In this document: positions 1 to 64,000 of the stretch, piece after piece | Position numbering within the stretch: the stretch's first letter is position 1 | Layout: every line of letters begins with the position of its first letter | NCBI GenBank assembly: GCA_025738555.1 | Contig: JAOVFP010000018.1 | Coordinates: 496,001-560,000, forward strand | Source of the DNA: Cyathus striatus | Taxonomy: Eukaryota > Basidiomycota > Agaricomycetes > Agaricales > Nidulariaceae | Length of the DNA stretch: 64,000 bases | Reading direction: 5' to 3' | The notes under the pieces: generated by a model | What the model was told of the DNA's origin: nothing | The model's input: only the letters and a program-made list of their open reading frames with translations | The model's database searches: none | Position numbers and translations under genes: made by a program

Positions 1-1984
1 ACGCTCACGATTTTCGCCGGAACGTATTCTGAGCCCACCTCCGTGCACTCTTAGGACTTGCTTTCCACAAGAAGAGGACACTGAGCCGTCAACAAGCTCT
101 GGAGTACTTATTCCTAAACCCCGGGGCGAGGCAGGAAAAAATTATAAAATAGTTGACCATGTGGAATGCAGCCAGGAGCGACTTAGCGATATGGAGGTGA
201 TAATTTATTCCAGAGCAATATTTATTTTCTTACCATTGTGACATGCAGAACTATATCATTCAATTAGCCCACGAGGAGTTGGATTTCGGAATTACTTACG
301 CTGCTCAGGAAAGCAGTAAACTTGATATTGTATGTGAGAAGGTACATCTTTCCACTAATTATTGTGACAATATCTAACGACCGCTTCTGAAGGCCGCAGG
401 TCGATATCCTGATCTTCGTAGATATGACAGCAACTGGCTGACTCTTGATATTATCAAGATCAAAATGCGAAATTTCCGAAAAAGTCGCCGAACACCAGTC
501 ACATCTGCAGTTGAAGGAGTATCTGTAATGAAGAGGAAAGAAGCCAGGGTCGTTCGTGGCACAGGAGCTTGAGTAGAGTTTCAAATTTTCATTTTTTATT
601 TCTTTGCATATATGGACATATCTGCTGTGCGGGAAATTGTATATATGTATTGAGTGGTTGAGTGGGTTATGAGCGGGTGTGAGTGGCCTGTGAGTGGCCC
701 TGTGAGCGGGACAATCAATATGATACGTTACCATATTTACAATCTGCACGTACATAGGGTAGAACAACATATTTTTGATTACATTTAGAATTGGCAAGTG
801 GATCTGATGAACGAACCAATCCAGACTCTGTTACCAGGACAAATTCTGAATGTGCGATAAGATAGGGGCGCTGAACATAGCCAGAATCCGGGTTTAGATA
901 GGATCAGTGAACAAATGTGCGTTCCAATTCAGGATTTGTGCGAGAATCTGCGTTAACAACCAATTTTTCACACAGATTCTACCTTTGTTCTATTGTCATT
1001 TTCTCAATATGGAAGCGCGGTATGGGTTTAGAACCAATCCATCATTATTTTCTAAATATGAACATGAATCTGTTCAAGGAGCCGATTTTGGTACACATTC
1101 TAATTGTTAAGAAAATCTGTTTGTACCATATTTACCCCGCCCCGATTCACTCCTGTCTGAGGTGTCAGGGATGTCAGAATTCAGTTATGGTACTATGAGG
1201 AGCATCTATCGGCTTGTGTAGTGAGTACCCAGTGAATGTCTCAAAGAATTATCACTTACTTTAATCACGTCTTAACGCTGTAGCCCTTAAGGATAATGCC
1301 TGGGAGTAGCCGAGGCGCATGTGGCTGTGTTTCTGTAATAGAACTCGGTTTGTAATGGAACCTGGTTTATTGCCGGTTCAACTCGTCACTCGAGGATGCC
1401 CGCAAGAGCCAGCAGCGGACCGTTCAAGTTCATTGTAGAACAATGCAACGCCGATAGTCTTCGAACGTGATGATTCCTCGACGTAAGGTCCTGGCCCTGC
1501 CAACAGTATGACCTCAATGACGAGCAGGCACAATGCATCCTGTAAGACCACCAAAGAGTTCAATCCAGTAGCACTGCAGATGCCGTCCACTGGCCAGAGA
1601 TGCAGAGGCGAGTAGCAACTCGAAGGACTGTGGTAGATAGAACACCCTAGTGGGGAGATTATAGACAATGCACAGGTGATTGTTTCCCTTTGTAACTCGC
1701 CCAGCAATGTACATCGTTCCAAACGACGGTCATCGTTAGCGCACTGAGGATCTGTTCGCGGTCCTCCTCTCTGGCGCAGTGCTGTGAAGTAGTTCTGCCT
1801 CTGGAAGTTGACATCGAGACGTCGTAGCGTATTGGTGCTCGAGCTACGGGATATAAGGGGCTGGATGGGCACGATGAAGGGGGTCAGAAGCACCCCTGGG
1901 ACCATAGGAAGCGTTCAGGTGGACGAAGTTAGTGATGTTAGCCATGCCCTGTGGTGTTTGGGGGGGGGGAGCGGTTGTGGGATT

Positions 1985-2115
1985 GGAGAGGAAGGTCGTG
2001 GTTGAGGAAAAATGGTGGTTGAGGGGGAATGGTGGTTGAGTGGGGTGGTGGTTGCAATGAAGTGGCGGTTGAAGTGAAATAGAGGTTGAAGCTGAAGTGA
2101 GGTGGTGGTTGCAGA
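1985..2115. repeat. Degenerate GGTGGTTGA-type tandem repeat
   Basis: Variants of GTGGTTGA recur every 13-20 bases across this stretch, separated by G/A-rich sequence. On the reverse strand this gives a His/Pro/Thr/Asn-rich low-complexity translation. There is no sign that it is a gene. Confidence 0.6.
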
Positions 2116-4919
2116 ACAACGTTGCATGGTCCCGCAGCGTAGACGGACGGTCGCGGCCTGAGAACCGAGGTCCATGACACATGTTACCTACTTAAGCTCG
2201 CTAAGGACGTAGGGAGATCGGATTCTGATTGGCTTCTAGAGTTTCAGCACAACGGATACGCAATGAATTAGGGCCATTGCTCGTAGCTCAATTAGCTCTA
2301 CGCACACTTAAGCTACATTGCCAAAACCAGGCATAGGAGCAAAACACCTATTCGCTAGTATATTCCCCAGCTTGTATAACGAACGACTGAGTATTTGTTC
2401 GCCAAAGGTATCATTACTGTCGAATGGTTCTCAAGATCCAATGAATAGGTGACATCAAACACAAGATACATTACATTTCAGTCTATGTATCACTCTTATA
2501 ACCTCTTTATCTCAATAGCGTATATACGCCCGCACCTCAGTGCCAATTCTTATAGGAGACGATGGTGACTGCGCCAATGGAGAGAGAATACCATTTGGTT
2601 GGGTTGAATGTTCGGGTCTCACTGTGACAGCGCGTGACTCGCGCTTCTGGGACAGGGTAGCAAAGGATTCTGCTACCATTCAATCATAAAAATATTTATT
2701 CTAAATTTCAAAGGATGTAGCTATATACCTGTAAAGCAGGAAGGCTTATCGTGTGCGGACGAAGCTAATGAGACAAACGATTGAGAAGTCTGAGGTGGTG
2801 AGGCGAACCGTGACGGCCCCATGCCTCGATCTGTACAAACATTCATTCTATTCTGGGGTTCTCATATGGGGTACACTTCATGGTTGTGGGTTCGATCCTT
2901 CCTGAAAACAAATACTTATCCATACCAAGTTGACTCAGTTTGCATGTATCTTATGTACATACTATGCAATAGTCAGATATTCGTTGTATATAATGATGCT
3001 GTGGGTGGTGCCGGAGGACCTTGGCAGTTGGCACAGTTGGACCCGCATTTTAGAGCACGCGTAGTTCGCTAAGAATTTAGCAGCGTTTAGCAGCCCGGGT
3101 GAAACTTCATTTAGAACTCCGAACGCTTTCGTAGGCTTTCGTACACAGGATCGTGAGAACTTAAAAGTTAGGATAAGCGTAGTAACTTAGTAGCAGACTA
3201 CAATAACCACGCGGCATTCTGGAGGAGGAACTGAGGAGACAATCTACAAATTAATGTATGCGAAGGATCTTGAGTGTCAATGGCGCCTAGTCACCGCGGG
3301 CAATTGCTTCTATTTCCTTTGATGATATCGAGAAGATATGATGATCAAAATATTTTCATCATATTTTCATCATATCTTCGCGCTTGTAGAAGCAATTTCC
3401 CGCAGTGAGTGTGGCTCACAGTCCTGCTTTATAGCACAACTCACAAACACATACACACACAATTTCAGAGCGAGATTGTTCCCATACTCGGCGTTTGGAA
3501 CAACGGGCACGTGCACTCGCGGCGTTAGTGAAAGTCGTCGGGGGGCTAGTATTAAGTATTATGTAAGTAAGATACACCAGCAAATTAAAAATAAGCTAAA
3601 GAATCCGCTAAAGACAGCTAAAAAAAGGGGGTCATCTTACCTTGGCGGGGTCGTTTCACATTGCATGACGTTACGCGTTATCGTGACATTGTTTTTAGTC
3701 GCCCAGCCAAATAAAGCCTAGTGACTAGCGCGCGCGCACGTTCAGAATCAACACTTTCCGTGTGGCGAACGCTTGGAGCCCCTCAAGTATTGCGAGAGCC
3801 TATTGCCTTCGTGCTGTATTCCCTCTAGTTCATCGTCCTTCACGTCCCTACTGTTGACCCACTTGTGAACCCAAGCAAGGTTCTTCCCGACGCAGGCGGC
3901 AGTTCCCGAGTGCACGACTGTCGCTACAATACTAGTTTGAAATTTTGAATTGCACCATAGTTTGCACCGCGAGATTAAGAACATCTGGGACTCAACCAGA
4001 GAGCAACCCCTCCTTTCAATGCCATTCCATCAAATTCTCGGCCAACACAACCATCACCATCAGCCTGTTAGCATAGGCTCAAAATCTTTACATCAGTAAG
4101 AACCGGACAATCACCGAGAAGTGCAATACTCGGGTTTCGATGGCTCACCTGACTAGAGCAATTGTGGCGAAGATCTTTCACTTCTAATTGCTCCAAATTT
4201 ACTACATTAAAACCACAGGTAAACAGCGTTTTCGCGAAGCTGTGGGTATAGGGAATGGAGACTCTGGACAGGCAAGAAAGAGGCTCAGAATCGTCAGAAA
4301 GCATTGCCTTGGTATTGCCTCAGGTCAGATAATCAAGTACAAATAAAAAGTTGCCCACCACGTGCAGAGACAAACAAAAGCAAACGCGTGGGGCCATGGC
4401 GCGACGTGCAATTTTCATTTCACCTAGCGCCTACTGCGTCTTCTTTCCTACTTCTTTCATCCGCTTTACTTTCTACATTTGTTCTTCATTCTGGACGTCT
4501 CTAGTAACGTATTTGCTAGTATGGCATGTTTATATGAACTTCTAGTGCGTCATGACCAGAAGTAAAGCATTTACTGGCGCGTATAAGGCTAAAAGGTAGT
4601 TCCGGTGAGTGTTTTGGTAAACCTTCAGCCTCCCAATCGACGCGAATCTTACTGTCTTTTGTACAGTCCGAAAAACGCGTTACTTCTCTATATATGCTTG
4701 TATTTCTACTTCATGAAAGCCATGATCACTTCTGTCGAGAGGCCAACACGATACTTTTGACTTGACGGCGCAGTGAGCTGATCAGCAATTGCGCAATACT
4801 TTCTATGGTAGTACTACCACAACATGACTACGAAACCTCGTAGAGTAACTTTACGAACATTTATTGTCGTAGGCTGCCGCCCTTTCGTTCCCGGGACGTC
4901 AGCGATTCATTGAGATAGC

Positions 4920-5215
4920 TCATCCACACGTGGTTATATGCGCCCCCAAACTCAGTGCTGCGAAACGTCCTCTGTTCCCCGACAAGAACGAAGAACTTTA
5001 ACGAACGATCCATTTAGCAATGACACAGAGGGGCCTTCATCCACCCACGGTCATATACGACCCACCATGTTCAGTTAGTTCACTACGAACTACCCTTTGC
5101 CCCGGATTGATCATCATATCTGGCATTGTCGGCCCATAGGAAGTCAACATCGCGTGGTTTACTTCGTATATGCGTCCCGCCCAGCTCAGTAAACTGCGAA
5201 ATTCAAAGCCGGCTT
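4920..5215. repeat. Three degenerate copies of a ~115-bp unit
   Basis: Similar blocks start near 4,924, 5,040 and 5,150. Each has a GTGGTTATATGCG-like sequence followed by CAGTnnnCTGCGAAAC-like sequence. The copies are clearly diverged. No gene is associated with them. Confidence 0.4.
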
Positions 5216-7362
5216 CCTGACTTGAAACCTGATGAGAACGTACCCACCTCTCCCACGCACACGCCTCGTCATACCCATCTTGAGCACCACGGGTCGATCC
5301 CATCTCTCATACCTAACGCAATCCCTAGGAAATCTGTCAGTGCATTACCTCTTCTACGCATGGGTAATACTACGTTATCTCCCCGCGGGTGAATCCCTTC
5401 CCGCACTCATCGCTGTACCGGATGGCGCATCCCCTAAACGTGTTGTTCCAATTCTCACTTTAACCCTCCCAGGTACGCTTCCTGCTGTTCAAAGACAACT
5501 GCTCCTGGCGACATTTCACACCTTTCCTAACTGCCAAATATGCCCTACTGCTAGGCATTTTGGTGGCTGTACAGCTGCCCTGCACACTTCGACACCGCAT
5601 CTGCCCGAACAATCTGTTATCTGGATTGTGTCCGTTATCTCGGTTGAGCACAAGCCCGGGGACCGGAACTCACCTGCTTATTTGTCCATCGATCTGCATG
5701 CATACATCTTCTACTGACGACTTCTCTGACGAACGGGATGGTTTGAACGTGCGTGCTACATAGCTGCTCTGAGTCCTGAGTCAGGCTTTCACCCCGGGGC
5801 CGCAGCGCGAAATGTGAAAGTCAAGCTTGAATTTCGGCCTGGTGGAGGTTTACTGGGCCGGTTGCTCATACGTGCAGATAATCTTCTTCGAATGGCATGT
5901 CTCGTTGACAGAGCTGTCGAAGCTCTAGGTCAAGCTCTAACTTGTCTCCTAAACTCTCGCCTATACTTCTTCGGAGCCGCAGGCTCCCGCCCACTGCCAG
6001 CACTCTGCAAGACGTCACTCAGAGTCTCGAACTTTGCTCGAAACTACTTCGTAAACGATCACCTGACGTGCGCCTATCACATCCACGCACGTGAGTATCG
6101 TGTCGACTATCACACAATGAGGGTGCCAGGAGGAAGCCGCGAGGCAAAGTTGAACATTCACCTATCAGGGAATCAGGAATCAAGATGGTGGCTCTGCTCT
6201 CTCTTCTTTCTTCTACCCCATCATATCTCTCTCGAGGCAAAGCGGTAATTCTATCTGAGGCTTTTTTTCCATTGTATAAGATACGAAGATACGAGATTGG
6301 AATGGGCTCTTGATCGGAAGGTGTATTGCGTGCGTACGTGCGTGGTGGAAGAAGGAGAGAAAGAGGATAGTGAAAGGATGTGCTGTGGAATGGAAGGTGG
6401 GATCGATAGTGCTGTGCTGTGCCGTCCAGCTGTCTGTCTGTCCGTCCATCGTTCGAGACAACGTACGTTTTGCTTATTCTTATTCGTCTCTGGATGCAAT
6501 TTATCCATCTATCTATCTGTTCTCTTGCTCGGTCAGATTTTGCTTCATCGACGTCTGTAGTTACCGAGATCAACGTGATCAACGTGATTATTCTAATGTT
6601 GGATGAGTTGCAGATGCAGATGGACCGGAATATCCGTTAGCTCATAGCCCAGTACAGTTAACTTTGCTGCCGCAAAGGCAAGGCTCGTGTTCCACTGCGC
6701 TGTGGATAGAACTAGAGCAGGTACAGTATAACCATCTACTCACTGTGTTTAAAAATATTAACTGTCACGGGTTCTGCGGCTCGTATCGTCAGAGTCCATC
6801 CAAGCACCGCGATGTTGTTTCATCTGGAAATCCCGTTTCGGCAGGGGGTGGTAGAGGGACATTGGTTCCGGAAGAAGGATGGTAAGAAGGATTAGAATGG
6901 ATACATGGGCGGCGCGAGGCTGGTTGGTGAGTGAGCTCTATCTCCCTCGGCGGTCGTTGATATGCCAACTTCGTGCTATACTTGCCCTAATTTGGGCCAG
7001 AACTTTGTTGCTGCGCGGGCCAGTGAGTTGCTGTTGATAGCTGTTGCGGTTGCCACTAGCCAGTCACGCTTACGCTGTAACTGTTCCATTTTGGTACGCG
7101 TTACGGTTACGTTTTACTCAAGTTCGTGTGTCTCCTTGCCCCTCCTGCTCGCCAGCGAGTCGCTCCGCTCGAGTAGGATAACATACGTCAGAGTGTTGAG
7201 GTTATGGTTTTACAAGTGTCCAAGGGGGAGCGGGGCGGTGCGCTGGGCAGACGTCGCAGAGCACCCGGGCGTGTGACGCCATCATTTTTTGTTCAGTTTT
7301 GCCCCTTTTATTCCGGCCGGGTGCGGTGAACAATTCCTGTGGTTGCCATATTTAGGCGGACA

Positions 7363-7368
7363 TATATA
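7363..7368 (+). promoter_or_regulatory. Candidate TATA box of the first DUF6699-like gene
   Basis: A TATATA stretch lies 93 bp upstream of the ATG at 7,456 in otherwise mixed sequence. A pyrimidine-rich stretch follows, as is common at fungal transcription starts. This is a position-based inference. Confidence 0.4.
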
Positions 7369-7455
7369 CTGTTCGCCACGCTGGACTTTTTGTCTTCTTA
7401 CCTTGTGCACCGTAGTCTCGCTCTGTCCCCTCTCTACCCTTCATACCTTTAGCCC

Positions 7456-8220
7456 ATGGCCAAACGCGTTCACTTCGCGGCAAGGGATATCTTCCATTCT
7501 CCTACCCCCTCTCCAGGGCCTTCCAGCAACGGGCTCAAGACCCCCTCTCCCACCCCATCAGATTCCTCAGTCCCCTCGAGTTCCTCATCTGAACTTGAAC
7601 TTTCCACACCGCCCCCTCCGCCCATTTTCTACCCACACCCGCCCACGCCCTACTATCAACCACGAAACCTCTACCTCCCTCCACCGCAAGCCCATGAACT
7701 GTATCAGGAAGTCGAACCGAAGACGATGCAGATCCACAGGCTGCTCGCTTACACACCGTACAATCCCCCACCAATCCCATTCGACCTCGCACAACTACCT
7801 TCTGTCTCCCCACACCTCCTTCCACCAGGTACAGCGCTCTCAGACCCGGCAACCCACCCCCCAATGGGGTGTGTGACCATCACCATTCTCGTACCAGTGT
7901 CCAATATACCTCCCTGGGAAGTCACGGTTTCCGCTCCTCAGGGCGAGAGTTTCATAACTGTCATCGGGGTGCTGCGAACTTTATACCGTGCTCTACGGCC
8001 TGCTGTGCACCCATTCGAGTACAACTCGCTGGCGCCGGAGGAGGCTGCGCTTGTCAACGCTGCGTACTTCCAGAGGTGCAGCTTGATCGAGGGTCCTGGG
8101 AGGGCGAAGGAGGAGCAGAAAGGAGTGAAGAAGGTTGATCTGTTCATGGGGAGGACGAGGTTCATGGGGCTTTGTGTTAGTGGGGAGAGGACGGATGTCT
8201 GGGAGCTCACACTGTCATAG
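7456..8220 (+). CDS. DUF6699-like protein, paralogue 1 (RVxF N-terminus)
   Basis: A single exon encodes 254 aa. The N-terminus MAKRVHFAARD carries KRVHF, which fits the RVxF docking pattern for protein phosphatase 1, followed by a Ser/Pro-rich linker (residues 15-75). The C-terminal half has the features I associate with DUF6699 of agarics: FDLAQLPS, the ATHPP block, a VTV-rich strand, FITVIGVLRTLYRAL (strand and helix), a charged linker, KKVDLFMGRTRFMGL and a terminal DVWELTLS. No signal peptide or membrane segment is visible. The start is supported by a TATA-like box 93 bp upstream and by similar N-termini in two other paralogues. The function of the domain is unknown to me. Assignment to the family rests on recognition, not on a search. 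Confidence 0.85.
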   Translation: MAKRVHFAARDIFHSPTPSPGPSSNGLKTPSPTPSDSSVPSSSSSELELSTPPPPPIFYPHPPTPYYQPRNLYLPPPQAHELYQEVEPKTMQIHRLLAYTPYNPPPIPFDLAQLPSVSPHLLPPGTALSDPATHPPMGCVTITILVPVSNIPPWEVTVSAPQGESFITVIGVLRTLYRALRPAVHPFEYNSLAPEEAALVNAAYFQRCSLIEGPGRAKEEQKGVKKVDLFMGRTRFMGLCVSGERTDVWELTLS

Positions 8221-11200
8221 TCTCACGACCCCTGGGACATCTACCCAACGCCATTCTAGGACACGAAAACACGGTTCTCCAGAAGCAACATGACGACGAC
8301 GAACGCGATCGTGTTTCGTCGTCTATACCACCCGGAGAACGAATATGATCTCACTCTGGTACCTTACAGATCGCCATAATCAAGCTCGTACGACTTACAC
8401 TCCTTCTCCACTCCAACTGATAGACTCGATCTCGAGAACGCGGACATACGGACACACTCAAATCCACCCACGAACCCATAATCCCCGCCCCCAAACCCAA
8501 CCCTCTTGCGGCCGACTCTATTAGTTTAGTGGCACCCTATGGCTACTATGGAAAACCCATAGCCCTACTTCCGGATTCGGAAACCATCTTCTTCGTGCCT
8601 GTGCGGAAAAGTTACCCATGCCTACTTTATCCATGCGGACCGTTCCACCCCCGGGTTCCGCTCCGTATTTTTCGTTCGTTTCAAATTCATTTGCTATGTT
8701 TTATGGGATAAGTTAATTGTAATGTTGTATGTATGTATATACCTTATTGGTTCTTTAGTTGAATAGAAGAAAAAAAGAAATTTGTATACTACTCCGTCCT
8801 TCCGTGTGTCATTTTAAGTTAACTGGAGTCTGACAGTGACCGTCTAATGGCCCCGTTGTGTCTTGCTCAGCTTGTCCAGCTACGGTAAGTACATACGTAT
8901 GCCAATCGTACCGGTCAGTCCGTCGTTCTTCTTCCTAGCCACGAGTGTGCCGTAACCCCTCTTAGCCTGCCAGTTTCTCTCGTTCTCTCTCCTCTCTTAC
9001 ACCTTCCCACCTCGTTCCTCAACGAAAAGGGTTCAAAACAAAGGAAGAACGGTCATCGTCACGTCAATCCGGACTCGGCTCGGCATCTCTCGTTCCTAAC
9101 TTCCTTTCCCCATCCCTATTCGTGAATCAGCATACCCTGACCGTATGGATAGTTAATAACAACGTGAGAATACGAGGGGTTGAGTGGTATATTTCGCCGT
9201 GTCATATGGCTTTTCGTTGCTTTGTTTAGTGGTGGGGAAGTGATGTTGGCCTTGGCCATGTTGCATTCTAGTTTGTTGGTATAGGGTATTCTATGTTGAC
9301 CTAACACGGAAAGGATGACTGAGGAGGTTGGAATGTTCTCGAGCCAGCCTCTGTGCATTTGTGCTGCCATTAATGTCCCCAGTTGACTTGTGCTAATTAC
9401 AGCGCTGGGGGATATGTGATCACGAATCTATCCAATTCCTGATGATTTCCGGGGATGCTGCGCTAAGTATATCGTCTACGTCTGTCACATACAGTCTATC
9501 ACAGCAGTGCGTACTTATTTCGACTTTTGACGAGGCATCCATCTATCCACCGCCTTCGCTTTCGAATTTGATGTCTCGACTGCGAGATGGAATCATAAGA
9601 AGTATCTTGGATGTAATCAATAATCGCTGGAGGTAAGTTGAATTCTACTGAGATCACACTTCGAACTTCGGGAAATGTATCGCGATTCATTAGTCCATAT
9701 GAACTATGCATCGGTACAGCATCTGCGGGAGCGGTAGCATATTGCTTCCGCTCTCCCAATGGGACCTTTCATCGGGATTTAGAACCTGAGAGATGTCATC
9801 ATATCTTTGATCTGCACCTTTATGGAGAAGTATCACCAATTCACTTAATTGATCGTGGAAGTAAGCTCTAGATGGGAATCAAACTTCGAGAATATATGTA
9901 GTATGCTGTGAGCCAGGATAGGTATCGAAGTTGGCTGATAGCCAAGGGTTAGATGGAGAGGGATGATATGAGTTACATGCCATTGGAGCTTGCTAGCCCC
10001 TTCCTCCCCGACTGCAAAATTCCGGTCTACAGCACTCGAATCAGTGGGAATCCATTAACCCTCTTCAGGGATCCGAACAACGTTCCAAGTATACTTCGGG
10101 GTTTACTATGAAGTATCATCTATCCTATCCCGTACATATTCCATAATACATCTCCCATAGTTTCCAACCATAAGTATTCGGAGGTGTGGCAAAGTGCCCA
10201 ATGTGATCGCGCGGAAGAAAGTCGTCTACTCCAGCGATCCGCGCCTCTGGCTACTGAATGCCTTCTCCATTTTTAGTTACGCGGTCTAAGTGGGCTCCTA
10301 CGTAGTTGTGCGCTCATCCCCTTTGGTGTCTCTCTTTTCAGGTCCACTCGCTTACGGGCTGCACTGCTTTTTAAGCGGCATACCATGAGGCTACTGAACG
10401 CTCACCTACAAAACGTCATTGTTTTCCTAATGTAATCAAGTCGTATGCATTGGATTCCGACTCGTTCGGGTATTTAGCGCTTCATAGCGCTCCTATGGTG
10501 ATTGGATATTGCAGTGTTAATGATGTCGGTACCGGCTTGCTTTACTTCCAGATCATAGTGATTCACTCTGTCGAATGAATGTATCGCATTGAGGTCCAGT
10601 ATAAAAGCCTTGTTATTGAAATATAATCAGGCCTCGTAGATAGGTCAAAACGTTAATGCATGGCTCAGGTATTGTGCGTCTAAGTATATGTTGAACTATG
10701 CATTCGATTAATAACGCCGGCACCGACTTTGTTACTTCCAGGTCGTTGTGACTTCTATTGAGTTTACGCATCGCATTGAGATTGAAAGAAGTAATGTCTG
10801 ATCTAAACTTTTCATATGATTGTTCACTTACGACTCAGGGTTCCCAATTATATGTGAAATTTACTCGAGAAAGACTTACGACTTTCAGATTACCTCCAGT
10901 TACTACTTATTTATGTGGATGCAAAGTCCTGTACAGTTTCTTCCGAATTCGCTTATACGTCTTTGCATCCAACTAGGGTGCTATGCGTTCTATATTCATT
11001 GTTTTCATGACAACAGACACCAATTCCTACCTCTGCACAACTGCAAGGCTACAACACAATACGCCCGCAGACCAAGAATGTGTGCATATTCTAGGGTTCT
11101 GAGTCCAAGTTACGGGATTATGGCCGCGTTCTCACAGAGTGCCAATAACGGTAGGTTCAGTGGTCATAAGGTGATTAACGACCACCCACAAGCTAGTTAC

Positions 11201-12400
11201 AGATTGATTGACCAGATCCCCGCCGACGGCGCTTGGGGTGTGCAACGTGTTATGGAGTGGAGGGATAGATAGGAGAGAAGAGGTCTACAGCATTCCCGCC
11301 GCTCGTTGATACACGTGTATCAAGCCACTTTACAGCACGTACCGTTAGATATACCCACACTACTCCTCACTTCCTGATGGTTTCCGACTGGATTTGAATG
11401 TAAAGTATACCCTTGTAGCATATCTGAGCCTCCTTTCAAGCTAAGGTTTAGATTGTATCTTCTGTGTGTGAGACAAGAATTTCTATTTCGTTTACTACTG
11501 TTTCCGTATAATTTCCAGACGAACGGTACAATATGGTACATACGTCCTTCATTCGAACGGGAAGTATGTCGACTCTCCACTCCGCTTTTAGCACTGGCAC
11601 CTGAACAAAGTTCGTCGGCCCTCAAGTCACTTTTCAATCTCCGTTTAAAATAAAGTGCGGGTTGTCGATCCCGCCTGCACCGCAATTAATTCTATGCACT
11701 GCTACGTGGCTCCGTCCCGAGGAATATTCAGGAAATAAGCATTACTGCATGAGGCTACTCAACGCCAGCTAAGAGCCCTGCGACAGGTTTCGCTTGGAAG
11801 GCGGAACTTCACCCCCACGGCTTGATTTCGGCGTCGGAGTCAGCCGCATCTTAATTTCGCCGCTCTCGTCATTCGATATGTTTTGGGACTTTGTATGAGA
11901 ACCTTCTACAATCTATGTTGCGCCACAATCATCATGCGTTTTCTTCATGGCTGCATAGGTTTGGGTCCGTATATCCAAGTTGAAGTTATGAGGGATTGCA
12001 GGCGACGCAACTCCGAGTGTAACAAAAATATTTGACAGAGATCTATACCATAAATTCTCGATCTCGGTTACGTATCGAGGCTATACGCGCAACTGTCTAA
12101 GAATAGGCGGTGCCCGCCTTTGGTCTGCAGACTAAGCTGCGTCCCTTGCAATCCGTCAACGTCGTCAGCATGTTCTTGTCTTTCCGCCCACTTTCCGGTA
12201 GGTAGAAATCAGATTGGTGCTCTTTCAGTGAGAGAAAGAGGGCCCCACTGCTGTAGATCTCAAAGCGTTTCATACCAGATCTTGGCTCCACATTCTTAGA
12301 TTCATGGACTAACTTCTCCACAATTCCGGTAGGCTTATTCCAACTTAATGTCCCGCTGCGCACTGGCGGCGCGGTCACGCTAAGCCACGGGTGTCCGATC
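8221..12400. other. Gene-poor spacer between DUF6699-like genes
   Basis: No supportable gene. The first part (to about 8,790) is probably the 3' untranslated region and polyadenylation region of the upstream gene; AATAGAAGAAAAAAAG occurs near 8,762. A degenerate duplication of about 200 bp is visible (copies starting near 10,520 and 10,720, sharing ACTTCCAG and CGCATTGAG blocks). The rest shows nothing I can name. Confidence 0.5.
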
Positions 12401-12472
12401 TTCGTCTTTTTTTGGATTCAAAACGAGGCGGTACGCTACATTGGCTCGTCACAACCTGTGGAGAAGTAAAGT

Positions 12473-12479
12473 ATAAAAC
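12473..12479 (+). promoter_or_regulatory. TATA box of DUF6699-like paralogue 2
   Basis: TATAAAA lies 104 bp upstream of the ATG at 12,577 and is followed by a C/T-rich leader. This is a good match to a fungal TATA element. Confidence 0.55.
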
Positions 12480-12576
12480 CCTCTGTTGTGCGACTTAATA
12501 TCCAATACTCCCCCCACTTCTCTCCACTACATCCTCTTTACAACCTTTACCTCCCTCGCAGCACCTTCACATCAGA

Positions 12577-13263
12577 ATGCCAGGAAAGCGCGTCCGATTC
12601 TCTAGCAAAAACGTTGTACATCCAGTTGTACCATCTCCCGCCCTCACATATTCGTCGTTTTCTCCTGCTTCCAGCAGCAGTCTCCCTACTCCACCTAACA
12701 CGATGTATGGCTTCCCAGGACCCTCACCTTACATGGTTGGAACCCAATATCCAACCTATGTCACGAGCACCAAGCCTACCCGCGCTCGTGAGCATCACTT
12801 CCTAGAGTATCACTCTAGGCCAGTAGTGGACTATGACATGGCCCAGCACCCATCCACTATTCAATACCACCACCACCATATACCCTCTCACGTCTTGTAT
12901 GAGGCAGCTACGACTCCAGCTCTACCTAGCATGATGCTCAAGAGCCCATACCTGCCTTGGACCATCAAAGTCTACGCGTCTAATGGATCTTACGTTACCC
13001 TCTTCGACGTATTCGATTCTATCTATCGTACCATGTACAAAGGCATCACATCCCACGAATTCGCTACTCTTCCCTCCGATCACGAGAGGCGACGCGCTAC
13101 CCGTGCTTACGAGGCACGGTACTCCCGCCATCACAGCTCCAGGTCTCGTGAGGAGGAAAAGCGTCAAGGGATGAAGCGTATTGACTTCCTAATGGGTCAT
13201 ACTATCTTTTCTGGAATCACGCCCACCCACCAGCCCGACGTGTGGACTCTCAACTCCCGATGA
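12577..13263 (+). CDS. DUF6699-like protein, paralogue 2 (RVxF N-terminus)
   Basis: A single exon encodes 228 aa. It begins MPGKRVRFSSKNVV, with KRVRF in the RVxF pattern, then a Ser/Pro-rich segment. The core contains DYDMAQHP, a Pro-rich turn (TTPALPS), WTIKVYAS, VTLFDVFDSIYRTM (strand and helix), an Arg-rich helix with EERRR-type charge and a Gly-Met-Lys segment, KRIDFLMGHTIFSGI and a terminal PDVWTLNSR. The same order of elements occurs in the paralogue at 7,456, although overall identity is low. A TATA box at 12,473 supports the start. No membrane segments or targeting signal are seen. The family call is by recognition of the core, and the biochemical role is unknown. Confidence 0.85.
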   Translation: MPGKRVRFSSKNVVHPVVPSPALTYSSFSPASSSSLPTPPNTMYGFPGPSPYMVGTQYPTYVTSTKPTRAREHHFLEYHSRPVVDYDMAQHPSTIQYHHHHIPSHVLYEAATTPALPSMMLKSPYLPWTIKVYASNGSYVTLFDVFDSIYRTMYKGITSHEFATLPSDHERRRATRAYEARYSRHHSSRSREEEKRQGMKRIDFLMGHTIFSGITPTHQPDVWTLNSR

Positions 13264-16200
13264 TCAATGCGATCACGAGTTCATCCGGATTATCGGTTTT
13301 TGTTATGCTCGCCAGAGCTTTTAGCTCCGATTTAGGACTCCTGCCCCTTTGTCGGCTTCGACTTCCTTTCTGCGTCTATGATCTCGACATCACTTTCGGC
13401 CTCCCTCGTATGTTTGTTTTGGATCGCAGATCGAAATATGCCCTCCTCCTCCTCATCAGCATCGACTGGTTTCGCGATGGTTTTCGGTTTCCATCTTCCT
13501 ACGCGTGAGGCGACGGTTATCTCTTCGTACGTTGATTCGTCGGGAGTGCACCTCACGATATATACTCTTTTTACGTTATCACGATCATTTATAATTGGAC
13601 TACCTAATGGATTATTTACGATATAACGAATGTTGATATTCACTTACGACTGCAGTACTACCTATGATATACCTATACGAATCTTTTGACGTGTCTTTGT
13701 ATGAATTTGTCATCCTTTCCATCCATCTATTGTGAAATACATATTGTTCCGACTTATAAAAGAATCATCTAAGCTGAAGGCATCAATATTACTAACATAT
13801 AGATGCGCATCAGAGATCCTCAGACCTCCATATTCATATTGCTTGTGTCTTTGAAGCAAAGAAGCACACGTGATCTATGCTCGTACAACATTTGACCAAT
13901 GCGATGATAAGAAGAGTAGTATGACATACACACATTGATAAGATAATGTCTTCGGACCTTTATCAACATGAGTCCCTGGCGGCCTTATGCAAAGGAAGAA
14001 GAATTTGGTCTAAGAGCTAAAGTAAACTCCGATGTCAGGTGGGTTTCAATGAGAGGGGGCACAGAAAATATGCGTACGGCCACTTAATAGCGACGCGACT
14101 TATTACAGATGCAGGGAAATGCAACTTTCTCCTTTTCATTTAGGATAATTATCGGGACCAAAGAATGTACTAGAAACCCGCTAGAAACCCTACTACTAAT
14201 TAAAGACGCGTGTAGTCGAATATGTGTTACTACCACCGTCGCAAATTGAACGTCGGTATCTTCCGATTTACACGTTCTACACATGTATCATTGGAAAGCT
14301 ACTTTTGTCCTTTGGTATATTCTTACCTTCAGCTCTGCAACTTCTCTTCTTCAGAGAAGATCAGCTTTTCGGAAATCTCCTTGGGTGTCCCATTTCTATA
14401 AAAGGAAAGCCACTTTTTGTCCACTTCGGGATGCTGTTAACATTCTCCGGTATATTCTTACTTCCAGACACCTACACTAGGCGGTGCGACGTCATACGCT
14501 TTCGAAAAACTGCCTCTGATCTCTTCAAGGCAGAGAGTTATCAGTCAGAGAAGGACAATCGGGGATGCCGCAGCATTCTATGTCTATTTGATCCACCCTC
14601 CTGCTGAATCCAGACTGAATGGTCCAGCGATAGTTCAACAGGTTCATACGAACCAGATGAAACTATGTAATTAAAACCTCCATAACAAGGAATGTCATTA
14701 AGCTGTGCCATTCTAGACTTTGGAAAATACTTGCACAGCACGAATTTCAGAAGCACTGCTTTCGTTTCTGGGTTATTAAGTATGTATTTGTAAAACCTGA
14801 AATTTAAATAAAATATAACGAACTAAGAACAAGTGGAAATTGGTTTGTGTGTAGCGAAAAAAGCGAATAAAGCCATATCCAGAAGTTTAAATCCATATCT
14901 GAGGGCTATGTTAGAGGATTTGCTTCAAGAGCTGGAAGTAAGTTCAATCACATGATCGTATGGATTCCCGACCTCGGTGACTAAAAGCCAATTCAAGCGC
15001 GTTCAGTATCTATTCTTTCCCAAGCGCCTATGAGAATAGATATGTACAGGCTTTATCGTCCCCACCGATTTTCCATGTAACAAGCACGAGATATCACACG
15101 AGGATGACTAGAGGTGACGCTAGATTGTTGGTTGCATGATGTTATAGAAGTTACACGGACACATGTAAGTTCTCCTAGAGTTTCTGATGTACTCACTACT
15201 TCGTAGTCATCACGTTTCATAATTGCGAGCATTGAACAAAGACTTTGAATAGTAAGGTTCGGAAGTAACAATGTAACTAACATTATTTCATCGAATAAGC
15301 GATAAACGTGTAACTCCTATTTTCTACTTCAAGTCATTAACCGAGATCATACTTCCGGGCGTTTCTACTTTACGTAGTATAAGTGTGGATACCACGGGAT
15401 ACACGAAGCCGTATGAGACCGCAACAATGATGATCGATCTGTATTCCAGTTCCATGTAAATATAGCCATTCATACGAAATCAAATAAAGAGTGGTTGAAG
15501 AATGTAACCTTAGGTAATGACTTTGGTATGATAAGTATACGTGGCAAAGGAATAGACGTGTGGGGATCGATGAAAGCTAATGTCGAGTGCTCGTTGTTCT
15601 TTTCAGGTTACTGCTAATTCGATCATGGGAAACTGAGCTGTGACCTCGACAACGAGTGAATTACGCTAGATTTTTGTCAAACCGAATTTGGAGTTTAAGT
15701 GCTATACAAGCGCGCGTGACGTGTTTGAGCGTCAGCTTCGGCGTTCGCTTCAGGGTTGTTATTGAGTCTGACTCATGCACTTCCGCAGCACTTACCATGG
15801 TTCAGATTATGCTGGACTTTTTGCTAATGGGAGCCTAAAATATAGTGAAGACACTGCAGCGTACCACAAAACGACAAGCGATAGGTTAGAATACTTATTT
15901 CATTAAAACGACATGTAGTACGTGGTGCGTAAACATTGGCTGTAGTTATCGTTATCTTAATTGCTTCTGACGAATCACACTCGGTCTAGCTCTTTACGAG
16001 TTCTTTGTACTAACTAATTCAAGGGGGAAGACGACCGCGGTCTTCAATCAACATCACTTGATGTTTAATATGATGAATTTCCGCAGCCCTTATTCTGTGT
16101 CATCGACATACATAACGACCAGCGCCAACTTATATCATCTATCAGTATCGATTAATTCCCAGCGTCAGTGGTCACTTCTCTAGGAGAAACAACAATATGT

Positions 16201-17024
16201 GGAGCTTAGGTTAACAACAGTGCCACATGTCCACATGTTCCTGGATATTATCTACCCTGTAAATCCTTCACATTGTTGAGCCCTCGTGCGAGTCGCCCCC
16301 ACGGCCACCAAGCCGCCGGCTTCACAAATAAGTAAGCAACTATTTCACCTCTTCGTTCATCACTCCGGTATTTAATGTGTCGGATGACCCTACGTTCAAC
16401 TGCGGTTCCTCGTTGCCGACAATGATCAGATTATTATTCGCGGACTATGCGCGGAAGTATCTTGGAAGTATCACTCTTCAGTGGGGTCGTGTTCTCGTTC
16501 GATCGTGATCATTTTCTGTGATACCAGGAACTAGGCCTTATCAAATCATTGTTGAACGCTGATATAGTTAGATCTGATATAGCTCAAGCTTCTCTTCTCG
16601 GTATAAGGCACATTATGTTCGAAAACATAAAGAGCAGTTGTTTGCTGAGGACGATGATAATCATTTACAACTACAGATAATATATATTAGATGAGATAGC
16701 ATTTGATAGCATTTGGTAGATAGTAAATAAATTTACTACGATGCTAAGGCAGATCTACACATAAGACAATAAATGTATCAGTTGTGAAGAGCATAATGTG
16801 AAGCATAGGGATGAAATGTCTAATATACATACGCATAGTCATAGAGGTTCTAGTGTAATGATACAGGAGGCGCGTAGGCAAAGAGTACATTAAAGATTGT
16901 ATGGTGCCTGCAGCACCGGATGTAGGCAGTCCAAAAAAATGTCGATGATAGCGTACCGATAGAGAGCGAAGTAAAGCGAAGATAAATGAATAATACAAAT
17001 GATAGCAACCAGAGGCCTAAGCCT
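13264..17024. other. Gene-poor spacer
   Basis: I see no supportable gene. Open frames are short and lack motifs. Two similar blocks sharing GGTATATTCTTAC and nearby AAAGCnACTTTTGTCC sequence lie near 14,290-14,330 and 14,405-14,465, which suggests an old local duplication of roughly 120 bp. Confidence 0.5.
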
Positions 17025-17792
17025 TCACTGGCGTGGGTATGGTTGGGGTGGACGGATATCCAACACCAAAGTCCAATGGCGGGGACTATTGGTGGGATAC
17101 AATCCGGCAAACCGTTGGGGGTCGGGTAAAAGGTCAACGAGTTTAACACCATCGTTTTTCTCCTGAGACACCACGGCCGGTCCCCCTGTTACACCGTTAT
17201 AGCGACGGGTATAAGCTGCAGTAACGTAGGGCTTTCTGTTGGGAGGAAGCTCGGCATATTCCTTGTGCGAGACACGTTTCCAAAGTTCCTTATGGATGCG
17301 CATGAAGACATCTCGGACGGTTACTGAGGCGGTTGAAGAGGAGGAGGACGGCCGAATGCGCAATTCGCGACCAGGTAGGTACTCGTTGCAGGTTACAATC
17401 ATTTCATTCAATGGCGGGACGGTAGCAGGATCATCTAGAACGTGAGACGGGATCCCAGATGATTCCAATTGTCTCTGGAATAAATAATTATCTTTCCAGA
17501 GCTCCATGCCCTGAGTCGACTGCACCGATGGTATGAGCACGTTGTTCAAAGTTACACCCTCATGCCCTTTGGGGATGCTTGAAGGATGGTTCTCAGCCTG
17601 CACGAATGTATAAGATGCAGGTGAAGTTGAGTGAGCTTCAAGAAATGGGTGTGTGGGGCGGGGAGGGGTGAAGGGTCCGTCGTCACTTTCCAACGTCGAG
17701 GTGGAAAATGATGGTGATGGCTCGGGTGTCATGACATCGTACGTACGATAGTCGTCTTGGGACGCAAACCGAACGCTCCTCGGGATCGACAT
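17025..17792 (-). CDS. DUF6699-like protein, paralogue 3 (RVxF-like N-terminus)
   Basis: A single reverse-strand exon encodes 255 aa. The N-terminus MSIPRSVRFASQDD has RSVRF, a variant of the RVxF pattern, followed by Thr-Pro-Glu-Pro-Ser-Pro sequence. The core has a DPATVPPLNEMIV block, a strand with ELRIRPSS, VTVRDVFMRIHKELW (strand and helix), an AYTRRY segment as in paralogue 2, KLVDLLPDPQRFAGL and HWTLVLDI. Unlike the other copies it continues for about 12 residues (PPQPYPRQ end) after the conserved Trp-x-Leu. It is the only copy of the seven on the reverse strand, which implies a local inversion or inverted duplication. Confidence 0.85.
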   Translation of the reverse strand: MSIPRSVRFASQDDYRTYDVMTPEPSPSFSTSTLESDDGPFTPPRPTHPFLEAHSTSPASYTFVQAENHPSSIPKGHEGVTLNNVLIPSVQSTQGMELWKDNYLFQRQLESSGIPSHVLDDPATVPPLNEMIVTCNEYLPGRELRIRPSSSSSTASVTVRDVFMRIHKELWKRVSHKEYAELPPNRKPYVTAAYTRRYNGVTGGPAVVSQEKNDGVKLVDLLPDPQRFAGLYPTNSPRHWTLVLDIRPPQPYPRQ

Positions 17793-20640
17793 TGCGACAG
17801 CCTCCGCAATAGCGGTATAAAGAATTCAATTACAGTTTGATGGTGGCCGGAGGATGTATTACTGCTGGAATGGTCGTTAATGGCTTTTTAGTGAAACAGG
17901 ACAGGAGCTGCTCACCAACTGACGTTCGTTGTGTTGCTTTCAGTGAGGGGATGTAAATTTCGGTGGGGGAACTAAGTAGTATCGTTTGAATACATGTAGA
18001 GCATTATATGTCTAACTGACTCGATGTGACTTTGTGACGTACAAATCCTCACAGCTTGATTAGCCAAGTTAGCCGCTCAGGCATTGCCCACCGGACTGAG
18101 GGCCCCGAGCCAATCTCAGGGTCTACCCATTTGACAATGTTTGGTCGAACACAACAGGATTATGTCAGCAGAAGTAAACTTTTCTTGTTCTCTCCGACCT
18201 TACACCTTGCTTACACCGACTTTCTTGTTGTCCTTAGAGAATGAAGTTTCGGCGATATTGGTATATGAATGAAACTTTCTACAGACTTGCTGTTGAATGG
18301 AACAATCCGGGAAAAGCATTTTGCTCCACTGCTTTACTGCATGACACAGTACTCGGACACTGCCTCGCAGCAGTCGGTTAGCTCAGTCATAGGTTACTCA
18401 CATCACGCACCGCCGCGCACAAAAGGCGGGACAATGTCGTTCTCAGCGTCTCTGTAGTGCGAAATAAACCATTGTGGGTACCTGAAAAATTCGTCGCTCC
18501 ACGTACAGAGCCTAGATCTTCCCAGTGACAGATGGGACAGGTCGCATCACTTCCTCTTTGTCTCTACTGTGGACACTGCTCGATCCGTGTATTAGGTTCC
18601 AGGACTTTGTCCCCCTACCAGCAGCAAAGCAGCAGAGTAAACCGGATTCAGTCAAATATTGATGCTTGAGGTCTGCCGAAGAAGCCTGCGAGCGTGGGGA
18701 ACAAAATGGTTTTGTGCACATATCTATTGAAGTAACACATGATTACGATACACTTCAGGTTTTCATACACATGATTAGACGACAGAAGAGAAACAGACGT
18801 ATGGCTTGGGTGGGGTAACTAAGGAAAGAATAGCTAATATCCTAAGCCTGCACGTCTCTTCATTATTATAGATGAAGTTCTCAAGCTCTCGAGAACAGAT
18901 TCCCTTTCTAATGAAAGTTCGTGATACGCGTGCTTCGGCATTTGATCTGTAAGATGGCTGCGGGCACTACAATCTTTCTTATGGCATCTATCAATTACAA
19001 GGGAGCCGATTGCACACGGAGGAGAGGCGGGTGAATCCCACATTAAATAAGAGTAAAAATGGAAAGCCCGTAGTTCTCTCTCCCGAGCCGCGCCCATATA
19101 CACTCATGACCAACCTGTTAAGCTTGACAGCTCTCTTTCTTCTCATGAAGGGGTAAGTTTGCGATGTGTTGCAACACGTTTCTGACTCGTCTCCAGAGGC
19201 ACGCTATTCAAATGACTACCATAACACCGTTTGAAAGCATGAAGGTTGGGCCACGGGCAAACAAAACTTGAGCTGAAATGGCAAGTATAGACCGAACCCG
19301 GAAATGCAGCTCCACAATAGCTGCTATTAGTCTGGGCGATATGCAGAGGAAGTAGTCTCCGAGGACGAGCTGTCGCGTCGACACGAGGTTTGGGCGGCGG
19401 GCAAATGAATACTAAGCCGAATTGGTGCGCAAAGCCCGAACGTAGAACCACAGCTCCGCCATAATCACAATTGTCTCGACGGTTTGGAGCGGGCGCAGAT
19501 CCAAAGGAATAGTTATTACTTCATAACATGAGGTTTGGGCTACGGGAAAATGAAATCTTGGCAGGAATGAGAGTATAATCCAAATTGAAAACTCAGCTCC
19601 TTCCATAACAACACTTATTGGTCTCGAAACAAGGGGAGGTGCAGGCTCCGAAGAAGTGCTTGATCTCCTGTAGATCGTGTTTAACAACCTGGACGTCCTA
19701 TGTAGATCTATATTCAGGGATCTTCGGGAAGCTGAAAAGGATCGAAGTTAGAAAGTCAACAATGGCCCCCACAACCCGCCCCACACGGAAATGGTATTCT
19801 CACCGGAACATCCTGCATTGTGTAGAATGCATAGACAGGCTCAGTAATCTAATCGATGAAGATCATTCTTTATAGATGCTAGTAGGTCCGGCCTTCCGTA
19901 TTGATCATTGTCCCAGGATTTTCAGATGACATTTAGTTCTTATACAAGCTCGCGTAGATTGTTTTTCTCACGTCTAACTAAAGTTTATATCAGCGCTTTG
20001 CTCTAGAACATGTTTGATGAAGTACTGCCTTAAATTAGCTTTCCCAAAGGAACACTGACGTATGTAGGTCCCAATACACCATCAGTGCTATGAAACCATC
20101 CATGCACAACACAAGCCAATCTTCTTTATCGCTGGAATGAATGCTGCGTAAGGTCTGAGACTCTGGGAATTATGCCGCGTGTTATGCCATGGAACTGAGA
20201 TCGCAGCTGCGTGCTTTAAGAAGTATGTCATTCCCAACGTAATGGTATAGCAGAACTCAGTTCTTGAAAATGGAATCCATGCATTCCCCGAGCGAGACAT
20301 GCCTATTTGAGGACGGAACAGCTCTAACACGGGTCAGGGCCGGTGTTTGAACTGGACAGACACTGCTGGTGAGTAGACACAATAGCTACATCATGACAGT
20401 TTACAGTAGACCTCTACCACACTGCCGCTCCGTGCCGTTTTGGCAGTTTAGCGCTTTCCCGGCTCACTGTTTACTTTACTCATTGCCTCTCCTCAGCTGA
20501 GGAATTGGAGGTAGAAAGGCGATGCTAGTGAAACGTTGTGTATGTTGGTCCATATTTGTAGCAGATATTTGAGATGGTATATACCCTAATAAATACGTCG
20601 GGGGTATGTAAGCGCTCGTTGGTCTCCTTTTAATACAGGC
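17793..20640. other. Gene-poor spacer with degenerate repeats
   Basis: No supportable gene. Three diverged copies of a unit of about 145 bp start near 19,240, 19,381 and 19,527. Each has GAGGTTTGGGCnnCGGGnAAA followed some 70 bases later by CAGCTCC. The remainder shows nothing I can identify. Confidence 0.45.
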
Positions 20641-20682
20641 TGAATCTGCGACTGCCCAAATATCAAAATCACCTCCTCCAGC

Positions 20683-21480
20683 ATGACCTCAAGACCAAAC
20701 AGACAACCTCCCTCTCATTCTTACGCCGGGAATTCGGGGGTGAATAGCACGGATTTAGATACCATGACATCGACCCCGGCGATTCCATCCCCATACGTAT
20801 ATGTTCAGGATTTCACGGACTCACCGGAATATCCTTCCCGCATAAGTATTACGCCACCTTCAAGTAATACTCCACCTTCGAGCCTCTATACACCACCTTC
20901 AAACCACTACACTCCACCTTCAAGTGTTTCTCCTCCAAGTTCCAATCAAGAAGTTATTCAAGTATCCCCCTTCCTGTCCTATCCTGTTGACCAGCGGACA
21001 TCACCATTGCCTTACGACTTAACATACCCCCTTCATTCCACCTCTTCCATAGCGATTGATCGTCACCTTTATTCACAACCTGATTTTGAAGGAGAGATAA
21101 AGTGGGAAAGCGCTTTTTCGCCACCATTATCGCGGGTTACCATTCTATGTTCCCAGTTACCCACGAACTTGAAACGCCTCGTCGTCGGTCGCGAGGATCT
21201 TAAGACCTTAAGCGTATTCGATGTTTTGGATGGGATACACACTCATTTACGGTGGAAGCTTAATGAAGGTGACTGTCAATCGTTGGTGCCTAAGGTGGAT
21301 TGGAGTGCGATTCGGCGGGAAATGCAACGTCGACTCACCCGCATTCCGGATCACAGTGCCTACGATACGGAAGAGGGGAGGGGGGTAATAGCGTTGGATT
21401 TGTTGAATGGAAAGCATCGTTTCTTGGGACTTTCTTGTAGTGGAGAAGGTTCTGACGTGTGGCAATTACACACGTTCTAA
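20683..21480 (+). CDS. DUF6699-like protein, paralogue 4 (TPPSS repeats)
   Basis: A single exon encodes 265 aa. Residues about 60-95 hold imperfect repeats of a TPPSS unit (TPPSSNTPPSS, then TPPSN, TPPSS, SPPSS), a likely disordered Ser/Pro-rich linker with many Ser-Pro sites. The C-terminal core carries LPYDLTYPL, VTILCSQLP, LSVFDVLDGIHTHLRW (strand and helix), IALDLLNGKHRFLGL and SDVWQLHTF, in the same order as the other family members. The N-terminus lacks the RVxF motif. A second ATG at residue 28 is possible, but the first keeps a length similar to the paralogues. The function is unknown. Confidence 0.83.
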   Translation: MTSRPNRQPPSHSYAGNSGVNSTDLDTMTSTPAIPSPYVYVQDFTDSPEYPSRISITPPSSNTPPSSLYTPPSNHYTPPSSVSPPSSNQEVIQVSPFLSYPVDQRTSPLPYDLTYPLHSTSSIAIDRHLYSQPDFEGEIKWESAFSPPLSRVTILCSQLPTNLKRLVVGREDLKTLSVFDVLDGIHTHLRWKLNEGDCQSLVPKVDWSAIRREMQRRLTRIPDHSAYDTEEGRGVIALDLLNGKHRFLGLSCSGEGSDVWQLHTF

Positions 21481-22990
21481 CATCTCACTATAATACTTCA
21501 TTATACCCGCACTACATTATATTCCCTTTCGTATATATGTACATATGTATTATTGTGTTTAATTATCTCAGAATCATCTTGTTTATGCACCTACCATTTT
21601 TATAATACATATTTTCATCTACACAATGGTCTCCTCTGCCAATGATGATGGACTATAGATGTTAGAAAGGGTCTTTCCGTAACACATGGAAGTAAATGAA
21701 AATTAGAATTTTAATGTAATCGGGGTCGCACCGGTGCTCCCCGCTCCACATAGACTTGAGAGAATCGCATGAACGGACCGGTTACATACATGCTACTCAA
21801 AATGGGGGAATGGGACAGATAGGCACCCTAGTGGTCGCATAGCGGTAAATTCGTCTTGCGATATTACCAGGAAAAGTAAATATAGCCACCATCGACCGAA
21901 TTACAGACGGATCTACATCTTGGCCGTCTGGTATCCTCCTTCCTCATTGTACATTAGAAGATCAGTCATATCAAACTTGGATGCGAATCGGTTCAATCGA
22001 AGGTCGTAATCAAACAAAACGAGCACAATGGATTGCCACGTGGAAGCCATGTGGGAGGCATCAGTCACCGCCGGGCGCTGGATTGGTCGTGTTCTCATGC
22101 CTTTTCCCGCCTTCAACCCGGTATTACGTTCGATGTCAAGTCATTGGTGGTATATGATGTACCGAAGGCCCTTGTGGCACTTGAAATAGCGCTGAAGGGT
22201 TCACGAAGAGATGCATTTCGCCAATCGTAACTCTTGGAGGCATCTTTGCATATACTCTGAGAACTTGATTGTTCATCATTGAGTTACCAGTAATCTGAAA
22301 CGCTTCATGTAACTTGGAATAAATAGATCTGGGGGGCTCTGGATCACCAGCACCGTGGATCAGTCTCTTGTTAAGTCTCATGGGTTCTCTTGTCCCCTTT
22401 CTATTACATATGTTGACAATTCCCCATCTCTAACTTATTTCAGGAACACTCGGATGTAGTCACGAAGGCTGTGGTTTGCGTGCCGGATACGATGTTCACA
22501 TAGATGAATATACATACAGATGATCAAAGTAACGTGGATTCTATAAAGTTTTATTTACAAGTGGCACTTGCCATGACCATGGCAGCCCAATAGGAGCGTG
22601 TGTTAGTGTCTCCGGTATACATTAATTCAAAGCTTAAATGTATCTACCTCTCCGAGTCACATTCGGAAGATTCGGCTAAATCTACCCCAGGAAGAGGAGG
22701 TGGTGTATTCTTCGTTCGGGATAGGGAGTACCTTCCGCTGTTTCAATAATTAGGATGTCACAAGTAACGCTAACGGCGTAACTGTTACTTATTGCCTCGA
22801 GGCAATGTTCTGTTCATGGGTTATTGACTTTTATTTTGACATCGACGCTTCATGCACTGCATACAAATAAGGAGTGACCCTTCACCAGTTCGTACTGACA
22901 GAGCCACGCCACCCAAACCCACACTCGTAGAATTTCTGCCCCCCCACTAGCTCCTGCCTACAAGAATCAGTTCAACAAGACCTTAAACTT
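21481..22990. other. Spacer between paralogues 4 and 5
   Basis: AT-rich sequence directly after 21,480 (to about 21,630) is probably a 3' untranslated region. No gene is supported elsewhere. The right end (from about 22,860) should hold the promoter and 5' leader of the next gene. Confidence 0.45.
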
Positions 22991-23065
22991 TACAGTAAGT
23001 CCAACGTTACTTTATAAAACGACCAGACTACGTGACAATCTCACCTCACGTCCAGCTCGTTCGAG

Positions 23066-23943
23066 ATGAAGCCTATCAGAGGTGGTAGTGAACGGTATGT
23101 ACCGCAAAGCATCTATTTGATAGTTATAGACGTTAAGTTTTTAATAGACTAGCGTGGCAATCAAGCCAATCGTCTAGCCAGCCAGTAGCGCAATCCAGCC
23201 AATCGTCTTACCAGCCAGTAGCACAATCCAGCCAATCGTCTTACCAGCCAGTAGCACAATCCAGCCAATCGTCCTACCAGCCAGTAGCGCAATCCAGCCA
23301 GTCATCCTACCAACCAATAGCACAGTACGCCAATGGAATCCAACCGCAAGAAACAATGTTGCCTCCACTCGACATTCCACTGTATTCATTCGATATGAAT
23401 AATCAAAGGCGTACAGGAAATACGCTTCCCAGCGAGCCTCGCGCAACGTTCGCTCCTCTTCCCCCTCTTGGCGGGTATTCAGTGGCAATACACCCCCTTA
23501 TTGCCTATGGTTCCAGGTGGCTTATTGAGCACGACGTTACTCAGCCACCGTTCAGTGGCTTATTAATATCGCCAAGTTATAGCACACCTAGCCAGTGGCT
23601 ATCTGAGAACGCAACTACACCGGGCCTCGCCTGTCTTACCATTTACTTCCAGCCAATCGACAAGTACCTCGTTGTACATTCAGCGGACCGCCCAACAGTT
23701 ACGATCTATGACGTCCTTCATTCAGTCTACGAAGCAGCACACGCGGCGGTCCTGCAGAGGACTGATCACCATCTTCTTTCCCCTCAGATTGATGGGTGGC
23801 ACCAGGGCGTGTCAGCGCAGGGTCTAGAAGCGCGCCGATTTTCAAAAGCTGTCTTCCAATCGTTGTTTAATGGCCGCCAGAGGTGGGGTGGACTCACCGC
23901 AAGTAAAAGTCACGCCGATATTTGGACTCTCCATACGAAATAG
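23066..23943 (+). CDS. DUF6699-like protein, paralogue 5 (11-residue repeats)
   Basis: I read two exons, 23,066-23,094 and 23,148-23,943, joined across a GTATGT...ATAG intron to give about 274 aa. A likely 5'-leader intron (GTAAGT near 22,995, acceptor near 23,054) precedes the ATG. Residues about 14-68 are five copies of an 11-residue unit of the form QSSQSSYQPVA. The core follows: IHPLIAYGSRWL, HDVTQPP, ENATTPG, a VVHSADRPTVTIYDVLHSVY strand and helix, FNGRQRWGGL and DIWTLHTK. The HPLhxYGSxxLhxxDhT block is shared with the copy at 36,076, which makes these two the closest relatives in the window. The splice model is my own and keeps the frame open throughout. The function is unknown. Confidence 0.78.
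23158..23322 (+). repeat. 33-bp coding minisatellite, five units
   Basis: Five tandem 33-bp units, each starting CAATCCAGCCAATCGTC or a close variant, lie inside the second exon of paralogue 5 and keep the frame (11 codons each). The middle copies are nearly identical and the outer ones more diverged, as expected for a repeat that changes number by slippage or unequal exchange. Confidence 0.9.
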
Positions 23944-24420
23944 CACCGATTTCTTCGCGATATGTTCAGTTTTGGTTTACTTTTAGTAGTAGTAGTAGCT
24001 TTTCTTCGTTTCTTCCCGCGAGACAGCAGTATCATACTTCGGATGTACCGGCTGTCAGCGCCTCTGCAATCGTCTTGTGTATTAAAGTACAATAAATGAG
24101 TTTAATGAAATGATTGTTCAGCGGACGTTCACGATGACCGATGATCTGGTAGAGGGTTTAAGTGGTAAGGATGGGGGGTAGCTACCACGTTGAAGAATAA
24201 GCTTGTTGAGCCTCTTTAACCCCAAATGTTGACAGATTACCGCCTTGATATGTAAAAATACTATAGCACTAGCCAATGAGAAAAGAAGCTGCGTTTGGAC
24301 AGCCAGTTGACAGTTGCGAACAGTGATATGCTATGTACTTGCAATGTTTAATATACACTGAGCGGCGGTGCTACATAGGATTGTCTAGTCAAAAAGGTAA
24401 AGAATAAAATCGTAGCATGC
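23944..24420. other. Short spacer before the DNA transposon
   Basis: This is the 3' flank of paralogue 5, with AATAAATGAG near 24,090 as a plausible polyadenylation region and a (AGT)n stretch near 23,985. No other feature is seen up to the target duplication at 24,421. Confidence 0.5.
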
Positions 24421-24425
24421 ACTAT
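24421..24425. repeat. Left target-site duplication (ACTAT)
   Basis: ACTAT stands directly before the left inverted repeat and is repeated directly after the right inverted repeat at 33,761-33,765. Confidence 0.85.
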
Positions 24426-24786
24426 TACGGTTGCCGAGCCGTCTCAGCCAGGATTTCAAAAGTTGAAGTTCAATATACGACTTGACTCCACACTTAAATG
24501 AACATTACCTAAGTATTAAATGAAGGGTCTACTGGTCACCGTAATCACCGTGGTCGCCGGGTCGTCGGTCATCGTGGTCATCGCAGTCATCGTGGTCATC
24601 GTGGTCATCGTGGTCGGCGAATTATTACCGACGTCCACGAACTAATGCCTTAATTCTCGGTGGGCATGGTGAGTGTGTTGGTTCATGAGCTGAGCATGGC
24701 GTCGGTGATTCCAAGGTAATGGTGCCTGAATTCTTGGTGAGTGTCGCTCCCATCGTGATGATGTGTGACTCGTGAGCGGTGTGTAT
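24426..24786 (+). repeat. Left terminal inverted repeat (361 bp)
   Basis: It matches the reverse complement of 33,400-33,760 over its full length without gaps. I count about four differences, all transitions. It contains a GTCATCGTG-type short tandem array near 24,541-24,622. Weaker similarity between the ends continues to about 24,851. Confidence 0.9.
24541..24622 (+). repeat. 9-bp tandem array inside the left TIR
   Basis: Variants of the nonamer GTGGTCATC are repeated about eight to nine times. The same array in reverse complement lies at about 33,564-33,645 in the right TIR. Such subterminal arrays often bind the transposase; that role here is inference. Confidence 0.75.
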
Positions 24787-24965
24787 GGTTCTCGGTGGGC
24801 GTGGCGAGTGTGTTGGTTCGTGAGCTGAGCATGGCGTCGGTGATTCCAAGGTGTTTCGTGAGTGCTCGAGTAGTAACTTTTCCGTTATAATGAAAGTAGC
24901 ATACGCTCAAAGTACTTGTCCATCCGTTGCCCACTCAATACACTGACCTTCCTTAGTATTCACAT

Positions 24966-26573
24966 ATGACTGATAAAACCAATAACAACATGGCTGGTAA
25001 AAACCAGTATACAGAGTGCCGTGAGTCCCGATTTTTTGGGAATTTGCATGAGGATAGTCTACCAATAATATCTGTATGTTAGCACCAGCAAATGACCCTA
25101 TCTTCCTAGAAGCTATGGAGAAATACCACCGCGAAGCTGTTACTAACCGTGATGAAATCTCTGAACGCCTGTTGGCAGAGTATGGGTTAAAGGTGTCGTA
25201 CGTCCCGCAAGAGTTTTAGAAGTTAAGAATACGATATGAAGAAGTACTAACATCTCAAATTCCAGCCCAGCGACGGTTGTTAGACGACGAAAGGCAATGG
25301 GATTAAATGCAGGTGGCCTTACAACCAAGTACACCCCTGAGCTCGTCAAGAGGCAAGCAGTTCTGGACGCAATGGCTGCAGATCCTGCTGGAAACCAAGG
25401 ACCACGAACGATGAGAGAAGACATAGCAAGGAAGAACGGACTTATCCTTACTCGGTTTGTGACTTTAAATTGATATTATGATAACATATTTTCTGATAAC
25501 TTGTTAGTGACTATGTTACTGCTGAAATGAAGCGGCAGGCTCCACAGGGATTTGAGACTCGCAGACCAGAGATCAAGAAACCACGACGGGTAGCCCTTGT
25601 TTCACTTGGTCCAAACCATGAGTGGTCAGCGGATGGACACGATAAGCTTTCTGCCATTGGCTTTCCGATCTGGGGAGTCAGAGACAAATGGTCAGGTAAA
25701 TGGCTTGGACTCTGGGTGGTCCCTAACAACCGTCTCAAGCTATCTATTGGATATCTCTATCTTGACCTTATCGAGAAAACTGGTGGTAAGAATACAGCAT
25801 CTATTCTTGTGCTGATCATTATACTTACATATATTACTACTATGCCTCAGGAATACCTATCCAAATGACAACCGACTGTGGATCAGAATTAGGAAAAGTC
25901 TTTGAGCTTTCAAATGCACTTCGGTACCTAATTAATCACTCAATTTATTTCAGGGCTAATGAATATTGTCTTATAGCGAGCTCTTTGCTCATGACTTGTC
26001 TCTTGACGAGCTTCCTGCCCATGTATTCATCAAAAGCGTGCACAACATTGTAATTGAACGAGGCTGGCTGCGACTGAGACTTCAATGGGGTGAGAATGTC
26101 AAAATATTCTATGAGGGCGGGAAACACTTGTTTAATCCTATGGATTTTAAGCAGAAGTGAGTTTTTTTCACTGGTATTATCTATCTATCCAGTGTATTCA
26201 TAGTATCGTGACCCTCAGCAACCTTGTACAATGGCTGTGGCCAAAACTCATCCAACAGGAGCTTGATGAGCTTCTAGTAAAGTTCAATTCCCACCGCGTT
26301 CGGTTTGATCAAAACAAGAAGCTTCCATCGGGAGCATCGCCAAACGCTGCATACTCCCTTTTTGAAAAATACGGTGCCGAGGATTGTCGAACAGAAGTTG
26401 ATACGGAGGTCATACGCCACCTGAAAGATAAAATTGGTGGTAAGGATTTAATCAGGTTTGTTTCTGAGGAATATGAGCACAAGGCCCAAGGAATTTATGA
26501 TACGCTCAACATATCTAAACTATCCTTCGACAACATTTGGAATGTATATTCTGAAATGTTAACGATGGTGTAG
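24966..26573 (+). CDS. Integrase-core (DDE) transposase of the long-TIR element
   Basis: My model has seven exons: 24,966-25,020; 25,083-25,197; 25,266-25,454; 25,508-25,785; 25,851-25,923; 25,977-26,156; 26,219-26,573. All introns are GT-AG and the frame is intact for 414 aa. The N-terminal part has a helix-turn-helix-like segment (TVVRRRKAMGL, then a DPAGNQGPRTMREDIA block). The catalytic core shows EWSADGHDK (first Asp), GFPIWGVRDKWSG, LWVVPNNR, TTDCGSE (second Asp) and SVHNIVIERGWLRL (Glu), the D-D-E arrangement of the retroviral-type integrase fold. This matches the integrase-core proteins found in many copies in agaric genomes. It should act in the nucleus on the TIRs. The ATG lies 180 bp inside the left TIR. 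I see no premature stop, so the gene may be functional. Confidence 0.88.
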
Positions 26574-26845
26574 AGTTGTCTTGGAGTTGTCATACATTTG
26601 TGAGTGCTACTGAGTCTGACGAGAAAGTACCTGTTTCCCATTAAAACCCAGTAGATTAACACCTGCTGATTGTGATTCAACTCATCTTTCAGTCAAAGTG
26701 CCTTTTGGCCTACCGATACTTCCTTGTTTCTTATGTTTTTGTTTTGCTTTCGTTGTATTCCATAATCATTTGATATTATGGTGCCAGCTGTGCCGCCAGC
26801 AGAGAATGGGATCGTATACTTAAGAATCCCATGCTTTCAGTAAAC

Positions 26846-28107
26846 TCAAATTAAGAAATAAAAAGAAATATATATTAAGAAAGGACGTAAGACACTGTTG
26901 ACATAAGATATATCAAGAATGTGGAAGTACGCAAGACCAAGGGGTGTCAATGATGATAAAGGTGAAGGGCCGAAAGCAAAGCAAGGGCGGGAGAGAGGAA
27001 CCAGAGGAACGGATGGAAGACAGTGAGGAGGGGAGGAAGGGAGGAGGGGAGGAGGGGGGGAAAGGACAACAAGCAGGAAAGACCACAACGAGCGGTGTAC
27101 GATGTCAATGACGTCGAGACCACCACAACGGAGGGGGGTTTCCCGGTGGTTGGCATGGAGTGGTGTGGGAGGAGGAGGTGGTGGTGGTTGACGTGGCGTC
27201 GATGTCCAAACGACGGGTGTAGGAGAGATAGCAAGGGCGAGGAGGGAGGGAGAGAGAGGGGGGGGGCGAGGGCGGAGGAGGATCATGGCAACATCGAGAT
27301 GCTGGTCATGAGAGAGCTGGGCAGTATGCGTAGGGGGACTATCAGCCTCCATGCCGTGGAGAATATCATCGAGGGGGAGCTCAATGGTAGGGCGAGAAAT
27401 GCAGAAAGAATCATTAGCTGCGGAGGGGTTGAGCCCTTCGCCGTAGTTCATGGAATTCGTGAGCGTGGGTTGAGCAAAAAGCAATGCAGTAGGGCCGAAA
27501 TCGTTACTGAAGAAAGAGTCGAATTTGAGAGAATGGTAAACACACGAAGCCATGGCAGCGGCGGAAGTGGTTTGGGAAGTGCGAGGAGGGTCTTTATCGT
27601 TCGCTTCGTCCTCCACGATGTTCATGTCATCATGCTCGTCAGCGGGGGCAGCAGGACCGGAGGTGGAGTCATCAACCTGCGCGTGAGCACTTGTTGAACT
27701 CTGGGGAAGGTTTGAGGTCGGGCTTCTTGAGGGGAAAGTTGGGTGCAGCAGGAGCGGGCTGGTCAACGCTAAAGGTGAACTGCATGCATTTGATAGTGCC
27801 CGGCTTGGCATTCTAGCTGGCTTCGCGGGAGCACTCCTTCTCGACTGCGCGCTGGCGGATGAGGTCGGTAGAGTGGTTGCGCTTGAAGTCAGGAGCCTCG
27901 AGCTCTTCGGTGCTTCTGAGACAATAAGAGTGAGTTAGCGACGGTTGGGCCAATTAGGGTATAGGGTTTAAATGTGTGGGGACGGATTTCAAAAGCGGGA
28001 AAAAGAGGAGCAGGAGAGGGGCAGGGCAGGGCAGGGCAGGGGAGGGGAATTTACGAACCTTCCTTTTTCCTTGTTGAGTTTATCGCCCATGCATTCGGAG
28101 ACGTCAT
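26846..28107 (-). CDS. Hypothetical Ser/Pro-rich protein within the transposon
   Basis: This is a tentative two-exon model (28,059-28,107 and 26,846-27,915) giving 372 aa with an open frame across the splice. The protein is Ser/Pro/Ala-rich, with an acidic patch (ADEHDDMNIVEDEANDKD), a stretch of about 60 residues that looks less repetitive (SLKFDSFFSNDFGP onward), a poly-Pro run and a hydrophobic C-terminus. I do not recognise a domain. The alternatives are that it is captured host sequence, or an accidental open frame in GC-skewed DNA. It is convergent with the transposase gene. The intron contains a GGGCA pentanucleotide run. Confidence 0.3.
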
Positions 28108-30459
28108 GTTAATGTTAACGCGACAACAACGACAACAACGACAACGTAAGGAAGGACGGGTGCTTGAAGATGTGGTATCAATGCCATTCTTGTCAAAGGC
28201 GTGGCCGTCGTCTAGATACAGCGGAAGAGAGAGGAGGTAGGATGAGGACGTAAGTGAGGGTGGTCGTAATGGCTGTCAAAGAGGTGGCTCGTGTGGATGC
28301 GTGGCAGCACTGGAGGAACCGTGGTGGTAGATGGTAGGATAGGGAGGCGCGGTAGGCGAGGTGAGTGGAGATGGCGGTGCAGTGGTGGAGACGGCGGGAG
28401 AGGACGAGTGATCGTTGAGAGAAAAGAAAGGAAAAGGGGATGAGAAACGAACCTGAAATGCACTACTCCTTGCCCAACTATCGCACATTTCAAGAATCTT
28501 AGTGACCTTGTGAAGGCACTGGATCGTTGTCCTTGTTTCACCATGCTCTATACTACCCGCGGTAGGGAAAAGCACAGCAGATAACCAGCGGGTATTTTTA
28601 GACCAACCCACACGGGTGCCAAGGGTTCAATGCGAAACGTGTTGTTTGACGCTTCCGTTCTCTCTCATCGCCTCTGCTGTTCGGTCTGCAATCACCAAGT
28701 ACTCTCTTGCTCTCACTCTCGTTTACTTCTCTTCCCTGGTACTGGCACCTCTCTGTTGTGAAGCATACTCTTCAATGGCTATGCCTCAATAGGCTTTACT
28801 CTGTCTCTGAGTGGGTATGGGATGCACCACATCACGTCCAGGATTTCTTGCCAACATTTCGACATGTATGGCCAGGTGAGTCCTTTCAACGCACCCTTTC
28901 CCCGCCCATCTGTTGACCTTTTGCCCACTCCCTCTCCTCCCCATCTCCCTTCACGCTGTATCACCGCTTCCCTCGACACTATGTAGGGCACGTCATCTTG
29001 ACGTACCAACAGCCTAACGTCGCCATTCCACCTTCCTGCTCAATGTCCCGGAAGTGCGAAGTCCGCTTTCCTCAACGGCCCCGGGCCCTCTCCCCCGGCT
29101 TCTCTCCCTAGCCCCAGCCACCGCCTCCCGCATTTCCGCCCCCCTCCCCAACGTCGTCTTGACCACCACCAGCACCTCGACCATATCAACTGACACCTCG
29201 TTGCCCTGTCCCCGCTACCAGTGCCGTCTTGCACCACCCCGCCACCACCACCACCACCCCACCTTCTATGACCATGGCATCACCGTCTCCCACCTCCCAC
29301 CACCACCCTTTTATGATGGCATCTCCGTCCCGAATCACACCATCACCTCATCTCCTACCTCCGCCTTACCATCTCACACCACCACCTCGCACCTACGTTT
29401 TCCTCCTCTTCCTCCTCCTCCTCCCACACAAGCAGTAATATCGTCTCGATGTCTCGCCCTACAACAGCATCCACCGCCTCCCTCACTTACGTCTCCAGCG
29501 GCATTGCAGCCGTTTCTCCAACTGCCACCAAATCCTCTCTCACATATCCCCTTGTCTATCTGTCTGTCTGCAGATTGACTAGGTGATTATCGGATTGTCT
29601 AGGTTGACAAGACTCGGACACTCCACAACCCCTCCAACAATATGTACTTCACAGCTTGCATACGAATGTCCCTTCGCTCTACACCATTCTCCAAACCAGT
29701 CTCTTCTGCTATTTTCTTCTTCCCATCCAGCCAATATATTACTCCCGCATATAATGCTCTGCATTAATCCCCACTTACTGCTTTCTTTGTCTTGAAGTCC
29801 CTTCCTCCTCCCTCCCTCCTTGACACCTGTCCCATTGGTAATAACAGCATCAATGCAGCATGCTCCATCATCCAACCCCCTCATTCCTCTTCGTGGCGTT
29901 GTTACGCCTCGTGGACGACAGTGTCGTCCGGTCTGCTCCCCTGCGTCGCAGTGGTGATGCCTCATTTCGCTGGCCCACTCCCATTATGAGTGTTATACAA
30001 TGATATGTAGCACTACTGTAGTCTGTAGCGCTGTGAAGTACTAGTATAATGTATTTACAAGAACAATCCACGGTACTATCTACAATAGAATCCAATCCCA
30101 ACCTTCCTCAAGCCTTCATGTCTCGTTTACAATCAACATCAAATATGCATTCCATTGTATAAGTTCAGACCTCAATAGACATTAGTTTAGGATTTGTATA
30201 TTTAAGAGAGATTCCTCAGACCTCCATCTCTGAGCATCTAAATTCACGCAAGATAAATGCTATTTCAAAGGATAATCCGATGAAGTGTATATTAGGCCGA
30301 CACATCGACATTTACTCAACATATATATAGGTTCAAAAGAATAAAGCATGTATTAAGAATATAAAAAAACCTGTCCGCCTTAAAAAACCCAGTGGGAAAA
30401 AATAGGTGGCAGGATTAGAAAATGGTTAAGGTGTACGTGCATGCATGCATGCATAGAAG
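28108..30459. other. Transposon interior with possible captured gene fragments
   Basis: No complete gene is clear. The forward strand from about 28,650 to 29,580 is very C/T-rich, with His/Pro/Ser low-complexity translations. Some segments read like isolated exons, for example a reverse-strand piece ending near 28,455 (TRWLSAVLFPTAGSIE start) and a forward piece near 28,740-28,875 (SEWVWDAPHHVQDFL) followed by a GTGAGT. They may be fragments captured from host genes. GCATGCATGCAT lies at 30,439-30,452. Confidence 0.35.
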
Positions 30460-32959
30460 TTACATCTCCCAGGGGCGATGTCTTTCCACGTCTCTCTGCT
30501 GTAACTCCATCATTTTTGGTTCATCATGTAGATGAAGGGAGCGACAAATTGCATTACAGCTATGCTCTCGATAGAACTTATCAATTTGGGTTCTTCCCTT
30601 GTCCCAATACCCGAGTGGTTCTTCACCCGCATTGCTAATGATATAACGTGTGTGTAAGTATGTGAATCTCTTCACAATTATAGCAAAAGACAACAACTTA
30701 CCGACTTGGAGAGTGCGCTTGAGGGTCAAAGAGTGTCAACCGCCCAGATGGTGATATCATCCCTGTGAAAACCACTATTAGACACAGTTCTAACTTTATA
30801 CACCGCCAAATGGTGTGTACAGCAAGAAATTACCTTGTATATCTGCAAGTAAGAATGTACCATGGCTGTCCACAAGAGCATGATGGATATATGCATCAAC
30901 AGCGCGCCCAAGTGTATCAGTGTTGTTCACAACATCTCCATTGCCGCAGAACTTTCGTTCTTGATAAGCTCCACCAATTGGAAGTAAAGGGGCGATCAGG
31001 AAGTCCGGCCAGATTAATGGACGTGACTCAATTGTAGTTACATCTTCAAAATCACTTATAGAGCCAACCACTCGAGCAAGGTTGGGAATATTCCATTGCA
31101 TTTCTGAAAATGTATTATGATTACTTCAGTACATTTATGAAAACAAAACAAAAACGACTTGCCTGGAAGGCCCCGAATTTCATATGCTGATGCTCGTTTC
31201 AGGAATGAGTCAAGAAAGTACTGAGCCATAACAGTAATCTTCATTTCAGCTACGAGATCATCTCTGTTGTGATGTGAGGTCGAGCAATGTTTATTTTGGC
31301 GTATAGCCACATCCTTTTCATCAACACGTCCCTATTTGTAACAATGAGTTATTTTGTTGAAATGTAGAAACAGTAGAATCGAAATAGTTACCTGGAAGGC
31401 ATACTTCATTAGACCAGAGGAGATATAACCACCATTTGGTACTCCTTCCTTCTTGTATACTTGCCAATTTTTCGCAACACTTATTTTTTCGACAGCTTCT
31501 CCATCTTTTGTAATGATTTTACCACTGATATCTGTATAAAATGTTAAACGCCGGAAGCTGAAGTCTGTGAATGTGATGCTAATTTCACTGGGCCTATAAC
31601 AGCTTGAATATCGTGCAGATGATGAAGTGTGTACTGATGAAGAAGTGCTGCGTGCTGATGCATGTCTAGGATTGCCAGTAGTACGAGAGCTTGAAGGAAC
31701 CATGGCAGCAGAAGAAGTGGAAGCATTTGCACACATTCGGCTTTTGGATGTCGGTACCATACTGGTACTACTGGCACCCACTTCTCCCCATTTTCGCTTT
31801 TTACCTAGCTCATCATCAAAATCATCCTAAAACACACGCAATCAGCTACCAGTACAAAAGAACTTAGGCATGTAACGTACATAAAAGTCATTCAAATCAT
31901 ATTGGAATGCCAACAAGCGCAGGGTGAGCATTGATGTCAGGGCCCTATCTGATTTCACTGGCAAAACTAGGTCACGCTTCAAGTGGTTTAACATATCAGA
32001 AAGGCTCCCCGTAATGTGTTCATCCTTTAGCTTTACTATGCATGATCCACTTAACTGAATAATAAACATGCATTTGCTCCTGCAAGGAAGCGAAGTGAAT
32101 ACCCTGATGAAACTGATTGTGATATTAATATATCAAAATTGAGAGCCTACCTTATGAACACCACTTCACCCGGGAAATGGTTTGGGCACAGCCCAAATGA
32201 AGATTTCACCATAACCATAAGTAGATCAAGTGTTTCGTCAGCACCATCAGTTGTCGAGCAAGTAATATTCACTGGAGGCAGGGGATGCTATATATGTATT
32301 CATGTAAAACTTGTCAAACATATAAGAACATTGTAAGATCTCACTTTCTTTCCAGGCTTCCCATCACGGCTAACCCAGAGACCACATCGAATTACGATTG
32401 CTTCTCCCTTCGCTTGTTTCTTAAGTGCTGCTGTCTTTGCTTTAATATCTGCAGCCTTCGTGGTAGTAGCTTGTGTTTCTGGTCCCTTTGGTTTGTTCAG
32501 TCGGTTGGAGGTAACTTGCGTTGAATGATGTGCCATTCTTTTCTCAAGAAATATTTTCACAGCATCAGAGCCTAATAAATATTCGTTAGAAGCGATAGAA
32601 TTCAGATAGGAAGAGATCATTTACATTCAGTGCGAGACAATGTATCTACAGGAGATAATTAGCTGATATTGTTATAATAGAAATATGTTTAGTACCTTCA
32701 GAGAGTTTTGGCAAGCACGTTCCACAAACAGGATCAGAAAGGAACCTAAACGAAATACCACAGCCATCGCATTGTGGTTCCTCCTATACATATTGAAATT
32801 AGTTATAGCTTATCAAGAGCACATAGAGTTATAATGGGGACATACAGTGATAGTTTTTTTCTCAGCAGTGGATGTAACTTTCATTCTTTTCGTGCACTTT
32901 GTGCACGTTTGAAGGTCTAGGAAGGGGAACACTTTTGAACAAGAATCGCAAACCCCCAT
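30460..32959 (-). CDS. Alpha-type protein kinase carried by the transposon
   Basis: My ten-exon model (32,959-32,846; 32,783-32,696; 32,571-32,345; 32,287-32,151; 32,079-31,881; 31,826-31,392; 31,331-31,163; 31,103-30,834; 30,762-30,702; 30,634-30,460) is in frame throughout and gives 624 aa. One intron is GC-AG (donor GCAAGT at 31,162). The N-terminus has CxxC pairs (CDSC, CTKC, then CDGC, CGTC), zinc-finger-like. A Ser/Thr-rich linker follows. The C-terminal third carries alpha-kinase hallmarks: FLLADIQG, LTLFDPQAHS, GYWDKG and the zinc-binding HSCNAICRSL tail. Alpha-kinases such as eEF2 kinase and myosin heavy chain kinase phosphorylate Ser/Thr. The position I would align with the invariant Lys reads VAIRQ (Arg), so activity is uncertain. 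The gene starts 441 bp inside the right TIR. Confidence 0.88.
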
Positions 32960-33399
32960 TTTTCAGATGTGTATACAGACCACAGAAAACACACTGGGCT
33001 TATATACTTCAGTGTAGACTTAAGATGGAGCGGTGAACTTCAAAATATCAAGTCCGGAGCCCCTAATCCCGGTCATTCTCATCCAGGATATTATGCCACC
33101 TACAAATTTTATTGAATGTTGTCTACGTTCTCTGCAAAACAACTTGTATGTTGCATACCAGCTATGGTAAAGCAGAGTATGCTAAATTTTCATTCTGTGC
33201 TAGTTTAAATTAATATTCATAACGGGCTCACAGGAGATTTTGGGAACTGTCAATACATTGTTGTTTGACTCTTGAGTGGAGGACCTCGAATCACTGACAC
33301 TATGCTTGGCTCACAAACCAACACTCACCACGCTCACTGCTCACTGCTCACTGTGTCACCATTCACCATGATTACCATGCTCGCCACTCACAGACTACT

Positions 33400-33760
33400 A
33401 TACACACTGCTCACAAGTCACACATCATCACGATGGGAGCGACACTCACCAAGAATTCAGGCACCATTACCTTGGAATCACCGACACCATGCTCAGCTCA
33501 TGAACCAACACACTCACCATGCCCACCGAGAATTAAGGCATTAGTTCGTGGACGTCGGTAATAATTCGCCGACCACAATGACCACGATGACCACGATGAC
33601 TGCGATGACCACGATGACCGACGACCCGGCGACCACGGTGATTACGGTGACCAGTAGACCCTTCATTTAATACTTAGGTAATGTTCATTTAAGTGTGGAG
33701 TCAAGTCGTATATTGAACTTCAACTTTTGAAATCCTGGCTGAGACGGCTCGGCAACCGTA
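33400..33760 (-). repeat. Right terminal inverted repeat (361 bp)
   Basis: It is the reverse complement of 24,426-24,786, colinear and without gaps, ending ...GGCAACCGTA at 33,760. Diverged similarity extends inward to about 33,290. Confidence 0.9.
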
Positions 33761-33765
33761 ACTAT
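33761..33765. repeat. Right target-site duplication (ACTAT)
   Basis: ACTAT directly follows the right TIR and matches 24,421-24,425 exactly. Confidence 0.85.
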
Positions 33766-33879
33766 GCATAATATAACATACAAACCTATAAACGTCACAA
33801 GGATCCTTTGTCTGCTTTTGTGAGGCTAATGATGAGATTGACACAAACTTCTTCCGTTGACCATCACTTAAAAAAAGAA

Positions 33880-33977
33880 GTCCCGAAGGTGGTTCGAACA
33901 CCTGACCACAGGATAATATGTTTCTGGTGGATGAATGTTAACTGCAATCCTATGCTCTACCACTGAGCTATCGAGAC
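33880..33977 (-). tRNA. tRNA-Cys (GCA) with intron
   Basis: The reverse strand folds as a cloverleaf. The 7-bp acceptor stem is GTCTCGA with TCGGGAC (one G-U). The D arm is TAGCTCAGTGGTAGAGC. The anticodon stem TAGGA/TCCTG holds loop TTGCAG..., anticodon GCA. The T arm is AGGTG-TTCGAAC-CACCT. An intron of about 28 nt interrupts the anticodon loop after position 37. It lies 119 bp from the right end of the transposon. No CCA is encoded, as expected in a eukaryote. Confidence 0.8.
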
Positions 33978-35820
33978 GATGCGCTGCAATCAAGAATAGT
34001 ATCACTAGTATTTCCGACTTTGGAGCAGCATTTCACTAAGTACGTACTTACCACGGAACTTGAAGCGAAAGCACACACTAACAGGGCAATATATACGATA
34101 CCATTGTGGTTTTAGCCTATACAATTTTATGCCAGCTTGAAAAAAATGCGACTTGATATTCTCCTGTTTTATAACAGGTATCTTATGACTATTCCATATC
34201 AGACCATCGTTTTCGCAACGGAGCCTGCGCGCTATCCTCGGCCTTCGTAACGAAAAGCTGATAGAGTTCGATAACAAAAGCATGCTATGATGAACTTTGT
34301 GATTATACAATAGGATTAAGCAGATCCAGGACAGAGATAGTCTACTAGCATTAGAGTATATTGATTAGACTATACATATCATATAACCTGTCCAGGTCAC
34401 AGCTTAAGGCAATCTATCACATAATAAGCGACATGAACACATTTTTCAATAGAATACGTCAACTTATCGGGCATGGGAGAATGAAACATATAAACCATAC
34501 AGGAAGGCAAGTTGGTAAAGTCTCATTAATCTAAGATCTCGCAACTGAATGGAGACACTCGTACGCCCGCCCGCCCGCCCGCCCGCCCGCCGGGCCCCGT
34601 AGGAATTCATTCATTCTTCTTCAATTCTTCCTCGTGCCCTACCGAGGAGATAGCATGCGTTATCACGAGATCTAAGATATGTCAAAAAGACAAAAACGAT
34701 ATACTTCTTACACAAGTGTCCTTCAATTCAAACACCAATCACGAATCACAAATTTGCAAAGTTCCACACTACACCCACAAAAGAATGTACTCGAGAACCT
34801 ACAGGAACGCAAGGAAGATCCATTTTCCAGGTTCAAGATCTCGTTGCAGTGCTATGATGCGTGATTCTGTCCCTGAAGCACTCAAAATCTCGTCCTAAAC
34901 CCCGAAAAATCTATTTTTAACAGCAATATATATATATTTAGCGGAGGTAAAGTTTATAAAAACATAAAACCTCTCGTGACCTACTTTGACCCACAAAAAC
35001 CATAAGCGGTTAACTACGCGACCCGAGGAGTTGTTCTGTTCTCCATTTGTCCATACCGACTCCCGACACCAGCAGACCTTCTGGGGATATCATTTCAAGC
35101 GTGTCTGGGTACGTGAGACACGTAGCGGTCAAATCAATGAGTCCCCTATTAGAAGAAGGGTGGCTTATCGCTTAGAAAATGGGGTTCAAATCATAGTCTG
35201 GTCGTTCCGTCAGATATTGAGACATTTCAGCGCTCGGCATTGATGGTGTATGTCCGGACCATCCATGATGTTACGAGTAAGCCCACTTGCGTGAACACGT
35301 ATCCTTAATAGGACACCTCTTTTATTGTAGCAGTGACATCGTAGACAGGACAAGACACTTCGGTCTTAGAACAATGAAACGTGCTTGAAGTCTTGATGCA
35401 GTTGCGGAATTGAAAAACAGCAACGAAAACGATATCGAACGATAATATGGGGAGGGTGCCGCAGCACTGCTCGAGGGATGAAATCATATATCATTATGAT
35501 ACGCAACCCACCCGCAGCATACCATTCGTGCTGCGAGTGACAGTTTACGTTGCTGTCAATGTAGAATCAATAAAACGATGTAAATCTTCCCGCCAAAAGA
35601 CGCAGAGTAGAGGTTCGGGAAGAACGTTCTAAAATGTAAATATGAGTTAGAAACTACAGCTAGACAAGAACGGGGCGGAGGGACCGTACCGTCTGCAGTC
35701 ATGTAAGTACGACAAGTTGTGACTAGGTCGGGACCGAGTTCTAAAGAGTTCTAAATGGGGATATGATATGGTGTTAACTGTTAATTCCAATTGCCTTCCG
35801 TTTCCTTACCGTCACACACC
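33978..35820. other. Gene-poor spacer
   Basis: No supportable gene. It contains a CCCG microsatellite at 34,564-34,593 and AT-rich sequence near 34,920. The right end leads into the promoter of the next DUF6699-like gene. Confidence 0.45.
34564..34593. repeat. (CCCG)n microsatellite
   Basis: About seven consecutive CGCC/CCCG units are followed by GGGCCCC. It is a simple repeat with no associated gene. Confidence 0.9.
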
Positions 35821-35822
35821 AG

Positions 35823-35828
35823 TATAAA
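35823..35828 (+). promoter_or_regulatory. TATA box of DUF6699-like paralogue 6
   Basis: TATAAA is followed by a C/T-rich leader and by a probable 5'-leader intron (GTAAGT at 35,966, acceptor CTAG ending at 36,062), which ends 13 bp before the ATG at 36,076. Confidence 0.5.
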
Positions 35829-36075
35829 GTGCACGACCACCTCTCCGCGTCGTAGGCTCCACCCTTTCCCTTCTCCTCTCATCTCTGCTACGCTAGCAAG
35901 ACTCTCTGTGACTCCTCGAACACCAAGCCGGACCAAGACGACGCGCACTCAATAGCAAAGAACCTGTAAGTGCTCCAGTGAGCACTGTGTGGGGTAACTG
36001 CGAACAGGACTGTACTCACCAAGTATCAGCAGACCACCTCCTCGCAAGCTCTCCTTCTCTAGCTCCACAACCACA

Positions 36076-36767
36076 ATGGCTCATTCCATGTCTTCCACCA
36101 CCTTCTTCGCACAGACACCAGCAGGGGGGGTACTCCGTCTCGTCAGCCCCACCCAGCACGCAGACCCACGCACGGGCCACCAAACACCTCATCAGATGCA
36201 CCCAACCCCAGTCCCATGGGCACCCTATCAACCACTGACACCATTGGGGGGCATGCCAGCAACATTCGATCACCCCCGGACGCCGCCTGATTCTCCCCCA
36301 GCGCTAATCTGGTCCCAATCCCCGTATGCAACCATTCCGCTGCCACGACAATTGGACGTGTCAGTATCCATGAATCCCCTTCTGAAGTACGGGTCGCCGT
36401 ACCTCCTCCAGTATGACATTACGACTGCACCAGGTCGCGCTGCTCCCTCGTCCTGGGCAACGTACAGCACTGCCTCCGAATGGCTTCGCGAGCCTGCAAC
36501 ACGGCCTAATACGAGGACGTTTACGATTAGGTTGGCTGCACTCGGCGACAGGCCTATTGTTATTCATGCCGCCAATTACCAGACGGTAACGGTGTATGAT
36601 GTATTAGCTGCCGTCCACTATGCCGTTCAGATGGCCGTGGACTCTGCGACACGCCACTATGGGCATAGGTCAGCTGCTGTGCAGGCTTTATTTGGGGGTA
36701 CAAGATGTGGGCTGGGCTGACTGAGAGCACCACGGAGCCTGATGTTTGGGTGCTTCATGTTCGCTGA
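36076..36767 (+). pseudogene. DUF6699-like paralogue 6 with C-terminal frameshift
   Basis: The open frame from 36,076 runs to a stop at 36,720 (214 aa). The core is clear: MNPLLKYGSPYLLQYDIT, a WLREPATRP block, VTVYDVLAAVHYAV and FGGTR. The frame then ends in TRCGLG. Reading resumes 2 bases over, near 36,706, giving the family ending AGLTESTTEPDVWVLHVR with a stop at 36,767, so two extra bases (TG) disrupt the tail. It is most similar to paralogue 5 (shared PLhxYGSxxL and AxxxTVTVYDVL) and shares its leader-intron layout. The helical segment between DVL and FGGT is shorter than in the others. It could be a young pseudogene, an allele with an altered tail, or a sequencing error. Confidence 0.7.
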
Positions 36768-39700
36768 GGCGTTTCACTAGACCTTCAGGGAACACATCCC
36801 TGTCTTTCCACCTACCCGCCCCCCCTCCCACACACACAACCCCCCAACTCGAAGAGACACCGGCGACTTGTCTCATTACACGATGACAGCTTCATCACAC
36901 GATAGAGTTTCTTAGAAGACTATTTGAGGTCTCATGGGCAGTTATCTTCGTGGTAAAGTTTTGGTAAATCCCGCCTTTACCGAAGGTTGGACTCTTTGTC
37001 TTAGCGCCCGCAGAGGCGAGACAAGTAAATTATGCATAGATCATGCTTGATAACGTCAGAAATGCATAAAAGAAAGAAGATGCTAGCTTACTAAATGTAT
37101 AGTAGTGGAATATAACTTATTGGAATCTGAAACAGATACTTTATGAGGGAGATAGATGAAAGCTCCCCCTTGTTGAGTGGGGGTGAGCTGGAGAAAGTGA
37201 ACAATGCCATCGATGAAGGTGACACGTCAATACAAGCGCTGGCGGAGTTTACCGATAGACAAGTACAAACAAAACCTTCCCTTAAGCATAGGCGTTTTGA
37301 AAGAACACACCCAGGGTCAAATCACCTGCGCGTATTACTCAGACCGTTTATGTTTATGGATGCCGGATATCTTCTCATCCATTGACAATAAAGGAAACCA
37401 ATACATTTGAAACGCATGCGATCTAGACCGACGTCTTCTACAATAACGGACTCTGTAACAAGAATTCGCGGCATGTCAAAAGATAACGCCGCCCACTCAT
37501 ACTTAACATCTACGCAACAAGTATCTCCGACGCATATAATATGCTGCGCAGTTCCAGTACACTGGGGCTTCTCCACAATCGAGGATGCGCAGCTAGTAGG
37601 GCCCACCATATGGTCACCACCCATCCGCCTTGGAAACTGAACTGAACGAGGGGACGGAGGCATAAAACCGGTCGATGTCATGATTTACAGATGTCCAACT
37701 GTCAAGTATTCCCATTGTGCAATGCATATACGCGTACCTTAGTGTTGGTTCCTTGCTCTTAAATTAGTATCGCACGCTAGTACTTCCCAAGCATTCCCTT
37801 TACAGGCGTGCTACACTATTCCAAAACCAGAGATATCCTTGACTGACACGGCTTAGCGTCCGCCGATGAACGGGTAATCGTATAAACCACTTGCCCTTTA
37901 GGATAAGTCATAACGCCTATCCCTACTTCGAATTCGCTGCGCAGCGCAGAACTGACGTCGATGTATAAGGAAAATACCATCCTTAATATTTAAACAATAA
38001 GATTACGTGTTGTATTGATACACATTTGTCAACAGGGGGGATTAGCATCTATAAACAGACGGCCGCGGCGTAGAATGTATGTAAGTAACTTAGCTAACCT
38101 ATCATCTGCCCATCAACAAAATTCTCCGTTCAGAAATGTTTCCCACTATGTAGTTTATCCTTACCTTGCGGATCTTCCCCCCTGCATCAAGAGATAAAAT
38201 ACATGCAGTACGTCAGATGAAATGTCCATCTACATCATTCACTGGGATCACCGAGTTAAAGTTGGTACGGGGGGCCGGACGGTAGGGCACGACTTGATAC
38301 TCCAGTGAAAGTTATCCGCACTCACATCTTCCGGAAAATTAAAAATACTTGCGAACAGCACCATTACTATAAATGGATTGTCACTTTTTCTAAGTGTAAC
38401 CTAAACTACGTGCTAGCTAGTAGCATGTGAGACGGCGACCTGTTGAAGTAAGTTCCACCGCCCGCAGAGGTTTCCTCCGGAAAAATACCGCTGTATAGCG
38501 CCACATGCTAGTAGAAAGGGGCACCATACTTCTCCTAAAGAAAATCTAAGAGGGTAGAGCACCCCCGAATCACAATCACTTGCAAACTCTACTTACCCAG
38601 ACTATTTTAAAAATACGACCAACGTTTGGTGCCATCGTGGACACAAACAAAGAACGTCAGTAAGACTTGCTTATTACAACTCAGGGCGCAAAATGGTGAC
38701 GGTGCTCGTCTTTCCTGTTTATCAATGTCCGACCGAATCTGTTCGTCTTTCTTTTTATGGTGAGAAGGGAGTGCGGAGGCGAGTGCGGAGGCGACTGGCA
38801 TGCCTGATGCTAACTGCCATTATTGATGTTTTAAGGAGTACACCTGTCTGCGCTCGTTCGTTCCTTGCGTTCTAATTTTTCTTTTGTGTACCTTAGTACT
38901 TTCTAAGACATCTTACTCAGTAAACTGACTCGGTTAGGTGGTACCCGGTAAACCGAAAATGTGGAAAACCTTTTGTATGAAGATGAAAATCAAGCCCTTA
39001 GCCTGACTTAAAGAGTGCATATGGTAAATAGTAACTCCAATCTTCAATATTTTTCAAGTTCTAATGTTCACGATGTGTAAATTTACAGTAACAGTAACAA
39101 GATTAAAGACTTGCCTGCATTTAAATCAGGAAAGGAGATGCACGCAAGTCTCGGACATAGGTGTTACAGAAGCAGTAATAAAATAAAAGACCTACCTGTC
39201 TTCAAATCAGGAATAAAAGATTCACGCCAGTCTCGGATAAGATCGTATATATCAGCGATGATGCATCATGCCAAGTCAAGGAACCAGTGGGGCTCAGTGG
39301 GGGTGACACAAACATCTAAATCCACATTTCTCCGACAAAATACCATTTCGTAGTCTTACTACCAAAAGGGGGGGCGTCCGAGTCACACTCTTCCAATATA
39401 CGCGTTACGCGTTACGCGATTCAGACCCCCCCAAAGAACTATCAAGCTTATTCTTTATGTACATATTCACTGAAATCTCATGGATCCCGAGAAGTTCAGA
39501 AATACTTCTTATTTTGTTGATCTATTTCTCACGGCAACCAATATAATTTAATAACGGCAGCCTTTCGAAGCTTTCGTGAGCTAAACATTGCTTTCGTTAG
39601 TCGCGAACTCGAAGGACAGCATTGGGGGTTCTAGCCGTTGAACTTATTTCTTATATTCTGGTAACTACAGCTACCGGCTACCGGTGCCACAGCACGGAGT

Positions 39701-42330
39701 GGATTGGAAGTCCTCATCACCGCTCTGATTGTTTATAGTAATTACGTACCACCCCCCTCCTGCTCTGTTATTAATTTATTCTGGTAGTGGGCCACGTTTG
39801 TTGTACACGTTAGTAAATCTAATTTCAGATGGGATGTCGAGCACAGGGAAGAAGGTGAGTACTGAGGTGAAACACCTGATGTTATGATTTGAGATGTTTA
39901 ACTGTCCAGCCCGTGTGAGATGGGTCTTTCTAAATTTGAGACACTGCACTTCCCAGCAACTCCTATCTTAGGCCGGCTAATATGTTAAACCCAGACTCAG
40001 TTTCCAAACAAATCGCTTTCGCGGGCCCAAGTTTTAATTTCTTCGATATTAACGACGTTGGCCAAACTGGAGCGCGCGAAAGCGACTGGTATGGAGTTGG
40101 TTTAGAGCCTGTGATAAACCACGTTAGCCCTTAAGAAGGAAGTTAAATTTTTAACATAGTCCGAGGTTACAAAATAATATTTATGAAAAATACCACCAAC
40201 ATTTAACCCATGCTTTACCTGCTGATCTTTCCCGATCACCCTTGCACATCACCAACTAAAACAAGTCCAGCACTACGGTCTGGGGTACACACTGGTTTGT
40301 CGATTGCCACAAGTTGCCACACGATCGAAGTACACTCGTTTCACGCCATTTTACGGATAACGAGCAACAAATGTACATTTAGACTGTAAACACACACACA
40401 ACATATGCCAAAAAAGGAATCATCCTACTCGAGTCTTTAATTTACAGTCAAGGCAACCATTAAATTGAATAAATTCCGAGTCGGTCGTCAAGGACTCCGA
40501 GTCGACAATGTGTTCTAGTAGCATACCGCTGCCAGGTGAAACTCTAGCAAAAGTTCCAAGTTCGAGCAATTAGATACGGGGCCATATCCTGAAATATCAT
40601 TATCAATTATGGTATCTCCAAATAGCATATACCGGTGCATACGTACATGTACATAATAGTGGGAAGCGGGGGTGGAGAACAATGGACTGTCAAGATTGTG
40701 AGATTCCCCGGTGTCACGCTTGGACTTTCAATCTAGGTAAGCAAGCATGCCCCGGGCCCGACTATATTCATTTGTGCCTTTTGTTCTAAATCTGTCGATA
40801 TCCCATTCGATGGACTAAACGATTTTAGTGTCCGCCGTGAAACCGGTAATCCCCATATGAGGGCGTGAAAATCCGTTGTTGTCTAGATAAAGCATATGCA
40901 TTTCATTATATGAACGGGTTCATGTTGCAAGTTATTCAATACTACGCATGCCTAAACAATTGGTCTAACGTACATTGTCCACATCCGCACGGAGAGTCCG
41001 AGTCAGCGTGAGGATAACTTCATTGATTTCTACCACATCCAGGAAACGATCGCGATACCCTCAAAACGTCCACGCATTGCGACACGGCTGTCAAATTCAT
41101 AATATCCTGACATCGGAGCGGCGAGTACGCACAGTCCACGGTCCACACTAGTAGCGGAAACATAGAAATGGATGGACATGGGGGTCTTCAATGAGATATG
41201 TCATCGATTCATCTAAATCACCAAGGCGATGACAGAATCTCAGGAAACAGTATAGCAGTATAGCAACAATCACCACCCTATCTTTCGATGGGCTTCTAAG
41301 TCTGCCTCGTGTACGGGAAATACCACTTATCTTGCAATGCACCAAGGAAGAAGTTTTTGTTTCTTTCTCGTAGAAGGGATTGACTCCCGCTTTCATTTCA
41401 TTTCTGAGGGTTGCATTGTCAACCGGCTAGATTAGTAGATAAGTACGCCAAGGCGTCTTTCGCGACGCGGATCGTACATGCTAGTTTAAAAGAGAAGTAT
41501 CTCCAAGTGGTATGTCATCTCTTGACAGGAGGGCGGGGGTGATCTAGCTTATATGTAGGCTGGCGCTCCGTGATACAGTATTACTCTATTATTAAACATT
41601 TGCACCCGTTGCGCGGTGTGGAGAAAGTCTAACAGTGTGACCGAGGACTCGAGGACTGGCGGGAACCATGGGGTGATGTCTGTAAATGTTCAGGTTACAT
41701 ACCTGCTCCAATGTTTCCTCATTGATGGTGAATCTAATCGTTGAAACGAAACGTTCCTGGACTCTCCCGAGAAAGTAGAGTACGAGGATTGGCATACCTT
41801 ACAGGGTCGCACGACTGTGGATGCGCAGTTTCCTAGGTCCAAAATGTCTTCCGTTGATAATTTTTGACTTTAAAAAGGCAGATGTTATCGTCGTATTGCC
41901 TAATCCGACGTAATCTACCGTTTTCTTAAGCAACTCTCCTCTTCTGGCGCGCGCAGTTATTCTCGTATACCCACTTAATCCGCGGGAAGGGAAGCAGAAT
42001 ATAGGGTGAGGAAATCTAGATGGAACATGGTCAGATGATGCAGAATTACCGTACTTGCCGGCCCAAATGAATCGCGATCAGACGCTGAAGGGTATGGGAA
42101 AAGGAAGGTGCGAGCCTACGGGAGGGGGAGGAGGATTCGGATACATAAGACGATGCTTGACAGGGCTCGAGCTCCAACAATTGTCCCGTATCCTTCCAGC
42201 TCCCTCCCCGCACCAGGGCTTTTTCCCTTCGTTTATGCCTGGTGCGATTACTATTCGCTTTCATTTGTTAATGCGATACTTTTGAGTGCTGGTACGTGGT
42301 CCATAACTCCGCCGATGAGGGAAATTTGGG
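36768..42330. other. Long gene-poor spacer
   Basis: Over 5 kb without a supportable gene. A roughly 70-bp duplication lies at about 39,100-39,240: two copies of AGACTTGCCTG-like sequence followed by AAATCAGGAAAGG and AGTCTCGGA. Short TACGCGTTACGCGTTACGCG repeats lie near 39,400. Open frames are small and lack motifs. Confidence 0.45.
39100..39240. repeat. Degenerate direct duplication (~70 bp)
   Basis: Two adjacent copies share the blocks AAGACnTnCCTGnnTT, AAATCAGGAA and AGTCTCGGA. They are diverged by substitutions and small indels. Confidence 0.5.
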
Positions 42331-42332
42331 TC

Positions 42333-42340
42333 TTATAAAT
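42333..42340 (+). promoter_or_regulatory. TATA box of DUF6699-like paralogue 7
   Basis: TTATAAAT lies about 45 bp before the ATG at 42,383 and is followed by a C/T-rich leader. Confidence 0.5.
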
Positions 42341-42382
42341 CTATCACAGGACATTTGTTCTTCTTCCTCTACCTCTCCTCGC

Positions 42383-42871
42383 ATGTCTTATCATCCTCAA
42401 CTTCCTCCGTTGGATATACTTCGTCTTCAGCATATGCCATCTGAATCCCCTCCTCGTCTAGCCAGAAATCGCTTTATCGTCCCCCTCCCTGCCACGGAAC
42501 CGCCCGTCACCATCCACGACCTGCTGATGAAGCGCGACTCCGAACCATCCCCTATCATATTCGACATCACGAATCTCTCCAGCTTCGCCAGGCTGGATGT
42601 TACCAGTGCATTTGGCCTGCAAAGCGATACATGGCGAAGCCAGCCAGCCACTGTACCGCCATCGAGGGAACTGGTCATGATATCAAATTCGCTGTATATG
42701 GATGTGCCCCCCATTCTTGCACGGCCACTTCATGGGAACTTTGTTACCATTTGGGATGTCCTTTGTGCCGTCCACTGCACTTTCAGCCCTGTTCGTAATG
42801 CACCGCATTGGTTGTGGGATGGGTTGTCCCCTAGTACCGATGCTGGAGTGTGGGTCCTGCATCTTCGATAG
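42383..42871 (+). CDS. Short DUF6699-like protein, paralogue 7
   Basis: A single exon of 162 aa starts at MSYHPQLPPLDI. The core shows IIFDITNL, SQPATVPPSRELVMI (the ATxPP block), a strand, then NFVTIWDVLCAVHCTF (strand and helix) and, after only about 20 residues, a terminal GVWVLHLR. The charged helical segment and the G-hydrophobic-GL segment present in other family members before the final Trp are missing or reduced to WDGLSP, so this is a short or internally deleted member. I chose this ATG because a TATA-like box lies 45 bp upstream and the preceding in-frame sequence is leader-like. The function is unknown. Confidence 0.75.
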   Translation: MSYHPQLPPLDILRLQHMPSESPPRLARNRFIVPLPATEPPVTIHDLLMKRDSEPSPIIFDITNLSSFARLDVTSAFGLQSDTWRSQPATVPPSRELVMISNSLYMDVPPILARPLHGNFVTIWDVLCAVHCTFSPVRNAPHWLWDGLSPSTDAGVWVLHLR

Positions 42872-43860
42872 GCTTCCACATGGTCTGCCACGTTATAGCA
42901 GTGACGCCGCTACTAGAGTGTTTGATGGTCCTCTTCCTCCAACTTTATCATCGCTCTTCTTGAACACGCTCCTCAGCAGGCCTACCCAGCCTACATCTCC
43001 TTCGTTCTGCTTTCATAAACACAGTCCCAACACAACCTTCATCTCTTTCGTTCTGCTTTCAGATACACTGCTCTCCTATACATTTCTCCTATCGCTTTCC
43101 ATGATCACGGACTCAATGCTATACTAGACTCTGTACGCACACTATTCTATCCATCATTCTTCATGTCCCGTTACGAAAACTCTCATTGTACAATGTACCA
43201 CCAATTATCCACATTATTCTTATACGTACTTAGCACGTATGCCATCACTCCACTTTTTCTAGATAACAAAATACATGCCATGCATCAAAATTTAATTTCA
43301 TGCCGAGCTTTTTCGTAATATATCTAAGATTTAAAACTAAGCTATGCTTGTGTGGGTTGTCATCGGGCCGAACCAGTATGTCTACAGAGGAAGCTAAATT
43401 TGATATTCTTTTTGAAGATAGATCACTCAGAGAGCACTCAGATACGTACTTTGTTCAACTAAGTAAACCACTTGCGTCGGTCCGAATTCTTAGGCTTGTT
43501 AAGCTTATGATGTTTGGGATAGTTGTTCCAAGCGCGAATTAAGCAAGCCGCCTGACAATGCTTAAAGGATAACGCATTATCAAGACTTGCATATGACTCG
43601 CTTATGCATCGTCATGTTAACTTAAAATACACATAAAACATATATCCGAGGCGACAAGTCAAGTCAAGGAATACATAGCTTTATTCTAGTGGAGTCCGCG
43701 GTGTGCCGCGTGGAACTGTGAAACGGTTATGCGTCCCTATAAACGTTCGTGATTATCCATCCCGAGCTGCTACATGGGTATTGGAAAATTCCTCGATCGT
43801 TGATTCCTGTTTTGATAAAAAATAAGATGACGTGCATGTTTTGTGATGAGTAGTTGGAGT
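42872..43860. other. Intergenic region downstream of paralogue 7
   Basis: The first 300 bases are T/C-rich, with a duplicated TCTCTTTCGTTCTGCTTTCA-like phrase near 42,995 and 43,042. No supportable gene is present. Confidence 0.4.
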
Positions 43861-43984
43861 AATCTCACTGCACAAGTGAACCGATATTGAAGCGAAAGTT
43901 GAGGTCTAGTAGGACAGATGACTAGGACTCCTGACAATTATGATCATCTATATCATTGCTCGCAAAAGCAAATACGGTTGAAAC

Positions 43985-44940
43985 GTGCTGCGCATGAAGA
44001 GGGCTTGCTGAATAATGATATACGAAGTACCCTGATGAAGTGGGTTAAACTCCAGCCCATGTGGAGGGCTTGAATAATGATATACGCAGTACCAGGATGT
44101 GGGTTAATCTCCAGCCGATCATGATGGTGATAATTGATTGTTGTGCACCTGAAGACCGAAAGTAATCAAGATAGGTGATGCGATGGTAGAGAGTAATAGG
44201 ACAGATTGGCACTGGGCCTTCCTGGAAGCCTCATTGAAACGTGCTGAACGCTGGAAGAGCTTGAATAATGATATACGCAGTACCAGGATGTGGACTAATC
44301 TTCAGCCAATCATGATGATGACAATTGATTGTTGTGCGCCTGAAGGCTGAAAGTAATCAAGATAGGTGAAGCGAAGGTTGAGAATGATAGGACAGATTGG
44401 CACTGGGCCTTCCTGAAAGCCTCATTGAAACGTGCTGTGCGCTCGGAGAGCTTGAATAATGATATACGCAGTACCCTGAGGATGTAGGATAGTCCTAGCC
44501 AATTACGATGATGATTACTGTGCGCCTGAAGGTAATCAAGTCAGGCATTGAATATGGTCGCCGTTCATTATGGTCATTATTCGGAGTTGGGCGAGGGTGG
44601 TAATGAAGGGCGCTATACGTAGGAAAGCCGCCAGTCGTATCATGCGAGAACCTAGAGTGCTTCCGCACAATCATGATGATCATTTTCATGGCGCTTGGAT
44701 GTAGATAAATTGGACATTCAAGTTGAGCCTGGGGTTCGATGATAATACGCTGCGCATGGAGGCTATGGGGTAGAAGCCATTTCAAGTACGAGTATGAGTT
44801 GAATGATACCGTCCACGAACAGATGTGGACTTGAAATCCGGATGTCCGAAATTTGAGGGAGCCATTTGCTAGTCGGACGATCGTGATGATCATTTTGTTT
44901 CCATGCTCGAAAAAGTAACCTTTCGATGATGTATCTTGGT
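43985..44940. repeat. Degenerate ~185-bp tandem array
   Basis: GAATAATGATATACGCAGTACC or a close variant recurs near 44,009, 44,069, 44,252 and 44,451. CAATCATGATGATGA-like blocks recur near 44,115, 44,305, 44,498, 44,667 and 44,873. The copies at 44,069-44,450 are the best conserved (shared AGTAATCAAGATAGGTGA and GGACAGATTGGCACTGGG). The right part is more decayed. No gene is supported inside. Confidence 0.8.
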
Positions 44941-45559
44941 CGGCGCTGAGATTATTTATGAACGGTATGATTAGGAAGGTTGAAGGGAGGATGAATCCTG
45001 GATATGGATGTAGGGGGCGATGCCTTCGGGTGTCGCAGCTGAGCCTATTGGAACTCGGTCGGGAATAGGTAATTCCTGCTGCGATTAATCCAAGTTCGAG
45101 GCCTTGCACAAAAGAATTCTCTGCACTAAAATTTAGTGGCTGAAGTGAAAAAAAAATCAAATTGTCATGTGAAAATGTACCCTCCTTGAAGGCCCCAAAG
45201 TTGTAAATAGATACGATATCCTAAGGCAGTGCGATTTGATAGGTAGTTCAGAATACTTCGTCTGATATCATAGGTGATTGATGAGGCGAGGAAGAAGAGG
45301 CGCATGTACATACAAAGTATACATCTCTTCATTTTTAGAAGGCGACGGCTTCGGATGACCGCACAGCCTTCTTTACACCCCGGTATTGAGATATAAGACC
45401 GCATACATGATGGCGAGGGAAAATGAAGTTCTGGAAGAGCGGAGATGGCGTAGCCTTAATGCCAGAAATACGGAAAGTTGTAGAAGCAACGTAAAGGAGG
45501 CATTTGCTTTTGGCGATAGATGGGGGGTAGAGCCATGTGGAAAATCGACTTCCCCGCTT

Positions 45560-46045
45560 CCACCAAGTTCAAACATCATGGTTAAAGTGTTTGGCAGAAT
45601 CAAAGCGCCTCTCCGCCGAGTCGAGCGCACAAGCCGACGAACCAGATGGACAAATTGCCGACGGGCTGATGATGTTTAGCAGATGCCGCCAGTTGATCAT
45701 CCCAGTTTCCTAAACATGGACATGCTTCCACCAAGTTCAAACACCATGGTTAAAGCGCCGGCCCGATGAAAGTACCTCTCGACCGTCCACGCCAACGAAT
45801 CAGATAGACAAATTGCTGACGGGCTGGAGATGATGTTTAGCAGATGCCGCCAGTTGATCATCCCCGTTTCTCCTAAACATGGAAATGCCTCCACCAAGTT
45901 CAAACACCATGGTTAAAGTGTTTGGCCCGATGAAAGTGCCTCTCGACCGCCCACGCCGACGAACCAGAGAGACAACTAGCCGACAGGCTGGAGATGATCT
46001 TTAGCAGACGCCGTCTGTTAATCATCCCCGTTTCCTAAACATGGA
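45560..46045. repeat. Three tandem copies of a ~165-bp unit
   Basis: Units start at CCACCAAGTTCAAAC near 45,560, 45,728 and 45,891 (spacings 168 and 163 bp). Each contains ATGGTTAAAG, CTCTCGACCG-like, TGATGTTTAGCAGA and TCCTAAACATGGA blocks. The copies are clearly homologous but diverged. Confidence 0.85.
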
Positions 46046-48028
46046 ACTTTGATTCAATTGGTGATGGCTGCGAACGGACGAGAATCAGTCATGTTTGAAA
46101 GGGATTATCTGAACTGTTCGAAGATAAAAGCGAATGAATTCAATGTCCCTGCGTTGGGTTAAATTTAGGCACCGGATGGACCGCATCAGTAACGCTCAAG
46201 ATTCGCCGACTGTCGACCCCACCGCTAACCCCGAAAATAGCGAAGGTACTGCAGAGTTTTCCGGGGAAACAGTGACGAATTACAGCGATCGCTGGAATGT
46301 CTGTTCTAGGCTTCTGGGAATGAATCTCTGTCGTTTGAATCTGATGCGTGAGCATGTGATGGTGTAAAGTCGTGCGGAAAATGGTGTAAATGGAAGATCG
46401 TAAGAACATGGTTTCATCCCAAGAACCAAAGGCGGTGTGACTACACAAATTCGAGGTCGTAAGAGGGAGCTTCTCATCGTCGAATAGTTGAAAGCGATGC
46501 TTCCTAGCGCCACAGCCCAGTCTATACTACCTCCATATATCGATTCGAATTCCTGCACTGCAGCAAGTAAGTACCTGCGGTGCGACGTAAGTTCTCGGGG
46601 GACCAGAAAAATAAAATTCAGTGGCACGTTACCCGGATAGAAGATTTCCGGCACGGACTTTTCATTGCCGACCAGTCCTTTAGGGTTGAACAGTTGGCGG
46701 CCCGGAATAAAAAGAAACGCTTCGCTATATATAGTGAAAGTAGGTCAGACCACTCGTAGCGTTACGTGAATTGAACTGTTCGCCGTCAACTACTTACAGA
46801 ATTACTTGGAACATCCAGTCCGTCGTCCTCGTCAGTCCATCGTCTAACCATTTACATAACCCTAGGAATTACCAATCCTCTTGGCGTGCAAAGGCATTGA
46901 GAGAACAGATCTTCAGTAATTTTTTAACAAATGGTTCATCACATGAGCCAGGGATGTGCGACTGAGTTGGGAAGAATAGATAAGAATAGATGCGAGACTA
47001 AAAATGTGATGTATTTGAAGGGAGTCACCGGTCCATCTGAAGATTAAATCTGCTTCCTGAAAACAAGTAGGGTAAGAACTGTCGGCGACTAGGTCATGAG
47101 GTGCTGAAAAGTGCCAAGAGAAGCTGATAGTAAAAATAGGAAGAAGACCTGAAGATGCCCAGATGTGATTATACACGTGCGGAGACGTTGAACATCTCAT
47201 TTCCCCCATTCTCATGCCGTTCATAAAACATGAATGCTTTCTGGTAATGAAAACCGAAAATGTGTCAGAAGTGGCTTCACTGGAGACGCTACTTGGGAGT
47301 GGGGGGGTCTGCACGGCGTTTAATGCAGAGGATTGATGTGAAATGCACGCAACTTGCAATTCACAAGTGACATAGGTGTTGCAAAGCTATCCGGCCGTGC
47401 CAATTCCAGGGTGGCATCTGGATGTAGAGGGGATATAGTCACCATCTATGTAATGATCTATTACAGATATAACTATAAACGTATTGTTTCATGGGTTTGA
47501 AGAGCGTGCTAACCTTGACAATAGAGGATATCATAGTAAGATGTCCTCGCATAGTGGCTGTTTCCAAAAGTGTCTCATTTTTAATGGCATTGTGCATATG
47601 TACGATATATTAGAACTCTAAGGATAGAGATTCCAAGCAGAATCCACTAGAGAGAGGGGTAGAACTAGCATGAATGTGGTCGTTAACATGGACGTTCGAG
47701 AACAGGAAGGACACGGGTTGGTTACACGCGGTTGTTTGTAGCAATGACACGTCAACCAAACAAACACTACAAACACCAAAATGGACAGTTATGGCTACAT
47801 GTCAGTTATTTGCAAGTGATTTTGAGCAATGGAAGAACTCGCAGTGCAGAAAGCTTTCTCTTTAATTGAAAAATGAAACCGAAAGGAGTTTATAATTCAC
47901 TAACCTTCCTGAAAGTTACTTTGGTTACCATGCTTACGGTATATATGAATCGCATTAACTGCGCATACACATGTATTATTTAGCCTTGAGTAGACTTTAA
48001 GATCGATTCGATAAGCGAGTAAAAAGTA
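46046..48028. other. Gene-poor region
   Basis: Open frames up to 148 codons (reverse strand, 46,913-47,359) exist, but I see no family motif, splice-supported extension or clear promoter. I do not call a gene here. Confidence 0.4.
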
Positions 48029-48119
48029 TCCTTCGAACCAGGATCGAACTAGTGGCCTCGGGATATATTACTGTTTTCCCATTACAGTCCCACGCTCTAC
48101 CAACTGAGCTATCGAAGGA
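48029..48119 (-). tRNA. tRNA-Tyr (GTA) with intron
   Basis: The reverse strand forms a cloverleaf: acceptor stem TCCTTCG/CGAAGGA, D arm TAGCTCAGTTGGTAGAGC, anticodon stem TGGGA/TCCCG with loop CTGTAA, anticodon GTA, and T arm CTAG-TTCGATC-CTGG region. About 17 nt of intron follow position 37, as in nearly all eukaryotic tRNA-Tyr genes. It ends 41 bp from the stop of the neighbouring membrane protein gene. Confidence 0.9.
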
Positions 48120-48160
48120 TGTAACATCGTACCTTAGCGTTCTAGTAGTGGAGCGTGGTA

Positions 48161-49628
48161 TTATTTCGCTTTCCCGTTAGAAACAGGCGCCCAGTCAATT
48201 GGCAGCGTCAACGCGCGAGGAGTGTCCACTCGACTGCGGGAGTGGGAAGGAATAAACCCCAAGAGTTGCAGAAGTTGGCCTATAGGCACTACAGCCATGA
48301 TAGTGGCAAGTATTTGGCCATACGACCACATGTTCTCCCCTTCTGCGACAGTGTTTAGTGAAATAGTTTGCTCGATTTCATAGATTGACACGGAGACCGT
48401 TATCATAGAGAGAATTACTCGATGCACCTTGGAGTTCCGCAGAATAACTTTGATGTTCATGAAGAAGGTGCGACGATCGAGGAATGGATGTATGTATTGG
48501 GGGGGCGAAGTATTGTTTAACCACTTGTACACCGCGTTCCCGAATATCCGCTCCACAATAGAGTATTTTTGTCCTAAACGTTCGGGAAACTCGTCTGAGG
48601 GGAGAATATATCGTGCTGCCTTCCACAGTTTAATCGGATTGAGAACATCTGGTCCACTAATGAATATAAGGATCAAAGTGGCCTGAAAAAGCGTAATAAA
48701 CCGATACGATGCGTCTACAAGATACTGTTCTCCCCAGATTACGCTATAGTTGATAACGTAGCTGTTGCACTCGACTTGACATCCAAAACATGGCGCTGTA
48801 AACACACTTTGGTACATAATTTCAGTAACAAGAAGGTAAAATGCTGGTTGTATTGTGACACTTGAGGGTGTATCCAAGGGATCGACGAAATATAGAATGC
48901 TGAGTGGAAGACCTTGAAGTTTCGCTACAATGTTGACGTGGTATAGCGTTAGCTCGTTCTTCATTACAGAAATGAACGCTGAGATGGTATATCCTGCGGA
49001 GGTGATGAGCAAGGCCCATCGAGTAGCCGAAGACTGGGTACGGTCGCTAAACAGTAATAGCAACGCTAACGCGAAACATTGAATGTAAAATGCAGTTCGA
49101 ACCTGTTTAACTTTTCAAGCAATTGAAAAGTTGGTGGTGACTTTACTCACCCCGATTCCTGCAATGTCCGGATTTGGTTGGATCCCAGGACAATCTGTGT
49201 CCCGTACGGTATTTAGCCTCTGAGAGCCGCATACACGAATATCGAGTTGACCCATGATATATCGCACGTTATCCGACTCCCAGCCAGACATAACCATTAT
49301 AACTAAAGTTATGCAGGCGATGCATACGAAAATTGCGAATCCCCATACAGAGGCCTTTAAAGGGTGTTGTTCGGTCCAGATCCTTAGAAGACGATATCGG
49401 GATCGAATATAGAATTTTACCCGCGTTTTAAACCGATCTGATTATATGGTTCCGGTTATCACAAACAGACTATTGGTGCATGCACAAAGGAGTAAGGAAG
49501 CTCTTACCTAGCAATGATAAGCTTCCGGTTCCAGGTGTCTTGATACGCGTGTGAGGCAAAGTCGCAGTTGAAGAATTTGATGTAGAGGGTAGAGAGCTTA
49601 GCTCAAGTTCGGATTTAGGCATGCGCAT
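48161..49628 (-). CDS. Multi-pass membrane protein of unknown function
   Basis: The three-exon model (49,628-49,508; 49,437-49,151; 49,102-48,161) has GT-AG introns of 70 and 48 bp and an intact frame of 449 aa. The first 40 residues are Ser/Thr-rich and polar. Hydrophobic segments follow, for example WGFAIFVCIACITLVIMV, YIQCFALALLLLF, WALLITSAGYTISAFISV, FYLLVTEIMYQSVF, FITLFQATLILIFI, RVILSMITVSVSIY and YGQILATIMAVVPIG. About seven or eight spans are likely. A Cys-rich turn (CFGCQVEC) lies mid-protein. It resembles the many anonymous polytopic membrane proteins of agarics; I cannot assign a transport or receptor role. It is divergent from the F-box gene and may share its 496-bp promoter region. 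Confidence 0.75.
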
Positions 49629-50124
49629 TTATTGTAGTTGTTTGTGGAAATGGAATGCTCTGGAAAACGGATGTCCTGGTATCCGCCGACTTAAGTATCC
49701 ACTTTGGCGCTCATTATGACAGTCATTGAGGTACGGTGTCATAGAGCATCATATCGTAATCCAGGTCCCAATCCTCCAGCTCCAAGTCCCACGCTTCTAG
49801 GTTCCTAATGACTCTTTACGCTAACCTTGCTATAGAAAGCCTGTAATTGTCAATCTGCTACGCATTTCAGGTGCCTAATAAAAAGGTGGAGTTGCTTTGG
49901 ATGAGGAATTTGCTTATTGCGGTAACTAGTAACTACCGACCGTAACCGACGCGTGGAGTCAGAACGGGACGCGGCGGGCGGCTCCCGCCTTCCACGTGTC
50001 CACGCCCTGGCGGCCAATCCACGCACTCATGTGACAGTCGGTGTTCGAACTTCGCTTATTTATGTTATGCCTTGGCTCTCGTCTCAACTTTTCGCCCAAC
50101 TTCCCCCGCCCCTTTCCTTATACG
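49629..50124. promoter_or_regulatory. Shared divergent promoter region
   Basis: This 496-bp interval separates the start codons of the reverse-strand membrane protein gene and the forward-strand F-box gene. TTATTTATG near 50,056 is a candidate AT-rich core element for the F-box gene. Direct evidence for co-regulation is lacking. Confidence 0.35.
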
Positions 50125-52404
50125 ATGAAGAAATCAACTCATTTTCGGAAGCGCGTTGCCCCCATCGTCGGAAATGACGACGACCACGACATGGTCTCTG
50201 ATAACGAGCCTGTCCAGCAACCACTGCAGAAAAAACGGAAAAAACACCCTGCTACAGTAAAGAAAACAGCTCCAAAGTTGGTTGAAATGCCGTTCGATGT
50301 TCTGTTTGAGGTGAGCCTTTTTCAGCTCGATTAATACCGTAACTTATAGTTCACCATTACTTTGCAGATTTTTCAACTACTACACCCACTAGACCTTCTA
50401 CATTTGTCTCGTACCATGAAAGCTTTGCGTGGAATTATTTTGGACAGAACTTCTGTTAGCGTTTGGAAGCAAGCACGTCATAATATGAATGGTCTTCCTG
50501 AATGTCCGGAGGATATCTCCGAGCCATACTATGCGTCTTTGTTATTTGAAAATCGTTGTGTGAATCAGGACCAATGCGCTTCAAGGAAGACACAAATATG
50601 GTCGGAGTTTCGTGCTAGGTGGTGCCAAAAATGCGTACGAGATGACAACAGGTCTGTATAGAGAATATTTCATCACTTATTTCTTGCTCATGATGTATTT
50701 AGATTTATTGGGAAAAAAGAGATTCATTGGGTCGACGACAAAAGTATTCTCGTGTTATGTCCCCAGATAGAGATTTTATTTACAAGTATGTTACCCATGA
50801 TCGTAATTGAATGACAAGTTCTCATACTTTCACTTAATAGGTCGTCGTAAAATCGTCACATTGTATGACAAAACATTCTTGGAAGCTAATTATGAGTTAT
50901 ACATGTCTTTTGACAGTGTGAAAAAAGAAGAGTGGGCTCTTCCACATCGTATCAAGACGAACGAGATCCGAGAGGTTTGTTGAAATAGTTCTGCTATCAT
51001 CTTTTACTGAACACACAGTGTATAGCATGCAAAAAAATGTAATGAATGGCTTGATAGATATGCTCGTGAACACGCAAACATGCTGTATGATGTACAGAAG
51101 AAGCGTGAAGCAGAGTACATCCACTCCTCTTACGAGTTCCAAACTTTCGTTGAGCTTATATTCTACAGAATAATCAAAAGACTCACAGACATGGGGTGGG
51201 GCGAAATAATTCAGTACTTGGAATATACCGAAGTTTTCATGCACCTTCGTGTATACTTTCAGAAGAAGGAGCTTACGGAGCGTAGTATGTTTACTCTTCT
51301 TCACAAAGTTTTTGCAGTTATTAATAACCACTGGTCATGTCAGAATGGAATAGCATCAGACCCCAGCTCATCGAACACTTCGGGAGACTGAACGTAAAAT
51401 ACTTCAAACACATTCAAAATAATCGGCTTATGTCACGTATACCTATTCTGCTCGAATTCTTCAAGAAGTACACCAAATCCAAATCTGTCAATACGATTAT
51501 TCCTCCGGCTCCAATTTTCTATCTCTTCGATCCTCTTCGCGATCTCATCATGAATACACCAGCCGATATTGAACTTACAATCAGTGACATAGAAGAAGCA
51601 TCAGTAGGATTCGATGATTTCTGTGCTAAGTGGAAGAACGATAAAGACCATCAACTGCTACGATTGGTATTGGATAAACCTGTTACTCAAAGTGATCTTG
51701 AGAACATGGAACAAATTCTGACACGGGCCACAACGGCTTTCAGATGTAGCTCATGCATGCACTGGTCTCACACTACCCAGAATTCTTTCATTTCATATCC
51801 AAGCATCCTGGTGCATAAACATTCACAACTTCCTCATGCATTTGGAAATGATGTACGATTTCCCCATTACCTGTCCACTGCATTTAAAATGCTTGCCGGT
51901 ATAACTGACCAGCTCGTTCATAAACACGGAGAGATTACTACCAACTCCACATACAAAACCGTAGCGGAAGTGGTTCTTTCTGCTTGTGGCCTTAGCCCGG
52001 AATCGACAAGTAATTCTGATGTCGATAGATTAGAGCCTTATCTCGAGTGCATGAAGTGTCGCACCGTAAGATCAACGAAGATTATGACTTGGAATGGTAC
52101 CGTGAGTCTATTCTTATTTGTTCCGAAAATCCTGCTCAATTAACAATGTACTTCTTCTAGATTTCACATCTCATGGATAAGCACCCCTTTGTTGGATCCC
52201 ATAATACGATGCCGGACTTTGTACGTGTAATAAAGGACAAGACGATTCTGAGGCAAGTAAAAGAGTGTAGAGATAAATCATCCTCAAAAGATATCACTGG
52301 AAATAGCAATCAATATGCATCTTCGGTTGAGTGTTTTTTGTTAAAGTATGGTCACCTATTTCTTATATGTTATTGCGAAACTAACAACTTGTAGGTTTGA
52401 ATAG
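50125..52404 (+). CDS. F-box domain protein
   Basis: My eight-exon model (50,125-50,310; 50,368-50,651; 50,703-50,785; 50,841-50,974; 51,026-51,281; 51,344-52,101; 52,161-52,345; 52,395-52,404) has GT-AG introns and gives 631 aa in frame. The N-terminus is basic. The F-box starts near residue 52 (LVEMPFDVLFEIFQLLHPL, then DLLHLSRTMKALRGIIL), followed by the NGLPECPEDISEPYYASLLF segment typical of agaric F-box proteins and a CQKC. A long helical region carries charged KKxNEWL-type sequence and WNSIRPQLIEH. Cys pairs (CSSC, CMKC) lie near the C-terminus. F-box proteins join Skp1-cullin ubiquitin ligases and choose substrates, and agarics have very many. The substrate is unknown. The last exon is only 10 bp and the least certain part. 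Confidence 0.82.
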
Positions 52405-53640
52405 GAAGTCCCGACTCCTGAAAATGCTGTACAACACACCGACGAAATCAAGATCCTATTTCATTATGAATGCTTCGAGAACCCGATGTCAGGGAGGGTC
52501 CTAGCAATGCATAGTTAACAAAGGTTGCATTGCTAGTTGTGCCATCAATCGCCCCTATATTTCGTTTAAATATACTTAGACTGAGTTGTATTTAGCAATA
52601 CTACTGATTTTCAATTGAAACGAAAGCTCGAAACTATAGTATAACAAAGTCATACAGTACTACTATAGTGTTAATAAAAGTTCACTTCAAGTGATTCTTC
52701 ATCAACAATGCTCACACATACTGTTATGAATATTCAACTATCCGAATACCTTATTACCTTTTTCGACTTTAACGCACGTGTTTTCCATCGCTTAAGGCCC
52801 TTGCTGAGAACACCGAGTGCAGATGGCTCCTGCACTTGGTAGACTCTTCGCCTAAATATAAGTCTTTTGTACTACTAAATTGTAGAATATTTGATATTAG
52901 TTACTGTAGTCTACTTAAACTCGTTGTGTAGATACTAAAATACAATCACTCTTTGCATAACTCAATACTTCATCTCTCAAGACCTTTTATCAGAAACAGA
53001 ACTCGACTTACGCTACGCGCTAAATCTCGTACTGCGAGTATACAGTTGCCCTATTTACTTGTCACGACGTTGCTTACTACTTCGATGTCCTAAACGGCCG
53101 ACAACTTACCTTGGTATGCTTCCTGTCTATATCAGTGTACTGCCCCCTTCATGTATTCATAGGAACACACCAACGTTATAGTTCCTATCGGACCATAACA
53201 CCTACTATAGTGAAGAGGGGAATGCGAGGTTGAAGGATCTTATTCAATAGAATGCGAGCCGCTGGCACATCCATCCAGCATGAGGTCCCAGTGAGGTTTC
53301 ATAGAAGTGAGAATAAGGGGGAGAAAGTATCCTGATATTCAAAGAATGTAAACTACTGTACTTACATAAGTAAGTAATAGAACAAATGTAGCGAGCGGAG
53401 TAATAAAAGGAGACATGAAGCTGATTCTACGGTACCGGCAAACTGCTTGGTCTATAGGATGATGACACAACAAGGGGTCAGAACTTCGAGCTGATTCTTC
53501 TAGAGTGTTTCTTGATTGAGTGAACTTTTAGAGAGAAAGTAAAGGGGCAGGGAGCGACAGAAATGATGGTGAGGAACGAAAAAGAGAGGCTGAGAGAGAT
53601 CCAACAATGGGGTGAAGTTCACTGGATTAATATGGACCTA
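52405..53640. other. Intergenic region after the F-box gene
   Basis: AT-rich, with no supportable gene. It includes a perfect 11-bp inverted repeat at 52,501-52,511 and 52,526-52,536. Confidence 0.45.
52501..52536. repeat. Perfect 11-bp inverted repeat
   Basis: CTAGCAATGCA is followed 14 bases later by TGCATTGCTAG. It could form a hairpin in RNA about 100 bp past the F-box stop. Its role is unknown. Confidence 0.6.
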
Positions 53641-53970
53641 CATACATCAGCAAACACTGATTTTTGTGCATAGTATGTCATAGTTTACAGTCTAAGTAAT
53701 CTTATAGTATCCTACAACATATGTATGAGCCGACAGCATGTTGTAGCATTAGGAGTATTACTACTTTTATATGTAGTACTCTATATTACTCTGTAGTATA
53801 GGCCAGAGTTAGCTAACATTATATAGCATTGTTACATAAATACATAGTAGTCTATAGTGTATACAGAAGCTAATGTAGTGTTATATAACTTTTCTATTTG
53901 CTATGTATGTCATAAAAGCACTATATAACTTGTATATAACATTACATACCTACATAGTACAGTACTACTC
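53640..53970. repeat. AT-rich array of TATAG/CTATA-type motifs (left)
   Basis: The stretch is crowded with TATAG, CTATA, TAGTAC and ATAACTT-like words on both strands. A similar array lies at 55,390-55,585. The two may be the subterminal regions of one element. Confidence 0.45.
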
Positions 53971-55389
53971 AAATGTTGGTCAGCCAATCATGCGCATAGC
54001 CCAGCGTGCCCCCTTTCTGCAACAGGTACCCATTTGGGCGTCCCATCGGATACCTTCCTAATCGGGTAATCCGCCAATGCGGCAGTGTCAGCTGCTTACA
54101 TAAAATTCATTTATGTCATACCTCTCGGGTTGGTTCACCGCTTCTGCATTTACTCTTGACCATCAAAGTACTTGTTTTCTTTCTACTCTTGCTTCCTTTC
54201 CCCTCCTCTCGTGCTCTCTCTCTCTCTTCTCTGCTGCATGGTCTTGTCATCGTTGTCACCATTCAAGCTCACCAGGTCTCGTGTTGTTGGATCAGGGTCT
54301 AGATCTCAGGGATTTGGTAAGTCTGTGTTCTGTCAAGCTCTACACTTTGTTTCATGTGCTGACTTTGTCACTACTCATATTGCCTGTTCTGGGCTTTTGG
54401 TACTTGTGTATAAAACACAACATCATGTTTTTAGAAGGTAAGGCCTTAAGGTTTTATGTTTTATTTGTTTAAAGGGTTTTGAGCCTGTCCTAATGTGGAG
54501 TATGTGTTTTTAATAGTTTTATTTAAGGCTGGTAAGTCCCATTCCCTGCTTCTTTTCTAGTGCCAACATTTGTGTCTTCCCCTAGCCCTCCTCAACAAAG
54601 TCAGCATGCCAAGTTCTTTGTGCTGTCTCCCTTTTCATGTCAACAGCTCATGTTCTCCACCTCCTCCAACACATCACACCATCTCCTCCCCATGCCATCC
54701 CTCCTCTTGTCATCATTGACACATCACACCATCTCCCTCTCCACACCATCCCTCTCCTTCCCCTCCTCTCTTGTTGTCATTGACACCTTGTGCCATTTCC
54801 TCTCCTCACTGATCCCTCCTCAACTCATTGATGTCTCAGTGGCCAATGTTGCCATACACCCACCTCCTTCAACATCCAAATGGCCCAATGACTGCTTATG
54901 TCACCCTCTCCTTGCTTTGTTGGTGTCTCGATGTCCCCCTTCAGCCTTCCTCATTCAATGACCCAACATCCCCAGTCCTGTCACCTCCCACTTCCACCAT
55001 ATTGCACCACCACCTCTCCATTTCTCACTATTGCCACCCTGCTTTTCACCATGTACATTGCCTTCCACACCCAACTCAACATCCCAATGGTGCAATGACA
55101 GATGGTGTGGAGAGGGACACCATAGAGAGGGAGATGTCAAGGAAAAAGAAGACGGAATGGGGGATAGGCACATAGAGAGACAGCATGGAGGGTGGAGAGA
55201 GCATGTGTCTGTTCATGATGTATTCCAATGTCTATATCAGATTTGTCTGATGTAATGTTACTGTATTGTACTAATGTGTATTATAGCTATTTAATATAAT
55301 AATTTTTTCATCTATATGACCAAAGGAGTGATGCTATTGGCTGAAGTATTGGAATCCCAAGGAAATCCTACAGGACCTGCTGTAATTCT
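53971..55389. other. CpG-poor, pyrimidine-rich segment, probably transposon-derived
   Basis: From about 54,100 the forward strand is T/C-rich with repeated Pro/Ser/His-type low-complexity frames (CACACCATCTCC phrases near 54,670 and 54,725). CpG dinucleotides become rare after about 54,310. I recognise no domain. It lies between two TATAG-rich arrays, so a non-autonomous element is possible. Confidence 0.35.
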
Positions 55390-55585
55390 GGATGTTCTAA
55401 AGCACTCCATAGTATATTGCCAAGCCTCTATAGCACTATATAGCACTCCATAGCATGCTACCATGTCTCTATAGTGCTTGATAGTATGTAGGGATAACTA
55501 CATAGTGCTACATAAATGAACACCTTTGTTATGGTGTTATGGTGCTATGCAATGCTCTGTAGTACTATTGTAGCACTGTGTAACA
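55390..55585. repeat. AT-rich array of TATAGCACT-type motifs (right)
   Basis: TATAGCACT, CCATAGCAT, CTATAGTGCT and CATAGTGCTAC recur at short intervals on both strands. The composition is similar to 53,640-53,970. Confidence 0.45.
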
Positions 55586-56386
55586 TAATCAGTACTTGCT
55601 GATGTACACTGTTTATATAGGAAAGAGAGTAGAAAATTATACCAAAAAGAGTGAATAAAAACATCTTGAAGCCAAGAATGTGATATCTGATAGATGAGTA
55701 TTTCAAGGGGAAACAGCAAAAGGATTTGTATATAAAGTGTGAAGAGAAAAGAAGGTGGTAGGGTAGAAGTGAAGATTTGCAATAGGGGAAATCAAAGCTG
55801 GCCTCTTGGCAAAACAAAACAATCAGGGAGTGAAACAAAACAATCTTCAGACAACTTCCCATGAAAGGAATAGAGTCTAGACTGAGCTGATGGCTGTATC
55901 TGGGCTGTATTGTTGCAAGCATTGGACCAGTACTCAGTTGGAGCTTGAACATGGCATGCTCTTGACCATGTCTCCATGTCAAGGATTGGTTTCATTTGAG
56001 CACAACTTGGGCCTATACACTGTAAATTTGTGATGTGAATGCAATACTGTACCTACCTGTATGGAAGAAACAGGGTTTGAGGCTGTGACAAGATTTTTAG
56101 ACTCAATGATAGCAATGAGGGCTATTAAGTGCATGACAACCCTCAAACTTGGCAACCTAGATTGTCAGGTGGTGGGAAATAATGGAATATCCTGCATAGT
56201 TCAATAGTTGAAGTTAATTACCATAAAGGTTAAGTTAAAGCTAATACAACAATAAAAGTGATGTAGAAAGTATTTTAGTTATAATAAAGTGAATTTTTTG
56301 CCATCCTACCCACTGTTTCCTGCCTGAAACAATGAAACACTCTACAATATGGCTGAGAAGCTCTCAGGTCCACCTTAGGAGCTCAT
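55586..56386. other. CpG-poor intergenic sequence left of the LTR
   Basis: No supportable gene. Base composition is like the adjacent retrotransposon, which suggests older transposon remains. Confidence 0.35.
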
Positions 56387-57054
56387 TGTCAAGACCGGTA
56401 TTTCTACATAAGGTCAGGAGTGTAAGGTAGGGAAGTGTGGGACAGAAGGACTGTTGGCTTCAGCTTATATGCTGCACCCCTTGTCATTCTCATGGTCCAG
56501 GTATTTTGAAGTGTGGAAGGGAGAGACAGGAGTGCAGAGAAAGAGAGGGACAGGAGTGTGGAGTGTGGAGTGCAGAGTCATTACTATGAAGGCAACAATT
56601 CAAGCCAGAGTTGAGTAGAACTCAAAGACAAGTAAGAAGGATAGTAACTTAGTCAATATTCAAAATGAGTATCAGTGGTACAAGATATGCTACTTAAATA
56701 CTATATGACTTCACTGATGACTGGTGAATGAATGGGTAGTAGTATACTAATTGAAAAACATAATAAGATGGTGGTGGAATGTGGAGTAGGGTTTGAATAC
56801 AATATGTACCAAGGACGAACTAAGAATTGAAAGGAATGCTGAGACAAGTATACCCAGGGTACAATGGAGAAAGCATAATGGAGGACAGATAAGAATCGGA
56901 TGAATAAGGTGACATAAGCTCAGCAACCTTTGTCAGAAGAGTGTAAGGGAAAAGTAGAAGAATGAGATCTGTACAAGTTAAGAAGTGTGGGAAGTGCAGA
57001 GACAAGTGCAGAATAGAAGTGCAGGAATAAGGTAGGAAAAGTATGGCTATGACA
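56387..57054 (-). repeat. 3' LTR (668 bp)
   Basis: It is bounded by TGTCA at 56,387 and TGACA ending at 57,054, the short inverted ends expected of an LTR. The right boundary abuts a purine tract on the coding strand. The left boundary is inferred from the TGTCAAGACCGGTATT sequence and cannot be confirmed, because the partner LTR is outside the window. Confidence 0.65.
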
Positions 57055-57071
57055 GTATCTCCCCCTTAGGG
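57055..57071 (-). promoter_or_regulatory. Polypurine tract
   Basis: On the reverse strand AAGGGGGAGAT lies directly before the LTR start TGTCATAGCC. This is the expected primer site for plus-strand DNA synthesis. Confidence 0.7.
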
Positions 57072-57208
57072 CCAAGCCATGAGGGCCATTAGGTTTTGAT
57101 GGAAAATTTTAAACTTTTTATGGTGTTTTGCATTGTTTGTGTACCAGTGAATCCATATAAGCCAGGTGCCCTCTAAGGAGATATTCCAATATCTTTCTTC
57201 CTTTCACT

Positions 57209-57354
57209 ATGTCAAACCCTGGAGAAATCTTGAATGATCTATTGTCATTTGAACAGCTTCAAGAGATCACAAGGCTCGAGGCCAAGGAGGCTGAGGACAG
57301 ATGAAAAGAGGAAGAGCAAAGGGAGGCCATTGAACAAGAACAACGGGAGAGGCA

Positions 57355-57397
<43 letters not shown>

Positions 57398-58565
57398 TTA
57401 GCTGCATTGAGACAGGCTGCAGAGGATAAGAAGAAAGAGGAGAAGAGGATAGCCAAGGAGGCTCATAAAGCAGAGGAGGTGTGGAAGGCAAAGGAGACTC
57501 AAAAGGTGGAGGAAGCCCAAAGAGCGGAAGAGGCACGAAAGGCAGAGGAAGCCCAAAGAGCGGAAGAGGCATGAAAAGCAGAAGAGGCACAAAGGTCAGA
57601 AATGGTGGAAGTGGCATTGGTGGCAGGGAGTTCAAGAAAAGGAAAGGGTAAAGAGAAGAATCATACCCTTGTGCGTGGTAAGTTGGTAGTGGAGGATTCT
57701 GATGAGGAGGAAGAAGGTAATGAAGAGGCCACAGACAATGAACCAGATGCCAAGCCCGCAAATGAGATTGTTGGTGGTGAAGTGGAAGGCTTGTCGAAGG
57801 GCAAGAAGCCTGGGCCTGTATACCTTCCCAGCATGAAAGTCTGTCACCATTGCTGAGTGCAGAGGGATTGTTCAAAGAGAGGGAAGTGTAACCAAGAGAG
57901 GTAAGTAGTTTTCAAGTATTTTGAAAACTTACTAATTCTTTTGATAGGGACAGCAAGTTTTCCTCTGCAAGTTCTGCGTGGAATTGCATTGACAATGCAG
58001 CATGGACCCACCAGTTGCCACTACCCCTACCACAACTTGTAGCAAGAAAAGGAAAGCAGGGTCAGCCGAGGTTGGTAACAATGTGGAGGGGCAGCCTTCC
58101 AAGAAGGTGTGTCTGCGAACCTCGACTGTGCCCGAGTCCAATGATGAGGATGAAGACAAACCCAAGCTCAATTGTGAGCGAGAGGCAGATGTGGGACTGC
58201 AAGGGAAATTGCTGCATATGATGCAGCAGATGGCGAGGGACCAACATGAGTTACTGCAGGAAGTTCAGCAGGCCCATGAGGCTCAAATGGAGGAAATGCA
58301 GGTTGCTCAACTTGCAACATTTGAAGAGCAACAGTGATCAATGGAACTCCAGCAGGCCTTGATGGAAGAGATGAGGTGGGCCATGGCCAAATTGCAGGGG
58401 GTGCGACAGGAGTTAACCACTCTTCAAGGCCAGGTTGGAACTTTGAGGAGTGCAGATACAGATGCAGAAGAAGGGGATGAAGACATGAGCAGTTCAAGTA
58501 GTGCAGGTAGTGTGGAGGAGGATGATAAGACAGTGGTTGGGTTCCAGACACAAGAGACCCAATAA
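57209..58565 (+). pseudogene. Antisense accessory ORF inside the retrotransposon, decayed
   Basis: A forward-strand reading frame begins MSNPGEILNDLLSFEQL and continues through a poly-Ala run, a long charged coiled-coil-like Glu/Ala/Lys/Arg region, an acidic linker and VCHHC. A GTAAGT...GATAG intron is likely at about 57,900-57,948. The second exon holds KKRKAG-type basic patches, a second coiled coil and an acidic end. In-frame stops at 57,302, 57,572, 57,854 and 58,335 are all TGA, and at 57,572 the neighbouring repeat has CGA in the same position. The frame ends 130 bp from the pol stop, tail to tail. Frames of this kind with Cys-rich and coiled-coil parts accompany gypsy elements in agarics as far as I recall. 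The role is unknown; nucleic-acid binding is a guess. Confidence 0.65.
57356..57394 (+). repeat. (GCA)n trinucleotide run
   Basis: About twelve GCA units encode poly-Ala in the antisense accessory frame. Confidence 0.9.
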
Positions 58566-58694
58566 TTAGTTTAATTTGTACTTGTCATCTTGCAGAAATA
58601 AAGTGAGATTTGGAATTGGAGATGCAGAAGTGTGGAAGTGTGGAAATGTGTAAATGCAGAAGTAAAAAAAATAGGAGTAGTCAGAGGTGTGAGA

Positions 58695-61600
58695 CTAAGA
58701 GGGATGAAGTAATTTCTCAGCATCTTTAGGCCCAGGTTTGTTGGGATACTGAGTGTGAAACTCTTCAACAAACTCAGCTGCATTATCCAACTCAGATGCA
58801 GGTAGCCAGGAGAACTCCTCATCAGTGTCTTGATAGCCATTCCACTGTATGAAGTACTTGAGTTTGCACTTGAGATGTTTGTCAATTTTCGAGTCTAGAA
58901 TTTTGACGATCTCATATTCGATTTCGCCATCTTCGAATTTGACAGGTGGAGGGGGTGAAACAACACAACCAGGTATAGTGTTCTCAGTGGATGGTTCAAG
59001 CATGGAGATGTGGAAGACAGGGTGTATGGAATGGTAGGTGTTGGGGAGTCAAAGAGTGTGGGAGTGAGTACCATGAGAGGCAATAACTTCGAACAGACCT
59101 AGGTATTTCTTGGCGAACTTTAATGTAGGTCGAGTAGTGCAGAAGTGCTCAGCTTTGATGAAAGCTTTGGAACCAATTGGAAACTCAGGAGAGGGAAGTC
59201 TCTTCTTGTCCACAGGTCCTTGATAGCACTTCTGAGCAGCTGCTATCTCAGACTTGAGCATCTGGTGAAGTTCATCGAGATCGATAGCAAATTCGCAGGC
59301 ATGGGCAGCAGTAATGTCATGCTCAGGGTATACTGCGAGGTTTGGGTTATAGCCTTTGTTAGCAAAGAAGGGAGAAACACCTATGGTGGCACTAGGAGTG
59401 TTATTGTAAGTAAACTCAGTGAGGGGGAGGAGTAGGGCCCAATTGTCTTGCTGGTAGTTACAATAAATGCAGATGTACTGTTCCAGTGTCTGATTAGTGC
59501 ATTCAGTCTGACTGTCACCCTCTGGATGATAACCAGAGGTGAAATGAAGATTCATATCGAGAACAGTACCTAAAGAGCAGAAGAAGTGGGAGATGAACTC
59601 TTTTCCTTGATCCAATGTAACATGAGATGGAATACCATGTTTAGAGAAAACATGGAGGACAAAAAGCTCAGTGAGCTTTTCTGAGGTAAGCTTGTTCATA
59701 GTAGGAATGAATATTGCTTGCTTTGTAAGATGATCAACAATGACAAGTACTGCATTGAACTCTTTCTCATAAGCAGATGAGGTCAGTAGTGTACCAATGA
59801 AATCCATTGAGATCAAGTTCCACAGCTGTTCAGGAATTGGTAATTGCTTTAGAGTTCTATATGGCTGGTGTCACTGTGGTTTGTTATGCATACAAGTGGT
59901 GCAAGACTTACAATAATCTTTTATGAAGGTATGAAGACCAGGCCAGGTGTACTCATGGTGGATCAAGTTTAACGTTTTGTTTTGGCCATAGTAGCCAGAA
60001 AGGATGTGATTGTGTTTGTACAAAAGAATGCAGAGTCATAGGTTGGAAAAGTCAGAAGAGGTAGGAACCCAAATACAGTTGTCTAGATGCAGAAAACCTT
60101 TGTTGTCAACAGACCACCAGTTAACTGGGTTAGCAAGGTGAATGTGTGCAATGGGGTCGGAAGGTAACACAGCAAGGATGTCATTGTGGAGTTGTTCAAC
60201 ATCCATGATTATGCTGGCATGTAAGGTCAGAAAAATGAGTGCAGTAGCTCAAAGCGAGGCTTGGAGCTGGAAATGAGTGAACACAGGACGGAAATTATGC
60301 AGATTAACCTTTGCATAGTCATTATCCCCCCCTTTAGGGTAGATGTCCCAGCATCTAGTTAATGAGTCTGGCTTTGTACCAAGCTTGCCAGGGTGGAAAC
60401 AAATGATTAGGTGAAACTGAGAGAGGTACTCTGACCAACAGGCTTGTCAACAGGTGAGGATTTTTGTTGTGGAAAAATATTCCAGGTTTTTATGGTCTGT
60501 AACAATGTCAATTGGAGAGCCTGCACCTTTGAGGTAATGGTGCCAGATGCAGAAGGCCTCAAAGATAGCTAGAAATTCCTTATCATGAGTATCGTAATTA
60601 AGTTCAGGGGAGGTAAAAGTGTGGGAGTGGAACACAATAGGGTGGATTTCACCATCTTCAGTGATAATGGAGAGGATGGCTGCTAATACATAGTCAGAGG
60701 CATCAGTTTCAACAACAAGTTGTGCATTGGGAATTCAATGGGTGAGGATTGGCATGGTGGTGAAAGCTGTTTTGAGTGAATTGAAAGCCATGTGGCAAGT
60801 GGGAGAGAACTCCCACTTGAGGCCTTTCCAAGTTAGTTGTGTAAGTGGCACAACTATATCAGAATAATTAAAAATGAAACAGTGATAGAAATTTGCAAAC
60901 CCCAAGAAGGACTGAACATCTTGAACTTTCTTGGGTTCAGGCCAGTTCTGAATGGTCTTTACTTTCTCCTGAGACATAGTGAGTCTGCTTGGAGAAAGAA
61001 TATAGCCCAGATACTCAACAGACTTGGAATGAAATTCGCATTTGTCCACACGTGCATAAAGGCCATGTTGGCATAAATGTTTGAGGACTTCGCGAACATG
61101 CTTCCAATGGTCAGCAAGGTTATCTGAGTATATGAGGATGTCATTGAGGTAGACAGTTACACAAACATCAAGTAAATCCTTGAATATGTCATTCATGAAA
61201 TGCTGGAAGGTGGCAGGAGTGTTAGTGAGTCCAAATGGCATTACTAACCATTCGAAGGACCCATAATGAGTGCAGAAAGCTGTCTTCCATTCATCTCCCT
61301 TGGCAACACGGACCAGGTGATAGGCGTGGCAAAGGTCAATTTTGGTATAAATGTGGGCCTTGCATGGAGAGTCGAGGAGGTCAGAAATAAGTGGAAGGGG
61401 GTATCGATCTTTCTTCAAGATGACATTAAGTCCTCTGAAATCAATGCAGAGACATAGTGAGCCATCTTTTTTGCAAACAAAAAGAACAGGTGCACCATGT
61501 GGTGAGCGAGAAGGGCAGATAAAACCAATATGAAGATGCTCATTGATAAATTCACATAGGGCCCCGAGCTCACTCTGAGAGAGCAAGTAGATTGTTCCTA

Positions 61601-62441
61601 CAGGAGGGGATCCTCCTTCTTCAAGATTGATTTGAAGATTGTAGGGGCAATGCGGGGAAAGGGAGTCAGCATGGCTTTTGCTGAAGACATCAGTGAATTC
61701 ATGATACTCAGCAGGCACTTTTGCAAGGTCTGTTGGGTCCTCATCGAGTGCGGATGTGGCAGCAGCAGAAACAATGGCTCCAAGTTGTATCCTAAATGTT
61801 TGAGCACCTTCAAGCTTACTAGTACAAAGGAATGCAGCAGCGTTGATTAAGGATATTTGTGGAGTTGTAGGTTGTGGAGGTGGGTTTGCATCTGGTGAAG
61901 CAGAGGTTGGAAGTGTGGAAGCTTCCTCAGAGGGCATTGACAAAGATGGAAACGATGGGCATGAGGCTGTGGTTTTGAATCCTAAGATACATCTCTCAGT
62001 CCAATCAATCAACAGATTGTATAGGGAGAGCCAGTTGAAACCTAGAACTGCAGAGCACAACAAGTCGAGCAGAGTGACATAAAAGTCCATAGTTATGCAT
62101 TCACCAGATGGAAAAGTTACAGGAATTGTAGCAACTTGAGTAAGTATAGAGTTCAAGGAGCCGTCAAAGAGCTTTAAAGGAATAGGGGTGCATGGGGTGG
62201 TTGGAAGGTTGTGCAACCAAGTAAAACACGAGTCTACAAAACAGTGGGTTGAACCAGAATCTACTAGTGTGGAAAAGGAAAAAGAAAGTGCGGAATCAGA
62301 TGTAGAAGTAGAAAATAAATGAATGTGTAAAGCTTGGGGGTTGTAAAGAGCAGATGCATTGAGGTGGATCTCCCTGGGTGTACAGGAGGGATCAACATGG
62401 CCCTCAGTCTGTACAGGAACCTGAGGGCCACACTCTATTTT
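58695..62441 (-). pseudogene. Ty3/gypsy pol (protease-RT-RNase H-integrase-chromodomain)
   Basis: All parts lie in one reverse-strand frame with no indels. In order: aspartic protease (TLVDSGSTHCFVDS), reverse transcriptase (KKDGSLCLCIDFRGLN; YLNDILIYSD near 61,144, where the family has two Asp), RNase H (VVETDASDY; THDKEFLAIFEA; VTDHKNLEYF), integrase zinc region (H-H, CKSCTTC), integrase core (SMDFIG; TLDQGKEF; HPEGDSQTECTNQ) and a chromodomain (EYEIVKILDSKI; QWNGYQDTDEEFSWLP). Internal stops at 60,737, 60,449, 60,038, 59,873 and 59,051 (reverse-strand first base) are all TGA. Cys, His or Gln stand where the family usually has Arg. The element is dead as it stands. Confidence 0.88.
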
Positions 62442-63952
62442 TTTGAGCTCTCTTCAGAGTTCGAAATAGAGTCCTTGACAGTGGGTGTGGGGATGGTCGC
62501 AGCATGAGCTTTAGCTGCTGAGGAGGATGCCTTACAGCAGTCCTTAGTGCAATGGCCAGGTTTCCCACAGAAGAGACAGAGGTGGCCATTCATGCAGCAT
62601 TTGCATTTCTCAGGGGTCAGCTTACCATCTTTTCTGAGTTTATCACTCAGGTCAACAGCTGGTGTTTGCGGGGTGCTGGTAGGTTTTCCTGAGGATGGTG
62701 TGGAGGTCGATAGTTTGGGGGGAGTCAAAGAGTGAGACTTATTAGTAGTACTTGTGGATGCTGCATTATCTGAAGACTTCGCAGCTTGTCTGGAAGACTT
62801 CGACTCAAAACCCTTTTCTGCCTGGCACTTCCAATAGTGCAAATCGACCTTCTGAGCCAGGAACTTCCTATCCCCTAGGGTAGGAGGTAAATCAAGGAGA
62901 GCAAGGTTATCCTTGATGCGGGAGCAGAGCCCACGATAGTACTGGGCTGCAAGGGCAGTTTTGCCCCAGTCCAGTAAAGAAGCACACTCATTAAACTTTA
63001 CTTTGTAAGTAGTGATGTGCTGATTATTGTCCATGTGGATAACCATAATGTGTGATTCCATGTCACTAGTAGGGTTGGCAAGACCGAAGTGAGTGTGGAG
63101 GACTACAAGGAAGTGTGGCCAAGAGGACATCCAGTCCTTGTTGGTACCACTAGAAATGTGTGGCGCAAATAGATTCATGGCTGCACCCCACAGATAGGAA
63201 ATGGCATAATTGACTCTGGAATAGTTGGTGGGGTACATGGTCTCATTATTGCAGAAAACTAGGAGACACTGTAGGATGAAGGGTTCCAGCTTGGTAACAC
63301 TTGTGCTGTCAAAAGTGTTGGGCTCCTTGACCTTATGCTGAGGTATGTGAGAGGTTGGAGTTCTAATGGCAAGAGATTCTGCAAGACGCAGAATTGCGTT
63401 CAAGGTCTTGCGATTAAAATTGGATGGAGAGCAAGAGTGAGAACAAGTGCAGGAATGAGTGCAGGAGCAACAATGAGAGCAATGATGACCACCATGTGAA
63501 TGGCCATCTGGATCATCTGAACTGTCAGGATCACCCAAGCCTCCAGGAGCTCCTGGGGCTGCTCCGGGTGCACCTTGTGGTACACCTTGTAGTGCAGGCA
63601 TGGTGTTATCAGCATGTTCCTCCACTGGGATCATGGGAGGAGGTACAGCAGGTTGGCTTGCCTGTTGTTCCCCATGCTAGGAAGCAGAAGCAGAGTGGGT
63701 TTCAGATGCAGGAGTGGTGCAAGAGAGCCCAGGTATGGTAGCAGCTTGTTCCATTTCCACTGGTGCAAGAGGAATGGAGTGAGGGTGGATATGGATGCTG
63801 TGTGCAGGTAGCAATGGGCGATGGATGGTAGTAGATGTAGAACCTGAAGGTTGCACTACAATAGCACTGATAGATGGAGGCAGCACTTCGGCAGCCTCAA
63901 GTTCTAAAGCAGCTTGTTTTCGTGTGCAGGGACCTTCAGTCCTAGTAGTCAT
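62435..63952 (-). pseudogene. Ty3/gypsy gag with CCHC zinc knuckle
   Basis: Reading starts at MTTRTEGPCTRKQAALE (63,952) and continues to the TAG at 62,435, interrupted by one TAG at 63,677-63,679. It has a His/Cys-rich stretch (GHHCSHCCSCTHSC), the capsid-like region (LEPFILQCLLVF onward, YLWGAAMNLFAPHI) and a CLFCGKPGHCTKDC knuckle (C-X2-C-X4-H-X4-C), which binds nucleic acid. Total length about 505 codons. The Cys/His excess near the N-terminus may partly result from Arg codons changed by CpG decay. Confidence 0.82.
62438..62444 (-). other. A7 slippery run at the gag-pol junction
   Basis: On the reverse strand gag ends TCA AAA AAA TAG. The heptamer A AAA AAA is a classic -1 ribosomal frameshift site, and moving back one base opens exactly the frame used by all of pol. 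It could also be a slippage mutation in a once-single frame. Confidence 0.55.
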
Positions 63953-64000
63953 AGACAAAAGATATGAGTAAGAATGAGAACTCAAGGTGTGAGTTTGAAT

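What the first reader, a model, noticed from the sequence alone, without database searches (positions are those of the whole stretch)
24426..33760. Long-TIR DNA transposon pairing an integrase-type transposase with an alpha-kinase gene
The sequence shows a complete unit: 361-bp inverted repeats with about four differences, a perfect 5-bp target duplication (ACTAT), an intact seven-exon DDE integrase-core gene and an intact ten-exon alpha-kinase gene. Integrase-core proteins and alpha-kinases are both expanded in agarics. I know of no named superfamily that carries both. The kinase could be cargo that benefits the host or element, or a working part of transposition such as control of the integrase by phosphorylation. 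If the pairing recurs, it would help explain how alpha-kinases spread in mushrooms.
Basis: partly seen in the sequence, partly recalled or inferred. Interest (0 to 1): 0.92.

Follow-up and report, generated by a model that had tools for sequence, protein, structure and literature searches.

The report
IS3EU transposon carrying an alpha-kinase gene
This is a complete jumping gene of a mushroom-forming fungus that carries its own transposase and an alpha-kinase-like gene; most alpha-kinase genes found in the same genome sit in or beside related jumping genes.

Summary
Window 24426-33760 is one DNA transposon: TACGG..CCGTA ends, 361-nt inverted repeats with 4 mismatches, 5-bp duplication ACTAT, an open integrase-core transposase (+) and an open eleven-exon alpha-kinase gene (-). 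The superfamily has a name, IS3EU, and Kojima 2025 (PMC12730594) already states that TET-bearing IS3EU families pair a transposase with an alpha-kinase in opposite orientation. Here there is no recognised TET gene, and the host is an agaric, probably a Cyathus. New here: the pairing recurs. Of 45 alpha-kinase loci found, 32 lie within 7 kb of an IS3EU-type transposase match (0.5 expected; loci not independent) in three gene orders, and 5 more lie inside paired IS3EU-type termini. Diverged copies in five kinase families show dN/dS of about 0.1-0.15, partly with saturated dS; in two other species both genes are on contigs of equal length, apparently the same contig. In the window's kinase the ATP-binding lysine position is arginine; in a second family and its relatives from other fungi it is mostly threonine, never lysine in the copies read. 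Best reading: the kinase fold is a working part of the element, in some lineages perhaps as a pseudokinase. What it acts on is not shown.

The parts
24421..24425 (.). left copy of 5-bp target site duplication ACTAT
24426..24786 (+). left terminal inverted repeat, 361 nt, starts TACGGTTGCCGAG
   Evidence: termini shared with 13 short paired elements
24990..26573 (+). IS3EU-type transposase gene, seven exons: 24990-25020 (inferred), 25083-25194 (or to 25197), 25266-25454, 25508-25785, 25851-25923, 25977-26156, 26204-26573; DDE candidates D153, D212, E255
   Evidence: exons; Pfam rva_4; model of the 95%-identical Cyathus protein P0001 lists CAST/Tn7 transpososome chains, MuA and retroviral integrases; DDE residues assigned by motif, not by experiment
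26574..30459 (.). spacer without a recognised gene; low-complexity purine and pyrimidine tracts; the position where TET+ IS3EU families carry a TET/JBP gene
   Evidence: 20 ORFs printed; no Pfam match in the 12 given
30460..32959 (-). alpha-kinase-like gene, eleven exons, 631 aa: CxxC motifs at C4, C19, C43 and C58, PF02816 domain 399-604, R418 in place of the beta3 lysine (VAIR, 415-418), DIQG, FDPQ and H-x-C-x3-C kept
33400..33760 (-). right terminal inverted repeat, 361 nt, ends CTCGGCAACCGTA
33761..33765 (.). right copy of target site duplication ACTAT

Best explanation
A complete, probably recently inserted IS3EU-type cut-and-paste transposon of an agaric (probably Cyathus). The transposase (RNase H/DDE integrase fold) is inferred to bind the 32-nt ends, cut the element out and insert it at a mostly 5-bp staggered site. 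The alpha-kinase-like protein is a standing second gene of these elements and not accidental cargo: each kinase family goes with its own transposase lineage, in three gene orders. Its most likely job, inferred only, is to serve the element in trans: a cysteine-rich N-terminus plus kinase fold modulating transposition or relieving host silencing. In lineages that keep the lysine it may phosphorylate transposase, chromatin or host factors; in the window's lineage it more likely works as a nucleotide-binding or scaffolding pseudokinase. Shown: structure, recurrence, purifying selection. Inferred: the function.
For: Ends, TIR and TSD. Termini match the IS3EU pattern TAYGG..CCRTA of PMC12730594. 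Seven short elements share the 32-nt ends, with TSDs of 4 (2), 5 (4) and 6 bp (1) by my reading; four of the seven are identical to the three decimals printed, so ends of this kind moved recently. 32 of 45 alpha-kinase loci lie 0.2-6.6 kb from one of 57 transposase loci, 0.49 expected: 25 divergent, 4 co-directional, 3 convergent. Free of my own kinase queries, 11 of the 35 PF02816 places lie by transposases. 16 of the 24 kinases known only from PF02816 lie inside paired TATGG..CCATA termini. Diverged copies within five kinase families give dN/dS as 0.40/3.2, 0.30/3.0, 0.19/2.2, 0.14/1.0 and 0.125/0.86. Two relatives of the C17-type kinase (P0122, P0129) are on contigs of the same length as transposases P0099 and P0114 of the same species, and those transposases fall with the C17 transposase in a clade supported 100/100.
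Against: No function was assayed. Several dS values are saturated; four of the twelve pairs gave no finite dS, and closer pairs gave higher ratios (0.42 for C17-C1, 0.68 for C19a-C19b). Some gene models used there hold a stop or are partial. The copies are not independent, so the chance figure overstates the number of events; I count about six or seven kinase families. 13 of 45 kinases have no transposase within 10 kb. 25 of 57 transposase loci have no kinase within 10 kb, though many of those are single weak exon matches. 26 other rva_4 loci have no kinase within 50 kb, so the kinase is not universal among rva_4 transposases. TSD is 5 bp, not the usual 6.
Confidence: 0.75

Rival explanations
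1. Passive cargo: a host alpha-kinase gene was captured by IS3EU elements and hitch-hikes; any benefit is to the host or to none.
For: Kinase-only elements of about 2.9 kb exist, and their kinases look broken: a stop in the models of L024 and L028, a missing stretch in L025. Gene order differs among lineages.
Against: Low dN/dS between diverged copies in five kinase families; kinase family and transposase lineage go together, apparently also in two other species; few alpha-kinases here could be stand-alone host genes: 37 of 45 are beside an IS3EU-type transposase or inside IS3EU-type termini.
Confidence: 0.2
2. Chance neighbourhood: a kinase gene that happens to lie inside a long-TIR element in this window only.
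For: Only one long-armed copy of this exact family was found in the genome.
Against: Recurrence at 31 further loci in three gene orders and the printed statement for TET+ IS3EU families.
Confidence: 0.02
3. The kinase is an active enzyme in all lineages, using another lysine in place of the beta3 lysine.
For: DIQG, FDPQ and the zinc ligands are kept; lysines follow close by (VAIRQNK here, VVTQPKDEK in C17); selection is strong.
Against: The aligned position is R in the window and, in 16 alignable relatives of the 17 aligned (24 found), T (13), A (2) or G (1), never K; the same K-to-R change in TRPM7 is described as a kinase-dead mutant (PMC8989868 passages). The mapping rests on alignment, not on a solved structure.
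Confidence: 0.3

Closest known systems
IS3EU superfamily, TET+ families of Pucciniales and Tuber (Kojima 2025, PMC12730594; seen: abstract, sections 3.2, first part of 4, figure legends, and passages of others)
   Same: TIRs over 30 bp and TAYGG..CCRTA ends (stated there for the Pucciniales families); transposase and alpha-kinase genes in opposite orientation
   Different: No recognised TET/JBP gene between the two; 5-bp instead of 6-bp TSD; 361-nt TIRs; agaric host (section 3.2 names no TET+ IS3EU in Agaricomycotina); in this genome also co-directional pairs, and kinases without the beta3 lysine (whether those of rusts keep it was not tested)
Styx (IS3EU-like element of Zymoseptoria, PMC10853768, passages only)
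   Same: IS3EU-type transposase with extra genes
   Different: Extra genes carry GATA, CCHC and DUF3577 domains; no kinase in the passage on its coding content
KDZ transposons with TET/JBP genes (Kyakuja; section 3.2 of PMC12730594 read)
   Same: Fungal DNA transposons with a recurrent enzyme gene beside the transposase
   Different: Different transposase, termini and enzyme
Alpha-kinases TRPM7, MHCK A, eEF2K, ALPK1
   Different: About 20% identity; beta3 lysine position changed in the window family and in the C17 family

Membership tests
IS3EU | TA..TA termini (PMC10045372); TAYGG..CCRTA in the TET+ Pucciniales families (PMC12730594) | tested here: met
   TACGG..CCGTA; passages
IS3EU | TIRs longer than 30 bp in the TET+ Pucciniales families | tested here: met
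   361 nt here, about 33 nt in the short relatives
IS3EU | TSD usually 6 bp | tested here: inconclusive
   Window copy 5 bp; seven short relatives 4, 4, 5, 5, 5, 5, 6; sister TATGG family 6 bp in 2 of 3 copies read, none in the third
IS3EU | IS3/IS481-like DDE integrase core without an HHCC domain | tested here: met
   PF24764 match; fold search lists transpososome, MuA and integrase chains, with TM about 0.3 and large rmsd; one Cys only in the first 158 residues, so no HHCC
IS3EU | Transposase groups with Repbase IS3EU reference transposases in a tree | not testable with these tools
   Repbase sequences are not held
TET+ IS3EU families | TET/JBP gene between transposase and alpha-kinase | tested here: not met
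   No Pfam family at E 0.1 in 12 spacer ORFs of 86-362 aa; the other 8 ORFs printed were not given
Alpha-kinase family PF02816 | Score over the curated cut-off; DxQG, FDPQ, zinc ligands | tested here: met
   61.5 against 21.3 bits; invariant columns
Catalytically competent alpha-kinase | beta3 lysine | tested here: not met
   Arg in the window by sequence alignment; in relative P0122 Thr350 lies in the strand 345-352 before the long helix of the model

The most novel reading that the evidence does not exclude
Alpha-kinases are to fungal IS3EU what accessory proteins such as TnsC are to other transposons: a near-obligate partner that has diversified with the transposase, in two families turning into a lysine-less pseudokinase, so that the reported alpha-kinase expansions of mushrooms and rusts are essentially a count of transposon genes.
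Probability: 0.35. Interest if true: 0.8.

Novelty: new variant of a known kind. Interest (0 to 1): 0.6.

Why it matters
The alpha-kinase family is called highly expanded in rusts in PMC4469406 (passage; a table row gives 79 and 39 in two columns whose heads I did not see), is listed as enriched in wheat rusts in PMC5295586 (passage), and one alpha-kinase gene is among 46 under diversifying selection in PMC4150398 (passage). If such copies are transposon genes, as 37 of 45 appear to be in this agaric, the expansion says more about element activity than about signalling or host infection. It also offers a second enzyme, after TET/JBP, that a eukaryotic DNA transposon may use against or with its host, and a testable case of a transposon-borne pseudokinase.

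Tried and rejected
Chance pairing, single-copy accident: rejected by recurrence. Transib (5-bp TSD, recalled) and Ginger (4-bp TSD, recalled): set aside because the ends and the rva_4 core fit IS3EU better; no direct comparison with Repbase was possible. A third gene in the spacer: no Pfam match in 12 of 20 printed ORFs. 'The PF02816-only kinases are host genes': my first reading after (0 of 24 within 10 kb of a window-type transposase); overturned when their copies proved to share ends TATGG..CCATA and a divergent transposase match at one offset. Kinase-only elements as proof that the kinase drives its own spread: rejected, their kinases look broken. The window kinase alone found no relatives in the large protein set (none of 5965 candidates at E 0.001); a seven-row profile found 24. 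Complete termini for L086 and L087: a scan for paired ends found no convincing pair, and only one end each was recognised. First attempts at the kinase gene model gave no solution, because of the GC donor; one search crashed and was rerun.

Full report
1. The element. Window 24426-33760 is bounded by inverted repeats of 361 nt with four mismatches and by a perfect 5-bp duplication, ACTAT. It starts TACGG and ends CCGTA. A whole-genome search finds the long arms only here, while the first 32 nt recur as inverted pairs around seven elements of 885-918 bp. By my reading of the flanks their TSDs are 4 bp (2), 5 bp (4) and 6 bp (1). Pairwise identities are 0.977-1.0, and four of the seven are identical to the three decimals printed: ends of this kind have moved recently. 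A looser end pattern gives 42 sites against 11 for the reversed pattern; 14 forward/reverse pairs result, 13 of them short (0.9-2.3 kb), the fourteenth being the window element (pairs counted from its list).

2. The genes. The transposase has seven exons on the + strand; the first is inferred from the C2 copy and the family consensus, and P0001 is annotated with another exon 1. It matches PF24764 (run without that exon). Its closest relative in the protein set is 95% identical, from Cyathus striatus, so the window is most likely a Cyathus. A model of that relative (pLDDT 85) has transpososome, MuA and retroviral integrase chains among its top matches, 3 of 161 at E 0.001 or better, with TM near 0.3 and large rmsd. 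Both genes are open. The spacer holds nothing that Pfam recognises in the 12 ORFs tested.

3. The superfamily. IS3EU has TA..TA termini and usually 6-bp TSDs (PMC10045372 passages). TET-bearing IS3EU families of Pucciniales have TIRs over 30 bp and TAYGG..CCRTA ends (PMC12730594 section 3.1.3, passage), and all TET-bearing IS3EU families carry transposase and alpha-kinase in opposite orientation with TET between (section 4.1). The window element fits except for the missing TET gene and the 5-bp TSD. So the pairing is in print for those families. Searches: IS3EU with alpha-kinase found that paper alone; alpha-kinase with transposase and fung found three papers, of which only that one bears on the point by title and abstract; alpha-kinase with transposon, integrase and fungi found none; IS3EU with agaric found three, of which I saw passages of two (PMC8955403 reports IS3EU in Ganoderma). 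I saw no report of the pair for Agaricomycetes in these; section 3.2 of PMC12730594 names no TET+ IS3EU there. Repbase entries could not be searched.

4. Recurrence. Five searches (PF02816 and four single proteins) give 45 kinase loci. Searches with two transposases (E at most 0.01 for 95) give 57 transposase loci. 32 of 45 kinases lie within 10 kb (in fact 0.2-6.6 kb) of a transposase against 0.49 expected. The loci are not independent, because many are copies of one family. By family: K-I (window, C2:372k) and a weak relative at C10:1872k, convergent; K-II (C17, C1, C13, C22), kinase directly downstream of the transposase on the same strand, 4 of 4; K-III, divergent, 6 of 10; K-IV, divergent, 3 of 3. 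Because four queries came from such loci, the less biased figure is that 11 of the 35 PF02816 places lie by transposases. A fifth group of 24 kinases, known only from PF02816, seemed unlinked (0 of 24). It is not: 11 of 12 copies printed share a sharp end ..GGCTTTCCATA; the pattern has 158 sites against 0 for the control, and among the 100 sites listed 32 pairs form, which enclose 16 of the 24 kinases, 11 of them in elements of 7.2-8.1 kb. A K-IV transposase query hits the C-terminal transposase motif 1.32-1.37 kb from one end in 12 of 13 elements measured (2.1 kb and E 0.24 in the other), divergent to the kinase; the E-values of the 12 are weak, 5e-5 to 1.3e-3, each from one exon. PF24764 did not find these, and I could not read that part of the element. 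Three 2.9-kb copies carry a kinase and no transposase match; TSDs are 6 bp in two, none in the third. Adding the five kinases that have paired termini but no transposase match within 10 kb at E 0.01 (C18:2471k, C10:261k, C14:1617k, C6:2837k, C9:2520k) gives 37 of 45. The other eight: three near a single terminus (1.1, 2.8 and 11 kb), four K-III fragments, one weak match.

5. Other species. The profile of seven kinases finds 24 proteins; 15 carry names of Agaricales (order by recall), two of other Agaricomycetes, seven no name. Two of them are on contigs of the same length as a transposase of the same species: Phlegmacium (210,646) and Flammula (445,315); the other 22 match none of the 120 transposases listed out of 213 found. 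Equal length suggests the same contig; the distance on it is not known. In the transposase tree both fall with the K-II transposase in a 13-row clade supported 100/100. The K-III and K-IV transposases are long branches that meet; their place is unsure.

7. Reading. The kinase behaves as a gene of the element. What it does is not shown. A role in trans on transposition or on host silencing is the likeliest, by analogy with the argument made for TET in PMC12730594 (section 4.2, first part); for the window family a non-catalytic role is more likely than not. Limits: no empty-site allele, no expression data, no reference IS3EU sequences, lower-bound counts, and fungal contigs of other species could not be read.

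Noticed in passing
L041, L042, L044, L047, L022, L033 (kinase copies of the TATGG family): Copies differ often by Arg to Trp, Gln, Cys, His or stop, and the Arg codon after VAVK is a stop in several: looks like C-to-T decay of CpG sites, perhaps from methylation (not counted by codon).
   Followed up: partly
[not shown]
   Followed up: no
L086:3286-4818 (G000 C2): An inverted-repeat unit of 1.5 kb with 627-nt arms, 99% complementary, nested between transposase and kinase of the C2 element.
   Followed up: no
G000, 26 rva_4 loci such as C1:7030456 and C12:2253918: A second group of integrase-core loci with no alpha-kinase within 50 kb; the C1:7030456 and C15:381157 sequences fall far from the IS3EU rows in the tree.
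   Followed up: partly
window 23125-23322: Tandem 33-nt repeats just outside the element.
   Followed up: no
G000 C19:2126960-2134536 and C19:2367732-2375310: Two very similar transposase and kinase pairs in opposite orientation on one contig.
   Followed up: no
window 26574-30459: Low-complexity spacer with a 362-codon stop-to-stop frame on the minus strand (from 27934) without any Pfam match.
   Followed up: partly
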